Origin: Agapetus fuscipes
Taxonomy: Eukaryota > Arthropoda > Insecta > Trichoptera > Glossosomatidae
Length of the DNA: 64,000 nucleotides
Direction: 5' to 3'
Assembly: GCA_951799405.1 (NCBI GenBank)
Contig: OX637363.1
Span: 3,100,001 to 3,164,000 of the forward strand
Position numbers and translations under genes: made by a program. Every line of letters starts with the position of its first letter. Positions within the stretch are counted from its first letter, which is position 1. Below the pieces are notes generated by a model, which saw only the letters and a program-made list of their open reading frames with translations, was not told where the DNA came from and did no database searches. Positions 1 through 64,000 of this stretch are shown here, piece by piece.

Positions 1-279
1 ATACGCGTTATAAATATTGTGATCGATAAAATTGATGAGTTTTAAAGGAAAAAGGTTTTATGTATATTAAAACATTATGGCATATGTGCTATAATTGGAT
101 GTAGAAACACAAAAAGCATTTGGGAAAAATGGTCTTATTTCGTATGACTACACCACTCAAACGTTTGACAGGACTGATACAAATGTGAGCTATTATAGTA
201 TGTATCAATGCATTAATTTAGTTTCTGCTCCTCTATATTATTACTCAATGTTAGTTAAATCTATTTTGTTAAACCATAC

Positions 280-351
280 AAAAAAGAGGGTTTCAGTATG
301 ATCTAATACTGAAACTTTATTCCGTGATCTGTGACTGAAATCCTCTTTTTT
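280..351. repeat. Short inverted repeat
   Basis: Arms of about 17 bp (AAAAAAGAGGGTTTCAG and its near complement) lie around 280-296 and 334-351. A second, inner pair (TTTCAGTAT / ATACTGAAA) sits within. This is probably the remnant of a small fold-back element. The rest of 1-420 holds nothing I recognise. Confidence 0.5.
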
Positions 352-439
352 GGATGGAAAAGCTGACTTTAAACCAGATTAAAAAAAGTTGGTCCATGAA
401 TTAGGAGGATCTTTAATTTACCTATAATCTAAGTTGCAG

Positions 440-511
440 AACAGACCGGTCCGTAGTCCAGTGGCAACACTTCGGACTCGTAAATGGAAAGTTGTGGGTT
501 TGAATGCAGAC
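440..511 (+). repeat. SINE-A head fragment
   Basis: This is only the tRNA-like head of the SINE-A family: an A-box-like TAGTCCAGTGG and a B-box region mutated to GGTTTGAATG. Copies elsewhere run on for another 250 bp; this one breaks off shortly before the fold-back element at 541. Confidence 0.7.
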
Positions 512-540
512 CACTAAAAGATAAAATCTTTGACCGAGTA

Positions 541-728
541 CCCGTAGTACGAGCTTTTTCCCAATACTCGAAGTATTGAGTATTCGAGAAAAATGTATGT
601 GAACTTGAAAAGCACCTCTGGCGAAACAAGTTTCGAAACTTTTTTTGCCAGAGGTGCTTTTCAAGTTCACATACATTTTTCTCGAATACTCAATACTTCG
701 AGTATTGGGAAAAAACTTGTACTACGGG
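541..728. mobile_element. TA-flanked fold-back MITE, copy 1
   Basis: This is an almost complete palindrome. The ends are CCCGTAGTACGAG and its complement, flanked by TA on both sides (539-540 and 729-730). The arms cover nearly the whole element, with a short centre near 630. A transcript would fold into a hairpin with arms of about 85 bp. A second copy is at 56313-56498. The TA duplication suggests mobilisation by a Tc1/mariner-type transposase. Confidence 0.8.
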
Positions 729-917
729 TACTGTCCATAGTCTTGTGGTTAGCTCTGCAGACTCGAGATCGGATGGTTGTGGCTAAATTTTCTCTTATTT
801 CATGTGAAAGCTAAGTCAACCTTGCCGGTAATATGAAGAAAACGGTGAAAAGTTAAAAGAACAACAGGCCCTAAACTACTGATTTTTCGAAGAAATGAAT
901 CCTGCCTCCATCCCCAA

Positions 918-1170
918 GTCTAATCTAATCTAAGTTGCAAAGATACGTTACATTGGATATTCACATTACATGCATTCTCACAACCAGACACGTACAAGTT
1001 CGCGCTTGCACATGCCTCATGTGAACCTACAACATAAAAACCAAATCTCAAATGGACATACACCCTGCAACTCTTGCCGTCCTTCCCTGAGACAGGGGTG
1101 ACATTGGCAAAGTGAACCATTTTTACAGCATGGGTGGTCAGCCGCATACCAACCTATAAGTCAAGGAACT
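918..1170 (-). repeat. RTE LINE 3' tail copy
   Basis: Antisense copy of the terminal ~250 bp of the RTE LINE at 31884-33875. It begins with the complement of the TTAGATT tail (TCTAATCTAATCTAAG) and ends at CTATAAGTCAAGGAAC. It keeps a 75-codon open frame that the full LINE tail also has by chance. Confidence 0.85.
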
Positions 1171-1195
1171 CAAGTAAAATTAGGAAATAAAACTA

Positions 1196-1740
1196 TTGAG
1201 GAGGTGGAGCAATTTGCTATCTGGGTAGCACCCTATCATACAATAACAAATCGACTCAAGACATAACAAAGAGGATAATGCTAGCCAAGCAAGCATTCAT
1301 GAAAAAATACAAACTTTTTACAAACAGTCATTTAAAAATGGAAACAAGAAAGAAATTCATGAAAAAGCTTTTATTTGGAGCATTTTACTGTATGGTAGCG
1401 AAACCAGGACCATCCAAAAATACGAGAAAGACCGCCTGGAGGCATTCGAGATGTGGACATGGAGGAAAACGTCCAAGACATCATGGGTCGAAAAGAAGTC
1501 CAACGAAAAGGTGTTGCGGGACGTAGAAGAAAGAAGAGAGCTGATAAATCATATTTTAAAGAGGAAAGCCAAGCTAATAGGGCACTCAATCAGGCAAAAT
1601 CTTAGAACAACGCAAGAACTTCATACTTCAAAGATTTGAAGCGGCTCATGGATGTCTCCTCCTATTCGCATCTCAAGAGGATGGCAGCAGACAGAGACAG
1701 ATGGCTGATACAACAAGGCACTGCCTTTAAAAGATGATGA
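1196..1740 (+). pseudogene. LINE reverse transcriptase C-terminus remnant
   Basis: In changing frames this stretch encodes the end of a non-LTR reverse transcriptase. First comes LAKQAFMKKYKLFTNSHLK. After a frameshift near 1385-1395 come LYGSETRTIQKYEKDRLEAF, then WTWRKTSKTSW, KRELINHI-like residues and KAKLIGHSIRQ. The order fits the region after the RT palm of jockey/I-like LINEs in insects. It lacks the catalytic part and cannot be functional. It ends in a GATGATGATGATTT tract, as LINE 3' ends often do. Confidence 0.75.
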
Positions 1741-2111
1741 TGATTTTTATTTGATGTTTTTTTATTATTTGCCAATTCGGTCCTGCTGAGAGCAAATGAC
1801 GCCCAACTTCTGAATATGAAAAGGTGCCAAGAAATATTTCCACCAAAAAATAATTCGACATTTATTAAATGTGAAAAAAAAGTATTAAATAAAATGGTTT
1901 ATTTCTACTTTAAATTGAATACGTCATTGCCGTGTCATTAATCATTTAAAAAACACTTTCAGCGAAAGAAAGTGGTGTGAGGTTGGCCACCTTTTCAATG
2001 GAAAATTTAACGACCAATTTACAGATTTTTTTCTGACCTCCATCTTTTCTATGTCATCGGGCACTGGAGGCCTTCATATGGAGGCAAAGGTATCACCTAC
2101 CGCAACTGCAA
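1741..2111. other. AT-rich spacer, no feature seen
   Basis: I see no open frame, RNA gene or recognisable repeat here. Confidence 0.5.
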
Positions 2112-2335
2112 CTAACAGCAACTAAGCTACACATATTGTGTAACTTCTTGCCCGGGGGGAGGGGCTGGTTCTCATTTCTTGTGAAGGGTTAGTACACCTT
2201 ACCGGTATTTTATTTTGGGTTTGAAATAAACACCCAAACAGGATATCCTTTCTGACATCCTCGGTGGGGATCGAACCCTTGCTCTCGGCTTGTTTTGCCG
2301 AGAGTTGAAGAGGTAGACAATATAGTATACCGAAG
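2112..2335 (-). repeat. SINE-B, broken copy
   Basis: Antisense SINE-B with its end at GCAACTAAGCTACACATA and an internal deletion after CTTCTTGCC that removes the CCCCTTCGGGG hairpin region. The tRNA-like head is rearranged near 2285-2310. Confidence 0.7.
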
Positions 2336-2379
2336 TTGATTAAATGAACTTTAAAATTTTATTTATGAATCGTCCGGGT

Positions 2380-2680
2380 CATACCGCAGATAAACTAGAC
2401 ATATAGTGTAACTTCTTGCCTGCTTATCCCCAAAGGCGTCGCATGAGGCGATTCGGGACGTATTTATTTTTACGGGTAAGGGAGCCGGCCTCACACTAAC
2501 CACTTCAGTTGAAATAGGAGTTTTCCAGCTCCCGATGGGGCTTGGGAGGTTGAATTTTGGGTTTAAAATAAACACCGAAACGGGAAATCATTTCTGACAC
2601 CCTCGGTGGGAATAGAACCTTTGCTTTCGGCATGGAATGCAAGCATTCTACCGACTGAGCTAAAGACCGGGCTCGATTAC
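2380..2680 (-). repeat. SINE-B copy
   Basis: Near full-length antisense copy. From right to left it reads: head with A box (GCTCAGTCGGTAGA) and B-box region GGTTCTATTCC, body GTTTCGGTGTTTATTTTAAA, and end ATATGTCTAGTTTATC. Confidence 0.8.
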
Positions 2681-2786
2681 AAAACACTGGTTCATTAGAA
2701 ACGCGTGTGCCAGGTTAGTCAGAGATGGAGACAACTTTGCAGAGGTTCTTGCCACCATTAACAGTTAATTCTTCTTCGTGTCAGCT

Positions 2787-3119
2787 TCACACCGTATTGG
2801 CCCAGTAACGAGCAATGTCTACGGCTCTTTGGTTTCCCGCAAAGAGATCATCCATGGAGCAGCTTGTCGGACAGGAGGGACAACACCGCAGGTGCTCCAT
2901 TGTTTGCTGAGCTCCACACTCACATAGTGTAGAGTCCTCCCGTCCCAGAAATCCCCAGGTCAACATGTTGGCCCGGGCTAATCCAAGATTGGTCCTCAAT
3001 CTGTTCATAGATTTCCACGCGGGCCACTCGAGGTTCTTTCCTGAAGGTAGGCTCTCTGCAGGCTGCACAAAGCTCTCCGGGCATTCGCAATCTCTCCGCC
3101 ACTGGATCCGTATAGACAA
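2787..3119 (-). pseudogene. LINE RNase H / C-terminal fragment
   Basis: An open antisense frame of 110 codons reads WKSMNRLRTNLGLARANMLT, then WGF, CECGAQQTMEHLRCCPSC and ARYWANTV. Trp-Lys, N-R-LRT and CxCG-x-x-Q-T-M-E-H-L followed by CP are hallmarks of the end of jockey-type LINE ORF2, after the RNase H-like region. No RT core is attached, so this is a dead fragment. Confidence 0.75.
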
Positions 3120-3154
3120 GGGCTGTTAATTAGAGTGATCATATTATGATTTGG

Positions 3155-3380
3155 TATAAGGCTGACCCCCCATACAGCAAAAAAAATGGTTCACTTGGCT
3201 AATGTCACCCCTGTTTCAGGGAAGGTTGGCAAAAGCTGCAGGGTTTATGTTCATTTGATGTTTGGATTTAATTTGTAAGTACACATTCAACACTTGTAAG
3301 CGCGAAATACACATGTCTTTGTGGGCATGCATTTGATATGAGCTTTAAATGTTAATAATTTATCTCTGCATCTTAGATTT
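3155..3380 (+). repeat. RTE LINE 3' tail copy
   Basis: Sense copy from AAGGCTGACCCCCCATAC through AATGTCACCCCTGTTTCAGG to ATCTCTGCATCTTAGATT. It is more diverged than the copy at 33620. Confidence 0.8.
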
Positions 3381-3636
3381 TAGAGCATAGATTTTTCTAA
3401 TGAGACCCGTTTTCAAAACAAGTGATTCGAATCACGAGCTTGCAATACGGTAGTTCGTAATCCGAGACGTCATTACTTCATATGAGGGTCAGCTAAATCA
3501 CAAGTGAATTAGTCACCTAAGTAAAATTTCAAAGTCAAATTTTTTGCAATGACTAATATGAAGGGCTGCAGGGATATGGTTAGGAGCTTTAAATTGGGAC
3601 TCCAACTGCTTTTTTAAAATTAATTATTACAATTAA

Positions 3637-3872
3637 GGACCTGTTGCACCAACCTCCAATCAATATTTGATGGACACAACAAATTTAATTTAATTATGGT
3701 AAGGACCTCGGTTGAATATTTCTCGGAAGTGGGTAATACTATGATGGAATTTAAACAGGAAATATGATCTACATCAGCTGATTTACGTATATGCAACCAA
3801 TTTTTTTATTTGTTGGGAGAAATCACACTTAATTTAGATTTTTGTCTGATTGGAGTTTGCTGCAACAGGCCC
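3637..3872. mobile_element. TTAA-flanked MITE (piggyBac-like), copy 1
   Basis: The ends are GGACCTGTTGCACCAACCTC and an inverted counterpart (GAGTTTGCTGCAACAGGCCC), each flanked by TTAA (3633-3636 and 3873-3876). That is the duplication made by piggyBac transposases. The 236-bp element has no coding capacity. It sits just left of a residual LINE tail (3878-3903). A related copy is at 21375-21588. Confidence 0.75.
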
Positions 3873-4116
3873 TTAATGTTGCATATCTTTGCAACTTAGA
3901 TTAGAAAAGATGCAGTTATCAAGTTTTGTCAGTAGACGGATGTTGCATTTGGCCATCATGATCGATTGCAATCAATAGAATTTAGTGCGAGCTTAAAATA
4001 GATTATATACTAATCATCAATACACACTAGTCGATCAGCTGTCTGAATAGAAGAGATCGACTCATTAAGGAAGGTGAAAAGGAATGCTTTCAATATTTTG
4101 AATAGTTCTTGGTTAG

Positions 4117-4657
4117 TTTAATCTAATCTAATCTAAGTTGCAAAGATATGTAACATTGTGGATTCACATTACATGCAGTCTCACAAGCGGACACGTACAA
4201 ATTCGCGCTAAAACATGCTGCATGTGAACCTACAATATAAAAACCAAATCTCAAATAGACATACACCCTGCAACTCTTATCCACCTTCCCTGAAACAGGG
4301 GTGACATTGGCAAAGTGAACCATCTTCTACAGCATTGGGGGTCAGCTGCATACCAACCTACAAGTCAAGGAATATATATATACAGCAAATAACATTTTAG
4401 AATGGATAAACATTGAAACCAAATGTAAAATACAATGTTCTAATTTAAAATTTTCAAAAAAATTGGTTAACATGAGAAACCCTAGCCCTAGCCGCCAGCA
4501 TTACAGATCAACCGCCATTTCTTTCTGTCCTTACATACTTCTTTCATTTCATCCAGATTCCAGAGTCATAACCTTCGTCATACAAGCTCTCCTTTTATTA
4601 TGACTCTGGATATCCCATTCATTCGCAATTTCGGATATTTGGTCCATCCATCGTAGA
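4117..4657 (-). pseudogene. RTE LINE 3' end with ORF remnant
   Basis: Antisense copy longer than the usual tail. After the ~250-bp tail (4117-4369) come the AT-rich 3' UTR and the complement of the last codons of the RTE ORF (CGCCATTTCTTTCTGTCC, then ATTCGCAATTTCGGATAT). It is truncated at about 4657 and is colinear with 33330-33875 in the open copy. Confidence 0.85.
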
Positions 4658-4790
4658 CTTTTCTATCCAACTTTTTTTATTTTTTATCATATCGTCAAAA
4701 TCAAAACAGCTCTAAAATTAAAACAAAAATAAAGGCATTTATTGGCATTCCTATTAATGTAGGTGTACGATTTTGTTATGTCACAAGCGC

Positions 4791-5118
4791 CTTTTTTTTT
4801 TTTTTTTTAAGAAATCCTGTGCGGGAGACTCCCTAGATTCTAAAGACTCTAGGGGTCTATGACACTTGTTGTAGTGCCGCAGAGGTGTACGAGCTTGGTC
4901 GTCGCTACAAAGCGCCAATACTCAAGCAAGACCCAGTTACTGTGAGGCTGGATGGACCTTTGGTGACCGGTCATTGGTAAAGGCTTATGAATTTTTCAAC
5001 CCAGCGAAGAGCATATTCGAAATATAAATGGTATATTTTTGTGCTCCGCCGGGATCCGAGTCCACAACCTTCCATTTACGAGTCCGAAGTGTTGCCACTA
5101 CGGACTACGGACCGGTCC
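4791..5118 (-). repeat. SINE-A copy
   Basis: Full-length antisense SINE-A: an oligo-T tract (the A-rich tail), GAAATCCTGTGCGGGAGAC, the body with TGTAGCGACGACCAAGCTCG in complement, and the head ending in GGACCGGTCC. This is one of the more complete single (undimerised) copies. Confidence 0.85.
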
Positions 5119-5124
5119 AATGTT

Positions 5125-5240
5125 AGATTAAATTAAATTATGTTAGTTATGTTAGATTTGTTAGATTATGTTATGTTAGATATGTTAGATTAAAAGTTAT
5201 GTTATGTTAGATTAAAAGGTACTTAGATTAAAAGGTACCT
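5125..5240. repeat. ATGTTAGATT-type tandem low-complexity run
   Basis: Irregular tandem repeats of ATGTTAGATT / ATTAAAAG units, with some 5-bp slips. They directly follow the SINE-A head. Confidence 0.7.
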
Positions 5241-5399
5241 TCAGATGTGCCTTCAGGATACTTACATCCGGCTAGCTCTCATCAGCATCACTCTCAGGAC
5301 GTGGGGTTCTTTCTTTCGGTTGCTTACTTGTACTTTGGGAAGGGTTTTATAATTAAAAGATAAGTTTGACATGAACAAATAAGGGTTTATTTACTTTAC

Positions 5400-5830
5400 T
5401 GATATGGGAGAAAAAGGGGAAATAAGGGAATGGCCAGACCTACATCTTTTCACTAAACACTCCCTACTCTGTTGGCTGGAGCTCCGCACGGAAGGCCTGG
5501 GGCAGCGCCCCAGGCTAGCGGCGGTTCACGAGGCGGACGCCTCCACACGTTGGAGCCCCTGGGTGGGCGCTCCTATGCACTATGTCTCCTATGCCTCTGG
5601 TCCACAAGGCGGGTGCCTTGCTGGCAGGAAATCCAAGTAGATGGGGAGAAGGGAGCTCCATTGTTATGCCCCCTCTTGCACCGCATGGTGCTTGGTCGCT
5701 GACGTCTTAATCCGTTGACATCTTGCCGGGAACTGATGACCGACGGCCCGATCAGATCACAAAGCGCAGTTCGGCCGCTTCCGTGACCGTTCGGCTCCGT
5801 TCGGCCCACAAAACACACTGTACACTCCGA
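5400..5830. other. GC-rich island with a series of short hairpins
   Basis: This block is clearly GC-richer than its surroundings. Perfect or near-perfect small stem-loops follow each other: GCCTGGGGC/GCCCCAGGC at 5495-5515, GAGGC/GCCTC at 5530-5543, GGAGC/GCTCC at 5552-5573, CAAGGC/GCCTTG at 5605-5620 and GCACC/GGTGC at 5678-5691. Short open frames (for example 5404-5640) exist but resemble nothing I know. It may be a structured non-coding segment of a transposon or a decayed host RNA gene. Confidence 0.4.
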
Positions 5831-6731
5831 ATTGTTTTTTATATGTTATTTTAAAATAACATAACAGCCTTTAGGACAAAAAAGGCCAAAATCTTGTCGG
5901 TTTCACCAAAACCATACTTCGAAAACGCAGTTGTTTGCTTGTGCATAAACAACAACAAAAAATCATCGTAGAGCTATGGGAGTTAGCGCATTAGAAAGAG
6001 CGGAAATTTTTAAGTAGGATAGCATTCAGTTTCGGTTTTTTCAAAATGTGACCAAGATTTTTGAATGCTGCCCAGCTTAGTCCGACTCTTCTATTTAGGT
6101 CTGCTATCTGGTTATCTCGCCCGAGCTGTATTTTGTGACCCAAAATATCTCGGTCATATTCGTCCTAATTGAACGGCTGTCGCATTCTACCTATTCTTCT
6201 CGCATTGTTCTTGCGTTTTATTACAAAATCTCGATTTTCCGAATTTTCGAGCTATTGCTCTTTATTATTAAGCGTGCGATATGTAAGTATTTGTTATTTA
6301 CATAACATTATTTTTGCATCTTGTATTGCAGATTATAGATAGATGGATCTTTGATTGACACTCAACCAAAATGTCAGAAGTATGCCCATGTTGGTCGTTT
6401 GCGAAATGACTTCGCAAAAATCTAATTTAGAAGTAAGATTACGTTGTTGGGAAGGTAATTAGTAGGTGGGGCTGTAGTCCAGGCTAAACATGCACCGCGC
6501 ATTGTTTTCCCGCTTACTTTTGCCACCACCCACGCCCGTCTATTTGCAATCACGAGAAAATGTTGAGTCAACACAACTAAAACACTATCGACACTTTGAC
6601 AATAAATTACACGTAGAAAGGTAAAAAAAAACATAATAGGACATACTGATCTATTTTTTATAAGCTTTAATATACTGGTCGAATTTTTAATCGGAGAAAA
6701 ATATGCGATGTAATTCCGCCGGGTTAAAACG
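5831..6731. other. Spacer, nothing assigned
   Basis: Apart from a short palindrome (ATGTTATTTTAAAATAACAT near 5842) I recognise nothing. A 122-codon antisense frame at 6422-6790 overlaps a SINE-B end and has no protein-like features. Confidence 0.4.
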
Positions 6732-7053
6732 CAACTAAGGTGCACATATAACGTAACTTCTTGCCGCGTTATCCCCGAAGGGTTTCGCATGTGGCGAGTG
6801 GAACCTTTTTCTTTTTACGAGTAAGGGGGCCGGCCTTACGTCAACCTTTTCAGTTGAAGTGGGGGTTTCCCAGCTCCCGAGGGCGCTGGTACTCATTTCT
6901 TGTGAAGGCCGAGTAAACCGTGCCGTTATTTTACTTTGGAGCTGGAAATAAACACCGAAACGGGAAATCGTTTCTAAAACCCTCGGTGGGGTTCGTACCC
7001 GAGCTTACGACATGTAATGCAAGCACTCTACCAACTGAGCCATCGAAAGGACA
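6732..7053 (-). repeat. SINE-B copy
   Basis: Full-length antisense copy from GCAACTAAGGTGCACATATA to the head complement CCAACTGAGCCATCGA. The B box reads GGTTCGTACCC in complement, close to consensus. Confidence 0.8.
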
Positions 7054-7497
7054 AAGTTGCAAAGGGAAAAGACACAGAATTAATATATTTTGGTAATGGT
7101 TGCTGAGGAACGTAGTCCCATACAAGTGTGACGTTTGCCCGCCGAGAAAATAAAATATTGACAAATTTGTTGTGAGTTCATTTGCGTACTGCATGCATGT
7201 GTAATGATTCCACACCTGGCACTAATCATGATTCTCACCTCTGCTGTTTTCCTACAACTCTGTGTTATTTATATCGGTAGATTAAAGCGTCATTAATATT
7301 GGCAAGTAAGCCAGAACGCGTTACGTCAGAGCTCAGTAGTACACCAATCTTACAAAGCACACAAATACTGAGTGGGGCTCTAAATTCACCTTCATTTTAA
7401 TCTTCTAATATATAAAATCAAACGGATGTATGTTCCTAAACTACTGAACAGATTGCGACGAAATTTACATGAGTTATGGTGTAGGTACATTCTCGTG
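7054..7497. other. Spacer with a fragment of a GGTTGCTAGG repeat
   Basis: Around 7080-7150 lies a piece of a dispersed family (ATTTTGGTAATGGTTGCTGA, then CGTTTGCCCGCCGAGAAAA) also seen near 8405, 24692, 41160, 57460, 57890 and 58800. Nothing else is recognised. Confidence 0.5.
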
Positions 7498-7588
7498 TCA
7501 CGACATATCGGTAAAAGACAACTCGTCCAACGACAGTTCGGCCATTGACAAATCGGTCACACGTCATTTCGTCCAAAGACAAATCGAG
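7498..7588. repeat. Degenerate ~15-bp tandem repeat
   Basis: Six consecutive units follow the pattern GACAAnTCGkCCAAA: GACATATCGG, GACAACTCGTCC, GACAGTTCGGCC, GACAAATCGGTC, GTCATTTCGTCC and GACAAATCGAG. Spacing is 15-16 bp. Confidence 0.7.
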
Positions 7589-7651
7589 ATGCATCTGCAG
7601 AGATACCGGCCACCCCTAGTGAAACAGCGGTAGGATACAGTTACAGTATAG

Positions 7652-7830
7652 GCTGATTTATTTGGTGAGCGCTGTTTTTGTGTGGATCACACCTCGAGAG
7701 TCCTCTTTAACTTTGGTCATTTGTAGAAAGCGCCAGGCCATTAAGTACTATGACGGAGACCCAGCTCGCAGAGGACTCTTGAGGTGTGATTCACACAGAA
7801 ACAGCGGTTACCAAATAAATCATTCGAATG
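7652..7830. repeat. Head-to-head SINE-A 3' tails (inverted repeat)
   Basis: The left arm (GATTTATTTGGTGAGCGCTG, then GATCACACCTCGAGAGTCCT) is the complement of the right arm (AGAGGACTCTTGAGGTGTGA, then AACAGCGGTTACCAAATAAA), with about 10% mismatch. The arm sequence is the alternative SINE-A tail seen at 16140-16200 and 18232-18285. Confidence 0.7.
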
Positions 7831-8074
7831 TTTATTTATCTGAGTCAATTTTTCTATACGAGGCCTAGAAAGTCGTGGAAAGTGTTTGACCACATTAGAG
7901 TTGAAGGAACAGATTGTCTGGTGTCGTTATTCGGGAACCGCTGCTCTCACAAACTACGTACGTAACTCACAATAATTATATCAGTTTATTCTTAGGCATT
8001 ACCTACCACATCTCAGGTCAGGGCTGCGGATGCAAATACGCCTTGCATGCGACTCCGACTGCTAAATGAGGTCC

Positions 8075-8385
8075 GCGAGATTTCAGAGACTCTAGGGGTC
8101 TATGACACTTACTGTAGGTAGTGCCGCAGAGATGTTTACGAGTTGGTCGTCGCTACAAAGCGCCAAACTCCAAACTCCATACTCAAGCAAGATCCAGTTG
8201 CTGTAAGGCTGGATGGACCTTTAGTGGCCGGTCTTTGGTAAAGATTTTATGAATTTTCAACCCAGCGAAGAGCATATTTGAAAATATAAATTGTATATTT
8301 TTTGTGCTCCGCCGGGATTCGAACCCACAACCTTCCATTTACGAGTCCGAAGTGTTGCCACTGTACCTACTACGGACAAGTCAAC
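8075..8385 (-). repeat. SINE-A copy
   Basis: Antisense copy with a small internal duplication (CTCCAAACTCCAT near 8165). The head complement carries the B box GGATTCGAACCC. Confidence 0.8.
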
Positions 8386-8447
8386 ATGAATTGACATAGA
8401 AAATTATGACGTCACACAGCTGGGCTGCTAGGGAAATGACAAACGAG

Positions 8448-8664
8448 ACTGACCACCCATGCTGTAAAAAAAAAACTTCACTTTGCCAATGTCTCCCCTG
8501 TTTCAGGGAAGCTCGGCAAGAGCTGCAGGGCTACAATAAATTTGAGATTTGGGTGTAATTTTTAAGTGCACATGTGTACCAAAGCGCGAACTTATACGAG
8601 TCTGCTTGTGGGTATACATTTAATATGTATCTTAAATGTTAATATATCTTTGCAACTTTGATTA
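8448..8664 (+). repeat. RTE LINE 3' tail copy
   Basis: Sense copy beginning GACCACCCATGCTGTAAAAA and ending ATCTTTGCAACTTTGATTAA. It lies back to back with the antisense copy that starts at 8673, making a loose inverted repeat. Confidence 0.8.
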
Positions 8665-8672
8665 AGTATCTT

Positions 8673-8905
8673 ATCTAGTCCAATCTAAGTAGCAAAGATA
8701 TGCAAGATTGGGGATTCACACTACGTACAAGTTCGCGCTTGTACATGCCGCATGCGAACCTACAAAATAATAAAAAAACCCTCCCTAAATGAACATACAC
8801 CCTGCAACTCTTGCAGACCTTCCCTGAAACAGGGGTGACATTGGCAAAGTGAACAATTTTCTACAGCATGGGTGGTCAGCCGCATACCAACCTATAAGTC
8901 AAGGA
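8673..8905 (-). repeat. RTE LINE 3' tail copy
   Basis: Antisense copy from AATCTAAGTAGCAAAGATAT to CCTATAAGTCAAGGAATC, with a shortened middle (part of the region before the TACGTGTCTG motif is missing). Confidence 0.8.
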
Positions 8906-9221
8906 ATCATAGATAGATCAAAACGGGCAGAAAGGGAAATGGCTTTTTTGATACCTTGAAAAATCAACTTTATGGTAGGAGTCCCATGATTCGTCTCCTC
9001 TTGGCAACCCTGTCTTAAGCTCTGTCACGCGCCCCGCGACGTCACGCGTGTCTAGCTCAGACTTTACAAACACGATCTTTCTGTTTGTCACATATCATGA
9101 CACGTTTTTGTTCAACTCGATCTCTTCCTATGACACCGATTGTCACAAACATCTCTCCCTTGCAACGGAAGCCCATAATCATAGCTTGACCAAACAAAAT
9201 CACTGATTTGGAATGAAATTG
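8906..9221. other. Spacer, nothing assigned
   Basis: This short, less AT-rich stretch (CGCGCCCCGCGACGTCACGCG near 9025) is neither a known repeat nor an open frame. Confidence 0.4.
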
Positions 9222-9460
9222 TCCAATCTAATCTCTAATCTAATCTAAGTTGAAAATATATGTAACAATGGGGGTTCACGTTATATGCATTCTCACAAGT
9301 TTACGCTTGCACATGCCGCATGTGAACCTACAACATACAAAACCCAAATCTCAAATGGACATACACTCTGCAACTCTTGCCGTCCTTCCCTGACACAGGG
9401 GTGACATTGGCAAAGTGAACCATTTTTTACAGTATGGGGGGTCAGCCGCATACCAACCTA
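9222..9460 (-). repeat. RTE LINE 3' tail copy
   Basis: Antisense tail with an extended TCTAATCTAATC start. It ends abruptly in GCATACCAACCTACGAG, where SINE-A sequence takes over, so one element inserted into or recombined with the other. Confidence 0.8.
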
Positions 9461-9461
9461 C

Positions 9462-9690
9462 GAGCTTGATCGTCGTCGCTACAAAGCGCCAATTCTCGAG
9501 CAAGACCCAGTTGCTGTACGGCTGGATGGACCTTTGGTGACAGGTCATTGGTGAAGGTTTATGCATTTTTCAACCCAGCGAAGAGCAAATTTGAAAATAT
9601 AAATGATATTTTTGTGTGCTCCATCGGGATTCGAACCCACAACCTTCCATTCAGAGTCCGAAGTGTTACCACTGAACTACGGACTGGTCC
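9462..9690 (-). repeat. SINE-A copy
   Basis: Antisense SINE-A that lacks the 3' tail. It starts at the complement of CGACCAAGCTCG and continues to the head (GGATTCGAACCC in complement near 9628). Confidence 0.8.
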
Positions 9691-9726
9691 TGATGCTCAT
9701 AGTTAAACTTATTATTAAATTTAGGA

Positions 9727-9850
9727 TTAAGGCTTTCACGGCCGGCGGGTAGAGCTTGATAACGCACCGTGTTTTAATGAAACTGCAGCTTCCGGACGTT
9801 TCGTTCATGTCTTCGATAGACCTCTTTAGAGATGTGGTGTTTGTGCATGT
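9727..9850. repeat. Penelope-like terminal repeat fragment
   Basis: It contains AAGGCTTTCACGGCCGG and GCTTCCGGACGTTTCGTTCATG. The same pair of segments occurs at 58080-58240 around a hairpin followed by GAAACG in complement, an arrangement typical of Penelope-like element ends. Identity is inferred from layout only. Confidence 0.4.
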
Positions 9851-10691
9851 TTTTGGAATTGTAAAACCTACTACTGGGAAAGAGCAGCATCTTTTCCTTA
9901 CTTAATTGTTTTGTATAGTAGATACATATGTATTATGTAAGGTCAAAGTTGCGAAGACTATAGCAACCTTTAGAGTAATAATTTACACTTTTAGGCTTAA
10001 ATTTTTCTACGTATGAAAATCCTTGATTAAAAAACAAAATTAACCCCTTGTGATTTCGTCCCTCCAGTGCTTGTTTGGCTTATCTACCATTCGATTCAAA
10101 AATGACCTTTCAATGAAAATATGGTTTTGAGAATCACATTCTTCACAATCTGAGATAATAAAAAAGCATAAAAAACGATAATATGAGAGCTGTTTTTAAA
10201 TACTTTTAAAATGAATTTCCAGCTTTCATGAGACACATAGGTCCAGTACACATATAAACATTGCTCATGTGAAGTTACGTCTCGTGGACATAAGAAAAAG
10301 AAGCACTAAAGGGACGTATTTACAATAATTCTAACTACACAGTTAATTTTTTTATCGGATACGAACCGTTAAAAGAGTTTTTGAATTTCATTATACCTAA
10401 CAATAATGCATTTTTGAATCTTACATTTGTGTTTAAAAAAAAATTTTGTCTATGAATTTTGCTTTTGTTTTGAAAAAAAAATTGTTTTGAAAATTGTTTT
10501 GAAAATTATTTTATATAAATATATTTGTAACATTGATCTAAATATATTATTTTATATCGATGATTTGTAACCATTCTGCTCTTGAAGATGCCTCATTAGG
10601 CGAAAATATTCGAGCATAAACAAATAAAATAAAGTGAATTAAAACAATGTTTTACCATTTATATTTTTAAATATTTATTTACGTTAAACGA
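9851..10691. other. AT-rich region upstream of the kinase gene
   Basis: This holds long A and T runs and no gene. A sequence at 10310-10375 (TACACAGTTAATTTTTTTAT) recurs inverted at 10795-10830, so this may be the decayed body of a Penelope-like element ending at 10830. Confidence 0.4.
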
Positions 10692-10830
10692 GTACTTACA
10701 TTATTCTCAACGTTACGTTAGCGACGTAGCTAACGTCTTCAGGAGACACCCTCTCTGCACGATGACTGAGGATGAACGACGACTGAATCAGTTCATAATT
10801 TAACTGTGTAGTTATAATTATTGTAAATAT
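10692..10830 (-). repeat. Penelope-like terminal hairpin (copy)
   Basis: On the minus strand: CTCCTGAAGACGTTAGCTAC, GTCGCTAACG, then AACGTTGAGAATAATG. The stem CGTTAGC/GCTAACG is perfect. The same module is at 38990-39175 and, diverged, at 22778-22870. Confidence 0.5.
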
Positions 10831-11124
10831 GTCAAACGACCGTAATTCCAACCTAAACGTAACAATTACTAAAGGAACGATTTGTTTATACATAACAGTC
10901 ATAAATAGTAAAAACTAACAAGAATCGTTGGTGTTTCTTGCGTTGAAATTTTGGGAATCTTTCATATATTTATTTTCCATAGACGCAGGTGTAAAAATGT
11001 GTGAGTATTTTGGCGAAGTGGGGAGAGTTAGTGTTGGCGGCGCTTCATCTGCCTCCCAGAAGTCCGCAACACCGGCAGCCGCCAGTCCCCCACAGCCCGC
11101 CGCGGAGTCAGTGCAGTGCGCGCC

Positions 11125-11133
11125 ATGACATAA
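11125..11133 (+). promoter_or_regulatory. Two-codon upstream ORF in the Pkcdelta 5' UTR
   Basis: ATG ACA TAA lies 56 nt upstream of the first in-frame coding ATG, with G at -3. An arthropod initiator-like TCAGTG sits at 11108-11113, with GGACT about 27 bases downstream. If transcription starts there, this uORF is near the cap. The flanking 11000-11130 is GC-rich, as expected of a 5' exon. The element is visible; its effect on translation is inference. Confidence 0.35.
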
Positions 11134-11188
11134 CCGGACTAAATTAGATTCCCGAGTGCCAACAAAGACTAGACAATCCCCCCTCAAG

Positions 11189-14100
11189 ATGCCGCTGTTC
11201 TCGGATCTATCCAGCTTGAGCATGTACTACGGAGGAAGCGGCTCTGGAAGCTCTTACAGCAGCCCTTACCTAAACATCGGAGGCAACTACAGCACGCATT
11301 CTTCCCTCGGAGGATACTCCAGACCGCTCACCTCTCTGTCGTCGTACACGTCAGGAATCAGGAGCTCCTACATCCCTGCCAGGTCATACTCCCCCCTCTT
11401 GACTTCTATAAGTGAAAACAATCATTCTCGTAGAATCGGTGGAGCATCTTCAGGTGTTTTAGCGCGTCTGAGTCCGAAAGTGCAATCGAGGTTGAGTCCT
11501 AAATACAAAACTCAGAAGCCTATCACTATCAACACTGCTGATATTGACGTGTCGCGTGGAAAATATAATAATAGAACGAGGAATGAAACGAAAACAGGTG
11601 TTGGGAGCAGTTTGGATACAACGCATACGCAAGGACAGCGTGTTTCCCCCAAAAAGGATGAAAATGTTGGTGATGGTCCAGGGCTGGATAGGAACCGCTG
11701 TACGATACGCAGAGGAAGGTCTGTTGTCAGACTGCAGACTATCCATAGAAAAGATAAAGATTCACCCAGGAAGCAGCAGTTGAAAGAAGAAAGTGAGCAT
11801 GAGAATTCTCCTACGTCAGATGTGTTCATATCAATAACATCCCCGCATATTAGTCCCAAAAAGTGGCGAGAAAATCTGCCAGAAGACTTGTTGAAGAAAG
11901 AAAAGCAGAACAGAAAAACGCCCGGAGAGAAATTAGTGGAAAAGTTTATGATACGTGATAAAAAAGATGAAGATGAAATTTTATCTTTAAAAGAGCAGAG
12001 AGAAAAGAAGAGGCAAGATAATTTGAGCACTTATTCAAATGATGGTTCAGCGACAGCTGTTCCCACAGCTATAAAAAGGCATCGCTCTTCCAAAAGGCAC
12101 AGCTTGCGCAGATATCCAAGTTTCCATGATTTGTGCTCAGATGTCTCATCAGAAACATTGAACGATGGCATGAACCCTGTTAGTGTGGCTAGAAAACCTT
12201 CGAAACGATCTTCAAAGTTGTCCGAACAAACGAGTGAACGAGATAAGATGCGTTCGAGGAGATTGTCCCAGGAAATGCTAGATGAACAAGCGTCGATCTT
12301 CGACGCTATGATCCGTGACGAGAACCTCAGTACGACACAATTAGATCTGTCTAAAGTTGGACTCAATGGCACAAAAATAGATGACAGTGCTAAAACATTA
12401 GAGAGCAAACGGATTAAACATTTGTCAGTTGAAGATTTTGACAACAATAGCAAGAGTTTCCCGCAAGCCAAGACAAAGTCTGACAACGCGATTAACGAGA
12501 TGGGAGAGCGCGGGGAAAAAGAGAAGTCACCAAGTCCTTTAACACATCGGTCTTCGCAAAAGATGAAGAGATCTTCGTCTGGAGGAATGCTCAGCAAACT
12601 GGATTCCATAACAGAAGTTCCTAAAGAGTCTCAAATATTTCATAGATTGAAATCCATTGATGAAACTCCGAAAAATGTGAAAGTGGAAAGTGTAGTGCCA
12701 ACAGTGAAATCTGTACCAAAAGTGTCCTCTACTGTTGAAGTTGAGAATGCTGAGAAAGTTTTGAAGGTTAAGGTTGATGATGTGGTTGTAGAAGAAGTTA
12801 AAAGTCCAGTGAAGAAAAATAAAGTGTTTAGTAATCTCAAATATGACGTGGTGCTAGAAGATGAGAAAGTGCCAGCTGGTAATGCTAAAGTGATGAGCAA
12901 GAAAGATAAAATTGAAGACGTCAAAATTAAGAGTGTTAAAGATTTACCGAAAACAATACCTCTTGTTCCGAAATATTTGAAAACACCTCCGATATCCCAA
13001 AAAACAATAGAAGAACCAACTTTACGAGATGTTGAAATGAAGGAAGATGAAAATTCGGAAGATGCTGATAATTTTTGGAGTAAAATAGGCAAAAGGGAAA
13101 CAGTTTACTACAGGGATAGAAAAAAAAGGTTAGAAGAAGAGGCCGAAAAGAAAAGAAAGATGTTTGGTTGGGTAAACACAATAAACGAGTCTATGGAGGA
13201 AAGGGAGCCCATGTCACCAACAAAAAAAGATGCAGGAAAAGATACTGTGGTCTCAGAAATAACAAGAAATAAAATGGCGGTTGAATTATCCGAAAAACTT
13301 GAGAAAACTGAGCCTAAACCTGGCGTCGCTCCAAAAGATGAAATAAGTGCGTCACAAAAACCAGCTGATGCGGTCTTTAAGTCTGAAATCAGTCTAACTC
13401 TCTCCATTGATTCTGGGAAAGAAAGTAAATTAGCTGAGAGTGTGACACCAAAAGTAAATGATGCAATTAAGGTCTCCGAAAAACCTTCATCTCTTCTCAA
13501 AACTGATGCGAAGGAAAATGACAAAGTTAAAAATATTGATGCGGTGCCAAAGAATCCAGCTAGTGTAATTTCTGCGGCAGCGTCTGTTGATCAGAGCGCG
13601 ATAAAAAATATCAAAGATGAAACACTCACAAGCGATGACAGAAACATGAAATTGGAAACAAAATGTGAATCAACAACAACAGAAAACAAAACAGTGACTC
13701 ACATGCAGACAAATGAGGTCAAAGAAATGGTAGCAAAGGATTCCAAGATCGAATTAAAGAAGGACGTAGCTAAAATTACTCCGAAGATAGCTTTACCTGC
13801 CAAAAAAGAAAGTGATGTAACCCAAGCAAATAAAGATGAAATCAAAAAGGATCCTGATGTCAAAAAAGATCAAGAAAATGCGTCATGCAGTTCTCCTAAA
13901 GTTGATTGCGTGTTGTCTGATGTAGCAGAGGCGAAATCAAATGTAGAAAAACCAATTCCGAAGGTTAAATTGAAACCGGTCGCGGAAAAAGTGATTCCAA
14001 AAGTTCCTGAAGCTCTTGTTGTTGTGAACATTAGTGCAGTTAATATAGCATTAGTTAAAGAAAAAGTACCGAAAGTAGAAAATAAATCGGATGTCAAGAA

Positions 14101-14825
14101 AAGTGAAAAAAAGGTGGAAGTCAAAAAAGAAATTGAACAACAAAAGCCCATTGAAGAAACAAAAGACTCTGTTCCTATTAAAGTTTTAAGTGAAAAAGAC
14201 TGTAAAGCAAATGATGCTCCCAAATCTGATGAAATCAAAGCAGCCATAATAGAAGAAAAAATTGAACCCATTATTGAAATCTTTGATAGCTTGAAAGTTA
14301 ATGATAAGCCACCAAATATAAGCGTCAATATAACTGAAATACAAGTGGTTGACCTAGTAGCAAGCGTTTCAACCGATAATGTATGTGATAATCAAAGAGC
14401 TGAAGTCAATTCACCAGACGAAGGTGAAAACGGTGAATCCTCTGAACCCAAGGTGGTGGAAATTGTTGAAGTCACTTCAGTAACAGCAGTCATAGTTCCA
14501 CCTGAGGTAAAACCAAAAAGATTGGTCAAAGATGAGCCAGCTTTGAGACCGCTTATTGCCACCCCAAGGCCGTTACAAAAAAGAAGACCTCAAAGACCGC
14601 TCCCAGCCAGTTCAGATGAAAGCAGTGAAGAATCCTCAAGCGAGGAAGAGGAAACGGAATCTTCGGATGAGGAAACGGAGGAAGAGGATGAATTCTTTGA
14701 GTGCGAAGTAAAGAATAAGGTTGGAAGTGAAAAAGATGTGAGGACTTCCACCAGTTCAAATGATTCCGGATTCGATTCCTCAGCGCCTGTCTCTCCAGCG
14801 AACCAGATCATTTGCATTAAAAAAG
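11189..14825 (+). CDS. Pkcdelta: Pkcdelta first coding exon, long disordered N-terminal region
   Basis: This exon opens with ATG at 11189 (AAG before it, in-frame TGA upstream at 11126) and stays open for 1212 codons to the donor AAAAG/GTAAGA. A longer reading from GTG at 11156 is not a credible animal start. The first ~100 residues are rich in Ser, Tyr and Gly (MYYGGSGSGSSYSSPYLN). Next come Arg/Ser-rich segments with LSPK-type motifs. Residues ~490-1120 are a Lys/Glu/Val/Pro-rich run (KSPVKK, KVPK, VKKE) that resembles PEVK-type low complexity. An acidic serine run lies near 1140-1160, then NDSGFDSSAP. No folded domain is recognised. I link it to the kinase by orientation, phase (ends phase 1, next known exon begins phase 1) and the absence of a stop or poly(A) site. 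It could still be a neighbouring gene or an alternative first exon. Confidence 0.75.
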
Positions 14826-15710
14826 GTAAGACATTCATGACTCTTTCTTTACAGCTGGAATATTTCATCAATACGATAAAATTATGTGATGAGAGTCTAT
14901 TGAAATTAAACTAAACCTAATACATTTTAATGCTAATTTACAAACAGAAACTTGTTTCGTTGGTTTTTGAACCAATTTCGGAGTGGAACGAAAACAAAAT
15001 CAGTTCATCCTGAATTTACAAAAAATTACCTACTTTAAATGTGGACGATTCTTTGAATAGAACTTTTTCGTCACCTTTGATCACTTTTTCTCTGTCCCAA
15101 CTTTATTATATTTTATCTTTTTATGAGCTTTATTTCTTACTTTTTACTGATAAGTTACTTTTTACTGATTTGTATGTGTTGCACAGCAATAATTATTCTT
15201 GCATGCTTTTTTGTTTGTGTGCTTTGTGTTCATATAACATCATTCTAATTTTATGTGTAGGTACATATAGAACCTTCTAACAATTTTGTGAAAGTAAAAA
15301 TAACCTTCACAAAATAACGTTCAACACATCTCTTTTTTTAAACGTTAATAATTACTTATAGTTATAGAGTGTTTTTCATCCTCTTTTCATAAACTATATC
15401 TGAATGGATATATTCTCATAATTCATAGTACATATTTTCATCTGTATTCTATTTTCTCTTCTATACCCTAGTACTAGTATTTCTTCTTTCACCCTCTATT
15501 TTACAGTCTTTTGTATGTTCTTCCAGCTGGATGTTGACCAATCGTCATCTCATTTAAGCTACAATGGGAGTGAGTCTATCACGGCTCATTCTGGAGACAT
15601 GGTCTCTATTCTTACTATGCCCTCTATCTCATAAACATTCAATGAATTCGTATCCGTTGCCTTTGATTTTTTTCTCGATTGTACCCTCACCATTTCTTAC
15701 CGTTTTATAG
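14826..15710. other. Intron 1, unique AT-rich part
   Basis: No C1-domain coding is visible: there is no Trp-Gly pair in a C-x2-C context on the plus strand. Several pyrimidine-rich acceptor-like sites occur (for example TTTTACAG at 15510 and TTCTTCCAG at 15525), but stops follow in all relevant phases. Confidence 0.5.
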
Positions 15711-15884
15711 GATCGTCATTTTTTTCTGATAAACATGGAAAATTAAGAAGACCCCTGGGTGACAACGATCGATTTGAATTAGGACATAGATTACACGATT
15801 CTTTTTTATCTAATTTACGCTCCTTACAGTACATTCCTTCAATGTTCTTTTTTTCAGTATTACTTATTATGTTTGACCGCTCAG
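15711..15884 (+). CDS. Possible extra Pkcdelta exon (hypothetical)
   Basis: This is a 174-nt stretch between a pyrimidine-rich acceptor (CCGTTTTATAG) and a donor-like TCAG/GTACAC. It is open without stops only in the phase needed here (enters and leaves in phase 1, like the neighbouring exons). The peptide starts SSFFSDKHGKLRRPLGDND and ends with a hydrophobic segment. It matches no C1 signature, the T-richness makes chance openness easier, and GTACAC is a weak donor. Treat it as a candidate only. Confidence 0.2.
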
Positions 15885-15904
15885 GTACACCGCGTGTCGT
15901 TGGC

Positions 15905-16205
15905 ATCTTGGACCGGTCCGTAGTCCGTAGTGGCAACACTTCGGACTCGTAAATGGAAGGTTGTGGATTCGGATCCCGGCGGAGCACAAAAATATACCAT
16001 TTATATTTCGAATGTGCTCTTCGCTGAGTTGAAAAATTCATAAGCCTTTACCAAAGACCGGTCACTGAAAGATCCATCCAACCTTACAACAACTGGGTCT
16101 TGCTTGAGCATTGGCGCTTTCTACAGCGACGACCAAGCTCGCAGAGGGCTCTTGAGGTGTGATACACACAAAAACAGCGCTCACCAAATAAATCATCCTA
16201 ATATT
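15905..16205 (+). repeat. SINE-A copy with alternative tail
   Basis: Sense SINE-A from GGACCGGTCCGTAGTCCGTA (small duplication in the A box) through the body. It ends in the tail CTTGAGGTGTGATACACACA, then CAGCGCTCACCAAATAAATC, instead of the usual CTTAAAAAA. Confidence 0.8.
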
Positions 16206-16367
16206 ATTATTATTATTTATTTTCTCATTCGATTTAAATTTTCCGAATGAATTTCTCGTTTCCCCTTATTTTTAAAAGACAAACAACCTAACTTGAATAC
16301 TAATTATACAAAACACACTGTCAATTACTCATTCAAATCAATGGAATTTTGCATTATTTATAAAGAC

Positions 16368-16725
16368 AGGTCCTTTGCCTAGTGGCAATGCTTCGGACTC
16401 GTAAATGGCAGGTTGTGGGTTTGAATCCTAGCGGAGCACAAAAAATATGCTATTTATATTTTCAAATTTGCTGGGTTGAAAAATTCCTATACTTTTAACA
16501 AAGGCCGGTCACTAAAGGTCCATCCAGCCTTAAAGTAATTAGGTCTTGGTTGAGAATTGACGCTTTGTAGCTCCTAGTTCGTAAAAAGTCCAGTCGATGC
16601 TTCAGTTGGTAGAATGCTAGCATTCCATGCCGAGAGTACGAGTTCGATCCCCACCGAGGGTGTCTGAAATGATTTCCCGTTTCGGTGTTTATTTCAAACT
16701 CAAAATAAATTACCGGCAAGTACTT
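16368..16725 (+). repeat. Dimeric SINE (A+B), 3'-truncated
   Basis: A SINE-A unit is followed by the SINE-B head across the recurrent junction GTTCGTAAAAAGTCC. The B unit breaks off in AAAATAAATTACCGGCAAG, and an RTE tail follows at 16728. Confidence 0.8.
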
Positions 16726-16727
16726 TT

Positions 16728-16980
16728 TCCTTGACTCAAAGGGTTGGTATGAAGCTGACAACTCATACTGTAAAAAAATGTTCACTTTGCCAATGTCACC
16801 CCTGTTTCAGGGAATGTCGGCAAGAGTTGCAGGGCTTATGTTCATTTGAGGCTTGGATTTTCTTTGTAAGTACACATTCAGCATATTGTGTAAGCGCGAA
16901 CTGCACGTGTTTGTTGGCGGGCTTGCATTTGATATGAGCTTTAAATGTTATATATCTTTGCAACTTAGATTATAGATTAT
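16728..16980 (+). repeat. RTE LINE 3' tail copy
   Basis: Sense copy from TTCCTTGACTCAAAGGGTTG to GCAACTTAGATTATAGATTA. It is inserted in, or fused to, the end of the preceding dimeric SINE. Confidence 0.8.
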
Positions 16981-17193
16981 TATTTAGCATACGTACTGAA
17001 TGATCACACATTGTCAAAGTAGCTAGCTAGTGAGAACATAATACATAATAAGATGTGGGTACGCACTGACACATGTATACAAACCCTGACAAGTGTCCAA
17101 TTTTACTGACGGATTCGTTTACTGACTAATGTTGCATCGCACTGTACCTAATCAAAATTAGATAACTCCAAATCGCTGTCCTCGCAAAAAAAA

Positions 17194-17518
17194 AAAAACG
17201 CAACTAAGCTACACATATAGTGTAACTTCTTGCCGCGTTATCCCCGAAGGGGTCGCATGTGGCGAGATGAACCTATTTATTTTAACATGTAAGGGGGCCG
17301 GCCTTACGCCAACCACTTCAGTTGAAGTGGGGGTTTCCCAGCTCCCGAGGGGGCTGGTACTCATTTCTTGTGAAGGCAGAGTAAACCTTGCCGGTATTTT
17401 TTAGGGTTTGAAATAAACACCGAAACGGGAAATCATTTCTGACACCCTCGGTGGGATTCGAACCCGAGCTCACGGCATGGAATGCAAGCACTCTACCAAC
17501 TGAGCTATCGACCGGACT
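17194..17518 (-). repeat. SINE-B copy
   Basis: Antisense and one of the cleanest SINE-B copies: AACGCAACTAAGCTACACAT at one end and GCTATCGACCGG at the other, with B box GGATTCGAACCC (complement) near 17455. Confidence 0.85.
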
Positions 17519-17549
17519 ATTATTTTATGATCTTTTGACTTATTTGGTT

Positions 17550-17772
17550 CCTTGACTTATAGGTTGGTGTGCAGCAGACCACCCATGCTGTAAAAAATGG
17601 TTCACTTTGCCAAGAAAAGCGAGAGTCGCAGGGTGTATGTTCATTTGAGATTTGGGTTTTTATGTTGTAGGTTCACATGCGGCACGCACAATCGCGAACT
17701 TGTACGTGTTTGCTTGTGAAAATGCATATAATTTCAATCCCCAATGTTACATTTCTTTGCAACTTAGATTCG
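17550..17772 (+). repeat. RTE LINE 3' tail copy
   Basis: Sense copy with a deletion of the TGTCACCCCTGTTTCAGGGA block (it jumps from TTTGCCAAG to AAAAGCGAGAG). It ends GCAACTTAGATTCG. Confidence 0.8.
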
Positions 17773-17835
17773 AATGGATTTGTCTGCCATTACGGACACA
17801 GTTTTTGTTTTCCACAAATTAAATTAAGTTAAAAC

Positions 17836-18285
17836 AAGTCCGTAGTCCAGTGGTAACACTTCGGACTCGTAAATGGAAGGTTGTGGGTTCGAGTCCCGGC
17901 GGAGCACAAAAAATATACCGTTTATATTTTCAAATTTACTCTACACTGGGTTGAAAAATTCATAAACCTTTACCAAAGACCGGTCATCAAAAGGTCCATC
18001 CAGCCTTACAGCAACTGAGTCTTGCTTGAGAATATTGGCGCTTTCTACAGTGATGACCTAGCTCGTAAAAAAGGTTGACAGCTCAATTGGTAGAATGCTT
18101 GCATTCCATGCCGAGAGCAAGGGTTCGATCTCAAGGTTTACTCAGCCTTTACAAGAAATGAGAACCAGCCCCCCCCTCCCCGGGAGCTGGGAAACCTTCA
18201 CTTCAACTGAAAGTGGTCGGTGTGAGGCTCTCAAGGAGTGATATACACAAAAACAGCGCTCACCAAATAAACCAGCCTTATTTAT
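17836..18285 (+). repeat. Dimeric SINE (A+B) with SINE-A tail
   Basis: SINE-A, the junction CTCGTAAAAAAGGTTGACAG, then SINE-B. The B unit switches near 18225 from GGTGTGAGG to the alternative A tail (CTCAAGGAGTGATATACACA, then CTCACCAAATAAACC). This suggests template switching or a gene-conversion mosaic. Confidence 0.8.
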
Positions 18286-18526
18286 TTTTGTAAGCTTTTT
18301 TTTTTGAGTTATCGTTTTTTTGACTCGAGCGCCTCTCTATATTTAGTCGACCGTCACCGAGTTAAGGTGATCCAGGTAGATTAGTGTGTGGAGTGCCAAG
18401 TCGTCGTGATGTCATCAGCTGTGACTGCAGTCAGGAAGACATCACGGGGAATACTTCTGCCAACCATTGTCCGAGTGAATTTTTATTGCCACCTAAGAAT
18501 CTCATCCAAGGGTGCTTGAAATTCTT
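18286..18526. other. Unassigned intron segment
   Basis: An open stretch at 18390-18530 (VCGVPSRRDVISCDCSQ) is Cys-containing but does not follow the C1 spacing. I do not call it an exon. Confidence 0.4.
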
Positions 18527-18740
18527 TTTCTAATCTAATCTAAGTTGCAAATATATGATACATTGGATATTCACATTATATGCATTCTCACAAGCAGACA
18601 TGTCCAAGTTCGGGATCAGGTGCACATGCCGCGTGTGAACCTACAACATAAAAACCCCAATCTCAAATGGACATACACCCTGCAACTCTTGCCGTCCTTC
18701 CCTGAAACAGGGGTGACATTGGCAAAGTGAACCATTTTTA
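18527..18740 (-). repeat. RTE LINE 3' tail copy
   Basis: Antisense copy with a small insertion (CGGGATCAGGTGC) in the middle. It ends at AAGTGAACCATTTTTACA, where a diverged sense copy begins. Confidence 0.8.
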
Positions 18741-19072
18741 CAACCGGGTTTACGTTCATGTGAGGTTTTGTTTATTTGTATGCAGAATGTGTAGGCGTAA
18801 AGCATTTACTTTTAGAGTCATGGGCACGCCTCTGACCTAGAGGTTCTTGTTTTGTCGTGCCGTTGCTTTTACATCACGGGAAGGCCTTTCGCCACTTGAG
18901 AAAATACAAAGCTTTGTATGAGCGTCCATGTGCTGTGGGTCCTTCTGACACATACATACAGGACGGGTATGAGGAGGGTTTGAGCATACTGTGTCTGTCT
19001 GTGGGCATGCATTTAATATGAGCCTTAAAATTAAATGTTAACTTATCTTCGCAGCTTAGATTATAGATGGAA
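18741..19072 (+). repeat. Diverged RTE tail copy with ~190-bp insertion
   Basis: Sense pieces (CGTTCATGTGAGGTTTTGTT at the start, GTGGGCATGCATTTAATATG and TTCGCAGCTTAGATTATAGA at the end) enclose an unrelated segment around 18800-18985 (TCATGGGCACGCCTCTGACC onward). That segment may be a nested fragment of another element. Confidence 0.55.
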
Positions 19073-19424
19073 TGTAGATTATGATTTTAGTTGATTTCTT
19101 TTAAACTGCAATTGATGGTTAAGATTCATTTTACACAATGTCGCTTTACAATGTACTGATTTCTAGCTCTTCTAGACTTCACGGCTCAGTGTTTCAATCG
19201 AGACTCGTCTTTCACACAATTGCGGTCCAAATATATAGCGTCTAAACGGACGCTTCTCGCATATTCCAGACCCTTCTACACACTTCTGTATTGTTAGTTC
19301 CATATTGTTCTAGTTAACTTAGCCTGGGCACATGCATACATTCGACTTATACTAGAGGCGGACACACACATAAGCAAGCTACGCAATCGGGCTTCATAAA
19401 TTCATAACAATAAAAACAAAAAAT

Positions 19425-19735
19425 CGAGAACTTAGAATCGAGAGATTATCGATTACTTTTACTCGAGAAATTTCACTGTCACTCGAGTTATAACTCTCGA
19501 GTAGATAATTGGTAGGTATCCAGTAATTTCTCTCGAGTGATTTGTCTCGAGTATTGTCTTTCGATTATTTTTTCGTGATAATTTTCTCCCGAGTCATCTC
19601 ACTCGACTGATTTCTCTATGTTATTTCTTCGAGTTGTTTCTTTCGATATTATATTTCTATGGACTAATCTCTCTTGATTTATTTATCTAGAGTTTTTTCT
19701 CTCGAGTGGCTTTTCTCGAGCAACGTCTTTCGCAT
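19425..19735. repeat. 14-bp degenerate minisatellite (CTCGAG-rich)
   Basis: About 20 units of roughly 14 bp follow the pattern CGAGTnATTTCTCT. Clear consecutive examples are CGAGTGATTTGTCT, CGAGTATTGTCTTT, CGAGTCATCTCACT, CGACTGATTTCTCT, CGAGTTGTTTCTTT, CGAGTGGCTTTTCT and CGAGCAACGTCTTT. Some units have lost the CGAG but keep the 14-bp phase. CTCGAG palindromes are frequent as a result. Confidence 0.8.
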
Positions 19736-19883
19736 ATGGAACATTTTTTTTAATACGCATAGACGTCATATGAAGGGGTACAGATTTTTTAATTCGACAG
19801 AAACGTATTCCAAACAAAATAACTTGAAGCAAAATACTCGAATTGTAAATGATTAAGAACTAAGATTATAAGTTATAAAGAAA

Positions 19884-20310
19884 CCGGTCCATAGTCCAGT
19901 GGTAGCATTTGTGAATGGACGGTTGTGGGTTCGAATCCCGGCGGGGCACAAAAAATATAGGTACCATATATATTTTCAAATTAGCTCTTGGCTGGGTTGA
20001 AAAATTCATAAACCTTTACCAATGACCGGTCACCAAAGGTGATGATGATGATGATGGATGATTTCTTTCCTGTGGCGCCATTTAATGGTCCAGGACCATC
20101 TCAAGGGCGCCATGGCTTCTGGAGAAAAGTAGTGTCTTCAGTTCCTTTCTGAAGGTGGTGGTAGGCTGGGCGAAAGGTCCATCCAGCCTTACAGCAACTG
20201 GGTCTTGCTTGAGTATTGGCGCTTTGTAGCGATGACCAAGCTCGCAAACACCTCTGCGGCACTATATCTGAAATCTAGGGAGTCTCCCGTACAGGATTTC
20301 TTAAAAAAAC
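19884..20310 (+). repeat. SINE-A copy interrupted by an L2-type LINE end
   Basis: SINE-A sense sequence is split at 20037. About 137 bp (GATGATGATGATGATGGATG to GTGGTAGGCTGGGCG) intervene, and SINE-A resumes at AAAGGTCCATCCAGCC (20174). AAAGG flanks both sides. The insert matches the antisense L2-type LINE end at 37290-37500. Confidence 0.8.
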
Positions 20311-20481
20311 AAATTAAGAACAGAATGTGAAAAGTGATAGAGATTAAACAACTTGTTACATAATGTTAACGTATTTTTGCATACTTACAACATAAGGGTT
20401 CGTTATTTAAGAAAATCAAACAGTGAATATTTTTCGTGATATGTACTATGTTTATTATGATTGTTATTATTTAATATCTAG

Positions 20482-20583
20482 ATTGCGACATCAACTGTCA
20501 CAAGAAGTGTCAACCACTGACGGCCAACCTTTGTGGAGTGAACCAAAAACTAATCGTCGAAGCTCTAGCCTCTGTGAGAAGAG
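20482..20583 (+). CDS. Pkcdelta: Pkcdelta exon: second half of C1 domain
   Basis: Acceptor TTAATATCTAG, donor GAG/GTAAAA, 102 nt, phase 1 in and out. It encodes [18 protein letters not shown] and then [15 protein letters not shown]. This is the C-terminal half of a C1B domain: C-x4-H-x2-C-x7-C zinc ligands followed by the G-x-N-Q-K-L-x-x-E-A-L extension seen in delta/theta-type PKCs. The zinc ligands expected upstream (H, C-x2-C, and the first of the next pair) must come from a preceding exon that I could not find. Splicing exon 1 directly here would stay in frame but leave half a zinc finger. Confidence 0.92.
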
Positions 20584-20637
20584 GTAAAAAATATTTTGTT
20601 ATCACTGTGAATATTATATGTAGGTATCTCTAAGAGT

Positions 20638-21357
20638 GCTATTCTTAGACATTTTGGTCGTCCGTTGAGCCCACGCTTCGACAAACTAATGATGGCTGGG
20701 CTGGAAGTCTCATCACCACGTTCTTGGACCGGTCCGTAGTCCAGTGGCAACACTTCGGACTCGTAAATGGAAGGTTGTGGATTGGATCCCGGCGGAGCAC
20801 AAAAAATATACCATTTATATTTCGAATGTGCTCTTCGCTGAGTTGAAAAATTCATAAACCTTTACCAAAGACCGGTCACTGAAAGGGCCATCCAACCTTA
20901 CAACAACTGGGTCTTGCTTGAGAATTGGCGCTTTGTAGCGACGACGATCAAGCTCGTAAAAAGGTTGATAGCTCAATTGGTAGAATGCTTGCATTCCATG
21001 CCGAGAGCAAGGGTTCGATCTCAAAGGTTTACTCAGCCTTCAAAAGAAATGAGAACCAGCCCCTCGGGAGCTGGGAAACCCCCACTTCAACTGAAAGTAA
21101 TTTGGTGTGAAGCCGGCCCCCTTACCTGTAAAAATAAATAGGTCCCGAAGCGCCACATGCGACCCCTTCGGGGATAACGCAGGCAAGAAGTTACACTATA
21201 TGTGTAGCTTAGTTGCATTTTGCAGTTGTATTTTATGAAGACTAATCAGCTGTTCACTTGCGACCATCTTGGATTGACAGATCTTCATACAAATACATCA
21301 TTGGTTTTTCAAAGCGTGGGCTCAACAGACGACTAAAATGTCTAAGAATTGCACCGT
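20638..21357. mobile_element. Fold-back MITE (TTCTTAGACATTTTAGTCG family) split by a SINE
   Basis: The left part GCTATTCTTAGACATTTTGG (20638-20725) and right part AAAATGTCTAAGAATTGC (21235-21357) are inverted ends of the same element as 37917-38163. The dimeric SINE at 20728-21215 sits in its centre. Confidence 0.75.
20728..21215 (+). repeat. Dimeric SINE (A+B), complete
   Basis: The full unit runs from ACCGGTCCGTAGTCCAGTGG through the junction CTCGTAAAAAGGTTGATAGC to GTGTAGCTTAGTTGC. The B unit lacks the GTGTCAGAAATGATTTCCCG block, as do the B units at 21673 and 53195, marking a subfamily. Confidence 0.85.
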
Positions 21358-21374
21358 AAGTCTTCAAAGCATTA

Positions 21375-21588
21375 GGGCCTGTTGCACCAAACTCCAATCA
21401 GATATAAATCAAAATTAAGTGTGATTTCTCACATCAAATCAAAAATTTGATTGCATATACGTAAGTCATCTGATGTACATCATATTATTACCCACTTTCG
21501 AGAAATATTTAACCGAGGTCCTTACCAGAAAAAGCAATAAAATTTGATGTGTCAATCAAATATTGATTGGAGGTTGGTGCAGCAGGCA
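21375..21588. mobile_element. TTAA-type MITE, copy 2
   Basis: The ends GGGCCTGTTGCACCAAACTC and GGAGGTTGGTGCAGCAGGC mirror those at 3637-3872, but in inverted overall order. Flanking TTAA is no longer intact. Confidence 0.65.
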
Positions 21589-21672
21589 AGAGCAAGAAAA
21601 AATAGTTGACATCGTTTGTCATTTTTCCAAATTATGTAGTTTATAGAAATACATACCGCATGTAGAAATACA

Positions 21673-22166
21673 GACCGGTCCGTAGCTCAGTGGTAACACT
21701 GCGGACTCTGAATGGGAAGGTTGTGGGTTCGATTCCCGGCGGAGCACAAAAAATATACCATTTATATTTTCAAATTTGCTCTTCGCCGGGTTGAAAAATT
21801 CATAAAACCTTTACTAATGACCGGTCACCAAAGGTCCATCCAGCCTTACAGCAACTGGGTCTTACTTGAGAATTGGCGCTTTGTAGCGACGACGATCAAG
21901 CTCGTAAAAAGGTCGATAGCTCAATTGGTAGAATGATTGCATTCCATGCCGAGAGCAAGGGTTCGATCTCAAAGTTTTACTCAGCCTTCACAAGAAATAA
22001 GAACCAGCCCCCCGGGAGCTGGGAAACCCCCACTTCAACTGAAAGTGGTTGGTGTGAGGCCGGCCCCCTTACCTGTAAAAATAAATAGGTACCGAAGCGC
22101 CACATGCGACCCCTTCGGGGCTAACGCATGCAAGAAGTTACACTATATGTGTAGCTTAGTTGCGTT
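21673..22166 (+). repeat. Dimeric SINE (A+B), complete
   Basis: Its head variant reads TAGCTCAGTGGTAACACTGC, then GGACTCTGAATGGGA (shared with 33900), followed by the same A-B junction. It ends GTGTAGCTTAGTTGCG directly against RTE coding sequence at 22167. Confidence 0.85.
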
Positions 22167-22330
22167 TATACTGCAGATGATGCAGTTCTTGTATCTGATT
22201 CAGCAGTAGAATTGCAAACAATGCTCTCTAGATTGAATGAAGCTTTAAAATGTAATCATTTAAAAATAAATGCCAGTAAGTCGAAAGTTTTGATTTTTGA
22301 AAGAGATGATGAAAATATGAATTGTGAGTT
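22167..22330 (+). pseudogene. RTE reverse transcriptase fragment (catalytic region)
   Basis: It encodes ADDAVLVSDSAVELQTMLSR and NASKSKVLIFERDDENMN, nearly the same as the open copy at about 32707-32860. It contains the ADD of the YADD motif but is cut on both sides. Confidence 0.85.
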
Positions 22331-22479
22331 ACAGATATTTTTTCATTTAAATTTATAATATTTTTTAGTTTTATTAATATTTACAAAAAGTTAAAAATCA
22401 GATGTAATATAATTTAATTTAGTATCATTTAAAATTAGATTTTTGGTTGTATAATTATTTCACTTTCCATTTTTTTTAT

Positions 22480-22745
22480 GTTCCTTGACCTATTGGCTAT
22501 TAGTCAAGACAACTGCATAGTGGGACACTGACCCCTCATGCTGTACAAACTTTGTTCACTTTTGCCAATACCACCCCGTTTCAGGAAAAAAAATCATTCA
22601 TGTTCATGTGAGGTTTGGTTTAGTTTGAATGACACATGCAGCACGTATAAACGCGAACTTTCATGTGCCTGCTTGTGAGCATGCATACAATACGAGACTT
22701 AAATGTCAATATATTTTTTGCAAACAAAGATTCTAGATTATATAA
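22480..22745 (+). repeat. Old, diverged RTE tail copy
   Basis: Recognisable pieces are TTCCTTGACC, CCTCATGCTGTACAAA, TCACTTTTGCCAATACCACC, GCGAACTTTCATGTGCCTGC and GCAAACAAAGATTCTAGATT. It belongs to a TTTTGCC subgroup together with 39170 and 54287. Confidence 0.65.
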
Positions 22746-22777
22746 TTCATTTCAAAGTTAATTACACTTTTCGGGTT

Positions 22778-22870
22778 TTAGATGAAACGTTACAGAACTA
22801 CATAATTATCAACGTTTCGCTGGTGACTTAGCCAACGTCTTCAGGAGGCACTCTATCTATCTTCTGGTGC
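22778..22870 (-). repeat. Penelope-like terminal hairpin, diverged
   Basis: Minus strand: CCTGAAGACGTTGGCTAAGT, CACCAGCGAAACGTTGATAA. The stem GTTGGCT/AGCCAAC is weakened, but CTGAAGA and GCGAAACG are kept. Confidence 0.5.
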
Positions 22871-23740
22871 AAATTAACTCTTCTCCTCAAGCTCCAGATC
22901 ATAACAAATTTTCAGCAGTTACTTAATTCAGTTTTTTTTTGTAAGTACCGATCGGTAGGATATTTTTTTGGAATGGCAATAAAATTTCAATATTTGAATT
23001 AAGAAGGCTTCCGTTTAAACCAATCGGAACTATTTCCAAAAAATACTTCTCCGTTTTTATTCAAGTCAAATTTGTTATAGCATAATATTTATCCAAAAAA
23101 TGTTCCATTTTCAAAAAAAAAAGCTTAGGTATAAACTACAAATAATTGATTATGTTTTAAATAATTAAATCATTTTTAAAATTTTGAATTGAAATAGTTT
23201 TTCATATTCTAGTAGACATTTTGACTAGAAATTGTTGTAAACAGGAAGTGGCTGTCCTGAATTCGGATTGGCTGGAAATCCTCACAATAATATATTATTG
23301 CCAGACTTAAAAATATCATTTTCGACAGCTAGGTACACAAAACAAATAATATTTTGATACGTCAGATGTTTGTTTGATAAAATGGAAATATTTAAAGTAA
23401 ATAATTTGCGACTTTTTTAGATGTGTAGATAAACGCTACGTCAGTATAACTTTCGTATATTCTTTTTTAAATGTTTTTGTTTTTTTTGGCAATCGGTCCA
23501 AAGCAAACAGAGAGTAGATGGAATGAACGATAGTTTTACATATTTACTCTAGTCTATATTTTTCGACTTAATTGCTTTCTTAACAAAACCAGTGTTTATT
23601 TTTTTTTAACTTTAGTATGTGTTAAAAAAGAATATAGAAATTGTGGGCTAAACACTACAAAACAAATAAATCCACCCTAAAAAATATACTACAAAACAGT
23701 TTTTTTTAAATTTGAACACTCGTTTACAAAATGTAAAAAA
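22871..23740. other. AT-rich intron sequence, nothing assigned
   Basis: Long A/T runs, with no exon-like open frame bounded by splice sites and no repeat that I recognise. Confidence 0.5.
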
Positions 23741-24624
23741 AAACGCAACTATGCAAAACATGTAGTGTAACTCCTTGCCGCGTTATCCACGAAGGGGTCG
23801 CAAGTATGGCGAGTGAACTTATTTATTTTTACAGGTAAGGAGGCCGGCCTGCGTGTTCCCATTCCACAACGCAAAAGGAATCTTCACTCACACATGCACA
23901 CGGAAGTATTGCAGATGAGTGAACCTAGCTGAAAACCAACCGTTATCAAATAGCTATATACTGGCACACAAGCAATTTAATGCACATACACAGTTATGAG
24001 TGTTGAAAATTGATAAATAAGACAGCTGGATTACATTTAATGAAAAGTTTTTTTTATTTAATTTCTCATCTTCATCTATTGAATTTCTTATAAAACGTAA
24101 GTATTTTTCTTTTTTTAATATTAATTTGTTATTTTATCCTCGAGTACTTTCGACTGTCGTCATTTTCAAGAGTCATTTATATAGAAATTAAATTAAAAAA
24201 ACTTTTCATTAAATGTAATCCAGCTGTCTTATTTATCAATTTTCAACACTCATAACTGTGTATGTGCATTAAATTGCTTGTGTGCCAGTATATAGCTATT
24301 TGATAACAGTTGGTTTTCAGCTAGGTTCACTCATCTGCAATACTTCCGTGTGCATGTGTGAGTGAACATTCCTTTTGCGTTGTGGAATGGGAACACGCGG
24401 CCGGCCTTACGCCAACCACTTCAGTGAACTGGGGGGTTTCCCAGCTCTCGAGGGGGCTGATACTCATTTCTTGTGAAGGCTGAGTAAACCTGGCCGGTTT
24501 TTTTTATTATGGGGTATGAAATAAACACCAAAACGGGAAATTATTTCTGACACCCTCGGCGGGATGCGGACCCGGGCTCACGGGGTAGAATGCAAGCGCT
24601 CTACCAAGTGAGCTATCGACCGGA
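23741..24624 (-). repeat. SINE-B copy split by a Mutator-like element
   Basis: The SINE-B end part is at 23741-23850 and the head part at 24399-24624. Removing 23851-24398 and one GGCCGGCCT restores a normal antisense SINE-B. Confidence 0.85.
23851..24398. mobile_element. Mutator-like fold-back element with ~210-bp terminal inverted repeats
   Basis: The ends GCGTGTTCCCATTCCACAAC and its inverse are flanked by the 9-bp duplication GGCCGGCCT (23842-23850 and 24399-24407). The inverted repeats run about 23851-24063 and 24186-24398 with only a few mismatches; the centre is about 120 bp of AT-rich DNA without coding. Very long terminal repeats and 9-bp duplications are typical of Mutator-type transposons. 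It is non-autonomous, and the high arm identity and intact duplication suggest a young insertion. Confidence 0.8.
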
Positions 24625-24689
24625 CAATATATAATAATTAATAAGACATAGATAAGTAATAAAATCGGCACAAATTCCAAAGGTAAAAA

Positions 24690-24790
24690 AAACGTCACAA
24701 GACCGGGCTGCTAGGAAAAAGAGTAATGAATAATATTTTGTTATTGGTTGCTACAAACCATTGTCACACTGTTTTGTAGAATTGACCCTC
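24690..24790. repeat. GGGCTGCTAGG / ATTTTGTTATTGGTTGCT repeat fragment
   Basis: Shares GTCACAAGACCGGGCTGCTA and ATATTTTGTTATTGGTTGCT with segments at 8405, 41160, 57460, 57890, 58800 and 59870. I do not know the family. Confidence 0.5.
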
Positions 24791-24919
24791 CGATAAAAAT
24801 GCTATATTTTTGTGTTTCATAATATTGGAGTCGAAGCTTTTTTCTTACGGATGTTCCGAAACATTTAAATTTTTTCTCAGCGGGTCGGATGCCTTTGTGG
24901 CTAGGGTCCTTAGAATCAA

Positions 24920-25475
24920 AAAAATTATAATTTGGTAAAGAAATTATTTGAAAGAGAATGTGAAAGTTTTCAGCAGTCTAGACTGCAGTCCGTCTTTAAT
25001 GCTGCAGCCAAATTACTTTTAGGAGGACGAAAAACTGACCATTTCTCTCCTCTGTTGCGGCGCCTTCATTGGCTGCGGGTCCCAGAGAGGATTGAGTACA
25101 AAATATGTGTTTCTGTTTTTAATTCCCTCAGAGGAGTTGCCCCATCGTACTTGTGTGAATGGTGCAGAGTCGACCAGATAGGTGGAAAACGATGCACTCT
25201 TCGTTCTGCACAGAGTGACACCGTAAACAGGCTTCAACTGCCTCTTCGACGGAACAGAACCGTTTCGGAGACAGGGCTTTTAGTTCGGCTGGTCCATCCT
25301 GCTGGAATAGTCTATCTCTGGAGTTGAGAACAGAGACCAGTGTTGGCAGTTTCAGGAAGTTGCTTAAGACACATTTGTTTAACAGAAGCTTCAACACATA
25401 AAAGCGCCCTTGGGGTGGCTAGTGCCACTAAACGGCGCTGTATACAAATTGTCCAATTATTATTATTATTATTAA
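24920..25475 (+). pseudogene. L2/CR1-type LINE C-terminal remnant
   Basis: It encodes QSVFNAAAKLLLGGRKTDHF, SPLLRRLHWLRVPERIEYKI and SVFNSLRGVAPSYLC. The N-A-A-A-K-L, L-H-W-L-x-V and I-x-Y-K-I motifs are the end of L2/CR1-like ORF2. A frameshift near 25290 moves the following AWNSL-type region to another frame. It ends with CGCCCTTGGGGTGGCTAGTG and an ATT microsatellite, a layout also seen at 53600-53857. Confidence 0.8.
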
Positions 25476-25712
25476 GGTACAAAAGAATGTGATGAGATGG
25501 ATTGGGCATGTGGAAAGAATGAATGATGCTAGACTGACAAAGTATGTAGACAGAGGACGTGTGAAAGGAAAAAGAGGTAAGGGACGAGCGAGAAAAGTAC
25601 GGAGTGATCAGATTGAGGAGATTGTGAAAGAATGGGACATACAAAGCGAGCGTAAAAGAAAAAAATGCATGAAAAATGTGATGGTTTTGAATGAATTGAA
25701 AGAGGTGTGCTA
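25476..25712 (+). pseudogene. RTE LINE C-terminal fragment
   Basis: Open frame: MRWIGHVERMNDARLTKYVD, GKGRARKVRSDQIEEIV and NELKEVC then stop. It is homologous to the last ~75 codons of the ORF at 31884-33521 but clearly from a diverged subfamily. Confidence 0.85.
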
Positions 25713-25717
25713 GTTCT

Positions 25718-25955
25718 TGGACCGGTCCGTAATCCAATGGCAACACTTCGGACTCGTAAATGGAAGGTTGTGGATTCGGATCCCGGCGGAGCACAAAAAA
25801 TATACCATTTATATTTCCAAATATGAGAGTACTGACGCTTTGTAGCGACAACCAAGCTCGTACGCCTCTGAGGCACTACAAAAAGTGTCATAGACCTCAG
25901 AGTCTCTAGAATCTAGGGAGTCTCCCGCACAGGATTTCTTAAAAAAAAAAAATAG
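25718..25955 (+). repeat. SINE-A copy, internally deleted
   Basis: Head and 3' part are present, but the middle (TTCGCTGGGTTGAAAAATTC to CTTGCTTGAG) is missing. It ends CTTAAAAAAAAAAA. Confidence 0.8.
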
Positions 25956-26435
25956 GAAGAAATGGAGCAGAGGCTCTGGCCATCCCTAGCGGAATGGCGA
26001 TTGAGTTACAGTTATAGTTACAGCCTCTTCCCTAGCAACCCGCCAAAAAATCTATGTTCGAATTTTGCGTGAGCCCATTCAGAGATATGAAATATACGAG
26101 TACCTATGAAATAGATACAACGATAGTATATTAATTATTGAATACAATGAATGAGTTGGTGTAAGCATGACTGCAGCCGCAAGCGCTCTAGGAATGCGTG
26201 TAGGGACATTGTTATCAGCGACCGTGATGGCGATCATATCTGCAGCAGAATCATGACATTGAAGTGGCTAAATGTCACATTACATTCAAATATATCTACA
26301 TACGTATTTCCACTGTACAAGTTGGGAATAATTATACACTTAAAAGCTTTCCCGAGAATCATTCTTATTTTGAAAAATATTATCCAAGTTAAAATAATTC
26401 CTTGAAAGTTCCCTCACAAAGGAGCTTTGCACTGC
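25956..26435. other. Spacer, nothing assigned
   Basis: A motif (CATCCCTAGCGGAATGGCGA near 25982) recurs at about 56120 after an RTE remnant, so part of this may be old LINE 3' UTR. Confidence 0.4.
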
Positions 26436-27045
26436 GAGCTTTTCTGAAAGCTCTGAGGTTGAATGAGGAAAGACTGACGAAGAAAGTATATGTTGCAAGA
26501 GTAGATGGATGTCGTGGTAGAGGAAGACCGAGAAAGGTATGGACGGACTAAATATCCGAAAATGCGAATGAATTGAATATCCATTGTCATAATAAAAGAA
26601 GAGCCTGTATAAAGAAGGTTATGACGCTATGAAGGAGGAAATGAAAGAAGTATGTAAGGACATAAAGAAATGGCGGTTGATCTGTAATGTTGGCGGCTAG
26701 GGTTTATAAAATTGGAATTTGTTTTCTGTTTTAGTTTTGAAGTCCATACAAATTATTTTTTATTGATATAAAGATGTAATTTGTCGTGTATGTTCCTTGA
26801 CTTATAGGTTGGTATACCGCTGACCACGCATGCTGTAAAAATGGTTCACTTTGTCAATGTCACCCCTGTTTCAGGGAAGGACGGCAAGAGTTGCAGGGTG
26901 TATGTCCATTTGAGATTTGATTTTTATGTTGTAGGTTCACATGCGGCATGTGCAAAGGCGAACTTGTACGTGTCTGCTTGTGAAAATGCGTGAAATTTGA
27001 ATCTCCAATGTAACATATCTTTGCAACTTAGATTATATTAGATTA
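26436..27045 (+). pseudogene. RTE LINE copy, 5'-truncated, with tail
   Basis: Sense copy colinear with 33280-33875: ORF end with two stop/frame defects (GTATGGACGGACTAAATATC carries TAA where the open copy has CAA), 3' UTR, then the tail (TTCCTTGACTTATAGGTTGG onward) to TTAGATTATATTAGATTAG. Confidence 0.88.
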
Positions 27046-27718
27046 GGTTGATCGCAGGTCACACGGAGGCTGTATACCTGGGCCCGTCGGTACACTCCGA
27101 AGATTTGAAGATCCATCGACGTCATATCCGCCTAAATAAAAAAAATGACCTGTTTTACCGGAAATCGAAAATGCGCGAATTTTAAAGAGCTATAATTAAA
27201 AAAACTAAGCCAGATATTTTTTTTTTAAACGCAGATGCATTCTTAATAATGTAGTCTACCATTTTACCATTCATTACCATTCGCAAATTGTAAACAAAGT
27301 AAAGATTTAAAAATTACTTCTCTCGTGTGTTCTGGTCAACAGTAAATTGGAAATGTCTGACATCTATTTGTTTTACCGTCGTAAATCTCTACAGTCAATC
27401 GCTTCTAGTTTGAGACAGACCTGTTATATCTTCACTTTGATGTTTAAAACAGTGAAATACTAAGGGTACCTCAATATTGGAATTCAATATAAGCATTAAG
27501 CATATTGTTCCGGCAGTCTCATCCCCACGGTAATTCTTAACAACCGACTATCGGTAATATTTATATGATCCATAGAGTGAAAATTCCACTTATCTTCAGT
27601 GGGATTTTCATTTCGGTATCTTAGTAATTATTTTAGCAGCTTGTTTGTCACCTTCAAGAACCTAGAAATGCCTACCTACATCGTATGACAACAGCTATGT
27701 TCATAAAATAAATCAAAC
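27046..27718. other. Spacer with a short MITE fragment
   Basis: Around 27510-27560 a half-copy (GCAGTCTCATCCCCACGGTA, then CGGTAATATTTATATGA) resembles the fold-back family at 42728 and 56152. Nothing else is recognised. Confidence 0.45.
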
Positions 27719-28365
27719 TGACCGGTCCGTAGTCCAGTGGCAACACTCTGGACTTGTGAATGGAAGGTTGTGGGCTCGAATCCCAGCGGAGCACAAAAAA
27801 CCATTTATATTTTCAAAATATGCTCTTCGCTGGGTGGAAAAATTCATAAACCTTCACGAACGACCGGTCACCAAAGGTCCATCCAGCCTTACAGCGACTA
27901 GAATTGACGCTTTGTAGCGACGACGAAGCTCGTAAAAAGTCCGGTCGATAGCTCAGTTGGTACAATGCTTGCATTCTATACTGAGAGCAAGGGTTCGATC
28001 CCCACCGAGGGTGTCAGAACTGATTTCCCGTTTCGGTGTCTATTTCAAACTCAAAATACCGGAAAGGTTTACTCAGCCTTCACAAGAAACAAGAACCAGC
28101 CCCCTCGGGAGCTGGAAACCCCCCCTTCAACTGAAGAAGTTGGTGTGAGGCCGGTCCCCTTACCCGTAAAATAAATAGGTCCCGAATTGCACAAGAAATG
28201 AGTACTAGCCCTCCCCCGGGAGCTGGGAAACCCCCACTTCAACTGAAAGTGGTTGGTGTGAGGCCGGCCCCCTTACCTGTGAAATAAATAGGTCCCGAAT
28301 AGACACACGCGACCCCTTCGGAACTAACACAGGCAAGAAGTTACACTATATGTGTAGCTTAGTTA
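27719..28365 (+). repeat. Dimeric SINE (A+B) with internal tandem duplication
   Basis: Complete dimer. The B head retains the GTGTCAGAACTGATTTCCCG block. The segment from CACAAGAAACAAGAACCAGC to AATAGGTCCCGAAT is repeated in tandem (about 28080-28195 and 28190-28300), making this copy longer than the others. Confidence 0.85.
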
Positions 28366-29084
28366 AAAAATACGACTTCATATATTGAGGTTAGATTGAA
28401 ATCATGTTGCTTTGTACAAGACACATATATATTGTAGTTACTGCTTGTGCATAGGTAGGGAAAGTCAGGTCTTTTGCCAGATTTCTAGCTTTAGAGGCAG
28501 ACGTAAATGTTTCAGTTTTCTTGTCCCGACCGAAATAACTCAGCAGCAGTAGCGTGACTATCATACAAGCTAAAAAGCTGAGCATGCGTACCTTCAGAAA
28601 TTAAAATAATGAATATTTTTGAGTGGATTAAAGATATTATCGTCATGCGTCTTTTTAAATTTCCCGCCGTCAAAATTCATGCTACTGCCATTTGTGTGGG
28701 ACAGTACTAGGCTTTTATTATTGGTCATTGTCGAACAAAACTGTATTGATGTGTCAAGCGATATACCTGTCTTTGTCTAACGTATGAAAAAAGCTAAAAG
28801 TCGTAAAGCTTGTATGGAGATGTACACACATATACGATAGAGCTCTTTGCTCATTCGATAAGACACACATACATTCACATATCATATGTGTCGAATACAC
28901 AAAATAATAATATCAAATATGCTTAGCTTTTGCTATGGCTTTTTTCTTTTAGACGCTTGCACGTTCACAATATTATGAATGACTCATTGTATATTATATT
29001 TACATTGTATCTCGTATTTATATTATTGAATACCTACACTGTCGCGTTATATTAGTACGTTTCATACCAATATCAGAATAATTG
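28366..29084. other. AT-rich intron sequence, nothing assigned
   Basis: A 64-codon antisense frame (28391-28585) begins with a signal-like hydrophobic stretch but lacks splice or homology support; I leave it uncalled. Confidence 0.4.
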
Positions 29085-29335
29085 ACTTATTGTTTGCGAC
29101 TGACCACCCAAACTGAAAAATTGGTTCACTTTGCCAATGTCACCCCTGTTTCAGGGAAGGTCGGCAAGAGTTGCAGGGCTTATATTTATTTGAGATTCAT
29201 TGGATTGGGTTTTTATATTGTAGGTCCACATGCGGCATACGTTAGCGCGAACTTATACATTTCTGCTTATGGGAATGCGTTGAATATGAATCTTAATTGA
29301 TACATATCTTTGCAGCTTAGATTTAGATTTTAGAT
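29085..29335 (+). repeat. RTE LINE 3' tail copy (GCAGCTTAGATT subgroup)
   Basis: Sense copy ending TTTGCAGCTTAGATTTAGAT. It shares TTAGCGCGAACTTATACATT and GTGGGAATGCG-like variants with 62165 and 63388, so it represents a distinct tail subfamily. Confidence 0.8.
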
Positions 29336-29644
29336 TTAGTAAACGCAACTTTAATTATCCAGCATGCGTACGGCAGAAACCGAAGGCACGCCACTGCTCA
29401 GCAGGTAGAAAATTCCTAACAATATGTAAGACTAAGTATGTTAATGATAAAAGAAAAACAGTTTTGTTTTCGATTACGTGAGCATGCTATGTATATAGTA
29501 TGTTAACTTAAAATGTTTTCATTTCGGAACGTAATGGTGTTCAAGTGAAATGGTTAGCGCAAGGCCGGTCTCCTTACCTGTACCCCTGTACCCTTAGTAC
29601 GAGTTGTACTTAAAACTTAAGAAAAGTAAAGTTTACGCAAAATA

Positions 29645-29785
29645 TTAAAGAGTGATTTCTCCCAAAATCTGCCGTTTTTGTTTCTTACACTTTATGGTCT
29701 CAGCAAAAGAGTTACAGTGATGAAGAAAATCAAGTTCAAACAAACAAAAACGGCGGATTTTGGGGGAAATCACTCTTTAATAATT
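29645..29785. mobile_element. Small fold-back MITE with ~39-bp ends
   Basis: The left end TTAAAGAGTGATTTCTCCCA continues to CTGCCGTTTTTGTTT. The right end AAACAAAAACGGCGGATTTT continues to AAATCACTCTTTAA. The arms are near-perfect complements around a ~60-bp centre. Confidence 0.7.
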
Positions 29786-29876
29786 GCCGTACACTTTACT
29801 CAAGTTTTGCAACTCATACTAAGGGTAGGTACTGTAATAAAAATGGGTAACAAAGGAATAGCAAAATGATCATCCT

Positions 29877-30531
29877 ATAATGTAGTTGGTAGAGTGCTTG
29901 CATTCCGTGCCGTAAGCTCGGGTTCGAATCCCGCCGAAGGTGTCAGAAATGATTTCCCGTTTCGGTGTTTATTTCAAACCCCAAAATAAAATACCGGCAA
30001 AGTTTACTAAGCCTTCACAAGAAATGAGTACCAGCCCTCTCGGGAGCTGGGACACCCCCTACTTAAACTGAAGTGGTTGGCGTAAGGCCGGCCCCTTTAC
30101 CTGTAAAAATGAATAGGTTCAACTCGCCACATGCGACCCCTTCGGGAATAACGCGGCAAGAAGTAAAATTCATACACCTTTACCAAAGACCAGACACCAA
30201 AGGTCCATCCAGCCCTACAGCAACTGGGTCTCGCTTGAGAATTGGCGCTTTGTAGCGGCGACGACCAAGCTCGTAAAAAAAAGGTCGATAGCTCAATTGG
30301 TAAAATGCTTGCATTCCATGCCGAGATCAAGGGATCTCAAGGTTTACTCAGCCTTCACGAGACATGAGAACCAGCCCCCCCCGGGAGCTGGGAAACTCCC
30401 ACTTCAACTGAAAGTGATTGGTGTGATGCCGGCCCCGTTACCCGTAAAAATAAATAGGTCCCGAATCGCCACATGCGACCCCTTCGGGGATAACGCAGGC
30501 ACGAAGTTGCACTATATGTGTAGCTTAGTTG
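29877..30531 (+). repeat. SINE-B followed by dimeric SINE fragment
   Basis: A SINE-B (29877-30168, B box GGTTCGAATCC intact) loses its last bases at GGCAAGAAG. It is joined to the 3' part of SINE-A (AAATTCATACACCTTTACCA), which continues across the usual A-B junction into a second B unit ending GTGTAGCTTAGTTGC at 30531. Confidence 0.8.
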
Positions 30532-30648
30532 CAATACAAAATATTTTCTTGAATAATATTTTGTATTGCAAATGCACCGCCATTAACACTGTGAAAATTC
30601 ATCTTATCTTTAAGTTATTAAAACAATGTTTTTTTTTTAATTATTTGG

Positions 30649-30755
30649 ACACAAACGTTTTCGACTACACAGTAATCATCATCATCAGGTATTAAAACCT
30701 GCTTTTATTACCTGATGATGATTACTGTGTAGTCGAAAACGTTTGTGTCCAAAAA
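30649..30755. repeat. Penelope-like inverted terminal hairpin
   Basis: Arms 30649-30688 and 30710-30752 are inverted copies (GGACACAAACGTTTTCGACT onward). The plus strand reads CTGATGA (30712-30718), then T, the stem GATTAC/GTAGTC (30720-30734) and GAAA (30735-30738), a hammerhead-ribozyme-like order known from Penelope-like element ends. Confidence 0.5.
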
Positions 30756-31032
30756 TTCAAAAATAAAGAGTGAAAATAAAAACAGTGCTTTAATAACTTA
30801 AAGATATTCTTGAATCTCTCTACGTAAATAAGTAAGTCTAAAATCACATTTAATTGAGCGTATAAGTGTCACCTACTAAGAAGCTGAAATTCAGAGAAAT
30901 CAGGAGTTTGCTTGTTCCCGGGAAGAGTTGTGAAATTCAGTTTCTAGAAAGCGCTATTTCTGTCAGTCCAGACTCGAATTAAGCGCAGAGGATACCGTGG
31001 GTAAACCACAGCTTTCCAAACCACACTCTGCA

Positions 31033-31170
31033 ATCTAATCTAATCCAAGTTGCAAAGATATGTGACATTAAGGATTCACATTATATGCATTTTAACAAGC
31101 AGACACGTATAAGTTTGCGCTTAAAAATATGCCGCATGTGGACTTACAATATACAAAAACCCGAATCTCA
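31033..31170 (-). repeat. RTE LINE tail fragment
   Basis: Antisense tail start (CAATCTAATCTAATCCAAGT) running only to AATATACAAAAACCCGAATC. Confidence 0.75.
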
Positions 31171-31371
31171 TAAAGTAAAATTTGGTTCACTTTAGCTATA
31201 GTCCCCCCTGTTGAAGAGAAAATCAACATGAGTTGCAGAAATTACGTTCCTTTAAGTTTTGGGTCTTATTTTGTAAGTACCCTACACATGCAGCATGTGT
31301 AACCGCATACTTACACAGTGTTTAATTCTGAGCGTGATTTCATATTACTCTGATATGTTTACATATATTTG
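31171..31371 (+). repeat. Diverged RTE tail copy
   Basis: Sense fragment with TTTGGTTCACTTTAGCTATA and CACATGCAGCATGTGTAACC, abutting two antisense copies. Confidence 0.6.
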
Positions 31372-31614
31372 TAATCTAATCTAAGTTGCAAAGATAATAT
31401 ATTACATTGGAAATTCACATTACATGCATTTTCACAAGCAGACACGTACAAGTTCGCGCTTGCACATGCCGCATGTGAACCTACAACATAAAAATCAAAT
31501 CTCAAATGAACATACACCCTACAACTCTTGCCGACCTTCCCTGAAACAGGGTGACTTTGGCAAAGTGAACATTTCATGAGTGGTCAGCCGCATACCAACC
31601 TATAAGTCAAGGAT
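31372..31614 (-). repeat. RTE LINE 3' tail copy
   Basis: Antisense, close to the tail of the open LINE. It has a 1-bp loss in CAGGGTGACTTTGGC and a deletion near the GTTCACTTTG end (AACATTTCATGAGTGG). Confidence 0.85.
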
Positions 31615-31687
31615 CAACTTATTATTTGGGGAATACCTTTGGATACTTAAGTTAAGGTGCTTCCTTAACTGAGCGAATATTTAAGAT

Positions 31688-31833
31688 GTCAAATGAGATT
31701 TGGTTTTTATGTTGTAGGTTCACATGCGGCATGTGCAAGAGCGAACTTGTACGTGTCTGCTTGTGAGAATGCATGTTATCTCCAATGTAATATATCTTTG
31801 CAACTTAGATTAGATTAGATTAGATTAGATTAT
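31688..31833 (+). repeat. RTE LINE tail, 5'-truncated, directly upstream of the open LINE
   Basis: Sense copy from TCAAATGAGATTTGGTTTTT to a four-times repeated TTAGA array (31816-31833). It is followed at once by the open RTE ORF region, so two LINE units lie in tandem. Confidence 0.8.
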
Positions 31834-33875
31834 TTGCCGGATTAGCTAAGATTAGGGATGACAGCACAGATAAACACAATTAACGTAAGAGATGGAAAGA
31901 ATATTTTGAAGGGATTTTTGGTCGGGGCGAAAGAAATTTGTTTAGAAAAATGACAGAAGAGAATGAATTTAGGATTTTGAAAGAAGAAATAAAAGTATCT
32001 ATTGAATGTTTGAATAATGGAAAGTCTGCTGGGTTTGATGGAATAAATGATGAAATGTTGAAAGCAGGAGGTGAATGCGTGATAGATTGGATGTACGAAT
32101 TATGTAAGCTTTGTGTGAATGCAGGAGTAGTACCGATGGATTGGAGGAAGGCAGTCATTGTTCCCATTTACAAAGGTAAAGGGGACAAAAAAGACTGTCA
32201 GAACTTCAGACCAATCAGTCTACTCAGTATACCAGGAAAAGTCTTCTGTAAGGTGATTATAAAAAATGTGATTCTGACTACTAGTGAAAGGATTTCCGAT
32301 ATACAGTCCGGCTTTATGGCCGGTAGAGGCTGTGTTGATCAGATTTTTACTCTACGACAACTTGTTGAAAAACAATTGTCGGTGAGGCGGAAGCTGTTCA
32401 CGGCCTTTGTAGATCTGGAAAAGGCTTTTGACTCAGTAGACAGAGGTATGTTATGGGATGTTTTGAAAGCATACGGAGTGAATGGGGCTCTCCTAGGTGC
32501 GGTGCATGCCAACTATGAAAATAGTAAGGCATGTGTTCGTATTGATGGTGAGTATAGCGAGTGGTTTGAAGTTTATAAGGGTGTGAGGCAAGGATGTGTG
32601 ATGAGTCCATGGCTATTTAACATAGTCATGGACAAGTGTGTCAGAGATGCTAGACTTAATGATTGTGGATTGATGATAGGAGAGAGCAAAGTGAGTGTTC
32701 TACTGTATGCAGATGATGCAGTTCTTGTATCTGATTCAGCAGTGGAATTGCAAACAATGCTCTCTAGATTGAATGAAGCTTTGTTAGGTAACCATCTGAA
32801 GTTGAATGCAAGTAAGACGGAAGTATTGATTTTTGAAAGAGATGATGAAAGTATGAATTATGAATTTAAAATTAATGGAATGAATGTTGATGTCGTAAAT
32901 GAGTTTGTATACTTGGGAAGTAAGTTTGAAAAAGATGGAAGAATGACCGGTGAATTTGAAAGAAGAGTAATGAAGGGCAGGTGTGTACTGGGTGCCACAG
33001 CTTGTATCGGCAAAAATCAAAACATATCTAAAAATGCTCGATTGGCGGTACGCAGTGGCATACTTTTACCCACCTTGATGTATGGAAGCGAGGCCTGGAC
33101 GGTGAATGAAAGTGAAATTAGTAAAGTCCATACTGTTGAAATGGACTTTCTAAGAAGTATGATTGGGAAAAAACGGAGTGACAGGGTGAGGAATGATTTT
33201 GTAAGAGAAGAATGTGGTGCAAGAGAAAGTGTGAAAGTGAAGATTAAAAGAAGTTTGTTAAGATGGTTTGGGCATATGGAGAGAATGAATGAGGAAAGAC
33301 TGACGAAGAAAGTATATGTTGGTAGAATAGATGGATGTCGTGGTAGAGGAAGACCGAGAAAGGTATGGATGGACCAAATATCCGAAATTGCGAATGAATG
33401 GAATATCCAGAGTCATAATAAAAGAAGAGCCTGTATGAAGAAAATTATGACTCTGGAGGAAATGAAAGAAGTATGTAAGGACAGAAAGAAATGGCGGTTG
33501 ATCTGTAATGTTGGCGGCTAGGGTTTATTAAATTGGAATTTGTTTTATTTGTAAATGGATATTTTGTATTTGGATATTATTATTTAGTGATGTATAAAAT
33601 GTAATTTGTCGTGTGTGTGTGTTCCTTGACTTATAGGTTGGTATGCGGCTGACCACCCATGCTGTAAAAATGGTTCACTTTGCCAATGTCACCCCTGTCT
33701 CAGGGAAGGACGGCAAGAGTTGCAGGGTGTATGTCCATTTGAGATTTGGTTTTTATGTTGTAGGTTCACATGAGGCATGTGCAAGCGCGAACTTGTACGT
33801 GTCTGGTTGTGAGAATGCATGTAATGTGAATCTCCAATGTAACATATCTTTGCAACTTAGATTAGATTAGATTAG
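31834..33875 (+). mobile_element. RTE-clade LINE, 5'-truncated, source of the dispersed tails
   Basis: This element holds an open RT-to-C-terminus reading frame, an AT-rich 3' UTR and the ~250-bp tail (33620-33875) ending TTAGATTAGATTAGA. All tail-only copies in the window align to its last 250 bp. Longer ones (4117, 26436, 35877) also align to its 3' UTR and ORF end. This shows that the dispersed repeat is the LINE's 3' terminus. The apurinic endonuclease that RTE elements carry at the N-terminus is missing. Confidence 0.88.
31884..33521 (+). CDS. RTE LINE ORF: reverse transcriptase and C-terminal region (partial)
   Basis: This frame is open for 545 codons after a TAA at 31881. The first ATG is at 31950, but coding similarity (RWKEYFEGIFG) extends upstream, so the true N-terminus is lost. 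In order: the RT finger region (NGKSAGFDGI, NFRPISLLS), palm motif A with VDLEKAFDSVDR, GVRQGCVMSPWLFNIVMD, the catalytic YADDAVLV (near 32704), and the thumb with LYGSEAWT-like MYGSEAWTVNESE. The C-terminal GHMERMNEERLTKKVY and GRGRPRKVWMDQIS end at NVGG. The protein would nick-prime and copy LINE RNA, but without the endonuclease it is unlikely to act alone. The absence of any stop over 1.6 kb indicates a recent copy. Confidence 0.9.
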   Translation, partial: RKRWKEYFEGIFGRGERNLFRKMTEENEFRILKEEIKVSIECLNNGKSAGFDGINDEMLKAGGECVIDWMYELCKLCVNAGVVPMDWRKAVIVPIYKGKGDKKDCQNFRPISLLSIPGKVFCKVIIKNVILTTSERISDIQSGFMAGRGCVDQIFTLRQLVEKQLSVRRKLFTAFVDLEKAFDSVDRGMLWDVLKAYGVNGALLGAVHANYENSKACVRIDGEYSEWFEVYKGVRQGCVMSPWLFNIVMDKCVRDARLNDCGLMIGESKVSVLLYADDAVLVSDSAVELQTMLSRLNEALLGNHLKLNASKTEVLIFERDDESMNYEFKINGMNVDVVNEFVYLGSKFEKDGRMTGEFERRVMKGRCVLGATACIGKNQNISKNARLAVRSGILLPTLMYGSEAWTVNESEISKVHTVEMDFLRSMIGKKRSDRVRNDFVREECGARESVKVKIKRSLLRWFGHMERMNEERLTKKVYVGRIDGCRGRGRPRKVWMDQISEIANEWNIQSHNKRRACMKKIMTLEEMKEVCKDRKKWRLICNVGG

Positions 33876-33896
33876 AACGTCAATCCGCATTACTTA

Positions 33897-34215
33897 TTAG
33901 ACCGGTCCGTAGCTCAGTGGTAACACTGCGGACTCTGAATGGGAAAGTTGTGGGCTCGAATCCCGGCGGAGCACAAAAAATATACCATTTGTATTTTCAA
34001 ATTTGCTCTTCGCTGGGTTGAAAAATTCATAAACCTTTACCAATGACCGGTCACCAAAGGTCCATCCAGCCTTACAGCAACTGGGTCTTGCTTGAGTATT
34101 GGCGCTTTGTAGCGACGACCAAGCTCGTACACTTCTGCGGCACTGCAACAAGTGACATAGACTCCTAAAGTCTCTTGAATCTAGGGAGTCTCCCGCACGG
34201 GATTTCTTAAAAAAA
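33897..34215 (+). repeat. SINE-A copy, complete
   Basis: Sense, with the TAGCTCAGTGGTAACACTGC head variant, B box GGGCTCGAATCCC, and the full body to GATTTCTTAAAAAAAAAAGA. A good reference copy for the single-unit family. Confidence 0.85.
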
Positions 34216-34385
34216 AAAGAGCGTGCGAGCTTTGAGAAACACTTGAGTGTTCTGTTTGTGAAAGCGGAAGACGCGCTAAAGCTTTCATATCTGAGGCGTT
34301 TTTGCATAGGACGTTAACCCTGCGACACTATTCACTGACACTTGCATCCACAAACGTTGCTATGGCATCTCATAGCACTGCGTGT

Positions 34386-34904
34386 GTATAACGCAACTAA
34401 GCTACACATATAGTGGTACTTCTTGCCTGCGTTATCTTCGAAGGGGTCGCATGTGGCGAATCGGGTCCGATTTTTTTTTTTTTACGGTAAAGGGGGCCGG
34501 CCTCACACCATCCACTTTCAGTTGAAGTGAGGGTCTACCAGCTTCCGGCGGGTCTGGTTCTCATTTCGTGTGAAGGATAAGTACACCTTGCCAGTATTTA
34601 TTTATGGTTTGAAATAGACACCGAAACGCGAAATCATTTCTGACACCCTCGGTGGGGATCGAACCCTTGCGCTCAGTATAGAATGCAAGCATTCTATCAA
34701 CTGATCTATCGACCGGAATTTTTTTACGAGCTTGGTCGTCACTACAAAACGCCAATTCACAACCAAGATCCAGTTGGTGTAAGGCTGGATGGACCTTTGG
34801 TGACCGGTCCTTGGTAAAGATTTTATGAATTATTCAACCCAGCAAATTTGAAAATATGATTGGTATTTTTCTGCGCTCCGGCGGGATTCGAGCCCACAAC
34901 CAAA
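34386..34904 (-). repeat. Dimeric SINE (A+B), antisense
   Basis: Reading the minus strand: A unit, the junction CGAGCTTGGTCGTC in complement with the T-run between units, then a full B unit to ATAGTGTGTAGCTTAGTTGC-like sequence. This is the clearest antisense dimer. Confidence 0.85.
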
Positions 34905-35009
34905 TGTTCAAATATGTTTCGACCTCATTGTGTATTGGATGATTTTCATCAGTCACTTTTGCGCGCAAAATATTTCTACAAATGAAAAATAAAATTTATG
35001 AACGTAATT

Positions 35010-35268
35010 CATTCCTTGACTTATAGGTTGGTATGCGGCTGACCACCCATACTGTAAAAAATGGTTCACTTTGCCAATGTCACCCCTGTTTTAGGGAAGG
35101 ACGGCAAGAGTGGCAGGGTGTATGTCTATTTGAGATTTGGTTTTTATGCTGTAGGTTCACATGAGGCATGTGCAAGCGCGAACTTGCACGTGTCTGGTTG
35201 TGAGAATGCATGTATTGTGAATCTCCAATGTAACATATCTTTACAACTTAGATTAGATTAGATTAGAT
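35010..35268 (+). repeat. RTE LINE 3' tail copy
   Basis: Sense, very similar to 33620-33875 and also ending in three TTAGA units. Young copy. Confidence 0.88.
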
Positions 35269-35876
35269 AATCATATAAAATAGTTTTTTAAGTGAAATAT
35301 TATTCCACATTTTATAAAAAAAATACATTTTGTTGGCACGTTTAGAAAATTTCCAGTTTTGCATTTATATGGATTTTTTTAAATTAGATTACACACCTGT
35401 TGACAGTTGGAAGGTTACCGATAGACTGAATTTGGATTTTTGTATGATGAGTGGGTTAGCGCATTCCTAATTCTCACAGGATTGCTTTATTAGTCCATCT
35501 ACTCGTAGTTCTTATACATCAATGGGTGTGAAGAGAAACCATGCACTTGGGCCTCTTAATCCTAAAGCTAAAATAGCAATCACTTTTTTTAGATTATTAG
35601 AAATCAGACAGTAAATAAAAAAAAGTTAATGTGTATTTTTGTATTTATAGGCATTTCGTAAAATCACGTATACGTGTTTTGGACAATTTCCAACTTACTA
35701 AAAGATGTTTGTTTATCATATCTAAGTAGACACTATTATTATTTGGCCGCGAACAATATTTCGTTTCTTCTTGTTTTGCTCATCTTTCTTCTACTTCTCA
35801 CTTTTTTTCTTCTTATTTGTGATTCGACTTCGACATATTGCAAGCCATGCATTTATTTATAACGGTATTAGTCTAT
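35269..35876. other. AT-rich intron sequence, nothing assigned
   Basis: No exon-like or repeat feature recognised. Confidence 0.5.
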
Positions 35877-36277
35877 AATCTAATCTAATCTAAGTTGCAT
35901 ATGTAACATTAGGGATTCACATAATATGCATTTTCACAAGCAAACACGCATACCTAAGTGCGTACTTGTACATGCCACATTTGAACCTACAACATAAAAT
36001 CTCAAATGAACATAAGCCCTGCAACTCTTGCCGACCTTCCCTGAAACAGGGGTGGCATTGGCAAAGTGAACCATTTTCTACAGCATGGGTGGTTAGCCGC
36101 ATACCAACCTATAAGTTAAGGAACATACACAGTAATGCAGTTTTTACAATCATTAAATAATTAGTATAAACACCAAAACAAATACAAAATTCTAATTTAA
36201 AAAAAAACTTATTAAAAGAACTCTAGTCCTAGCCACTAACATGTCAGATCAACCGCCATTTCTTTCTGTCCTTAGGC
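35877..36277 (-). pseudogene. RTE LINE 3' end with ORF remnant
   Basis: Antisense tail (35877-36123), 3' UTR and the complement of the last ORF codons (CGCCATTTCTTTCTGTCCTT), truncated at 36277. Confidence 0.85.
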
Positions 36278-37029
36278 TCGAAGCCTTAGGCAAATGTAAG
36301 GGGTACGGTCCCATCCAGAAGAAAGCATGAAACATGGCATGCACGTAGCTTTTATAAATACATTTTTTTTCTATCGATAACTAATGAAAATATGGAATAA
36401 TCGTGTCGCCAAAATATTATAGAACTATCCCTTTCTTCTTTTGATCTGTCTTTTTTTCTTCTTTTCATCAAATTTCATGTTTTTCTCATCTGTGTCTTGT
36501 CCATGTGTGCCCTCTATGGAATGGGAACGATTATTTAATTTTTTATTTATTTTAATTTATTTAAACCGGAATGAATTACAGATATATATATTTCATTGAA
36601 TAAGTAACATTCATCTGTTATGTTTCCTTATTAACGAGAAAAAATGCAGAGTATATAAAAATAAATATAATTCCTCAAAAATACTCAAGAATATACATTA
36701 AAAATGTCTTTGCTTCTGAATGTTGTTTTTTTTTTATATTTTAAGATATTTAAGGTAGCTTCAAATGCTTTTTAGATTTTAGTCTTAATGTATGAAATAA
36801 GAATACATGAAAGCATAATTTGGGTAATTAAAAAACATAATAATGAATAATATGAAAAATTAAAAATGAATGTATGATGAACATTAATGATGCATGAGTC
36901 TTGAAAATCATGATGAATGTAATAAACTTTAGGAATATGTTTAATTTATAATTTTTTTTGAAGGAATTAAAAAAAAACACTGTTTATTTTCACTAAAATT
37001 TATTTAGAAAGATTAAAATCTTTAAAACA
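36278..37029. other. AT-rich intron sequence, nothing assigned
   Basis: Many AATGAA / ATGAAAAT runs. No exon, no clear repeat. Confidence 0.45.
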
Positions 37030-37072
37030 AATTACAAACGCGTTTTCGACCTAGTAGGTCATCATCAGGTAT
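37030..37072 (-). repeat. Penelope-like terminal hairpin, hammerhead-like
   Basis: Minus strand: ACCTGATGATGACCTA, C, TAGGTCGAAAACGCG. CTGATGA, then T, a six-base stem (GACCTA/TAGGTC) and GAAA. It has the same order as 30712-30738, but the stem bases differ in a compensating way. Confidence 0.5.
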
Positions 37073-37289
37073 GATTAGGAATATGGATTCACAAAGAATG
37101 TGTTATGAAAATGCTGAAGAATGTTGATATATGTCGTCGTAATAAAAGTCAAAATGGTTAAAAATATCATCATGAAAATGAAAGGTTTTGTAAATGAATT
37201 AGTGAAGACTGAAGAGGAATATAATTCTGCAACCTATTTTGCCAGAAACAGGTTTTAACATTATCAATTGATAATTCATTATGTAATAT

Positions 37290-37500
37290 TTTAATGATGA
37301 TGATGATGGATGATTTGTTTCCTGTGGCGCCATTTAATGGTCCAGGACCATCTCAAGGGCGCCATGGCTTCTGGAAAACAGCAATGTCCTCAGTCCCTTT
37401 CTGAAGGTGGTGGTGGGTTGGTTCATTTGAACATTGACGAGCAAATTGTTCCAAGCAACCGGCCCGGCTACCGCAAAGCTCCTGTCTGCAAAATTTGACG
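37290..37500 (-). pseudogene. L2-type LINE 3' end fragment
   Basis: On the minus strand: AGPVAWNNLLVNVQMNQPTT, FRKGLRTLLFSRSHGALEMV, then a CATCATCATCAT tail. It is the AWN-L...FRK-L region that ends L2-like ORF2. A shorter piece of the same family interrupts the SINE at 20037-20173. Confidence 0.75.
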
Positions 37501-37529
37501 TGGTTGCTCTTATTGAATTATTAATTGAT

Positions 37530-37640
37530 AATTACCTAATGACATCTGTTGAACCAGGGTCAAAGTTATTGTCGATAGAACACAGCACAGGGGTTCGAAT
37601 TTAAACTTGTTCGAGTGCGGACACCTTATCCTCTCGACCA
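37530..37640. repeat. ACATCTGTTGAACCAGGGTCAA repeat fragment
   Basis: Shares CATCTGTTGAACCAGGGTCA with 62345 and a diverged form at 44045. It is followed by a B-box-like GGGTTCGAATTT and CTCGACCATGCTAGCGACA. It may be part of a tRNA-derived SINE read from its 3' side. Confidence 0.45.
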
Positions 37641-37916
37641 TGCTAGCGACATATGAAGAAATGTGGGAATTTAAATTCAAATAGAAATAACATAGAACAG
37701 TAAAATCGAGAATAATTTAAAATGCAGTAATGCATAATCCATTAATGAATAGGTTCAGAATTTCAAAATTATCTTGAATGTAGAATTTGTTTCTAATAAA
37801 AGATGAATTGAATATGAGATTTCTCTCATATTTAATTCATTAACTTTTTCTGTAATTTTCATCATAGTAAAAATTAGCAAACAATCAGTAGTGGAGTGTC
37901 GATGGATGTAGATTTA

Positions 37917-38163
37917 CGGGGCTATTCTTAGACATTTTAGTCGTCAGTTGAGCCCACACTTTGACAAACTAATGGTGCCTGCGCTGAAATTTTCATCAGC
38001 ACGGTCATTCTTACCTACAGAATTTTTGTAGTATTTGCATGAAGACTGTAATCAGCTGTTCACTTGCGGCCATCTTGGATTGACAGGTCTTCATACAAAT
38101 GCATCATTAGTTTGTCAAAGCATGGGCTCAACGGGCGACTAAAATGTCTAAGAATAGCCCCTA
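37917..38163. mobile_element. Fold-back MITE (TTCTTAGACATTTTAGTCG family), intact
   Basis: The ends GGGGCTATTCTTAGACATTT and AAATGTCTAAGAATAGCCCC are perfect complements. Inner inverted segments (GAGCCCACACTTTGACAAAC / GTTTGTCAAAGCATGGGCTC) extend the fold-back. Confidence 0.8.
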
Positions 38164-38427
38164 ATGAGATTTATCAGGATAAATGACAAATAAATTATAG
38201 TAGATACTTAATTATTGATGTCAAAATGAACATGAATGGGATTTCTAGTAATATTTAACTTTAAAATTATGACAATTAAGAACACATTCATTAAAATGAA
38301 AAATGCCAAAATGAAGAAAGAAAGGAAAATCATAATGTGAATTGATGAAATAGATCTATACAGTGCGCAGCCATATTGCATGCAATGTATGTGTTGAGGG
38401 CATATATTTGAATCAGTATTTATTTAG

Positions 38428-38517
38428 GGGGTGCAGATGGCAAAGACGCTGCTGTGGTAGCGGGGGCGGGGGCGGGGGCAGGGGGAGCAGGCCCCTCACA
38501 GCACGATGACCTACTCG
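38428..38517 (+). CDS. Pkcdelta: Pkcdelta exon: Gly/Ala linker
   Basis: Acceptor TTTATTTAG, donor CTCG/GTAAGA, 90 nt, phase 1 in and out, so it can be skipped without changing frame. It encodes ADGKDAAVVAGAGAGAGGAG, then PSQHDDLL, part of the variable hinge between the C1B and kinase domains. With the flanking exons it reads through without stops. The coding strand contains four consecutive G5 runs (38462-38485), a strong G-quadruplex motif. The hinge of novel PKCs is poorly conserved, so support is from phase and splice sites. Confidence 0.75.
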
Positions 38518-38949
38518 GTAAGACATCACAGCTACTGACACACACAGGAATGTACTCCATTACACAGTGACCAAAGCATTTCCTCCGGCATGATTTATAC
38601 CCTTCCCCACTTTATTCTATTCTCATATAGTTTTGACAGAGCATATTCATCATCAATTGGATGACAAACTGGAATGGTTCCTGGCCACCAGCGCTGCTTG
38701 CCTTTCTCCCATACTCCTACCGCATAACTTCCACTTCTATCATAGAGGATAAGGAGGTCTGCTTTCACAAATAATGCAGTACATTCCGGACAGGACCTTA
38801 TGCATAATATGAGTTTTATAAGTCTTGTATCCTGCCGCCATTCCTGTAGGGGTGGCCGGTACCTCAACACAAGTGCCTCCACTTAACTCTGTCCTTGCAT
38901 ACTTCTTTAGTAAGTATATATTTATACTCATCACTCATTAGTAATTCAA
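38518..38949. other. Intron segment with an unexplained antisense frame
   Basis: On the minus strand 38595-38882 is open for 95 codons with protein-like composition (RYRPPLQEWRQDTRLIKL, KADLLILYDRSGSYAVGVWE). A larger overlapping reading goes to 38934. No splice sites or homologues are recognised; it may be a transposon ORF fragment or a nested antisense exon. Confidence 0.3.
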
Positions 38950-39175
38950 TGTCATATTTACAATAATAATAACTACACAGTTAAAATTTATTAATCGGAT
39001 ATTAGATGAACGGTTATAAGAGAACTTACATTATTCTCGACGTTTCGTTAGCGACATAGCTAACGTCTTCAGGAGATACCCCTCTGCACGACAACTGAAC
39101 AGTTCATCCTCAGTCATTGTGCAGAGAAGGTGTCTACTGAAGACATTAGCTACGTTGCTAACGACTGAAGGTCCT
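38950..39175. repeat. Penelope-like terminal repeat, inverted pair
   Basis: TACATTATTCTCGACGTTTC through AGCTAACGTCTTCAGGAGAT is followed by a partial inverted copy (GTGTCTACTGAAGACATTAG to TTGCTAACGACTGAAG). The left flank TAACTACACAGTTAAAATTT also occurs at 10325 and, inverted, at 10800. Confidence 0.55.
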
Positions 39176-39420
39176 GGACTAATAGATTGATATAAGACTT
39201 ATTCCCCATGCCGTAAAAACTTGGTTCACTTTTGCCATTGATACCCAAATTTCAGGGGAAGGCGGCAGGAGTTGCAAAGTTCATGTTCATGTGAGGTTTG
39301 GCTTATTTTATATGTTCACATGCAGCAAGCGCGAACTCACCTGCCTGCTTGTGGGCATCTATTAAGTAGGAGCCTTAAATGTCAATATATATTTGCAGCT
39401 TAGATTATAGATTATAGATA
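39169..39420 (+). repeat. Diverged RTE tail copy
   Basis: Sense, of the TTTTGCC subgroup: CCCCATGCCGTAAAAACTTG to TTGCAGCTTAGATTATAGAT. Confidence 0.7.
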
Positions 39421-39604
39421 GAAGTACTGGTGTGGCCTAAGGGAAGTATAAGTAAGTGAATCAGGGGTGAATTTCAAAAGACTCAAAAAACTTTCTACCA
39501 ATTGTACACTTGATAAGTAATATTATTTGTTTCTGCAAGCTTTCATAGGCTCGGAATGTAAGTATTATATATACATAACTTTTCTATTCATTATTTTCAT
39601 GTTA

Positions 39605-39780
39605 GAGCTCGTTCCCACTTGTCGGGTGTCGGATCCGTATATTAATCAGAGGTTCCAGTGCCAGAACATTATGTATGAAGCTATTCACACTTATCGGAAA
39701 CCGATTTTGTCCGAAATGTTCTGCCACTGGAACCTCCGATTGATATACGGATCCGACACCCGACAAGTAGGAACTAGCTC
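39605..39780. mobile_element. Fold-back MITE with ~70-bp arms
   Basis: GAGCTCGTTCCCACTTGTCG onward is inverted at CGACAAGTAGGAACTAGCTC. The arms continue through GGTGTCGGATCCGTATAT to CAGTGCCAGAACATT with few mismatches. Only one copy in the window. Confidence 0.75.
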
Positions 39781-40439
39781 TGAGTATTTAAGTAGTTATT
39801 GTTGTTTTATACTTTCACTAACTTATTTACTTCATGTTAACTTTCCAACTGTAGTACGAGTACATGTATCTAATACTTCCTAAAGTAAACATTATTGTGC
39901 ATGAGTTTGTAACTTACATTGAGTATTTTTGTACAAAAGCTTCTCTCGTCATCACTAAACATGTATTTTTACTAAGCCTACAAATTTTTTATTACAATTT
40001 TCTCTCAGTAGGGTGACATTGCAGGTGTAGGTAACTAGTAACCAAATGCAAAATACTGGCTGGGTGACATCACAATTTTCCACCCAGATTGTATACGACA
40101 TCTTCGTGATCAATAAAGTGATATGGACAAAAAAGTTGTGATGGGGTGCTAAACAAAAGACTAGCTAACATTTGGTAATTGATTTCGAAAGATCTTAGTG
40201 ATATTTAGCTGCTGCATTTTCCTGCTGAGAAAATACTTTAAGCTTCAAATGAAAATTTGGAACATCTGTTCAATTACTAAAATACGACTTTAGACGTGTA
40301 CTAAAACACCGTCTTTGAGTTTGTTATATGTCGCTGTAAATACAATACCTACCTACATCCATTTCATGACCTTGAAATGTCATGCAGTATGTAAAAGATA
40401 ACCTCACTTTTTATAATGAATGTTTATTTATTTTTCCAG
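39781..40439. other. Intron sequence before the first kinase exon
   Basis: Unique AT-rich DNA ending in the acceptor TTTATTTTTCCAG. No repeat is recognised. Confidence 0.5.
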
Positions 40440-40576
40440 AGGCTTCGACTGCGTACAGCGCCTTCCAGAGATCTGGAAGAGTCACACCTCCTGCCACTAC
40501 CATTCCCAGATTTAGGAAATATGCCGTAGAAGACTTCTACTTCCTTAAGGTGTTAGGAAAAGGGAGCTTCGGCAAG
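40440..40576 (+). CDS. Pkcdelta: Pkcdelta exon: hinge end and glycine-rich loop
   Basis: Enters in phase 1 and leaves in phase 0 at GGCAAG/GTAAGC. It encodes ASTAYSAFQRSGRVTPPATT, then IPRFRKYAVEDFYFLKVLGK and GSFGK. Y-x-x-E-D-F-x-F-L-K-V-L-G-K-G-S-F-G-K is the start of the AGC kinase domain with the ATP-binding glycine loop. Confidence 0.95.
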
Positions 40577-40724
40577 GTAAGCCAAATCATCTTTATCTAT
40601 ATCCCTTAAAAGCAAAAGAGTTTTAACAAAAACAGCCTTTACGCAAGTCGACACCTATTATTTGCATCTTTTAAATTAGAATTTTCTATTTGTTTTGATG
40701 TTTTGTAACTGTTGTACATATTAT

Positions 40725-40987
40725 GTTCCTTGACTTATAGGTTGATATGTGGCTGACCACCTATGCTGTAGAAAATGGTTCTCTTTGCCAATGTCACTCC
40801 TGTTTCAGGAAAGGTCAGCAAGAGTTGCAGGGTGTATGTTCATTTGAGATTTGTGTTTTTATGTTGTAGGTTCACATGCGGCATGTACAAGTGCGAACTT
40901 TTACGTGTCTGCTTGTGAAAATGCATATAATGTGAATCCCCAATGTTACGCATATCTTTGCAACTTAGATTAGATTAGATTAGATTA
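40725..40987 (+). repeat. RTE LINE 3' tail copy
   Basis: Sense, in the 823-nt intron between the first two kinase exons. It ends in four TTAGATTA-type units and is well preserved. Confidence 0.85.
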
Positions 40988-41378
40988 ACACCAATGTTTG
41001 GTAAAAGTGCTTTTGCAGTGGTAGCTCCAAGGGCATGGAACTGACTAGCACCCTTAAAATATAAGTAACTTACAGAACAGACGATATGAGCGCCTGGTCT
41101 TATATAGAACAAATATCTAATGGACGTGCACAAATTTCATCAACAAATAATATTTGTGTCATCGCACGTTCAGGTTGCTAGGGAAAAGGCAAACTAAAAC
41201 TTGGTTATCAATTGGTCCTAGGCCCTAGTCACAAAGATCTGTCTGGAGTCCATTATGTCCCTACAACAAAACAACCACAAAATTTATTCTATTTGACAGT
41301 TTGACATTAAAAATTTTAATCGAAAACTTATAAGCTTGAATAAACATTTACTATTATTATTATTATAGTAAAAGCTAA

Positions 41379-41585
<207 letters not shown>

Positions 41586-41689
41586 TAATATCTATCATTC
41601 GATTGGCTCACACAGAACCATTTATTTTCTACAAAAACCTGAGCAATCGACTGTCTTACACTCAGGCCTGCTACACGGAGTCAGGATGA

Positions 41690-41962
41690 GATTTTTTTTT
41701 AGAAATCCTGTGCGAGAGACTCCCTAGATTTCAGAGACTCTAGGGGTCTATGACACTTGTTGTAGTGCCGCAGAGGTGTTTACGAGCTTGGTCGTTGCTA
41801 CAAAGCACCAGTCTTTGGTAAAGGTATATGAATTTTTCATCCAGCGAAAAGCATATTTGAAAATATAAATGGCATATTTTTTGTGCGCCGTCAGGATTCA
41901 AACCCACAACCTTCCATTTACAAGTCAGAGGGTCAACCACTTGACTAGACTGCCGACGGGTC
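41690..41962 (-). repeat. SINE-A copy, internally deleted
   Basis: Antisense. It has the tail TTTTTTTTAGAAATCCTGTG and the head near 41890-41960, where GGTCAACCACTTGACTAGAC shows a rearranged A box. Part of the body (GGTCCATCCAGCC) is missing. Confidence 0.75.
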
Positions 41963-41988
41963 CAGCCATTGTTCTTCAGCCACTGTAG

Positions 41989-42727
<739 letters not shown>

Positions 42728-42910
42728 TAGATCTGGGGTGGAAGTCTCATCATCACGGTAATTCTTACCTACCAAATATCAGTAATATTTGTATGAAGAC
42801 CTGTCAATCCAAGATGGCCACAAGTGCACAGCTGATTAGCCTTCATAGAAATATTACCAATATTCAGTAGGTAAGAATTACTGTGGGGATGAGACTTCCA
42901 ACCCTGTGTT
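42728..42910. mobile_element. Fold-back MITE (GGAAGTCTCATCA family)
   Basis: GGGGTGGAAGTCTCATCATC, then ACGGTAATTCTTACCTAC, is inverted at GTAGGTAAGAATTACTGTGG, then GGATGAGACTTCCA. The centre includes CTGTCAATCCAAGATGGCCA, shared with 37917 and 56152, so these families are related. Confidence 0.75.
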
Positions 42911-43539
42911 GTTTGTGCTAGATATTAAATGAACTGAGCACATTAAAAATGTAGACTGTGCTAGAGGGGGGAAAGAGATTCATAACTCCAACACAAAGAC
43001 ACTAAAGTAGGTACATCTACATACTGCATTTAGCACAGCCGTCAACCGCATGCGTTTGGCAATGCTGTGGAATAGAAAAATTCCTTGCTTATTGGGAATC
43101 CTTTTTTTATTAGGTACCTATGATCAGTATTACATCGCTGAGGGATTTATCAATCGTTCCATTTAGTATTTTGCACCTTTTTTTTTGTGAAATAGCTGAG
43201 CATCCACGGTCTCACCGAGTCAGGTCTCTAATTTTGAAAATCTAAGACCCAAACTCAGGCCCGCCGCACGGAGTCAGGATGAGATGGGAGTCACAGGACT
43301 TACGACCTGTCTTTGGTTGGTTAAGGATCCTTTTGTCATGACAACGTTCCCAATTCCTCCCAACTCATCCTTCCTTCCAATATGTAAGTCCGATTAACTA
43401 CGTTGCATGTCCAGAGGTGTCTGGGCTCTCAGATCTTCGCAGCCAAATGTGGTATGATCCCGAGATGGCCGCTTTTGTTAGTCTTTCCAGAAATCCATTT
43501 ATTTGGGATCTATTCAGTCCCAGCTCCTTAAGGAAAGTA
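42911..43539. other. Intron sequence, nothing assigned
   Basis: Contains CAGGCCCGCCGCACGGAGTCAGG near 43258, also found at 41667 (CAGGCCTGCTACACGGAGTC) and 59392. This hints at one more dispersed repeat. Confidence 0.4.
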
Positions 43540-44506
43540 GGGGAGATAGGGGACCATTGGGCAGTTGGGAGGTTTGGGCACCCCCTCTTTACTCGAAAAC
43601 TATGGTAGGCTGTATATTTTTTTTACCAGAATAGTTTAGTTTTATTGGTGGCAACACCTATGAACCAAATATCATCTGTCATTTTGTTCAACTGCCAATG
43701 CCACATGCGGTTGATTGTTTTGCACTAGCGAAAGTTTTTTTTTTCTTGTGATTTGCCGTTAATTCACAAGACAACCTATTGGAAAAGATGAGTTTTTATA
43801 TTTTTTATCTAATTATGTGCTTATTATAGATATGTTAACCTTTGAATTGGAGTAAATCAGTTCACCGAAAAAAATATTTAAATATTTACTTCCAAAATGA
43901 GTGTATGGGGAGCATTGGGCACTAATTTTGGAGGGAGGTTTGGGCATGCCCAAACCTCCGAAACAGGTATTATACATATATATAGGTATCAGTAATTAAT
44001 AATTCAAATTACATTAATCAACTATTATATTATAATTCCCCAATTACATCTGTAAGTCAGATCAACGGTATCGTCCAGTCAGCCTAGGATTTGAACCCGG
44101 GATATTGGTATCAACAAACGCTAGGAACATCGTCTAGATGGCTTGACTTTTAAGTGGCGTTGACATTGATATGTTGATGATAGTAAAGGTAATGAGAAAT
44201 ATTGTGTAATTATAGCATATTTTCACATTATTATTTTAAAGTATTAATCTAATTGTACAATATGCCCAAACCTCCCTCAGGGGTGCCCAAACCTCCCTAC
44301 CAGTGGGAGGTTTGGGCACTTTTCCCGAGGTTTGTAAAATCTCCTGTAACTTATAGACTGATGAAAGTAGGATAACTGTTATTAACAAAAATTTGAGCCA
44401 AATATATTTGTTTTTGATATAAAGTATAAAAATATGATTATGTTATAAATTAAAAGTTTTTTTGGCTAGTTATGTAAAAAAGTGCCCAATGGTCCCCTAT
44501 CTCCCC
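43540..44506. mobile_element. TA-flanked DNA transposon remnant with internal GGAGGTTTGGGCA repeats
   Basis: The perfect 24-bp inverted ends (GGGGAGATAGGGGACCATTG and inverse) are flanked by TA. Internally GGAGGTTTGGGCA occurs six times in both orientations, including a palindromic pair at 43944-43970 and a cluster at 44266-44320. No transposase frame is present. 44038-44150 resembles a tRNA-derived repeat (GGATTTGAACCCGGGA). Size 967 bp. Confidence 0.75.
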
Positions 44507-44509
44507 TAT

Positions 44510-44860
44510 ATACCGATTTGGCTGGCAGTCCTCTCGCTCCCACCTCCACTGCATACAATCTTGTGGTATATCCATTATTTGTGATTTCATCCACTAGTCC
44601 TTTATACCTATTTAGTTTGTAGGCATGGTCCTTAGGGATGTTAATCTCCCACGGCACCGTCAATTCAACCAAGAGTACTTGCTTTAGTTCATTTGAGTAT
44701 AGAACTATGTCGGGTCTCAAAGCCGTAGTGCATAGTTCTCCTGGGAAAATGTATCGTCCTGTGGTGGAATCCATCACAAGCCTCCAGTCCTTTGCCTTTT
44801 TTATAATGGAAGTCTGGGTCCTGGCCCTTCATGATGGCCAGGTCCTGGCCTCAGATGGGA
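44510..44860 (-). pseudogene. Transposon ORF remnant with LRPDIVLYS...ELTVPWE motif
   Basis: The minus-strand frame reads STTGRYIFPGELCTTALRPD, IVLYSNELKQVLLVELTVPW and YKGLVDEITNNGYTTRLYAV, then VGARGLPAKSV. This module is common in animal retroelement ORFs; the D...E-x-T arrangement resembles a PD-(D/E)XK nuclease core, which I infer rather than know. Its end is cut by the TA element ending at 44506, and the N-terminal side is lost after about 44860. Confidence 0.6.
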
Positions 44861-45000
44861 TGTTCTGCGATCCCGAAACCGGTTGTGTTTAATAAATAAA
44901 ATAAAACTCACTGTTAAAGGTCACAGTCTGTGACCTTTAACAAAAAAGTTTTATTTAAATCTAGTACTTGGTACATATATTTTTTACATAAATTTATTGA

Positions 45001-45156
<156 letters not shown>

Positions 45157-45385
45157 TAAACTTTATTTACTTCTTGCCGTCTCACCTCCATCCTCCAGAA
45201 CTCTCTATTTTGTGCAGCCTCAGTCCATGGTCCACTGACACCTAGGACTTCAGCGTCATGTGTAATTTGTTACAGTTTTTAAGTTTTAGATTAAGGCGCT
45301 ACAGCTCCAACTACTATTTAGGAGTATTGTTTTACACCTTAGTTGTTTGTTACTCTACTAAACTCTACATTAGCTATTAATGTAC

Positions 45386-45857
45386 TGTTATGTAAATATA
45401 AATATTGAAATAAGTATGGATAATTATAGTTATAAGAATCCTCAAAAGTATTGGTAGGTAAGATCGATAATTATGTATAAGTGTAGAATTCTCTAGGCTA
45501 AGTAGGTATTTGTTATAATTATAGGAATACTGTATTGCATTGGTAGGTAGGATTTTGGTTGTGTCTAGGTAGTACGTGAAACATCGAGAAGTAATAATTA
45601 CTCTGGAACCTTCTAGCAACTATAGGTCTAGATTATACTGCTCTAAAGAGTATAAAGGGTGCAAATGGCCTGCAGAGCGGCCAGTATCATAGAGACTTAC
45701 AAACACATCGAAGTCATCTGATCAGTGAACCAAAACCAAGTGGAATAATCGAGAAAGTAGTGTGAAAATAAATTTTGTAACTGTGTAAAATAAATAACTA
45801 TTGAAGAAGACCTGTGTATTTTTAATTTGAAGACAATTGAACCCTAATTTCGTAACA
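45386..45857 (+). repeat. 5' LTR (472 bp)
   Basis: Starts TGTTATGTAA and ends TTTCGTAACA, a 7-bp terminal inverted repeat TGTTATG/CGTAACA with one mismatch. TATAAA lies at 45651-45656 and probably drives transcription from about 30 bp downstream. AATAAA lies at 45767 and 45789. By reading both copies I found no difference from the 3' LTR. Confidence 0.93.
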
Positions 45858-45859
45858 AT

Positions 45860-45874
45860 TGGCGTCAGGTGCGG
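45860..45874 (+). promoter_or_regulatory. Primer-binding site for a tRNA
   Basis: TGGCGTCAGGTGCGG begins 2 nt after the LTR and starts with TGG, the complement of tRNA CCA-3'. I cannot name the tRNA without a tRNA set. Confidence 0.7.
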
Positions 45875-46272
45875 AATTGTCAAGAAAAATTAAGATCTTC
45901 TGTCTAAAAATAAATAAAATAAATTAAATAGTGTTAAAATGAACTTTATTCAAATTGAACTTTGTGTGAACTGACTTTTGTGAAAACAAGTGTTTAAATA
46001 AATTTTTGTTAAAAGAAAAGACGCAAAAGCAAGTTGCTTATAAATTCTGGAACATCATATGGAACATAATTCTGGACATAACATAATGACTATTTTACCG
46101 CATTGAGAAAGTCATCAAATTGGACCATAGTTTTTTTATTATTGTGTGTGATTAAAAAAATAAAATAAATAAATAAAAAAAATCTTGAAAAATATTACAA
46201 AAGAACGTTCCAGATTCATCGAGAAAAAGTTTTTGAATAACTATCCTTTGTTTACAAGTGTGTGAATGTACA

Positions 46273-46314
46273 TTAAGGTGGTACGACACATCGATGTACG
46301 AGTCGCCACCTTAA
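46273..46314 (+). promoter_or_regulatory. Leader hairpin with palindromic loop
   Basis: A 9-bp stem TTAAGGTGG/CCACCTTAA, a TA bulge and a 4-bp stem CGAC/GTCG enclose a loop holding the 10-nt palindrome ACATCGATGT. It resembles dimer-initiation hairpins of retroviral leaders. The structure is seen; the role is inferred. Confidence 0.5.
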
Positions 46315-46562
46315 GTACCTACCTGTGTGTTTGAAAGACTTGAGACGAAATAAATAATTATGTACTATCAGACATTATTATGTTAAAAATATTGGTGATT
46401 TAAAAATAAATATTAAAAGACAGTACCTACCAATCAGTGTAATCAGATAAATTATTATTTTGCTAAAGTACGTATTCAAAACAGCTATATATATAAAACT
46501 CAAAACTTGTATTAAATAAATTTAAAAATATTTTCGTTTTGAAGTTTGTTAAAATAAAAAAA

Positions 46563-47873
46563 ATGGCTAAGGTGAACATCAAGGACCTCAAAGTCACTGA
46601 GCTTAAGAATGAGCTTCTGGAAAGGGACCTGGAGACCTCAGGAGGGAAGGCGGCCTTACAAGCACGCCTCATGGAAGCTCTAGAACAGTCAGGCGAAGAC
46701 CCGGCATACTTTGTCATGGCATCTGGGGGAGACCGCGCCCTTGAGGAACTGAACCTCAGCATCAACAGTAACCTGACAGGACTGAAGACTGAGATGGCTG
46801 ACAACGCCAAGACCCTGAAGGAGGACCTGACCGGGCTGAAGGAGGACCTGGCAACCATGGAAGAGAAAATGACCACCAACCTGACCGGGCTGGAGGAGAA
46901 GGTGACGGGGCTGGAGGAAAAGATGAACAGCAACATGACCAGCCTGAAGGAAGAGATGACTGAGGCACTGGAGAAGAAAGTGGCAGAAAGCTCGCGAGCA
47001 ATGTCGGAGATTGAGGCCCGTGTGGCAAGCCTGGAGGACCGTCTGCGTGCCGAGCTGGCTGACAAGTGCCAGATGGAGTCCACCAGAATCTCCCCCAAAG
47101 GCGGCCTTCACGACGAGACCGACCAGGGATGCTCAACTCCAACCAGGGTCACAAGAGGGGATGATGACCCTTCCCTAGCCAAGCACAACCTCCCAACCTT
47201 CGACGGGAAGACGTCGTGGGAGGAATACTTGACCCTCTTTGAGACGGCTGCCATGATGGGAGCCTGGAGCCAGCAGAAGAAGGCTTCGGTTCTCAGCCTG
47301 TCGCTCCGAGGAGACGCTCTCAGGGTTCTGCAGGCCATACCCCTGGACAACCGTGGTGACTTTGGGCAGCTGAAGCAGCGCTTGGATATGCGCTATGGCC
47401 ACAAGTGCCTGGAGCAGCTGTACAAGTCACAGCTGAACACAAGGGTGCAGAAGCCCAACGAGAGCCTCCAGGAGTTTGAAATGGACATCGCCCGCCTGGT
47501 ACGAGACGCTTACCCGACAGCCTCCGACGACATCTGTGAGAGCTTGGCAGTGGACAAGTTCCTAAATGGATTGCGGGAATGGGAGACGCAACAAGCCGTA
47601 AAACTGGCCCATCCCAAGGCTTTGAACGAGGCGCTCAGCCAAGCTCTCGAGTTTGAGGCTGTCAAACAGTCCATTAGGGGCCACGCCAGGGTTCGTGCAG
47701 TCGAGGCAGAGGAGGTCAAGCTACCAACAACCGAGGAGTTAATTGAAAAAGTGCTGGAACGTCTGAGACCTCGAAGACGAGACCCACGCTGCTGGAACTG
47801 CGGACAGCTGGGCCACCTTAGCACCAAGTGTCCAAAGCCTCAGAAACCCAGAAAACAGGCTGCGGAAAACTAG
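46563..47873 (+). CDS. gag: Gag polyprotein with SAP-like domain
   Basis: 436 codons from the ATG at 46563 (AAAAAAATGG). Residues 4-45 (IKDLKVTELKNELLERDLET, GGKAALQARLMEAL) look like a SAP domain, a helix-extended-helix motif that binds AT-rich chromatin DNA in other proteins. Residues ~60-165 are a heptad-rich coiled coil built on NLTGLEEK / LKEEM repeats. Next comes a gypsy-type capsid (NLPTFDGKTSWEEYLTLFET, LNGLREWETQ). The CCHC zinc knuckle CWNCGQLGHLSTKC lies near the end. Gag packages the element RNA into particles. The SAP and long coiled coil are additions to the common gypsy Gag plan. The ORF overlaps pol. Confidence 0.93.
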   Translation: MAKVNIKDLKVTELKNELLERDLETSGGKAALQARLMEALEQSGEDPAYFVMASGGDRALEELNLSINSNLTGLKTEMADNAKTLKEDLTGLKEDLATMEEKMTTNLTGLEEKVTGLEEKMNSNMTSLKEEMTEALEKKVAESSRAMSEIEARVASLEDRLRAELADKCQMESTRISPKGGLHDETDQGCSTPTRVTRGDDDPSLAKHNLPTFDGKTSWEEYLTLFETAAMMGAWSQQKKASVLSLSLRGDALRVLQAIPLDNRGDFGQLKQRLDMRYGHKCLEQLYKSQLNTRVQKPNESLQEFEMDIARLVRDAYPTASDDICESLAVDKFLNGLREWETQQAVKLAHPKALNEALSQALEFEAVKQSIRGHARVRAVEAEEVKLPTTEELIEKVLERLRPRRRDPRCWNCGQLGHLSTKCPKPQKPRKQAAEN

Positions 47874-50800
47874 AAAGGGTTAATGGGAAGGGGCAACCGT
47901 TGACCCGCGCTGGAGAGGCCCTGAAATCTGCTGCTACTGTCGCAACCGTGAGAGGAAAAGCCAGCAGCATTTTTATCAATGGCATAATAGATGGAGTAAC
48001 TCGTGAACTACTGGTGGACACGGGAGCAACCAGGACAATTCTGAGACGCGACATAGTGGCACGAGGCAAACAGATTGCACCAACAAAATGGTCTCTGCAC
48101 ACCGCCACGGGAGAGTCAGCACAGGTGTATGGGGAGACGATTGCCACCTTCCAAATTGGCAGCACCACTTTTGATCATCGGACATTGGTGGCCAACATTG
48201 AAGAAGACGTTATATTGGGAATGGACATACTGGACAGATTTGGGTGCAGCTTAAATTTAAAAAAAGGTGCCATTAAAATTGAAAATGAAGAAGTCATCCT
48301 GCAAAGACGGAAAGAACTGGCTGCACGTGTGATCCTAGCCAAGAATACCGAAGTGAAGGGGCGATCCGAGATGATAGTGAGTGCCCGCCTGGATTCCAGT
48401 AGTACAAATGACCAAATCTGTATGATAGAACCGGAGAACATGGACAATGTTAACAAAGGAGTCATGGTGGCAAGAACAGTGATTCGCGCGCAGGAGACCA
48501 TTCCTGTCAAGATCATGAATGTGAACAGCTACCCAGTTAAAATGAATGAAGGTTTTGTTTTGGGCAGATGTGAGAGGATAACTTCCATTGTGCAACAGAT
48601 GACAAACATGACATGCGAGGGAAGAAAATTATCGACACAATTGGAAACCCTGGTCCACGACGCTTCCCAAGGTCTAACCGAGGAAAACAGACTTAGAGTG
48701 AGGAGTTTGATCTGCCGCTACCAGAACATTTTCGAGGACTCTAATGGCCGTCTGGGAAGAACCAAGGTAGTGCGACATAGCATAGACACCGGAGAAGCAA
48801 GACCAATCAAACAGGCTCCAAGAAGACTACCCTTTGCAAAGCGGGAAGAAGCCGACAAGATCATCAAAGACATGAGCAAGGATGGCATCATAGAACCATC
48901 AAGTAGCCCTTGGACATCCCCGGTGGTACTGGTGAAAAAGAAGGATGGTACCACGAGATTTTGTGTGGACTACAGACTGCTCAACGATGTTACGAAAAAG
49001 GATAGTTACCCTCTGCCAAGGATTGACGACACCTTGGACACATTGGCAGGATGCACCATTTTTTCCACATTGGACCTGAAAAGTGGCTACTGGCAAGTTG
49101 AATTGGATGCCAAAGATAAGGAGAAAACGGCATTCTCGACTGGATCTGGACTTTGGCAGTTCACCGTGATGCCATTTGGCTTATGCAATGCCCCCGCCAC
49201 GTTTGAAAGGCTGATGGAGAATGTGCTGCGAGGACTGTCATGGGAAACCTGCCTTGTATACTTGGATGACATAATCATCCTGGGAAAGGACTTCAACCAT
49301 CAGTTGAGAAATCTGGAGCAAGTTTTCGGGCGACTACAAGACGCTGGACTGAAGCTCAACCCGAAAAAGTGTAACCTGTTCAAGAAACAAGTAAATTACC
49401 TGGGACACATAGTTTCTCAACGTGGAGTTGAAGTTGACCCTGCCAAAATCAAGGCAGTAAGAGACTGGCCCGTGCTGAAGGACAAACATGAAACTAGGAG
49501 CTTCCTGGGGCTGTGCACTTATTACAGGAGGTTTGTGCCAAGATTTGCGGACATTGCAAAACCGCTCACCAAGCTTACGGAAGAAAACACTCGCTTCCAT
49601 TGGAGTGATTCCTGCGCACAAGCATTTGAAGAGCTTAAGGGAAGATTAACAAGTGCCCCCATCTTGAGCTACCCACGAAAAGATGGAAAGTTCATCCTGG
49701 ATACCGACGCTAGTAATGTGGGGATAGGAGGCGTCCTTTCCCAAATACAGGATGGGCATGAGACTGTTCTGGGTTACTTCAGTAAAGTGCTTTCCAAGCC
49801 AGAACGAAATTATTGCGTGACCAGACGAGAGCTTCTTGCCGTGATAAAATCAGTGGAACACTTCCGCAAATACTTGTACGGGAGAAAATTCACACTACGG
49901 ACTGATCATGCTGCACTGGTTTGGCTTCTGAAATTCAAAAACCCAGAAGGGCAAGTGGCTAGATGGATTGAAAGGCTCCAGGAGTATGATTATGACTCCG
50001 AACATAGACCTGGCACGCTTCATCGAAATGCGGATGCATTATCCAGACGACCATGCGCCAGTGACTGCAAACATTGCAGCAAGATGGAGGACAAGGTAGC
50101 AATTGTCCAAAGGACGACCACCGAAGATGAGGACTGGCAAGATGAAAAATTGGCGCAAGACCAACTGAATGATCCGGACTTGAAGTATGTGATGGAATGG
50201 GCGCGAGAAGGAGAAAGGCCAACCTGGGAAAAACTCGCCCCCTTATCACCAACTGTCAAGGCTTATTGGGCTCAATGGGGATCCATAGTGATAGAAGGAG
50301 GGTTTCTGAAACGAAAGATCGAGAAGGAAGACGGCACACTTAGAAGAAAGCAAACCCTCGTTCCGAGGAGCCGAGTACCGGAAATCCTTGGACTGCTGCA
50401 TGGAGGAACTTCTGGAGGACATCTAGGCGTTAAGAAGACGCTGGAGAAAGTGAAAGAGCGATTTTACTGGATCAACTGCAGCGAAGACGTCAAAGATTGG
50501 TGTCGAAAATGTGTAACCTGTGCAACGGCCAATGGACCGCAAAGGAAAAGGCGAGCACCAATGCGTCAGTACAATGTTGGCAGCCCCTTTGAAAGAATTG
50601 CCATCGACATAGCTGGCCCATTTCCTACAACTGAGAAGGGTAACAAGTACATCATGGTGGTGATGGATTACTTCAGCAAGTGGGTGGAAGCTTACTCAAT
50701 CCCTAACCAAGAGGCCGTAACCGTGACTGAAGTTCTAGTTACCGAATTTATCAGCAGGTTTGGCGTACCCCTGGAATTACATTCTGATCAGGGAAGGAAC

Positions 50801-52090
50801 TTTGAAGCTGCTATCTTCCAGCAAATGTGTGAGCGGCTAGGAATCTACAAGACCAGGACCACTGCGCTACATCCACAGTCTGATGGAATGGTGGAAAGGA
50901 TGAACCGTACCGTGGGGAGGTACTTAGCCAAAGTAGTGTCCAGCCATCAGCGGGACTGGGACCGACATCTGCCTTTGTTCTTATTGGCTTACCGGTCGGC
51001 TGTTCAGGAAACGACGAAGAAGACTCCCAGCAGCATACTGTTTGGGCGAGAAATGCGACTTCCTTGTGATCTCAAATTTGGCTGCAAACCAGGTGAAGAC
51101 CTAGCCGGAGAAGACTATGTGACAGACCTTCGCAGGAGGCTGGATGACATCCATGATCAGGTCCGCATGAACATCGGGGAAGCCAGCGATCAAATGAAGG
51201 AGCGCTATGACACCAGAGCTGACAGCATGGGGTACAAAGCTGGTGACTGGGTGTGGCTTTTTGACCCCAAGAGGCGCCAAGGATACTGTCCGAAACTTCA
51301 GCGTTCCTGGGACGGGCCGTACGAGATCTTGGAGCGCATCAACGATGTGGTCTACCGCATAAAAAAGAGACCAAACGGAAAACCAAGGGTCGTGCACTAC
51401 AATCGCCTCTCACCATACCTAGGCAATAATGATGACCAACCAGCCCAAAAAGTACGACAGTGCGTCGCATCCGAAAGATCACCAGCCTTTGAGACGTTTT
51501 GGGAGAACGCGAAGGCAGGGCAGAAGTTTCGCCATGGAGTGACCACAGAAGTCCACAAGGACTTATTTGAGGTCACTAGGGACCACACACTGGCATGCAG
51601 TGTACCGGAAGATCTAGATATGTCTAGAGGAATTGCACGGGTCTTCCGATACAAATTCGGAGAACCGCAACCCTCGAGCAGCCCGCAAGGAAGAGCTCTG
51701 AGACTACCGAAGGGGCGTCAACAAGCATACTGCCTGGTTGTCCCGGATTCCAGCAACCTGGAAGATGACTACAAGGCATTGTGGGACGGCCTTGTTGAGC
51801 TGCGTGACTACATGTTGGAGGATCAGCAGGCGCGTCTGGCAATACCGAAGATGGGTGGCGGCCGCGCTAATCGAGACTGGCGGATAATCCGGAGTATGAT
51901 TGAAGCAGTGTTCTCGGGAGTCGGCATCAGCGTCATGGTGTGCTGCGAGCAAGCGCAGCCGAGAGCCAGTGGGGAGAAATCCGTGGACTGCCACTTCTTC
52001 CTGACCACAGGGTGTCGACGTGGATCAGCATGCCCCTACCTACACAGAGTCAAGACTGTTCCGGGACGAAACAGTCTAGGTGGGGGGTAG
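47822..52090 (+). CDS. pol: Pol polyprotein: PR-RT-RH-IN plus macrodomain and CCCH finger
   Basis: Open in the -1 frame relative to gag from 47822 to TAG at 52088. Residue 1 is counted here from 47828. Protease LLVDTGATRTIL (D64). RT ~330-510 with FCVDYRLLND and catalytic YLDD 478-481. RNase H ~620-740 (LDTDASNVG, RTDHAALVW, ADALSRR). Integrase with HHCC finger (HGGTSGGHLG near 857, CRKCVTC near 895) and D-D-E core (IAIDIAGPF, LHSDQG, MVERMNR). C-terminal GPY-like module WDGPYEILERI ~1155. Beyond integrase, ~1240-1372 matches a TARG1-type macrodomain (VHKDLFEVTRDHTLACS, MSRGIARVFRYKFG, ARLAIPKMGGG). Residues 1388-1406 form a CCCH finger (C-x7-C-x5-C-x3-H). No env follows. Confidence 0.93.
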   Translation, partial: HQVSKASETQKTGCGKLERVNGKGQPLTRAGEALKSAATVATVRGKASSIFINGIIDGVTRELLVDTGATRTILRRDIVARGKQIAPTKWSLHTATGESAQVYGETIATFQIGSTTFDHRTLVANIEEDVILGMDILDRFGCSLNLKKGAIKIENEEVILQRRKELAARVILAKNTEVKGRSEMIVSARLDSSSTNDQICMIEPENMDNVNKGVMVARTVIRAQETIPVKIMNVNSYPVKMNEGFVLGRCERITSIVQQMTNMTCEGRKLSTQLETLVHDASQGLTEENRLRVRSLICRYQNIFEDSNGRLGRTKVVRHSIDTGEARPIKQAPRRLPFAKREEADKIIKDMSKDGIIEPSSSPWTSPVVLVKKKDGTTRFCVDYRLLNDVTKKDSYPLPRIDDTLDTLAGCTIFSTLDLKSGYWQVELDAKDKEKTAFSTGSGLWQFTVMPFGLCNAPATFERLMENVLRGLSWETCLVYLDDIIILGKDFNHQLRNLEQVFGRLQDAGLKLNPKKCNLFKKQVNYLGHIVSQRGVEVDPAKIKAVRDWPVLKDKHETRSFLGLCTYYRRFVPRFADIAKPLTKLTEENTRFHWSDSCAQAFEELKGRLTSAPILSYPRKDGKFILDTDASNVGIGGVLSQIQDGHETVLGYFSKVLSKPERNYCVTRRELLAVIKSVEHFRKYLYGRKFTLRTDHAALVWLLKFKNPEGQVARWIERLQEYDYDSEHRPGTLHRNADALSRRPCASDCKHCSKMEDKVAIVQRTTTEDEDWQDEKLAQDQLNDPDLKYVMEWAREGERPTWEKLAPLSPTVKAYWAQWGSIVIEGGFLKRKIEKEDGTLRRKQTLVPRSRVPEILGLLHGGTSGGHLGVKKTLEKVKERFYWINCSEDVKDWCRKCVTCATANGPQRKRRAPMRQYNVGSPFERIAIDIAGPFPTTEKGNKYIMVVMDYFSKWVEAYSIPNQEAVTVTEVLVTEFISRFGVPLELHSDQGRNFEAAIFQQMCERLGIYKTRTTALHPQSDGMVERMNRTVGRYLAKVVSSHQRDWDRHLPLFLLAYRSAVQETTKKTPSSILFGREMRLPCDLKFGCKPGEDLAGEDYVTDLRRRLDDIHDQVRMNIGEASDQMKERYDTRADSMGYKAGDWVWLFDPKRRQGYCPKLQRSWDGPYEILERINDVVYRIKKRPNGKPRVVHYNRLSPYLGNNDDQPAQKVRQCVASERSPAFETFWENAKAGQKFRHGVTTEVHKDLFEVTRDHTLACSVPEDLDMSRGIARVFRYKFGEPQPSSSPQGRALRLPKGRQQAYCLVVPDSSNLEDDYKALWDGLVELRDYMLEDQQARLAIPKMGGGRANRDWRIIRSMIEAVFSGVGISVMVCCEQAQPRASGEKSVDCHFFLTTGCRRGSACPYLHRVKTVPGRNSLGGG
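47864..47906 (+). promoter_or_regulatory. Candidate -1 ribosomal frameshift signal
   Basis: GGAAAAC (47864-47870) directly precedes the gag stop TAG. Six nt later a stem GGGTTAA/TTGACCC (47877-47883 with 47900-47906, one G-U pair) could pause the ribosome. GGAAAAC is close to the known GGGAAAC class but not canonical; an alternative slip site is A-AAA in AGAAAACAG (47850-47858). Position and frame are right. Confidence 0.5.
52077..52090 (+). promoter_or_regulatory. Polypurine tract
   Basis: AGGTGGGGGGTAG ends exactly at the 3' LTR. Such purine runs prime plus-strand DNA. It overlaps the last codons of pol. Confidence 0.85.
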
Positions 52091-52562
52091 TGTTATGTAA
52101 ATATAAATATTGAAATAAGTATGGATAATTATAGTTATAAGAATCCTCAAAAGTATTGGTAGGTAAGATCGATAATTATGTATAAGTGTAGAATTCTCTA
52201 GGCTAAGTAGGTATTTGTTATAATTATAGGAATACTGTATTGCATTGGTAGGTAGGATTTTGGTTGTGTCTAGGTAGTACGTGAAACATCGAGAAGTAAT
52301 AATTACTCTGGAACCTTCTAGCAACTATAGGTCTAGATTATACTGCTCTAAAGAGTATAAAGGGTGCAAATGGCCTGCAGAGCGGCCAGTATCATAGAGA
52401 CTTACAAACACATCGAAGTCATCTGATCAGTGAACCAAAACCAAGTGGAATAATCGAGAAAGTAGTGTGAAAATAAATTTTGTAACTGTGTAAAATAAAT
52501 AACTATTGAAGAAGACCTGTGTATTTTTAATTTGAAGACAATTGAACCCTAATTTCGTAACA
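52091..52562 (+). repeat. 3' LTR (472 bp)
   Basis: Same length and, as far as I can read, same sequence as the 5' LTR (TATAAA at 52356, AATAAA copies near 52472 and 52494). Followed by GTAC and unique intron sequence. Confidence 0.93.
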
Positions 52563-52566
52563 GTAC

Positions 52567-53194
52567 GTTAAATCTGCAAATAACAAGTTAAATGCTTAGA
52601 ATACTCTGTTGTAGTTGGCAATATGAAAGAAAACAAAAAGTCATGGACAATTCATATTGCACAAGGTCCATGACTTGAATCTAAGAAAGACAATCCATCT
52701 TCATCGCTTTAATTTCCCAACAGAAAATACAACTTAGATTTTACAGTTTGTAGACAGAATTATTGTCAAATATTTGCCATCAAAATAAATAATAATGTAC
52801 ACCATGTGTACAGTACAGTGTACGCAATACGGAATGATTTGTTGATGTGCAGATGAGCGTCAAAGAGAATTGGAGCAAAGCCAAAGCCAAGTCTCTGCGT
52901 GTGCTAGAAGTTACACATAAACATGCTTCCTAGGTAATGATATGTGCTTTTGTAAGGTAAAATAATTGACTGTGTAAAGCGAAAGGGCAAAAGTGAAATA
53001 TGTTCAGATCTAGAAGTACTCGTAGTTGTGTTGCATTGGAAGCAAGATTGATGTTAGAATTTTACGCGTCAATAAATCTCATGTGACTACTTCCTTTTTG
53101 GGACTTCTTCGACCTTAAGTTTATGCTGTCACACCTCACAAACAAGACAGCGTGCTTTCTGGACCTCCTTGGCTGAATAGGTACTGAAAAGGGA
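52567..53194. other. Intron sequence after the LTR element, nothing assigned
   Basis: Unique AT-rich DNA with no open frame or repeat that I recognise. Confidence 0.5.
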
Positions 53195-53940
53195 CCGGTC
53201 CTTAGTCTAGTGGTTAACACTTCTGACTCGTAAATGGAAGGTTGAGGGTTCGAATCCTGGCAGAGTACAAAAAATATACAATTTATGTTTTCAAATACGC
53301 TCTTCGCTGGGTTGAAAAATCCATATACCTGTACGAAATATTGGTCACCAAGGGTCTATACAGCCTTACAGCAACTGGGTCTTCCATGAGAACTGATGCT
53401 TTGCAGCGATGACCAAGCTCGTAAAAAGTCCGGTCGATAGCTCAATTCGTAGAATGCTTGCATTCCATGCCGAGAGCAAGGGTTCGATCCCAAAGTTTAC
53501 TCAGCCTTCACAAGAAATGAGAACCAGCCGTGGGAGCTGGGAAACCCCCACGTCAACAGAAAGTGGATGATGTGAGGCCGGCCCACTTACCCATAAAAAA
53601 AAAGAGAGGGGCTCCAAAACGTTGGGGAACGAGCCACATTCACCACAGTGTTTGGCAATCGTGCGTTTGCTGTTGCGGGTCCCTCTTCGTAGAACCAGCT
53701 GCCACCGGAAGTTCGAGCTTCAAAATCCAGGGAAAACCTTAAAAAAACCCTCAAACACACTACTTCGCCGCGATAACACAAAAAGCGCCCTTGGAGTGAC
53801 AATCTTCATGAAACGGCGCTATACCAAGTCATCATCTTCATCATCATCATCATCAAATAGGTCCCGAATCGCCACATGCGACCCTTTCGGGGATAACGCA
53901 GGCAAGATGTTACACTATATGTAGTAGTATTAGTTGCGTT
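53195..53940 (+). repeat. Dimeric SINE (A+B) with L2-type LINE insertion
   Basis: A unit (53195-53420), junction GCTCGTAAAAAGTCCGGTCG, B unit to CCATAAAAAA (53600). Then about 257 bp of LINE end, after which B resumes at AAATAGGTCCCGAATCGCCA and ends TAGTATTAGTTGCG. Confidence 0.85.
53605..53857 (+). pseudogene. L2/CR1-type LINE 3' end
   Basis: It encodes KRWGTSHIHHSVWQSCVCCC-like frame-broken sequence and, in another frame, PATGSSSFKIQG, TLKKPSNTLLR and SALGVTIFMKRRYTK. It ends in a CAT microsatellite. AAAGCGCCCTTGGAGTG and ACGGCGCTATACCAAG match the end of the LINE at 24920-25475. Confidence 0.7.
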
Positions 53941-53989
53941 TTATCCTCTTAATAGATTTTAAGTAAAAAGATCAGGAATTTGGATATGA

Positions 53990-54286
<297 letters not shown>

Positions 54287-54540
54287 TAATCTATAATCTA
54301 AGCTGCAAGGATATGTAAGCATTTTAGGCTCATATGAAATGCATGCCTACAGACAGGCACATGTAGGTTCGCGCCTACACATTCTGCATGTGTGCATACA
54401 AATAAAGAAAACCTCACATGGACATAAACCTTGCAACTCCTGCCGCCGTTCCCTGAACCGGGGTGGCATTGGCAAAAGTGAACCAATTTTTACAGCACGG
54501 GTGGTCAGCCTCGTACCAACCTATCAGTCAAGGAGCGATA
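54287..54540 (-). repeat. Diverged RTE tail copy
   Basis: Antisense, of the TTTTGCC subgroup: TAATCTAAGCTGCAAGGATA to ACCTATCAGTCAAGGAGC. An AAT microsatellite (54541-54575) follows. Confidence 0.75.
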
Positions 54541-54575
54541 TTAATAATAATAATAATGATAATAATAATAATATG

Positions 54576-55302
54576 CGTTTATTCCAGCTTGGTCATGTGG
54601 AGGGTGCGATACATGACTAGCCATATCGCCCTATGCATATGAACGTATGCTACACGCAAACTTTGAGTGTACCATTCTACTACATCCCGTATCCCGTACA
54701 CGCTTGAGAAAAAATAATATATTTGAAAACTACAAACCGCCTGGCGCCCGCCTGAGTTCCAAAGTCACGTCATTACAAGTCTAGACAAGTTAGTTCCTCA
54801 AGGCTAGACTAAGCGTTTGTTTGTTTGACGTTTCGTAATTTTTCATAATACTCTTCAATAGTCAGGAGTACGTACACTGTGGTTTGAATTCCTGATTAAA
54901 CTTTGCTTATTTCTCGGAAAATAACCTGAAAGTAGGGGGGTTAAGAATATTTCTCTAACACATGGCAGCACCACAAGGTGTAGAAATATGTGTTGTTTAT
55001 GGCGGGTTCTTTTATTGCGGTCAAAATTAAGTGATGTGAACTAAAAATCATTTTTCCTTAATCATATCTAATTTTCCCTAAATTGTATATTATTATATAT
55101 TCCTGAAAATGAGATTCTTTGCATTTCCATATGTTTACTAAAAAAAAAAACCTCATTGCCCCCTTTAGTTTTTTGTGACTTATGAACCAAATTTAAAATA
55201 AAATAAGTATACCTTTCAGCATAGGAATTTTTCATTGTATCCGACAACTTTCTTAACAAAAAGTTTGTAGAATGACTTAATGTTTTTTTTTTCTGTTTCC
55301 AG
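54576..55302. other. Intron sequence, nothing assigned
   Basis: Unique sequence ending with the T-rich acceptor TTTTTTTTTTCTGTTTCCAG. No repeat or extra exon is recognised. Confidence 0.5.
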
Positions 55303-55443
55303 TTCTTAGACAAAGATTCCAGTACTCGATTAGGCTCTCACGAGTGCGTCCATGGAGACGTCTGCTCGCAAGAGTTCTTCCGCAGCATACACTGGGACAA
55401 ACTGGAGAGGAGACAGCTGGAGCCTCCTTTCAGACCACAAGTG
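55303..55443 (+). CDS. Pkcdelta: Pkcdelta exon: kinase C-lobe end and AGC tail start
   Basis: 141 nt, phase 0 on both sides, donor GTG/GTAAGA. It encodes FLDKDSSTRLGSHECVHGDV, then FFRSIHWDKLERRQLEPPFR and PQV. R-L-G, F-F-x-x-I-x-W and L-E-P-P-F-x-P are standard AGC features. Confidence 0.96.
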
Positions 55444-55589
55444 GTAAGATCATACAGGTTCCTTCATCAACCAGTGAATGAACTCGGCACATTTCAAATA
55501 GGGGAGAAAAAAATGACATCACTTGAGTGGACTCACTGACTAAAGAAAGGATAGTCGGCAAAACTTGAATTCAATAGTATTCTTTTAAT

Positions 55590-55915
55590 TTTTTTTAAGA
55601 AACCCTGTGCAGGAGACTCTCTAGATTTCAGAGACTCTTGGGGTCTATGACACTTGTTGTAGTGCCGCAGAGGTGTCTACGAGCTTGATCGTCGCTACCA
55701 AGCGCCAATACTCAAGCAAGACCCAGTTGCTGTAAGGCTGGATGGACCTTTAGTGACCGGTCTTTGGTAAAGGTTTTATGAACTTTTCAACCCAGCGAAG
55801 AGCATATTTGAAAATATAAATGGTATTTTTTTGTGCTCCGCCGGGGTTCGTACCCACAACCTTCCATTTACGAGTCCAAAGTGCTGCTACTGGACTACAG
55901 ATCGGTCACACCACA
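55590..55915 (-). repeat. SINE-A copy, complete
   Basis: Antisense, full-length from TTTTTTTTAAGAAACCCTGT to the head complement CTACAGATCGGTC. The B box GGGGTTCGTACCC is in complement near 55845. Confidence 0.85.
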
Positions 55916-55999
55916 GTCGATAAGCTTTTCCAGAAAGTTTTGAAGGGAAAATGAATCTTTTTGAGTTCATAACTACTTAATATTCAAATGTACGTAGAG

Positions 56000-56130
56000 A
56001 TATACAGAGTGAATGTAAAAGTAGGAAATGTATGAAAACGGTGATGGATATGAATGAATTGAAATAGTTAGGCAAGGATAGTAAGAAACAGAGGCAACTC
56101 TGCCGAGACTTCAGGCACTCCTGGCGGAAT
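56000..56130 (+). pseudogene. RTE ORF end, eroded
   Basis: GAGTGAATGTAAAAGTAGGA, AATGTATGAAAACGGTGATG and GATATGAATGAATTGAAATA correspond to the RKKCMKNVM-NELKE region at 25630-25710, with stops. Confidence 0.65.
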
Positions 56131-56151
56131 GCAACAGAGTTAGGGTAATAG

Positions 56152-56310
56152 TTTCAGAGCTGGAAATCCCACCTACCGAATATCAGTAATATTTGTATGA
56201 AGACTAATCAGCTGTTCACTTGCGGCCATCTTGGATTGACAGGCCTTAATACAAATATTATGGATATTCGGTAGGTTAGAATTACCGTGGTGATGAGACT
56301 TCCAGCCCAG
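56152..56310. mobile_element. Fold-back MITE (GGAAGTCTCATCA family)
   Basis: The ends GCTGGAAATCCCACCTACCG and GATGAGACTTCCAGC frame a CAATCCAAGATGGCC-type core. It directly abuts the MITE at 56313. Confidence 0.7.
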
Positions 56311-56312
56311 TA

Positions 56313-56498
56313 CCCGTAGTATGAGCTTTTCCCAATACTCGAAGTATTGACTATTCGAGAAAAATGTATGGGAACTTGTAAAGCACCTCTGGCAAAAAAA
56401 GTTTCAAAACTGTTTCGCCAGAGGTGCTTTTCAAGTTCACATGCATTTTTCTCGAATACTCAATACTTCGAGTATTGTGAAAAAACTCGTACTACGGG
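56313..56498. mobile_element. TA-flanked fold-back MITE, copy 2
   Basis: Same element as 541-728, with CCCGTAGTATGAG ends, flanked by TA. It lies 71 nt upstream of the last exon, so its hairpin is in pre-mRNA next to the acceptor. Confidence 0.8.
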
Positions 56499-56569
56499 TA
56501 CAGGACAGCTCAGATGCCTTTAACTAAGTGAAAGACTAATTTTGTTTCAACTTCTGTCCATTGTTTCAG

Positions 56570-56719
56570 CGCCACCCTCTGGACACCCAATACTTTGACC
56601 GTGCTTTCACAGTGGAGCACGCCAGGTTATCTCCCGTGGAGAACAACATTCTGCGCAGCATGGACCAGACACAGTTCAGAGGCTTCAGTTACACCAACCC
56701 TAACGCCACAGACCACTGA
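56570..56719 (+). CDS. Pkcdelta: Pkcdelta last exon: turn and hydrophobic motifs
   Basis: Acceptor CATTGTTTCAG, phase 0, ends TGA at 56717. It encodes RHPLDTQYFDRAFTVEHARL, SPVENNILRSMDQTQFRGFS and YTNPNATDH. L-S-P-V is the turn-motif phosphosite context and F-R-G-F-S-Y the hydrophobic motif with a Ser. The tail ends a few residues after it, short as in PKC delta-type kinases. Confidence 0.96.
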   Translation, partial: RHPLDTQYFDRAFTVEHARLSPVENNILRSMDQTQFRGFSYTNPNATDH

Positions 56720-56867
56720 CTGCTGCGCGCTGGAGTGATCCTGTGTTATATTTTAGCTCTGGCAACGAAGAAAGTGCGGCTAGCATTCAGGTGTGCCAAC
56801 AGGACATCACCGAGAAGCGGGGGATGAAGAGAAAGCATAGACAGTGTGGACGTACCATAGAGAATCT

Positions 56868-57052
56868 AAATCTAAGTTGCAAAGATAGATATCATTTGAG
56901 ATTTGTATTAAATGCATTCCCACAAGCAGACACGTATGTAAGTTCACGCTAACACATGCCGCATGTGGACCTACAATATAAAAATCCGATCTCAAATGAA
57001 CGTAAGCCCTGCAACTCTTGCCGACCTTCCCTGAAACAGGGGTGACATGTTA
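56868..57052 (-). repeat. RTE LINE tail inside the Pkcdelta 3' UTR
   Basis: Antisense tail fragment (AATCTAAGTTGCAAAGATAG to GAAACAGGGGTGACATG). It starts about 150 nt after the stop codon and is therefore probably part of the mature mRNA. Confidence 0.8.
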
Positions 57053-57062
57053 TGCTTTGAAC

Positions 57063-57072
57063 ATTAAATAAA
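57063..57072 (+). promoter_or_regulatory. Likely poly(A) signal of Pkcdelta
   Basis: ATTAAATAAA contains both ATTAAA and AATAAA, 344 nt after the stop. Other AATAAA-like sites lie further down, so this is the first plausible, not a proven, site. Confidence 0.4.
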
Positions 57073-59533
57073 CCATAGAGTATCTACCAAGGGCGTGCAT
57101 CCCATACAGGCACATGCAACTAATAGGTAGGCAATATATGGTTAAAAAACATTTAAGCTTGATATTGAGATTTAAAATTCAAAAGTAAGTTTGATTGGAG
57201 TCATCGCAGCACTTCAGTCAATTTCAAATGAGTTATTTTAAAGGAATGGGAGAAAATATTTATTCTGAAATGTATTTGCTTATATCCTATGCACGCGGTT
57301 GGAAATACCATAGACAATGCTTTGAACATTAAAAAAACATAGAGTATCTACTCTAAGAAATTAAATACTTATTATCAAATATTTGTTTTACCTTTTGACA
57401 AGAAAAATGATAGATTGGATGAATGGAATCCACACAAATGACATAGTCAAAAGAAGTGTGGAGTCACCTGGCTAGGTTGCTTAGGGTAAATGTTAACTTA
57501 TATTTTGTTATTGGTTGTTCGGGACCCTAGTCATCCAACCAAACCTGCGAGAAAATTTTGTAATGTTTCAACTCCTTGTAAATATACCATAGATAATGAT
57601 GGGAATATAAAACAAAATATGTAACACCATTAGAGCACAATATATTCTTCACATAAAATGTTTGTATTATTTTCTTTACAAAATTTAAAAAAATGGTTGA
57701 ATAAAAGTCTTAAGAAAATATCTCATTTGATAGAATTTTTCTCCCCAAATGTATACAAGTCATGTAGTAGATAGCTATTATGTACCTTTATAGAAAATAT
57801 TTTGTGTATTTTTTTATTCATCTGAAAAGCTTATCTTCCCTGTGAAAAGCTTATCTATCCCTGTGAATGGAAATGAGATCAGCATGTGAATTGGCATAAA
57901 CAATATTGTGTCGTCACCCGGCCGGGTTGCTAGGGAAAAGACACGTTAATATTTTGTTATTGGTTGCTAAAGATGCCAGTCCCATACAAGACTGAGGTTT
58001 ATTCGCCGAGAAAAAAGGTTCAAAATTCAAAAATGTTCCAACATCTGGAGTGATGTTTTGCGGGATCTGTTGCCGTGGTCTGTGCGAACTGGAGCTTCCG
58101 GACGTTTCGCCCATTTCTACGATGGGCTTCTTCACCGTGAAGTGTGATGATGACGATGATCTTGATGAGAACTGTGATGACTACGGCAACAGATCCCGGA
58201 AAACATCATTCCAGCATCATCAGCCGGCCGTGTAAGCCTAAAACTCTTATTGTTCCTACATCATTTGCAATGAGTTTGTAGAAAAATATATTAGTCAAAA
58301 TTAATAATTAATTTTGACTGAAAAAGGATTTCCTAGCACCAGTAATAAAGGTATCCTTTTTGTACATTGATGAGTTTGCCTTTGAAATAATCTCTTGACA
58401 TACATAATTATATACCAACTTGAACAAATAAAAAATGCCAGTAAATGAAAAAGATTTTTTATTTTTCTGAAGTAAGTAGCACATTAAATTATATTTTGGC
58501 AGAACAATTTTTGAAATAAATATTTACAAAATGATTAATTAAAAATGACAGATCCTTTGTATTAAAAAAAATAACTTTTTGAAATTATAGTTCCATCACT
58601 TTGCCAACTTAAGCCAAATAATTTACCATAGACAAATAATATATCTGTTTAGTGTAGGTATTTTAGGATAATATTAATTTATACCTACCCGTTTACAAAT
58701 ACATACCTATGTTTAATATTGTTACAAATACTTATAAATTACTTAGTTCCTTTTGTTTTCAAAGAATTTATTAATAATATTAATGACTGCATAATGAGGT
58801 CAGGACATGAATCGGCATAGACAATATTGTGCCGTCACCCAGCCAGGTTACTAAGAAAAAAGCATACCAATATTTTGTTATGGTTGATAAGGACGGCAGC
58901 CCCAAACAAGACTGGCGTTTGCTCGCTGAGAAAAAAGTTCCAAATTCAAAAATGTTCCGACCTCATTATACGTAGGTACTTCTGAAAATCTCAATTTAAT
59001 TTTAGTTTGCTCATATGTTTTGCAAATGAATAATACAATATAAATCCCTTTGGTAATTTATTTAATCAAATCAGAATAATAATAAAATGTTCTTTGTATT
59101 CACTATGAAAATCCAAAACTTACACTAAATGCTCAATTTTTACCACCTTTTCCTGAAACAGAAATGGCCAAGGCTATATAGGTAACTTTTATAACAAAAA
59201 ATAAATATAAATGGTATAATGATGTGGGTTTTATCCTCCTTTATATATTATGTTTCTTTGTACTTGCTTCAGTATTACATATACTAAGTAGGACAATATA
59301 ATATATTTCTTATATGTACCATCGATGATTTTTCCTTTCTATTGTATTCTTCATAACAAATGTTAAAATAAAAGTTGTGTATCCTAGTCACACGGAGTCA
59401 AACATTAAATGTTAAATGTAAAATCTAATCAAAAAATTCAAATAAAGAAGATAGTCATAAAGTAAGAAATAGAGTAGAGAGGGGGGGGGGGGAGTAAATA
59501 GGATAGGGTGATAGAACTCTACAGGGTTATTCT
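57073..59533. other. Downstream AT-rich region with eroded repeats
   Basis: No gene. Three copies of a GTCACCnGGCnnGGTTGCTA / ATATTTTGTTATTGGTTGCT repeat lie near 57460-57545, 57905-58040 and 58800-58980. A Penelope-like end is at about 58075-58240. A run of 14 G (59478-59491) sits in GAGAG...AGTAAA. Confidence 0.5.
58075..58240 (-). repeat. Penelope-like terminal repeat
   Basis: Minus strand: CGGTGAAGAAGCCCATCGTA, GAAATGGGCGAAACGTCCGG. The stem GCCCAT/ATGGGC is followed by GAAACG. The flank GGCTTACACGGCCGGCTGAT matches 9727-9745. Confidence 0.5.
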
Positions 59534-59776
59534 CTAATCTAATCTAAGTTGCAAAGATATGTTACATTGGGGATTCACATTGTATGTATTCTCACAAGCA
59601 GCCACAAACTACAAGTTAGCTTGCACATGCCGCATGTGAGCCTACAATATAAAACCCAATCTCAAATGAACATAAGCCCTGTAACTCTTGCCGACCTTCC
59701 CTGTAACAGGAGTGACATTGGCAAAGTGAACCATTTCTTTTACAGTCAGCCTCATACCAACCTGTAAGTCAAGGAA
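59534..59776 (-). repeat. RTE LINE 3' tail copy
   Basis: Antisense, with a shortened GTTCGCGCTT region (CAAGTTAGCTTGCACATG) and a deletion of the ACAGCATGGGTGG block. Confidence 0.8.
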
Positions 59777-60342
59777 GATTAAAAAAGTATTTCTTGTTAC
59801 GTTTTGATATTGCACAAATGACAAAGACAAAAAATTATGTCACATTGTTGAGTTGCGAAACTTAAAGGCTAACTAATTATTTGTTATTGCTTGCTAAGGA
59901 CTCCTTACCTGTGATGTTCGCCTGTTGAGAGAAATGAGAAATTGGAACTTCCTTTCGTAGTCTACCGTGTTGCTCATATTTTAAAGTGCTTTTTTAATCT
60001 GCCTTTAAAATGTTTCTATGGAAACAGCTTTGGCCCACCCCTCAATTGCTATTTTATATTCTTACTTTTTTTTATTTTAGCCGAAAAAATAAAAAATTAA
60101 GTTAATTTAGAGATGTTTTAAGCCCCCTAGTCTGTAATGATTTGTGTAAATAGCTTTTATCCATTTTTTATCTACTCTTTCGCTTACGTTTTCCATACAA
60201 ATAAGTTTGTAATTTAAACTAAAAATATTTTTTAATTTAGCTGTATTGATTGTGAATACTATAATTTTTTAATACGTAAAAAGATCAGGGTCTTTTTAAA
60301 GTAAATCAATCGAATATTTTAATTAAATTCCTTAGTTTACCG
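59777..60342. other. AT-rich spacer, nothing assigned
   Basis: One short piece of the GGTTGCTAGG family near 59870-59940; otherwise nothing. Confidence 0.45.
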
Positions 60343-60344
60343 TA

Positions 60345-61263
60345 GGGTCAGTGTGGCAACAGTGGATCATTTTTTTTCAAATGCACAGAATTATTGTTGT
60401 ATAAATGCAATCAATTTACAACTTTTATCAAACGGTTGATAAATTAAGTACCTACCACTTGTTCAAAGAGCTCCATCTTTTTTATCCAATAAATACAGAG
60501 ATATTTTGCATTTAGTGAAAAATGGAAAATGATCCACTGTGTACCCTATGGTGTACACAGTGGATCAAACAATAAAAAGCCAGATTACTTCTATTTCAAA
60601 AAAACATATGTATAAGACAGAAATATTTTTTTTCTGTTATACACCAATTTTAATCAAACGGAACAAAATAACACTAAATAAGTGGATGATAATCCAGGAA
60701 AAAAACACATTGAAGAAGTAACAAGAATATTGACGGGCATTGCTGCGTCTTCCGAGGTAAACACTACTATGCTACACATATAGTGTAACTTCTTTCTGCG
60801 TTCTTCCCAAAGGGTCTCATGTGGAGAGTGGAATCTATTTAGATTTACAGGTAAGGTGATCCACTATGTAACCGATGATGTTGATCCACTGTGTACCCTT
60901 TCGACAAATTTCTTTTGGGGCAGCAATTTATGTATTTCACTTTGAACAAAGTAATGAGGTAATGTTATAATGGAAGTAGGATTATTGTATATGAGGATAA
61001 ATAAATAAATTCTAGCCGAACTTTAATACTTTAAAAATAAGAAGACAACAAAGCGAAGCTTAATTTTTACTTTTGACTGTCAGAAACACATTTTGTTACT
61101 CAGCACAACCAAGCTGCATTGAAGTAGGACTCTGATTAGTTCAGACATGTTCAGACATGAGCACCATGCCAGGGTGTAAGCAATAGCCCTGTATAACTAC
61201 TCATCTGGAAGAAACTGCCCTGATCCACTGTACCCACATGATCCACTGTTACCACTTTGACCC
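60345..61263. mobile_element. TA-flanked DNA transposon remnant with GTGGATCA repeats
   Basis: The ends GGGTCAGTGTGGCAACAGTG and inverse (3 mismatches over 26 bp) are flanked by TA. The motif TGATCCACTGTGTACCC or its inverse recurs at about 60532, 60550, 60858, 60883, 61220 and 61239. It has no transposase. A SINE-B fragment (60764-60860) is nested. Its design parallels 43540-44506. Confidence 0.75.
60764..60860 (-). repeat. SINE-B end fragment
   Basis: CTACACATATAGTGTAACTT to GATTTACAGGTAAGG, without head. It is inside the TA-flanked element and merges with one of its repeats at the right side. Confidence 0.7.
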
Positions 61264-61361
61264 TACTCAGTCATGTGCCATATTTTAATTGTTAAATATT
61301 GTATATATGTACTTATTCATAATTTATGTAGAATACATACATGCCACAAATGAGTTATATA

Positions 61362-62709
61362 TAGGGACTGGAAAATAGTGGTGTTATTTTTTAGGAAATT
61401 CGCGTTATTTTTTTGTGAAATTCGCGTTATTTTTGATCAAAAACAGGGAAATTCGCGTTATTTTTCATGATAAACGGGGAGATTCGGTATAATTTTTAGG
61501 GTTGATTTGATCAAAATAAAGGTTTATATAATTGCAAAACAAAATATATTACTAATATTTACAATTTATTATATAAACAACATTATGTACCTTCAAAAAC
61601 AATGAATAAACAAAATCTGAATCAATACGAGTATCTGCAACCGAAGATGGAAGGACCCACCGAAAACGTTTTTGCAATAAAAAATACTGAAGTGGTAGGT
61701 AAAAAACAATGTTTTTTAATTTTAGTTTCTTTAAAAAAATGTAGGTAGGTATATTATTTTTTAAAATAATCCTTTTTTACAAAAAAAAAACCATTGATTG
61801 AAAAAAGTATTAATATTTCAATGACACTCCGAATACCCTGCAAATATCCTTTTAAAATATTTAATTTTTGTGCATTTAGTGTCTAGATGAGGGTTATCTA
61901 ATTTTTCAAGGAATGTTGGCTTTTATGAAAGCTTCAAGTCGTGCTCTTGGCTAATCCAGCAACAGCTTCACTCCTTGAAGTATTTTCCTTCATTGATGTC
62001 ACGATTCAAGTCTGCTTGGATGATCCAGGACAGTTCTGCTTATCATTAATTAAAAAAAAAAAAGATTAGTGAATAGGAATGCAATTCACCAACCTACTCT
62101 GCCTGACCAGATACAGGTATTAATATCATTAATTAATAATTCCTTTTTGTTTATTTTAATGAAGAGTTGCAAGGCTTATGTTCATTTGAGATTGGGTTTT
62201 TATATTGTAGGTCCACATGCGGCATGTGTTAGCGCGAAATTATACATATCTGCTTGTGGGAATGCATTTAATATAAATCTTAAATGATATATATCTTTGC
62301 AGCTTAGATTAGATTAGATTAGATTCATTTATAATTACCCAATTACATCTGTTGAACCAGGGTCAAATTTATGGTCAAATGACCCAGGCGGGGATCAAAC
62401 CCCGCGTCTAGCGTTCTAGCGTGTTTTTAAACGTTGAAAGATCAGCCCACTTGGCCCTCTCGGTCATAGCACCGACCAATTTTCCTGTACTTTGCACCTT
62501 GCAAAGGGTTTTCGCATGATTTTTTCCTTTCCTACAAAATCGTTGCGTTGCAAAAGCGATACATGACAACTTTTTCGCACAATTTCTACCAAAAGTACGA
62601 AAATTCGCGATATTTGCGTAAAACCTCAAATTTCGCGTTATTCGCGTAAAAACATCAAAATTCGCGAATAAATTCGTTTTATCGCGATCGCGAAATTTTC
62701 CAGTCCCTA
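61362..62709. mobile_element. hAT-like non-autonomous transposon with TTCGCG subterminal repeats
   Basis: The ends TAGGGACTGGAAAAT and inverse are flanked by the 8-bp duplication GTTATATA (61354-61361 and 62710-62717), the hAT hallmark. Near the left end AAATTCGCGTTATTTTT recurs three times (61389-61465). Near the right end TTCGCG/CGCGAA occurs at least six times (62600-62695), probable transposase binding sites. Size 1348 bp, no transposase frame. An RTE tail (62165-62325) and a CATCTGTTGAACCAGGGTCA repeat are nested inside. Confidence 0.85.
62165..62325 (+). repeat. RTE LINE tail, 5'-truncated
   Basis: Sense copy of the GCAGCTTAGATT subgroup, from AGTTGCAAGGCTTATGTTCA to four TTAGA units, inside the hAT-like element. 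Confidence 0.82.
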
Positions 62710-62717
62710 GTTATATA

Positions 62718-63387
62718 TAATTAAAGGTGGAAATCTAGTTTTTTTTAAATGATGTAGGTACTTTGAAAATACCTAACACAGAAACACAGAGAATGGCATT
62801 TTCTGTGTTTCCATACAAGTGGTTAATCTCATTTTCGAAAAAAAACATACTGCATTGCCGTCTTTGATTCTTTGTGACTCATATTTCAATCATTTTAAAT
62901 GGTTTATATTATTACAATATTTAATGGTGTGTATAATTAATATATTCTTACAGTATAATTATATTATTACATATTTCAATAATTTTGTACAAAATATTTA
63001 AAAAACACACACACACACTAGATAAAAAGAATAACATGCTCATGTTAAATTCCTGTCGATTCATTAGTCTTTTTTAAATATTAAATTAGGGATATTTTTC
63101 TAGCTTTATTGAATCAATTTTTGCCACTTAGTTTGAGCCCCAATTATTTATTTTTAAAAATGTTTGTAAAAATTTGTAAAAAAATATTTTTGGTAATTTA
63201 GAGAATGCAGTGTTACTTGTTTGCACAATGTGATGTATGTTTAAATTTTTTTGAAGAAAAAAATTAAAAGGACTTGTTATTGAGGATGATGCTTATGAAT
63301 TGAACAATAAATGGTTGTTTTTTTATACATATTGTCTTTTTTAATTAATAAATAAAATATTAGGTGCTAACCTATGAAATTATCCTT
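62718..63387. other. AT-rich spacer, nothing assigned
   Basis: Contains a CA microsatellite (63005-63019) and an inverted pair ACACAGAGAATGGCATTTTC / near complement at 62778-62815. No gene. Confidence 0.45.
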
Positions 63388-63642
63388 CTAATCTAATCTA
63401 ATCTAAGCTGCAAAGATATATATCATTTAAGTTTTATATTAAATGCATTCCCACAAGCAGATATGTATAATTTCGCGCTAACACATGCCGCATGTGGACC
63501 TACAATATAAAAACCCAATCTCAAATGAACATAAGCCTTGCAACTCTTGCCGTCCTTCCCTGAAACAGAGGTGACATTGGCAAAGTGAACCAATTTTTAC
63601 ATTATGGGTGGTCAGCCGCATAACAACCTATAAGTCAAGGAA
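63388..63642 (-). repeat. RTE LINE 3' tail copy
   Basis: Complete antisense tail (CTAATCTAATCTAATCTAAG to AACCTATAAGTCAAGGAAC) of the GCAGCTTAG subgroup. Confidence 0.85.
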
Positions 63643-63679
63643 CAATCCTTCTTGAAACTAACTCCTTTGAAGACATCTA

Positions 63680-63770
63680 ATTTAATCTAATCTAAGCTGC
63701 AAGGATATATATCATTTAAGATTTATATTAAGTACATTTCCACAAGCAGACATGTATAATTTTATTGATT
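63680..63770 (-). repeat. RTE LINE tail fragment
   Basis: Antisense, only the first ~90 bp (TAATCTAATCTAAGCTGCAA to CAGACATGTATAATTTTA). Confidence 0.75.
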
Positions 63771-63816
63771 GTAGAGGCATTAACTTTGTAATCGTTCATC
63801 TTAAGAGATAAAAGGA

Positions 63817-64000
63817 AAAACCACTTTGTATTCGATTACTATGAGTATTTTATTTAATTTAATACCACAACCGGTTTCGCAAACATCCGTTAGCATCATC
63901 AGGTGGATAAATTTATGATGATGTGAACGGATGTTTGCGAAACCGGTTGTGGTATTAAATTAAATAAAATACTCATAGTAATCGAATACAAAGTGGTTTT
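63817..64000. repeat. Perfect 75-bp inverted repeat at the window edge (Penelope-like ends)
   Basis: 63817-63891 and 63926-64000 are exact inverse copies, separated by 34 bp that contain GCATCATCAGG and ATGATGATGTG. The minus strand of the left arm reads CTGATGA, T, GCTAAC-GGAT-GTTTGC, GAAACC, GGTTGT, GGTA, a hammerhead-like order. The arms may continue past 64000. Confidence 0.8.

What the first reader, a model, noticed from the sequence alone, without database searches (positions are those of the whole stretch)
51540..51950. A TARG1/OARD1-like macrodomain at the end of a Ty3/gypsy Pol
After the integrase, Pol residues ~1240-1372 follow the TARG1-type macrodomain order: a VHKDLFE strand, then SVPEDLDMSRGIARVFRYKFG split over the ADP-ribose-binding loop, an inserted low-complexity turn, and a C-terminal LRDYMLEDQQARLAIPKMGGG followed by D-W-x-x-I-x-x-M-I-E-x-V-F. 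Macrodomains bind or remove ADP-ribose. Several RNA viruses use one to counter host ADP-ribosylation. I know of no standard Ty3/gypsy element with this fusion. By my hand alignment, the Lys and Asp that serve catalysis in TARG1 fall on Pro and Ala here, so it may read rather than remove ADP-ribose. That point is inference.
Basis: partly seen in the sequence, partly recalled or inferred. Interest (0 to 1): 0.92.

Follow-up and report, generated by a model that had tools for sequence, protein, structure and literature searches.

The report
TARG1-like macrodomain in insect retrotransposon
A young, abundant jumping gene, probably of an insect, carries at the end of its enzyme protein a relative of a cellular domain that handles ADP-ribose marks; most of its relatives keep the cutting residues of that domain, while this one has lost them, which suggests that it now binds something instead of cutting.

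Summary

The fusion is not unique. All 120 listed relatives, beetle records among them, show homology to the domain. Both TARG1 catalytic residues are kept in 110 of 114 near-complete rows, 21 of 23 non-redundant. The window family has Pro and Ala there, its sister family C Arg and Ala. Their comparison gives dN/dS about 0.18 in the domain (synonymous sites near saturation).

A second gypsy lineage in the same genome has a macrodomain between RNase H and integrase with both residues kept.

Most likely the domain came in as an ADP-ribose eraser and became a binding module here. Binding is untested.

The parts
45382..45385 (+). target-site duplication GTAC, 5' copy
   Evidence: flanks
45386..45857 (+). 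5' LTR (TGTTA...TAACA), 472 bp
   Evidence: 472 of 472 bases identical to the 3' LTR
45858..45876 (+). putative primer-binding site (tRNA not identified)
   Evidence: position next to the LTR; inference
46539..47873 (+). gag ORF: SAP domain, Retrotrans_gag, CCHC knuckle
   Evidence: ORF, Pfam
47828..52090 (+). pol ORF, -1 frame relative to gag, 1420 aa
47975..48238 (+). aspartyl protease
   Evidence: Pfam PF13975
48932..49414 (+). reverse transcriptase
   Evidence: Pfam PF00078
49601..49987 (+). RNase H
   Evidence: Pfam PF17919/PF17917
50360..50533 (+). integrase H2C2 zinc-binding domain
   Evidence: Pfam PF17921
50585..50860 (+). integrase core
   Evidence: Pfam PF00665
51314..51415 (+). integrase C-terminal (p58_C) domain
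   Evidence: Pfam PF22938
51533..51961 (+). TARG1/OARD1-type macrodomain, Pol residues 1236-1378; K84 position = Pro (codon at 51743), D125 position = Ala (51866), H32 position = Cys (51596), S35 position = Pro (51605); D20, G43, I44, G121, G123 kept
51989..52045 (+). CCCH zinc finger, C-x7-C-x5-C-x3-H, Pol residues 1388-1406
   Evidence: Pfam PF00642 21.5 bits over cut-off 20.5
52078..52087 (+). putative polypurine tract, coding the last glycines of Pol; stop codon abuts the LTR
   Evidence: sequence; inference
52091..52562 (+). 3' LTR, 472 bp
52563..52566 (+). target-site duplication GTAC, 3' copy

Best explanation
Shown: a Ty3/gypsy lineage carries an OARD1/TARG1-type macrodomain at the C-terminus of Pol, right after the integrase and often followed by a CCCH zinc finger; most sampled members keep the TARG1 catalytic Lys and Asp, while the window family and its sister family C do not. 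Inferred: the domain came in as an ADP-ribosyl eraser from a cellular OARD1-like sequence; in the W/C branch catalysis was given up and the fold was retained by selection as a binding module. With the CCCH finger it most likely binds ADP-ribosylated protein, PAR or the element's own RNA, and so either tethers the integrase and its complex to marked chromatin (as a C-terminal chromodomain does in chromoviruses, recalled) or holds RNA in the particle.
For: Homology and fold. Lineage-wide presence: 120 of 120 listed proteins (of 305 found) show homology to the domain (the query included the domain, so the list favours carriers). Both catalytic residues kept in 110 of 114 near-complete rows, 21 of 23 non-redundant rows; the nearest public relative P0122 keeps both and is sister to W+C (100/99). 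W and C share Ala at D125 and Cys at H32 and are sisters in the macrodomain tree (100/96; only 80/48 in the RNase H-integrase tree). W versus C macrodomain: 140 codons aligned without a gap, dN 0.42, dS 2.39, ratio 0.18. D20, G43, I44, G121, G123 kept. TARG1 itself binds RNA outside the ADP-ribose pocket (PMC5928194, passages).
Against: No binding assay or expression datum. H32 and S35 positions also changed, so the pocket may be dead for ADP-ribose altogether. The macrodomain changed faster on the window branch than on P0122 (mean 21.7 versus 12.7 branch-specific differences over 23 outgroups; RT 8.4 versus 7.7, integrase 27.6 versus 20.7), which fits partial relaxation. dS near saturation makes the dN/dS only rough. 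SCO6735 is an ALC1-like hydrolase without either residue (PMC7050489, passage), so missing residues do not prove inactivity. Tethering rests on position alone.
Confidence: 0.55

Rival explanations
1. Counter-defence eraser throughout the lineage: the domain removes ADP-ribose that host PARPs put on element RNA ends or on proteins of the particle, as macrodomains of some RNA viruses do; the window family still does so by an altered mechanism.
For: Catalytic pair kept in 110 of 114 relatives and in family A of the same genome. In Drosophila, mobile elements, many of them gypsy-type, tend to rise without PARP-1, possibly indirectly (PMC7712786, passages). TARG1 can act on ADP-ribosylated phosphates at nucleic acid ends, and SCO6735 lacks both residues (PMC7050489, passages).
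Against: For the window family both catalytic residues and two other positions are replaced, and this family has at least 150 near-identical places in the genome, so the TARG1 catalytic pair is not needed for its success.
Confidence: 0.2
2. Vestige: the domain is a decaying passenger, kept open only because the CCCH finger, the polypurine tract and the stop codon lie downstream in the same ORF.
For: Faster change on the window branch; replaced residues of the pocket; family D of the other lineage has an eroded, shortened domain.
Against: W versus C dN/dS 0.18, pN 0.32 against pS 0.72; confident macrodomain model; loop residues kept.
Confidence: 0.15
3. Structural extension of the integrase: the domain has no ligand and serves as a folding or multimerisation part of the integrase.
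For: It sits directly after the integrase C-terminal domain in one lineage and just before the integrase in the other.
Against: The catalytic residues would not be kept in most relatives if only structure mattered.
Confidence: 0.1

Closest known systems
TARG1/OARD1/C6orf130 (ALC1-like macrodomain class)
   Different: part of a retroelement Pol; the window family lacks the catalytic pair; CCCH finger behind it
[quoted passage not shown] 2009, seen only as cited in PMC4977317, passage)
   Same: an LTR retroelement with a macro domain
   Different: there epsilon-like sequences with additional open reading frames; here Ty3/gypsy with in-frame fusion to Pol; the 2009 paper was not held, so its macro class was not checked
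Chromoviruses (Ty3/gypsy with chromodomain)
   Same: an extra domain fused behind the integrase (recalled); a reference title on chromodomains directing integration was seen
   Different: macrodomain plus CCCH instead of chromodomain; targeting is not shown here
Orchid Ty3/gypsy elements with an AlkB-type m6A demethylase domain (PMC9289625, part of the abstract and passages)
   Same: Ty3/gypsy element with an acquired domain of an RNA-modification enzyme
   Different: other domain, additional ORF, plant host, in vitro assays reported there
Alphavirus nsP3 (macro domain and zinc-binding domain; start of the abstract of PMC7468284, listing)
   Different: RNA virus; other macrodomain class (recalled)

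Membership tests
Macrodomain, TARG1/ALC1-like class | sequence homology to OARD1/TARG1 | tested here: met
   phmmer E 7.7e-11; shuffles
Macrodomain, TARG1/ALC1-like class | macro fold | tested here: met
   AlphaFold2 model, (predicted, not solved); TARG1 best match
Macrodomain, TARG1/ALC1-like class | Pfam PF01661 above cut-off | tested here: not met
   no hit for the window piece at E 10; of five pieces from relatives three are above the cut-off, one below, one without hit. A profile cut-off, not a defining trait of the fold
TARG1-type ADP-ribosylhydrolase | catalytic Lys84 and Asp125 (the review writes Glu125) | tested here: not met
   Pro and Ala in the window family; both kept in 110 of 114 relatives
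TARG1-type ADP-ribosylhydrolase | hydrolysis of ADP-ribosyl esters | not testable with these tools
   needs purified protein
ADP-ribose reader | pocket residues of TARG1 kept | tested here: inconclusive
   D20, G43, I44, G121, G123 kept but H32 and S35 positions changed; the roles of D20, H32 and S35 are recalled
ADP-ribose reader | binding of ADP-ribose or PAR | not testable with these tools
   needs purified protein
Ty3/gypsy LTR retrotransposon | LTRs, TSD, gag, and pol order PR-RT-RH-IN | tested here: met
Chromovirus | C-terminal chromodomain | tested here: not met
   eight Pfam families at E 10 in the C-terminal 226 aa, all zinc-finger or Torus models
CCCH zinc finger | C-x7/8-C-x5-C-x3-H and PF00642 above cut-off | tested here: met
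   21.5 bits over 20.5; spacing

The most novel reading that the evidence does not exclude
Insect Ty3/gypsy elements took up TARG1-type macrodomains at two different places of Pol and use them to meet host ADP-ribose signalling: active erasers in most families, and in the abundant family here a catalytically dead reader that, with its CCCH finger, steers integration or RNA packaging, in the way chromodomains steer chromoviruses. This would be a new ADP-ribose arm of the host-transposon conflict.
Probability: 0.3. Interest if true: 0.9.

Novelty: new variant of a known kind. Interest (0 to 1): 0.74.

Why it matters
Macrodomains are a known tool of some RNA viruses against host ADP-ribosylation. 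A lineage of LTR retrotransposons with the same tool, with forms that keep the catalytic pair and forms that lost it in one genome, gives a natural test of whether ADP-ribosylation restrains retrotransposons and whether a catalytically dead macrodomain can serve as a reader. It also shows that automatic annotation misses the domain: none of the 120 listed relatives carries PF01661 among its precomputed domains.

Tried and rejected
Rejected: chance similarity (shuffles); a one-off misassembly (150 of 150 scored places carry the segment without a stop); chromodomain. A first protein search with only the domain as region of the full Pol found none among 134 candidates; the wider region worked. 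Scans of viral and prokaryote contigs with alignment A2 gave 14 and 26 pattern matches, none confirmed. AlphaFold of the family A piece without an alignment was useless (mean pLDDT 37.4). Within-family pN/pS (W macrodomain 0.05, integrase 0.30; C macrodomain 0.39, integrase 0.59, CCCH 0.61) is not used as evidence: the 30 W loci were picked by protein score, which removes amino-acid changes, and the 22 C loci hold frameshifted or stopped copies. Whether the two positions are one capture or two stays open: the tree has no outside root and family D is a very long branch. Literature: ten searches; among the titles and abstract starts listed I saw no report of a macrodomain in Ty3/gypsy, but several listings showed only the top of many papers (20 of 46, 15 of 67, 15 of 22, 15 of 2330, 30 of 3220, 10 of 359), and most subscription papers are not held. 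Rows dropped before the residue count: 6 of 120 with partial domains (P0225, P0227, P0233, P0234, P0235, P0240).

Full report
WHAT IS THERE. Window 45386-52562 is a complete Ty3/gypsy LTR retrotransposon: 472-bp LTRs identical at 472 of 472 bases, target-site duplication GTAC, gag ORF with SAP domain, Retrotrans_gag and CCHC knuckle, and pol in the -1 frame with protease, RT, RNase H, H2C2, integrase core and p58_C domain in order. An end of the LTR was found in 29 of 30 fetched loci (the window's own among them), and the bases behind it begin with RTAY in 24 of 29. A protein search of the 618-Mb genome scored 150 of 1413 first-look candidates; all 150 matched at 99-100% identity over all 226 residues, none with a stop inside. 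A DNA search with 601 bases of the integrase region scored 40 of 737 candidates, all at 100% as printed. Copy numbers are lower bounds. Of the 30 loci, four (the window's own L008 and L002, L004, L007) have no mismatch to the window over 1153 bases from the end of the integrase through the LTR; the loci on the other strand were not turned in that comparison and say nothing. The family is young (inference).

CATALYTIC RESIDUES. By alignment with TARG1 Lys84 is Pro1306 and Asp125 is Ala1347; His32 is Cys1257 and Ser35 is Pro1260. D20, G43, I44, G121 and G123 are kept. The numbering was derived from the PDB alignment with recalled TARG1 positions; Lys84 and residue 125 as catalytic pair are named in PMC7050489 (passage, which writes Glu125), and G43, I44 and G123 as sites of TARG1 mutants in PMC5928194 (passages). 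The roles of D20, H32 and S35 are recalled. A record from ENA, P0003 (232 aa, 99% identical), has the same Pro and Ala.

RELATIVES. A protein search with Pol residues 1040-1420 listed 120 of 305 proteins at E <= 0.001. They include many Aromia moschata, two Molorchus minor and one Callosobruchus maculatus record, unnamed proteins of other sources, and records labelled Erysiphe pulchra and Klebsiella pneumoniae that are probably contamination (inference). All 120 show homology to the domain, six of them only in part. The search region contained the domain, so the list cannot show how common the domain is among neighbours. In 114 near-complete rows both catalytic residues are kept in 110; in 23 non-redundant rows (under 80% identity to each other) in 21. 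Exceptions: P0148, P0211, P0127, P0220. The CCCH finger is complete by eye in 16 of 24 relatives of alignment A2, absent or broken in 7, cut off in 1.

THE SAME GENOME. A search with the L034 domain gave 75 matches among 150 scored of 935 candidates. Family C (L047-L064, L068-L071) has the same order, Arg at the Lys84 position and Ala at the Asp125 position wherever that stretch could be read; some copies carry stops (L049, L050). Family A (nine places, L034-L043) is a different gypsy lineage whose macrodomain lies between RNase H and integrase; in L038-L041 it runs in one open frame with RT, RNase H and integrase, and LITK with GCGLD or GSGLD is kept, while L034 has stops on both sides. The L034 domain matches OARD1 at E 2e-19. 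Family D (L065-L067) has the same place but a shortened, eroded domain, a weak match (E about 1e-7 in a small search). The second exon of a host OARD1-like gene with Lys and Asp lies at three places (L072-L074), its first exon was seen at one (L072). The other PF01661 matches, L031 to L033, are probably host macro genes of MacroD or GDAP2 type; I read L031 and L032 only, and the names are recalled.

HISTORY. P0122, which keeps both residues, is sister to W and C (100/99; 100/97 in the domain tree). W and C are sisters in the domain tree (100/96) but only weakly so in the RNase H-integrase tree (80/48). The shared Ala and Cys therefore most simply date the loss before the W/C split; the weak 80/48 branch leaves room for parallel loss. 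W versus C: integrase 82% and macrodomain 52% identical; macrodomain dN 0.42, dS 2.39, ratio 0.18; integrase dS saturated. So the domain was constrained as a protein, if more loosely than the integrase. Results against: the domain changed faster on the window branch than on P0122 (21.7 versus 12.7), more so than RT or integrase.

MECHANISM. Shown: homology, predicted fold, place, replacement of the pair, constraint. Inferred: a reader or RNA/PAR-binding role. TARG1 binds RNA outside the pocket (PMC5928194, passages), and a place behind the integrase is that of chromodomains in chromoviruses (recalled). Several gypsy-type elements rise in Drosophila without PARP-1, possibly indirectly (PMC7712786, passages), so a host ADP-ribose layer for the element to meet is plausible. 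A caveat: SCO6735 lacks both residues and is called a hydrolase.

KNOWN OR NEW. Domain acquisition by Ty3/gypsy is known (orchid AlkB, PMC9289625, passages). Macro domain proteins in epsilon-like sequences of fish are cited (PMC4977317, passage; the original paper not held). Ten library searches listed no Ty3/gypsy macrodomain in the titles and abstract starts that I saw. I therefore call it a new variant of a known kind.

Noticed in passing
L034-L043 (e.g. L039, G000:C12:10913250-10913621): A second Ty3/gypsy lineage carries a TARG1-like macrodomain between RNase H and integrase with both catalytic residues kept.
   Followed up: partly
L065-L067 (G000:C31:9650200-9654400 and others): Family D has a shortened, eroded macrodomain at the same place between RNase H and integrase in an otherwise long open Pol.
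   Followed up: partly
window 46539-47873: Gag begins with a SAP domain (PF02037, E 2.8e-8); many of the listed Aromia relatives have one too.
   Followed up: no
window 53993-54286: Exon of a protein kinase C-like gene about 1.4 kb downstream of the element.
   Followed up: partly
window 53218-53423 and 55678-55883: Inverted repeats of about 200 bp, 80-89% complementary, on either side of the kinase exon.
   Followed up: no
L014 and L015 (G000:C3:9050669 and 9055346): Two copies 4.7 kb apart in the same direction; the LTR of L014 is followed by bases like the element's own internal start, as in a tandem sharing an LTR.
   Followed up: no
BFVD A0A8E0KJF2: Putative VP8 of Kadipiro virus is the best viral structural match of the window model, 26% identity.
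   Followed up: no
L072, L073, L074: Second exon of a host OARD1-like gene at three places of the assembly, two of them on one contig; first exon seen at one.
   Followed up: partly
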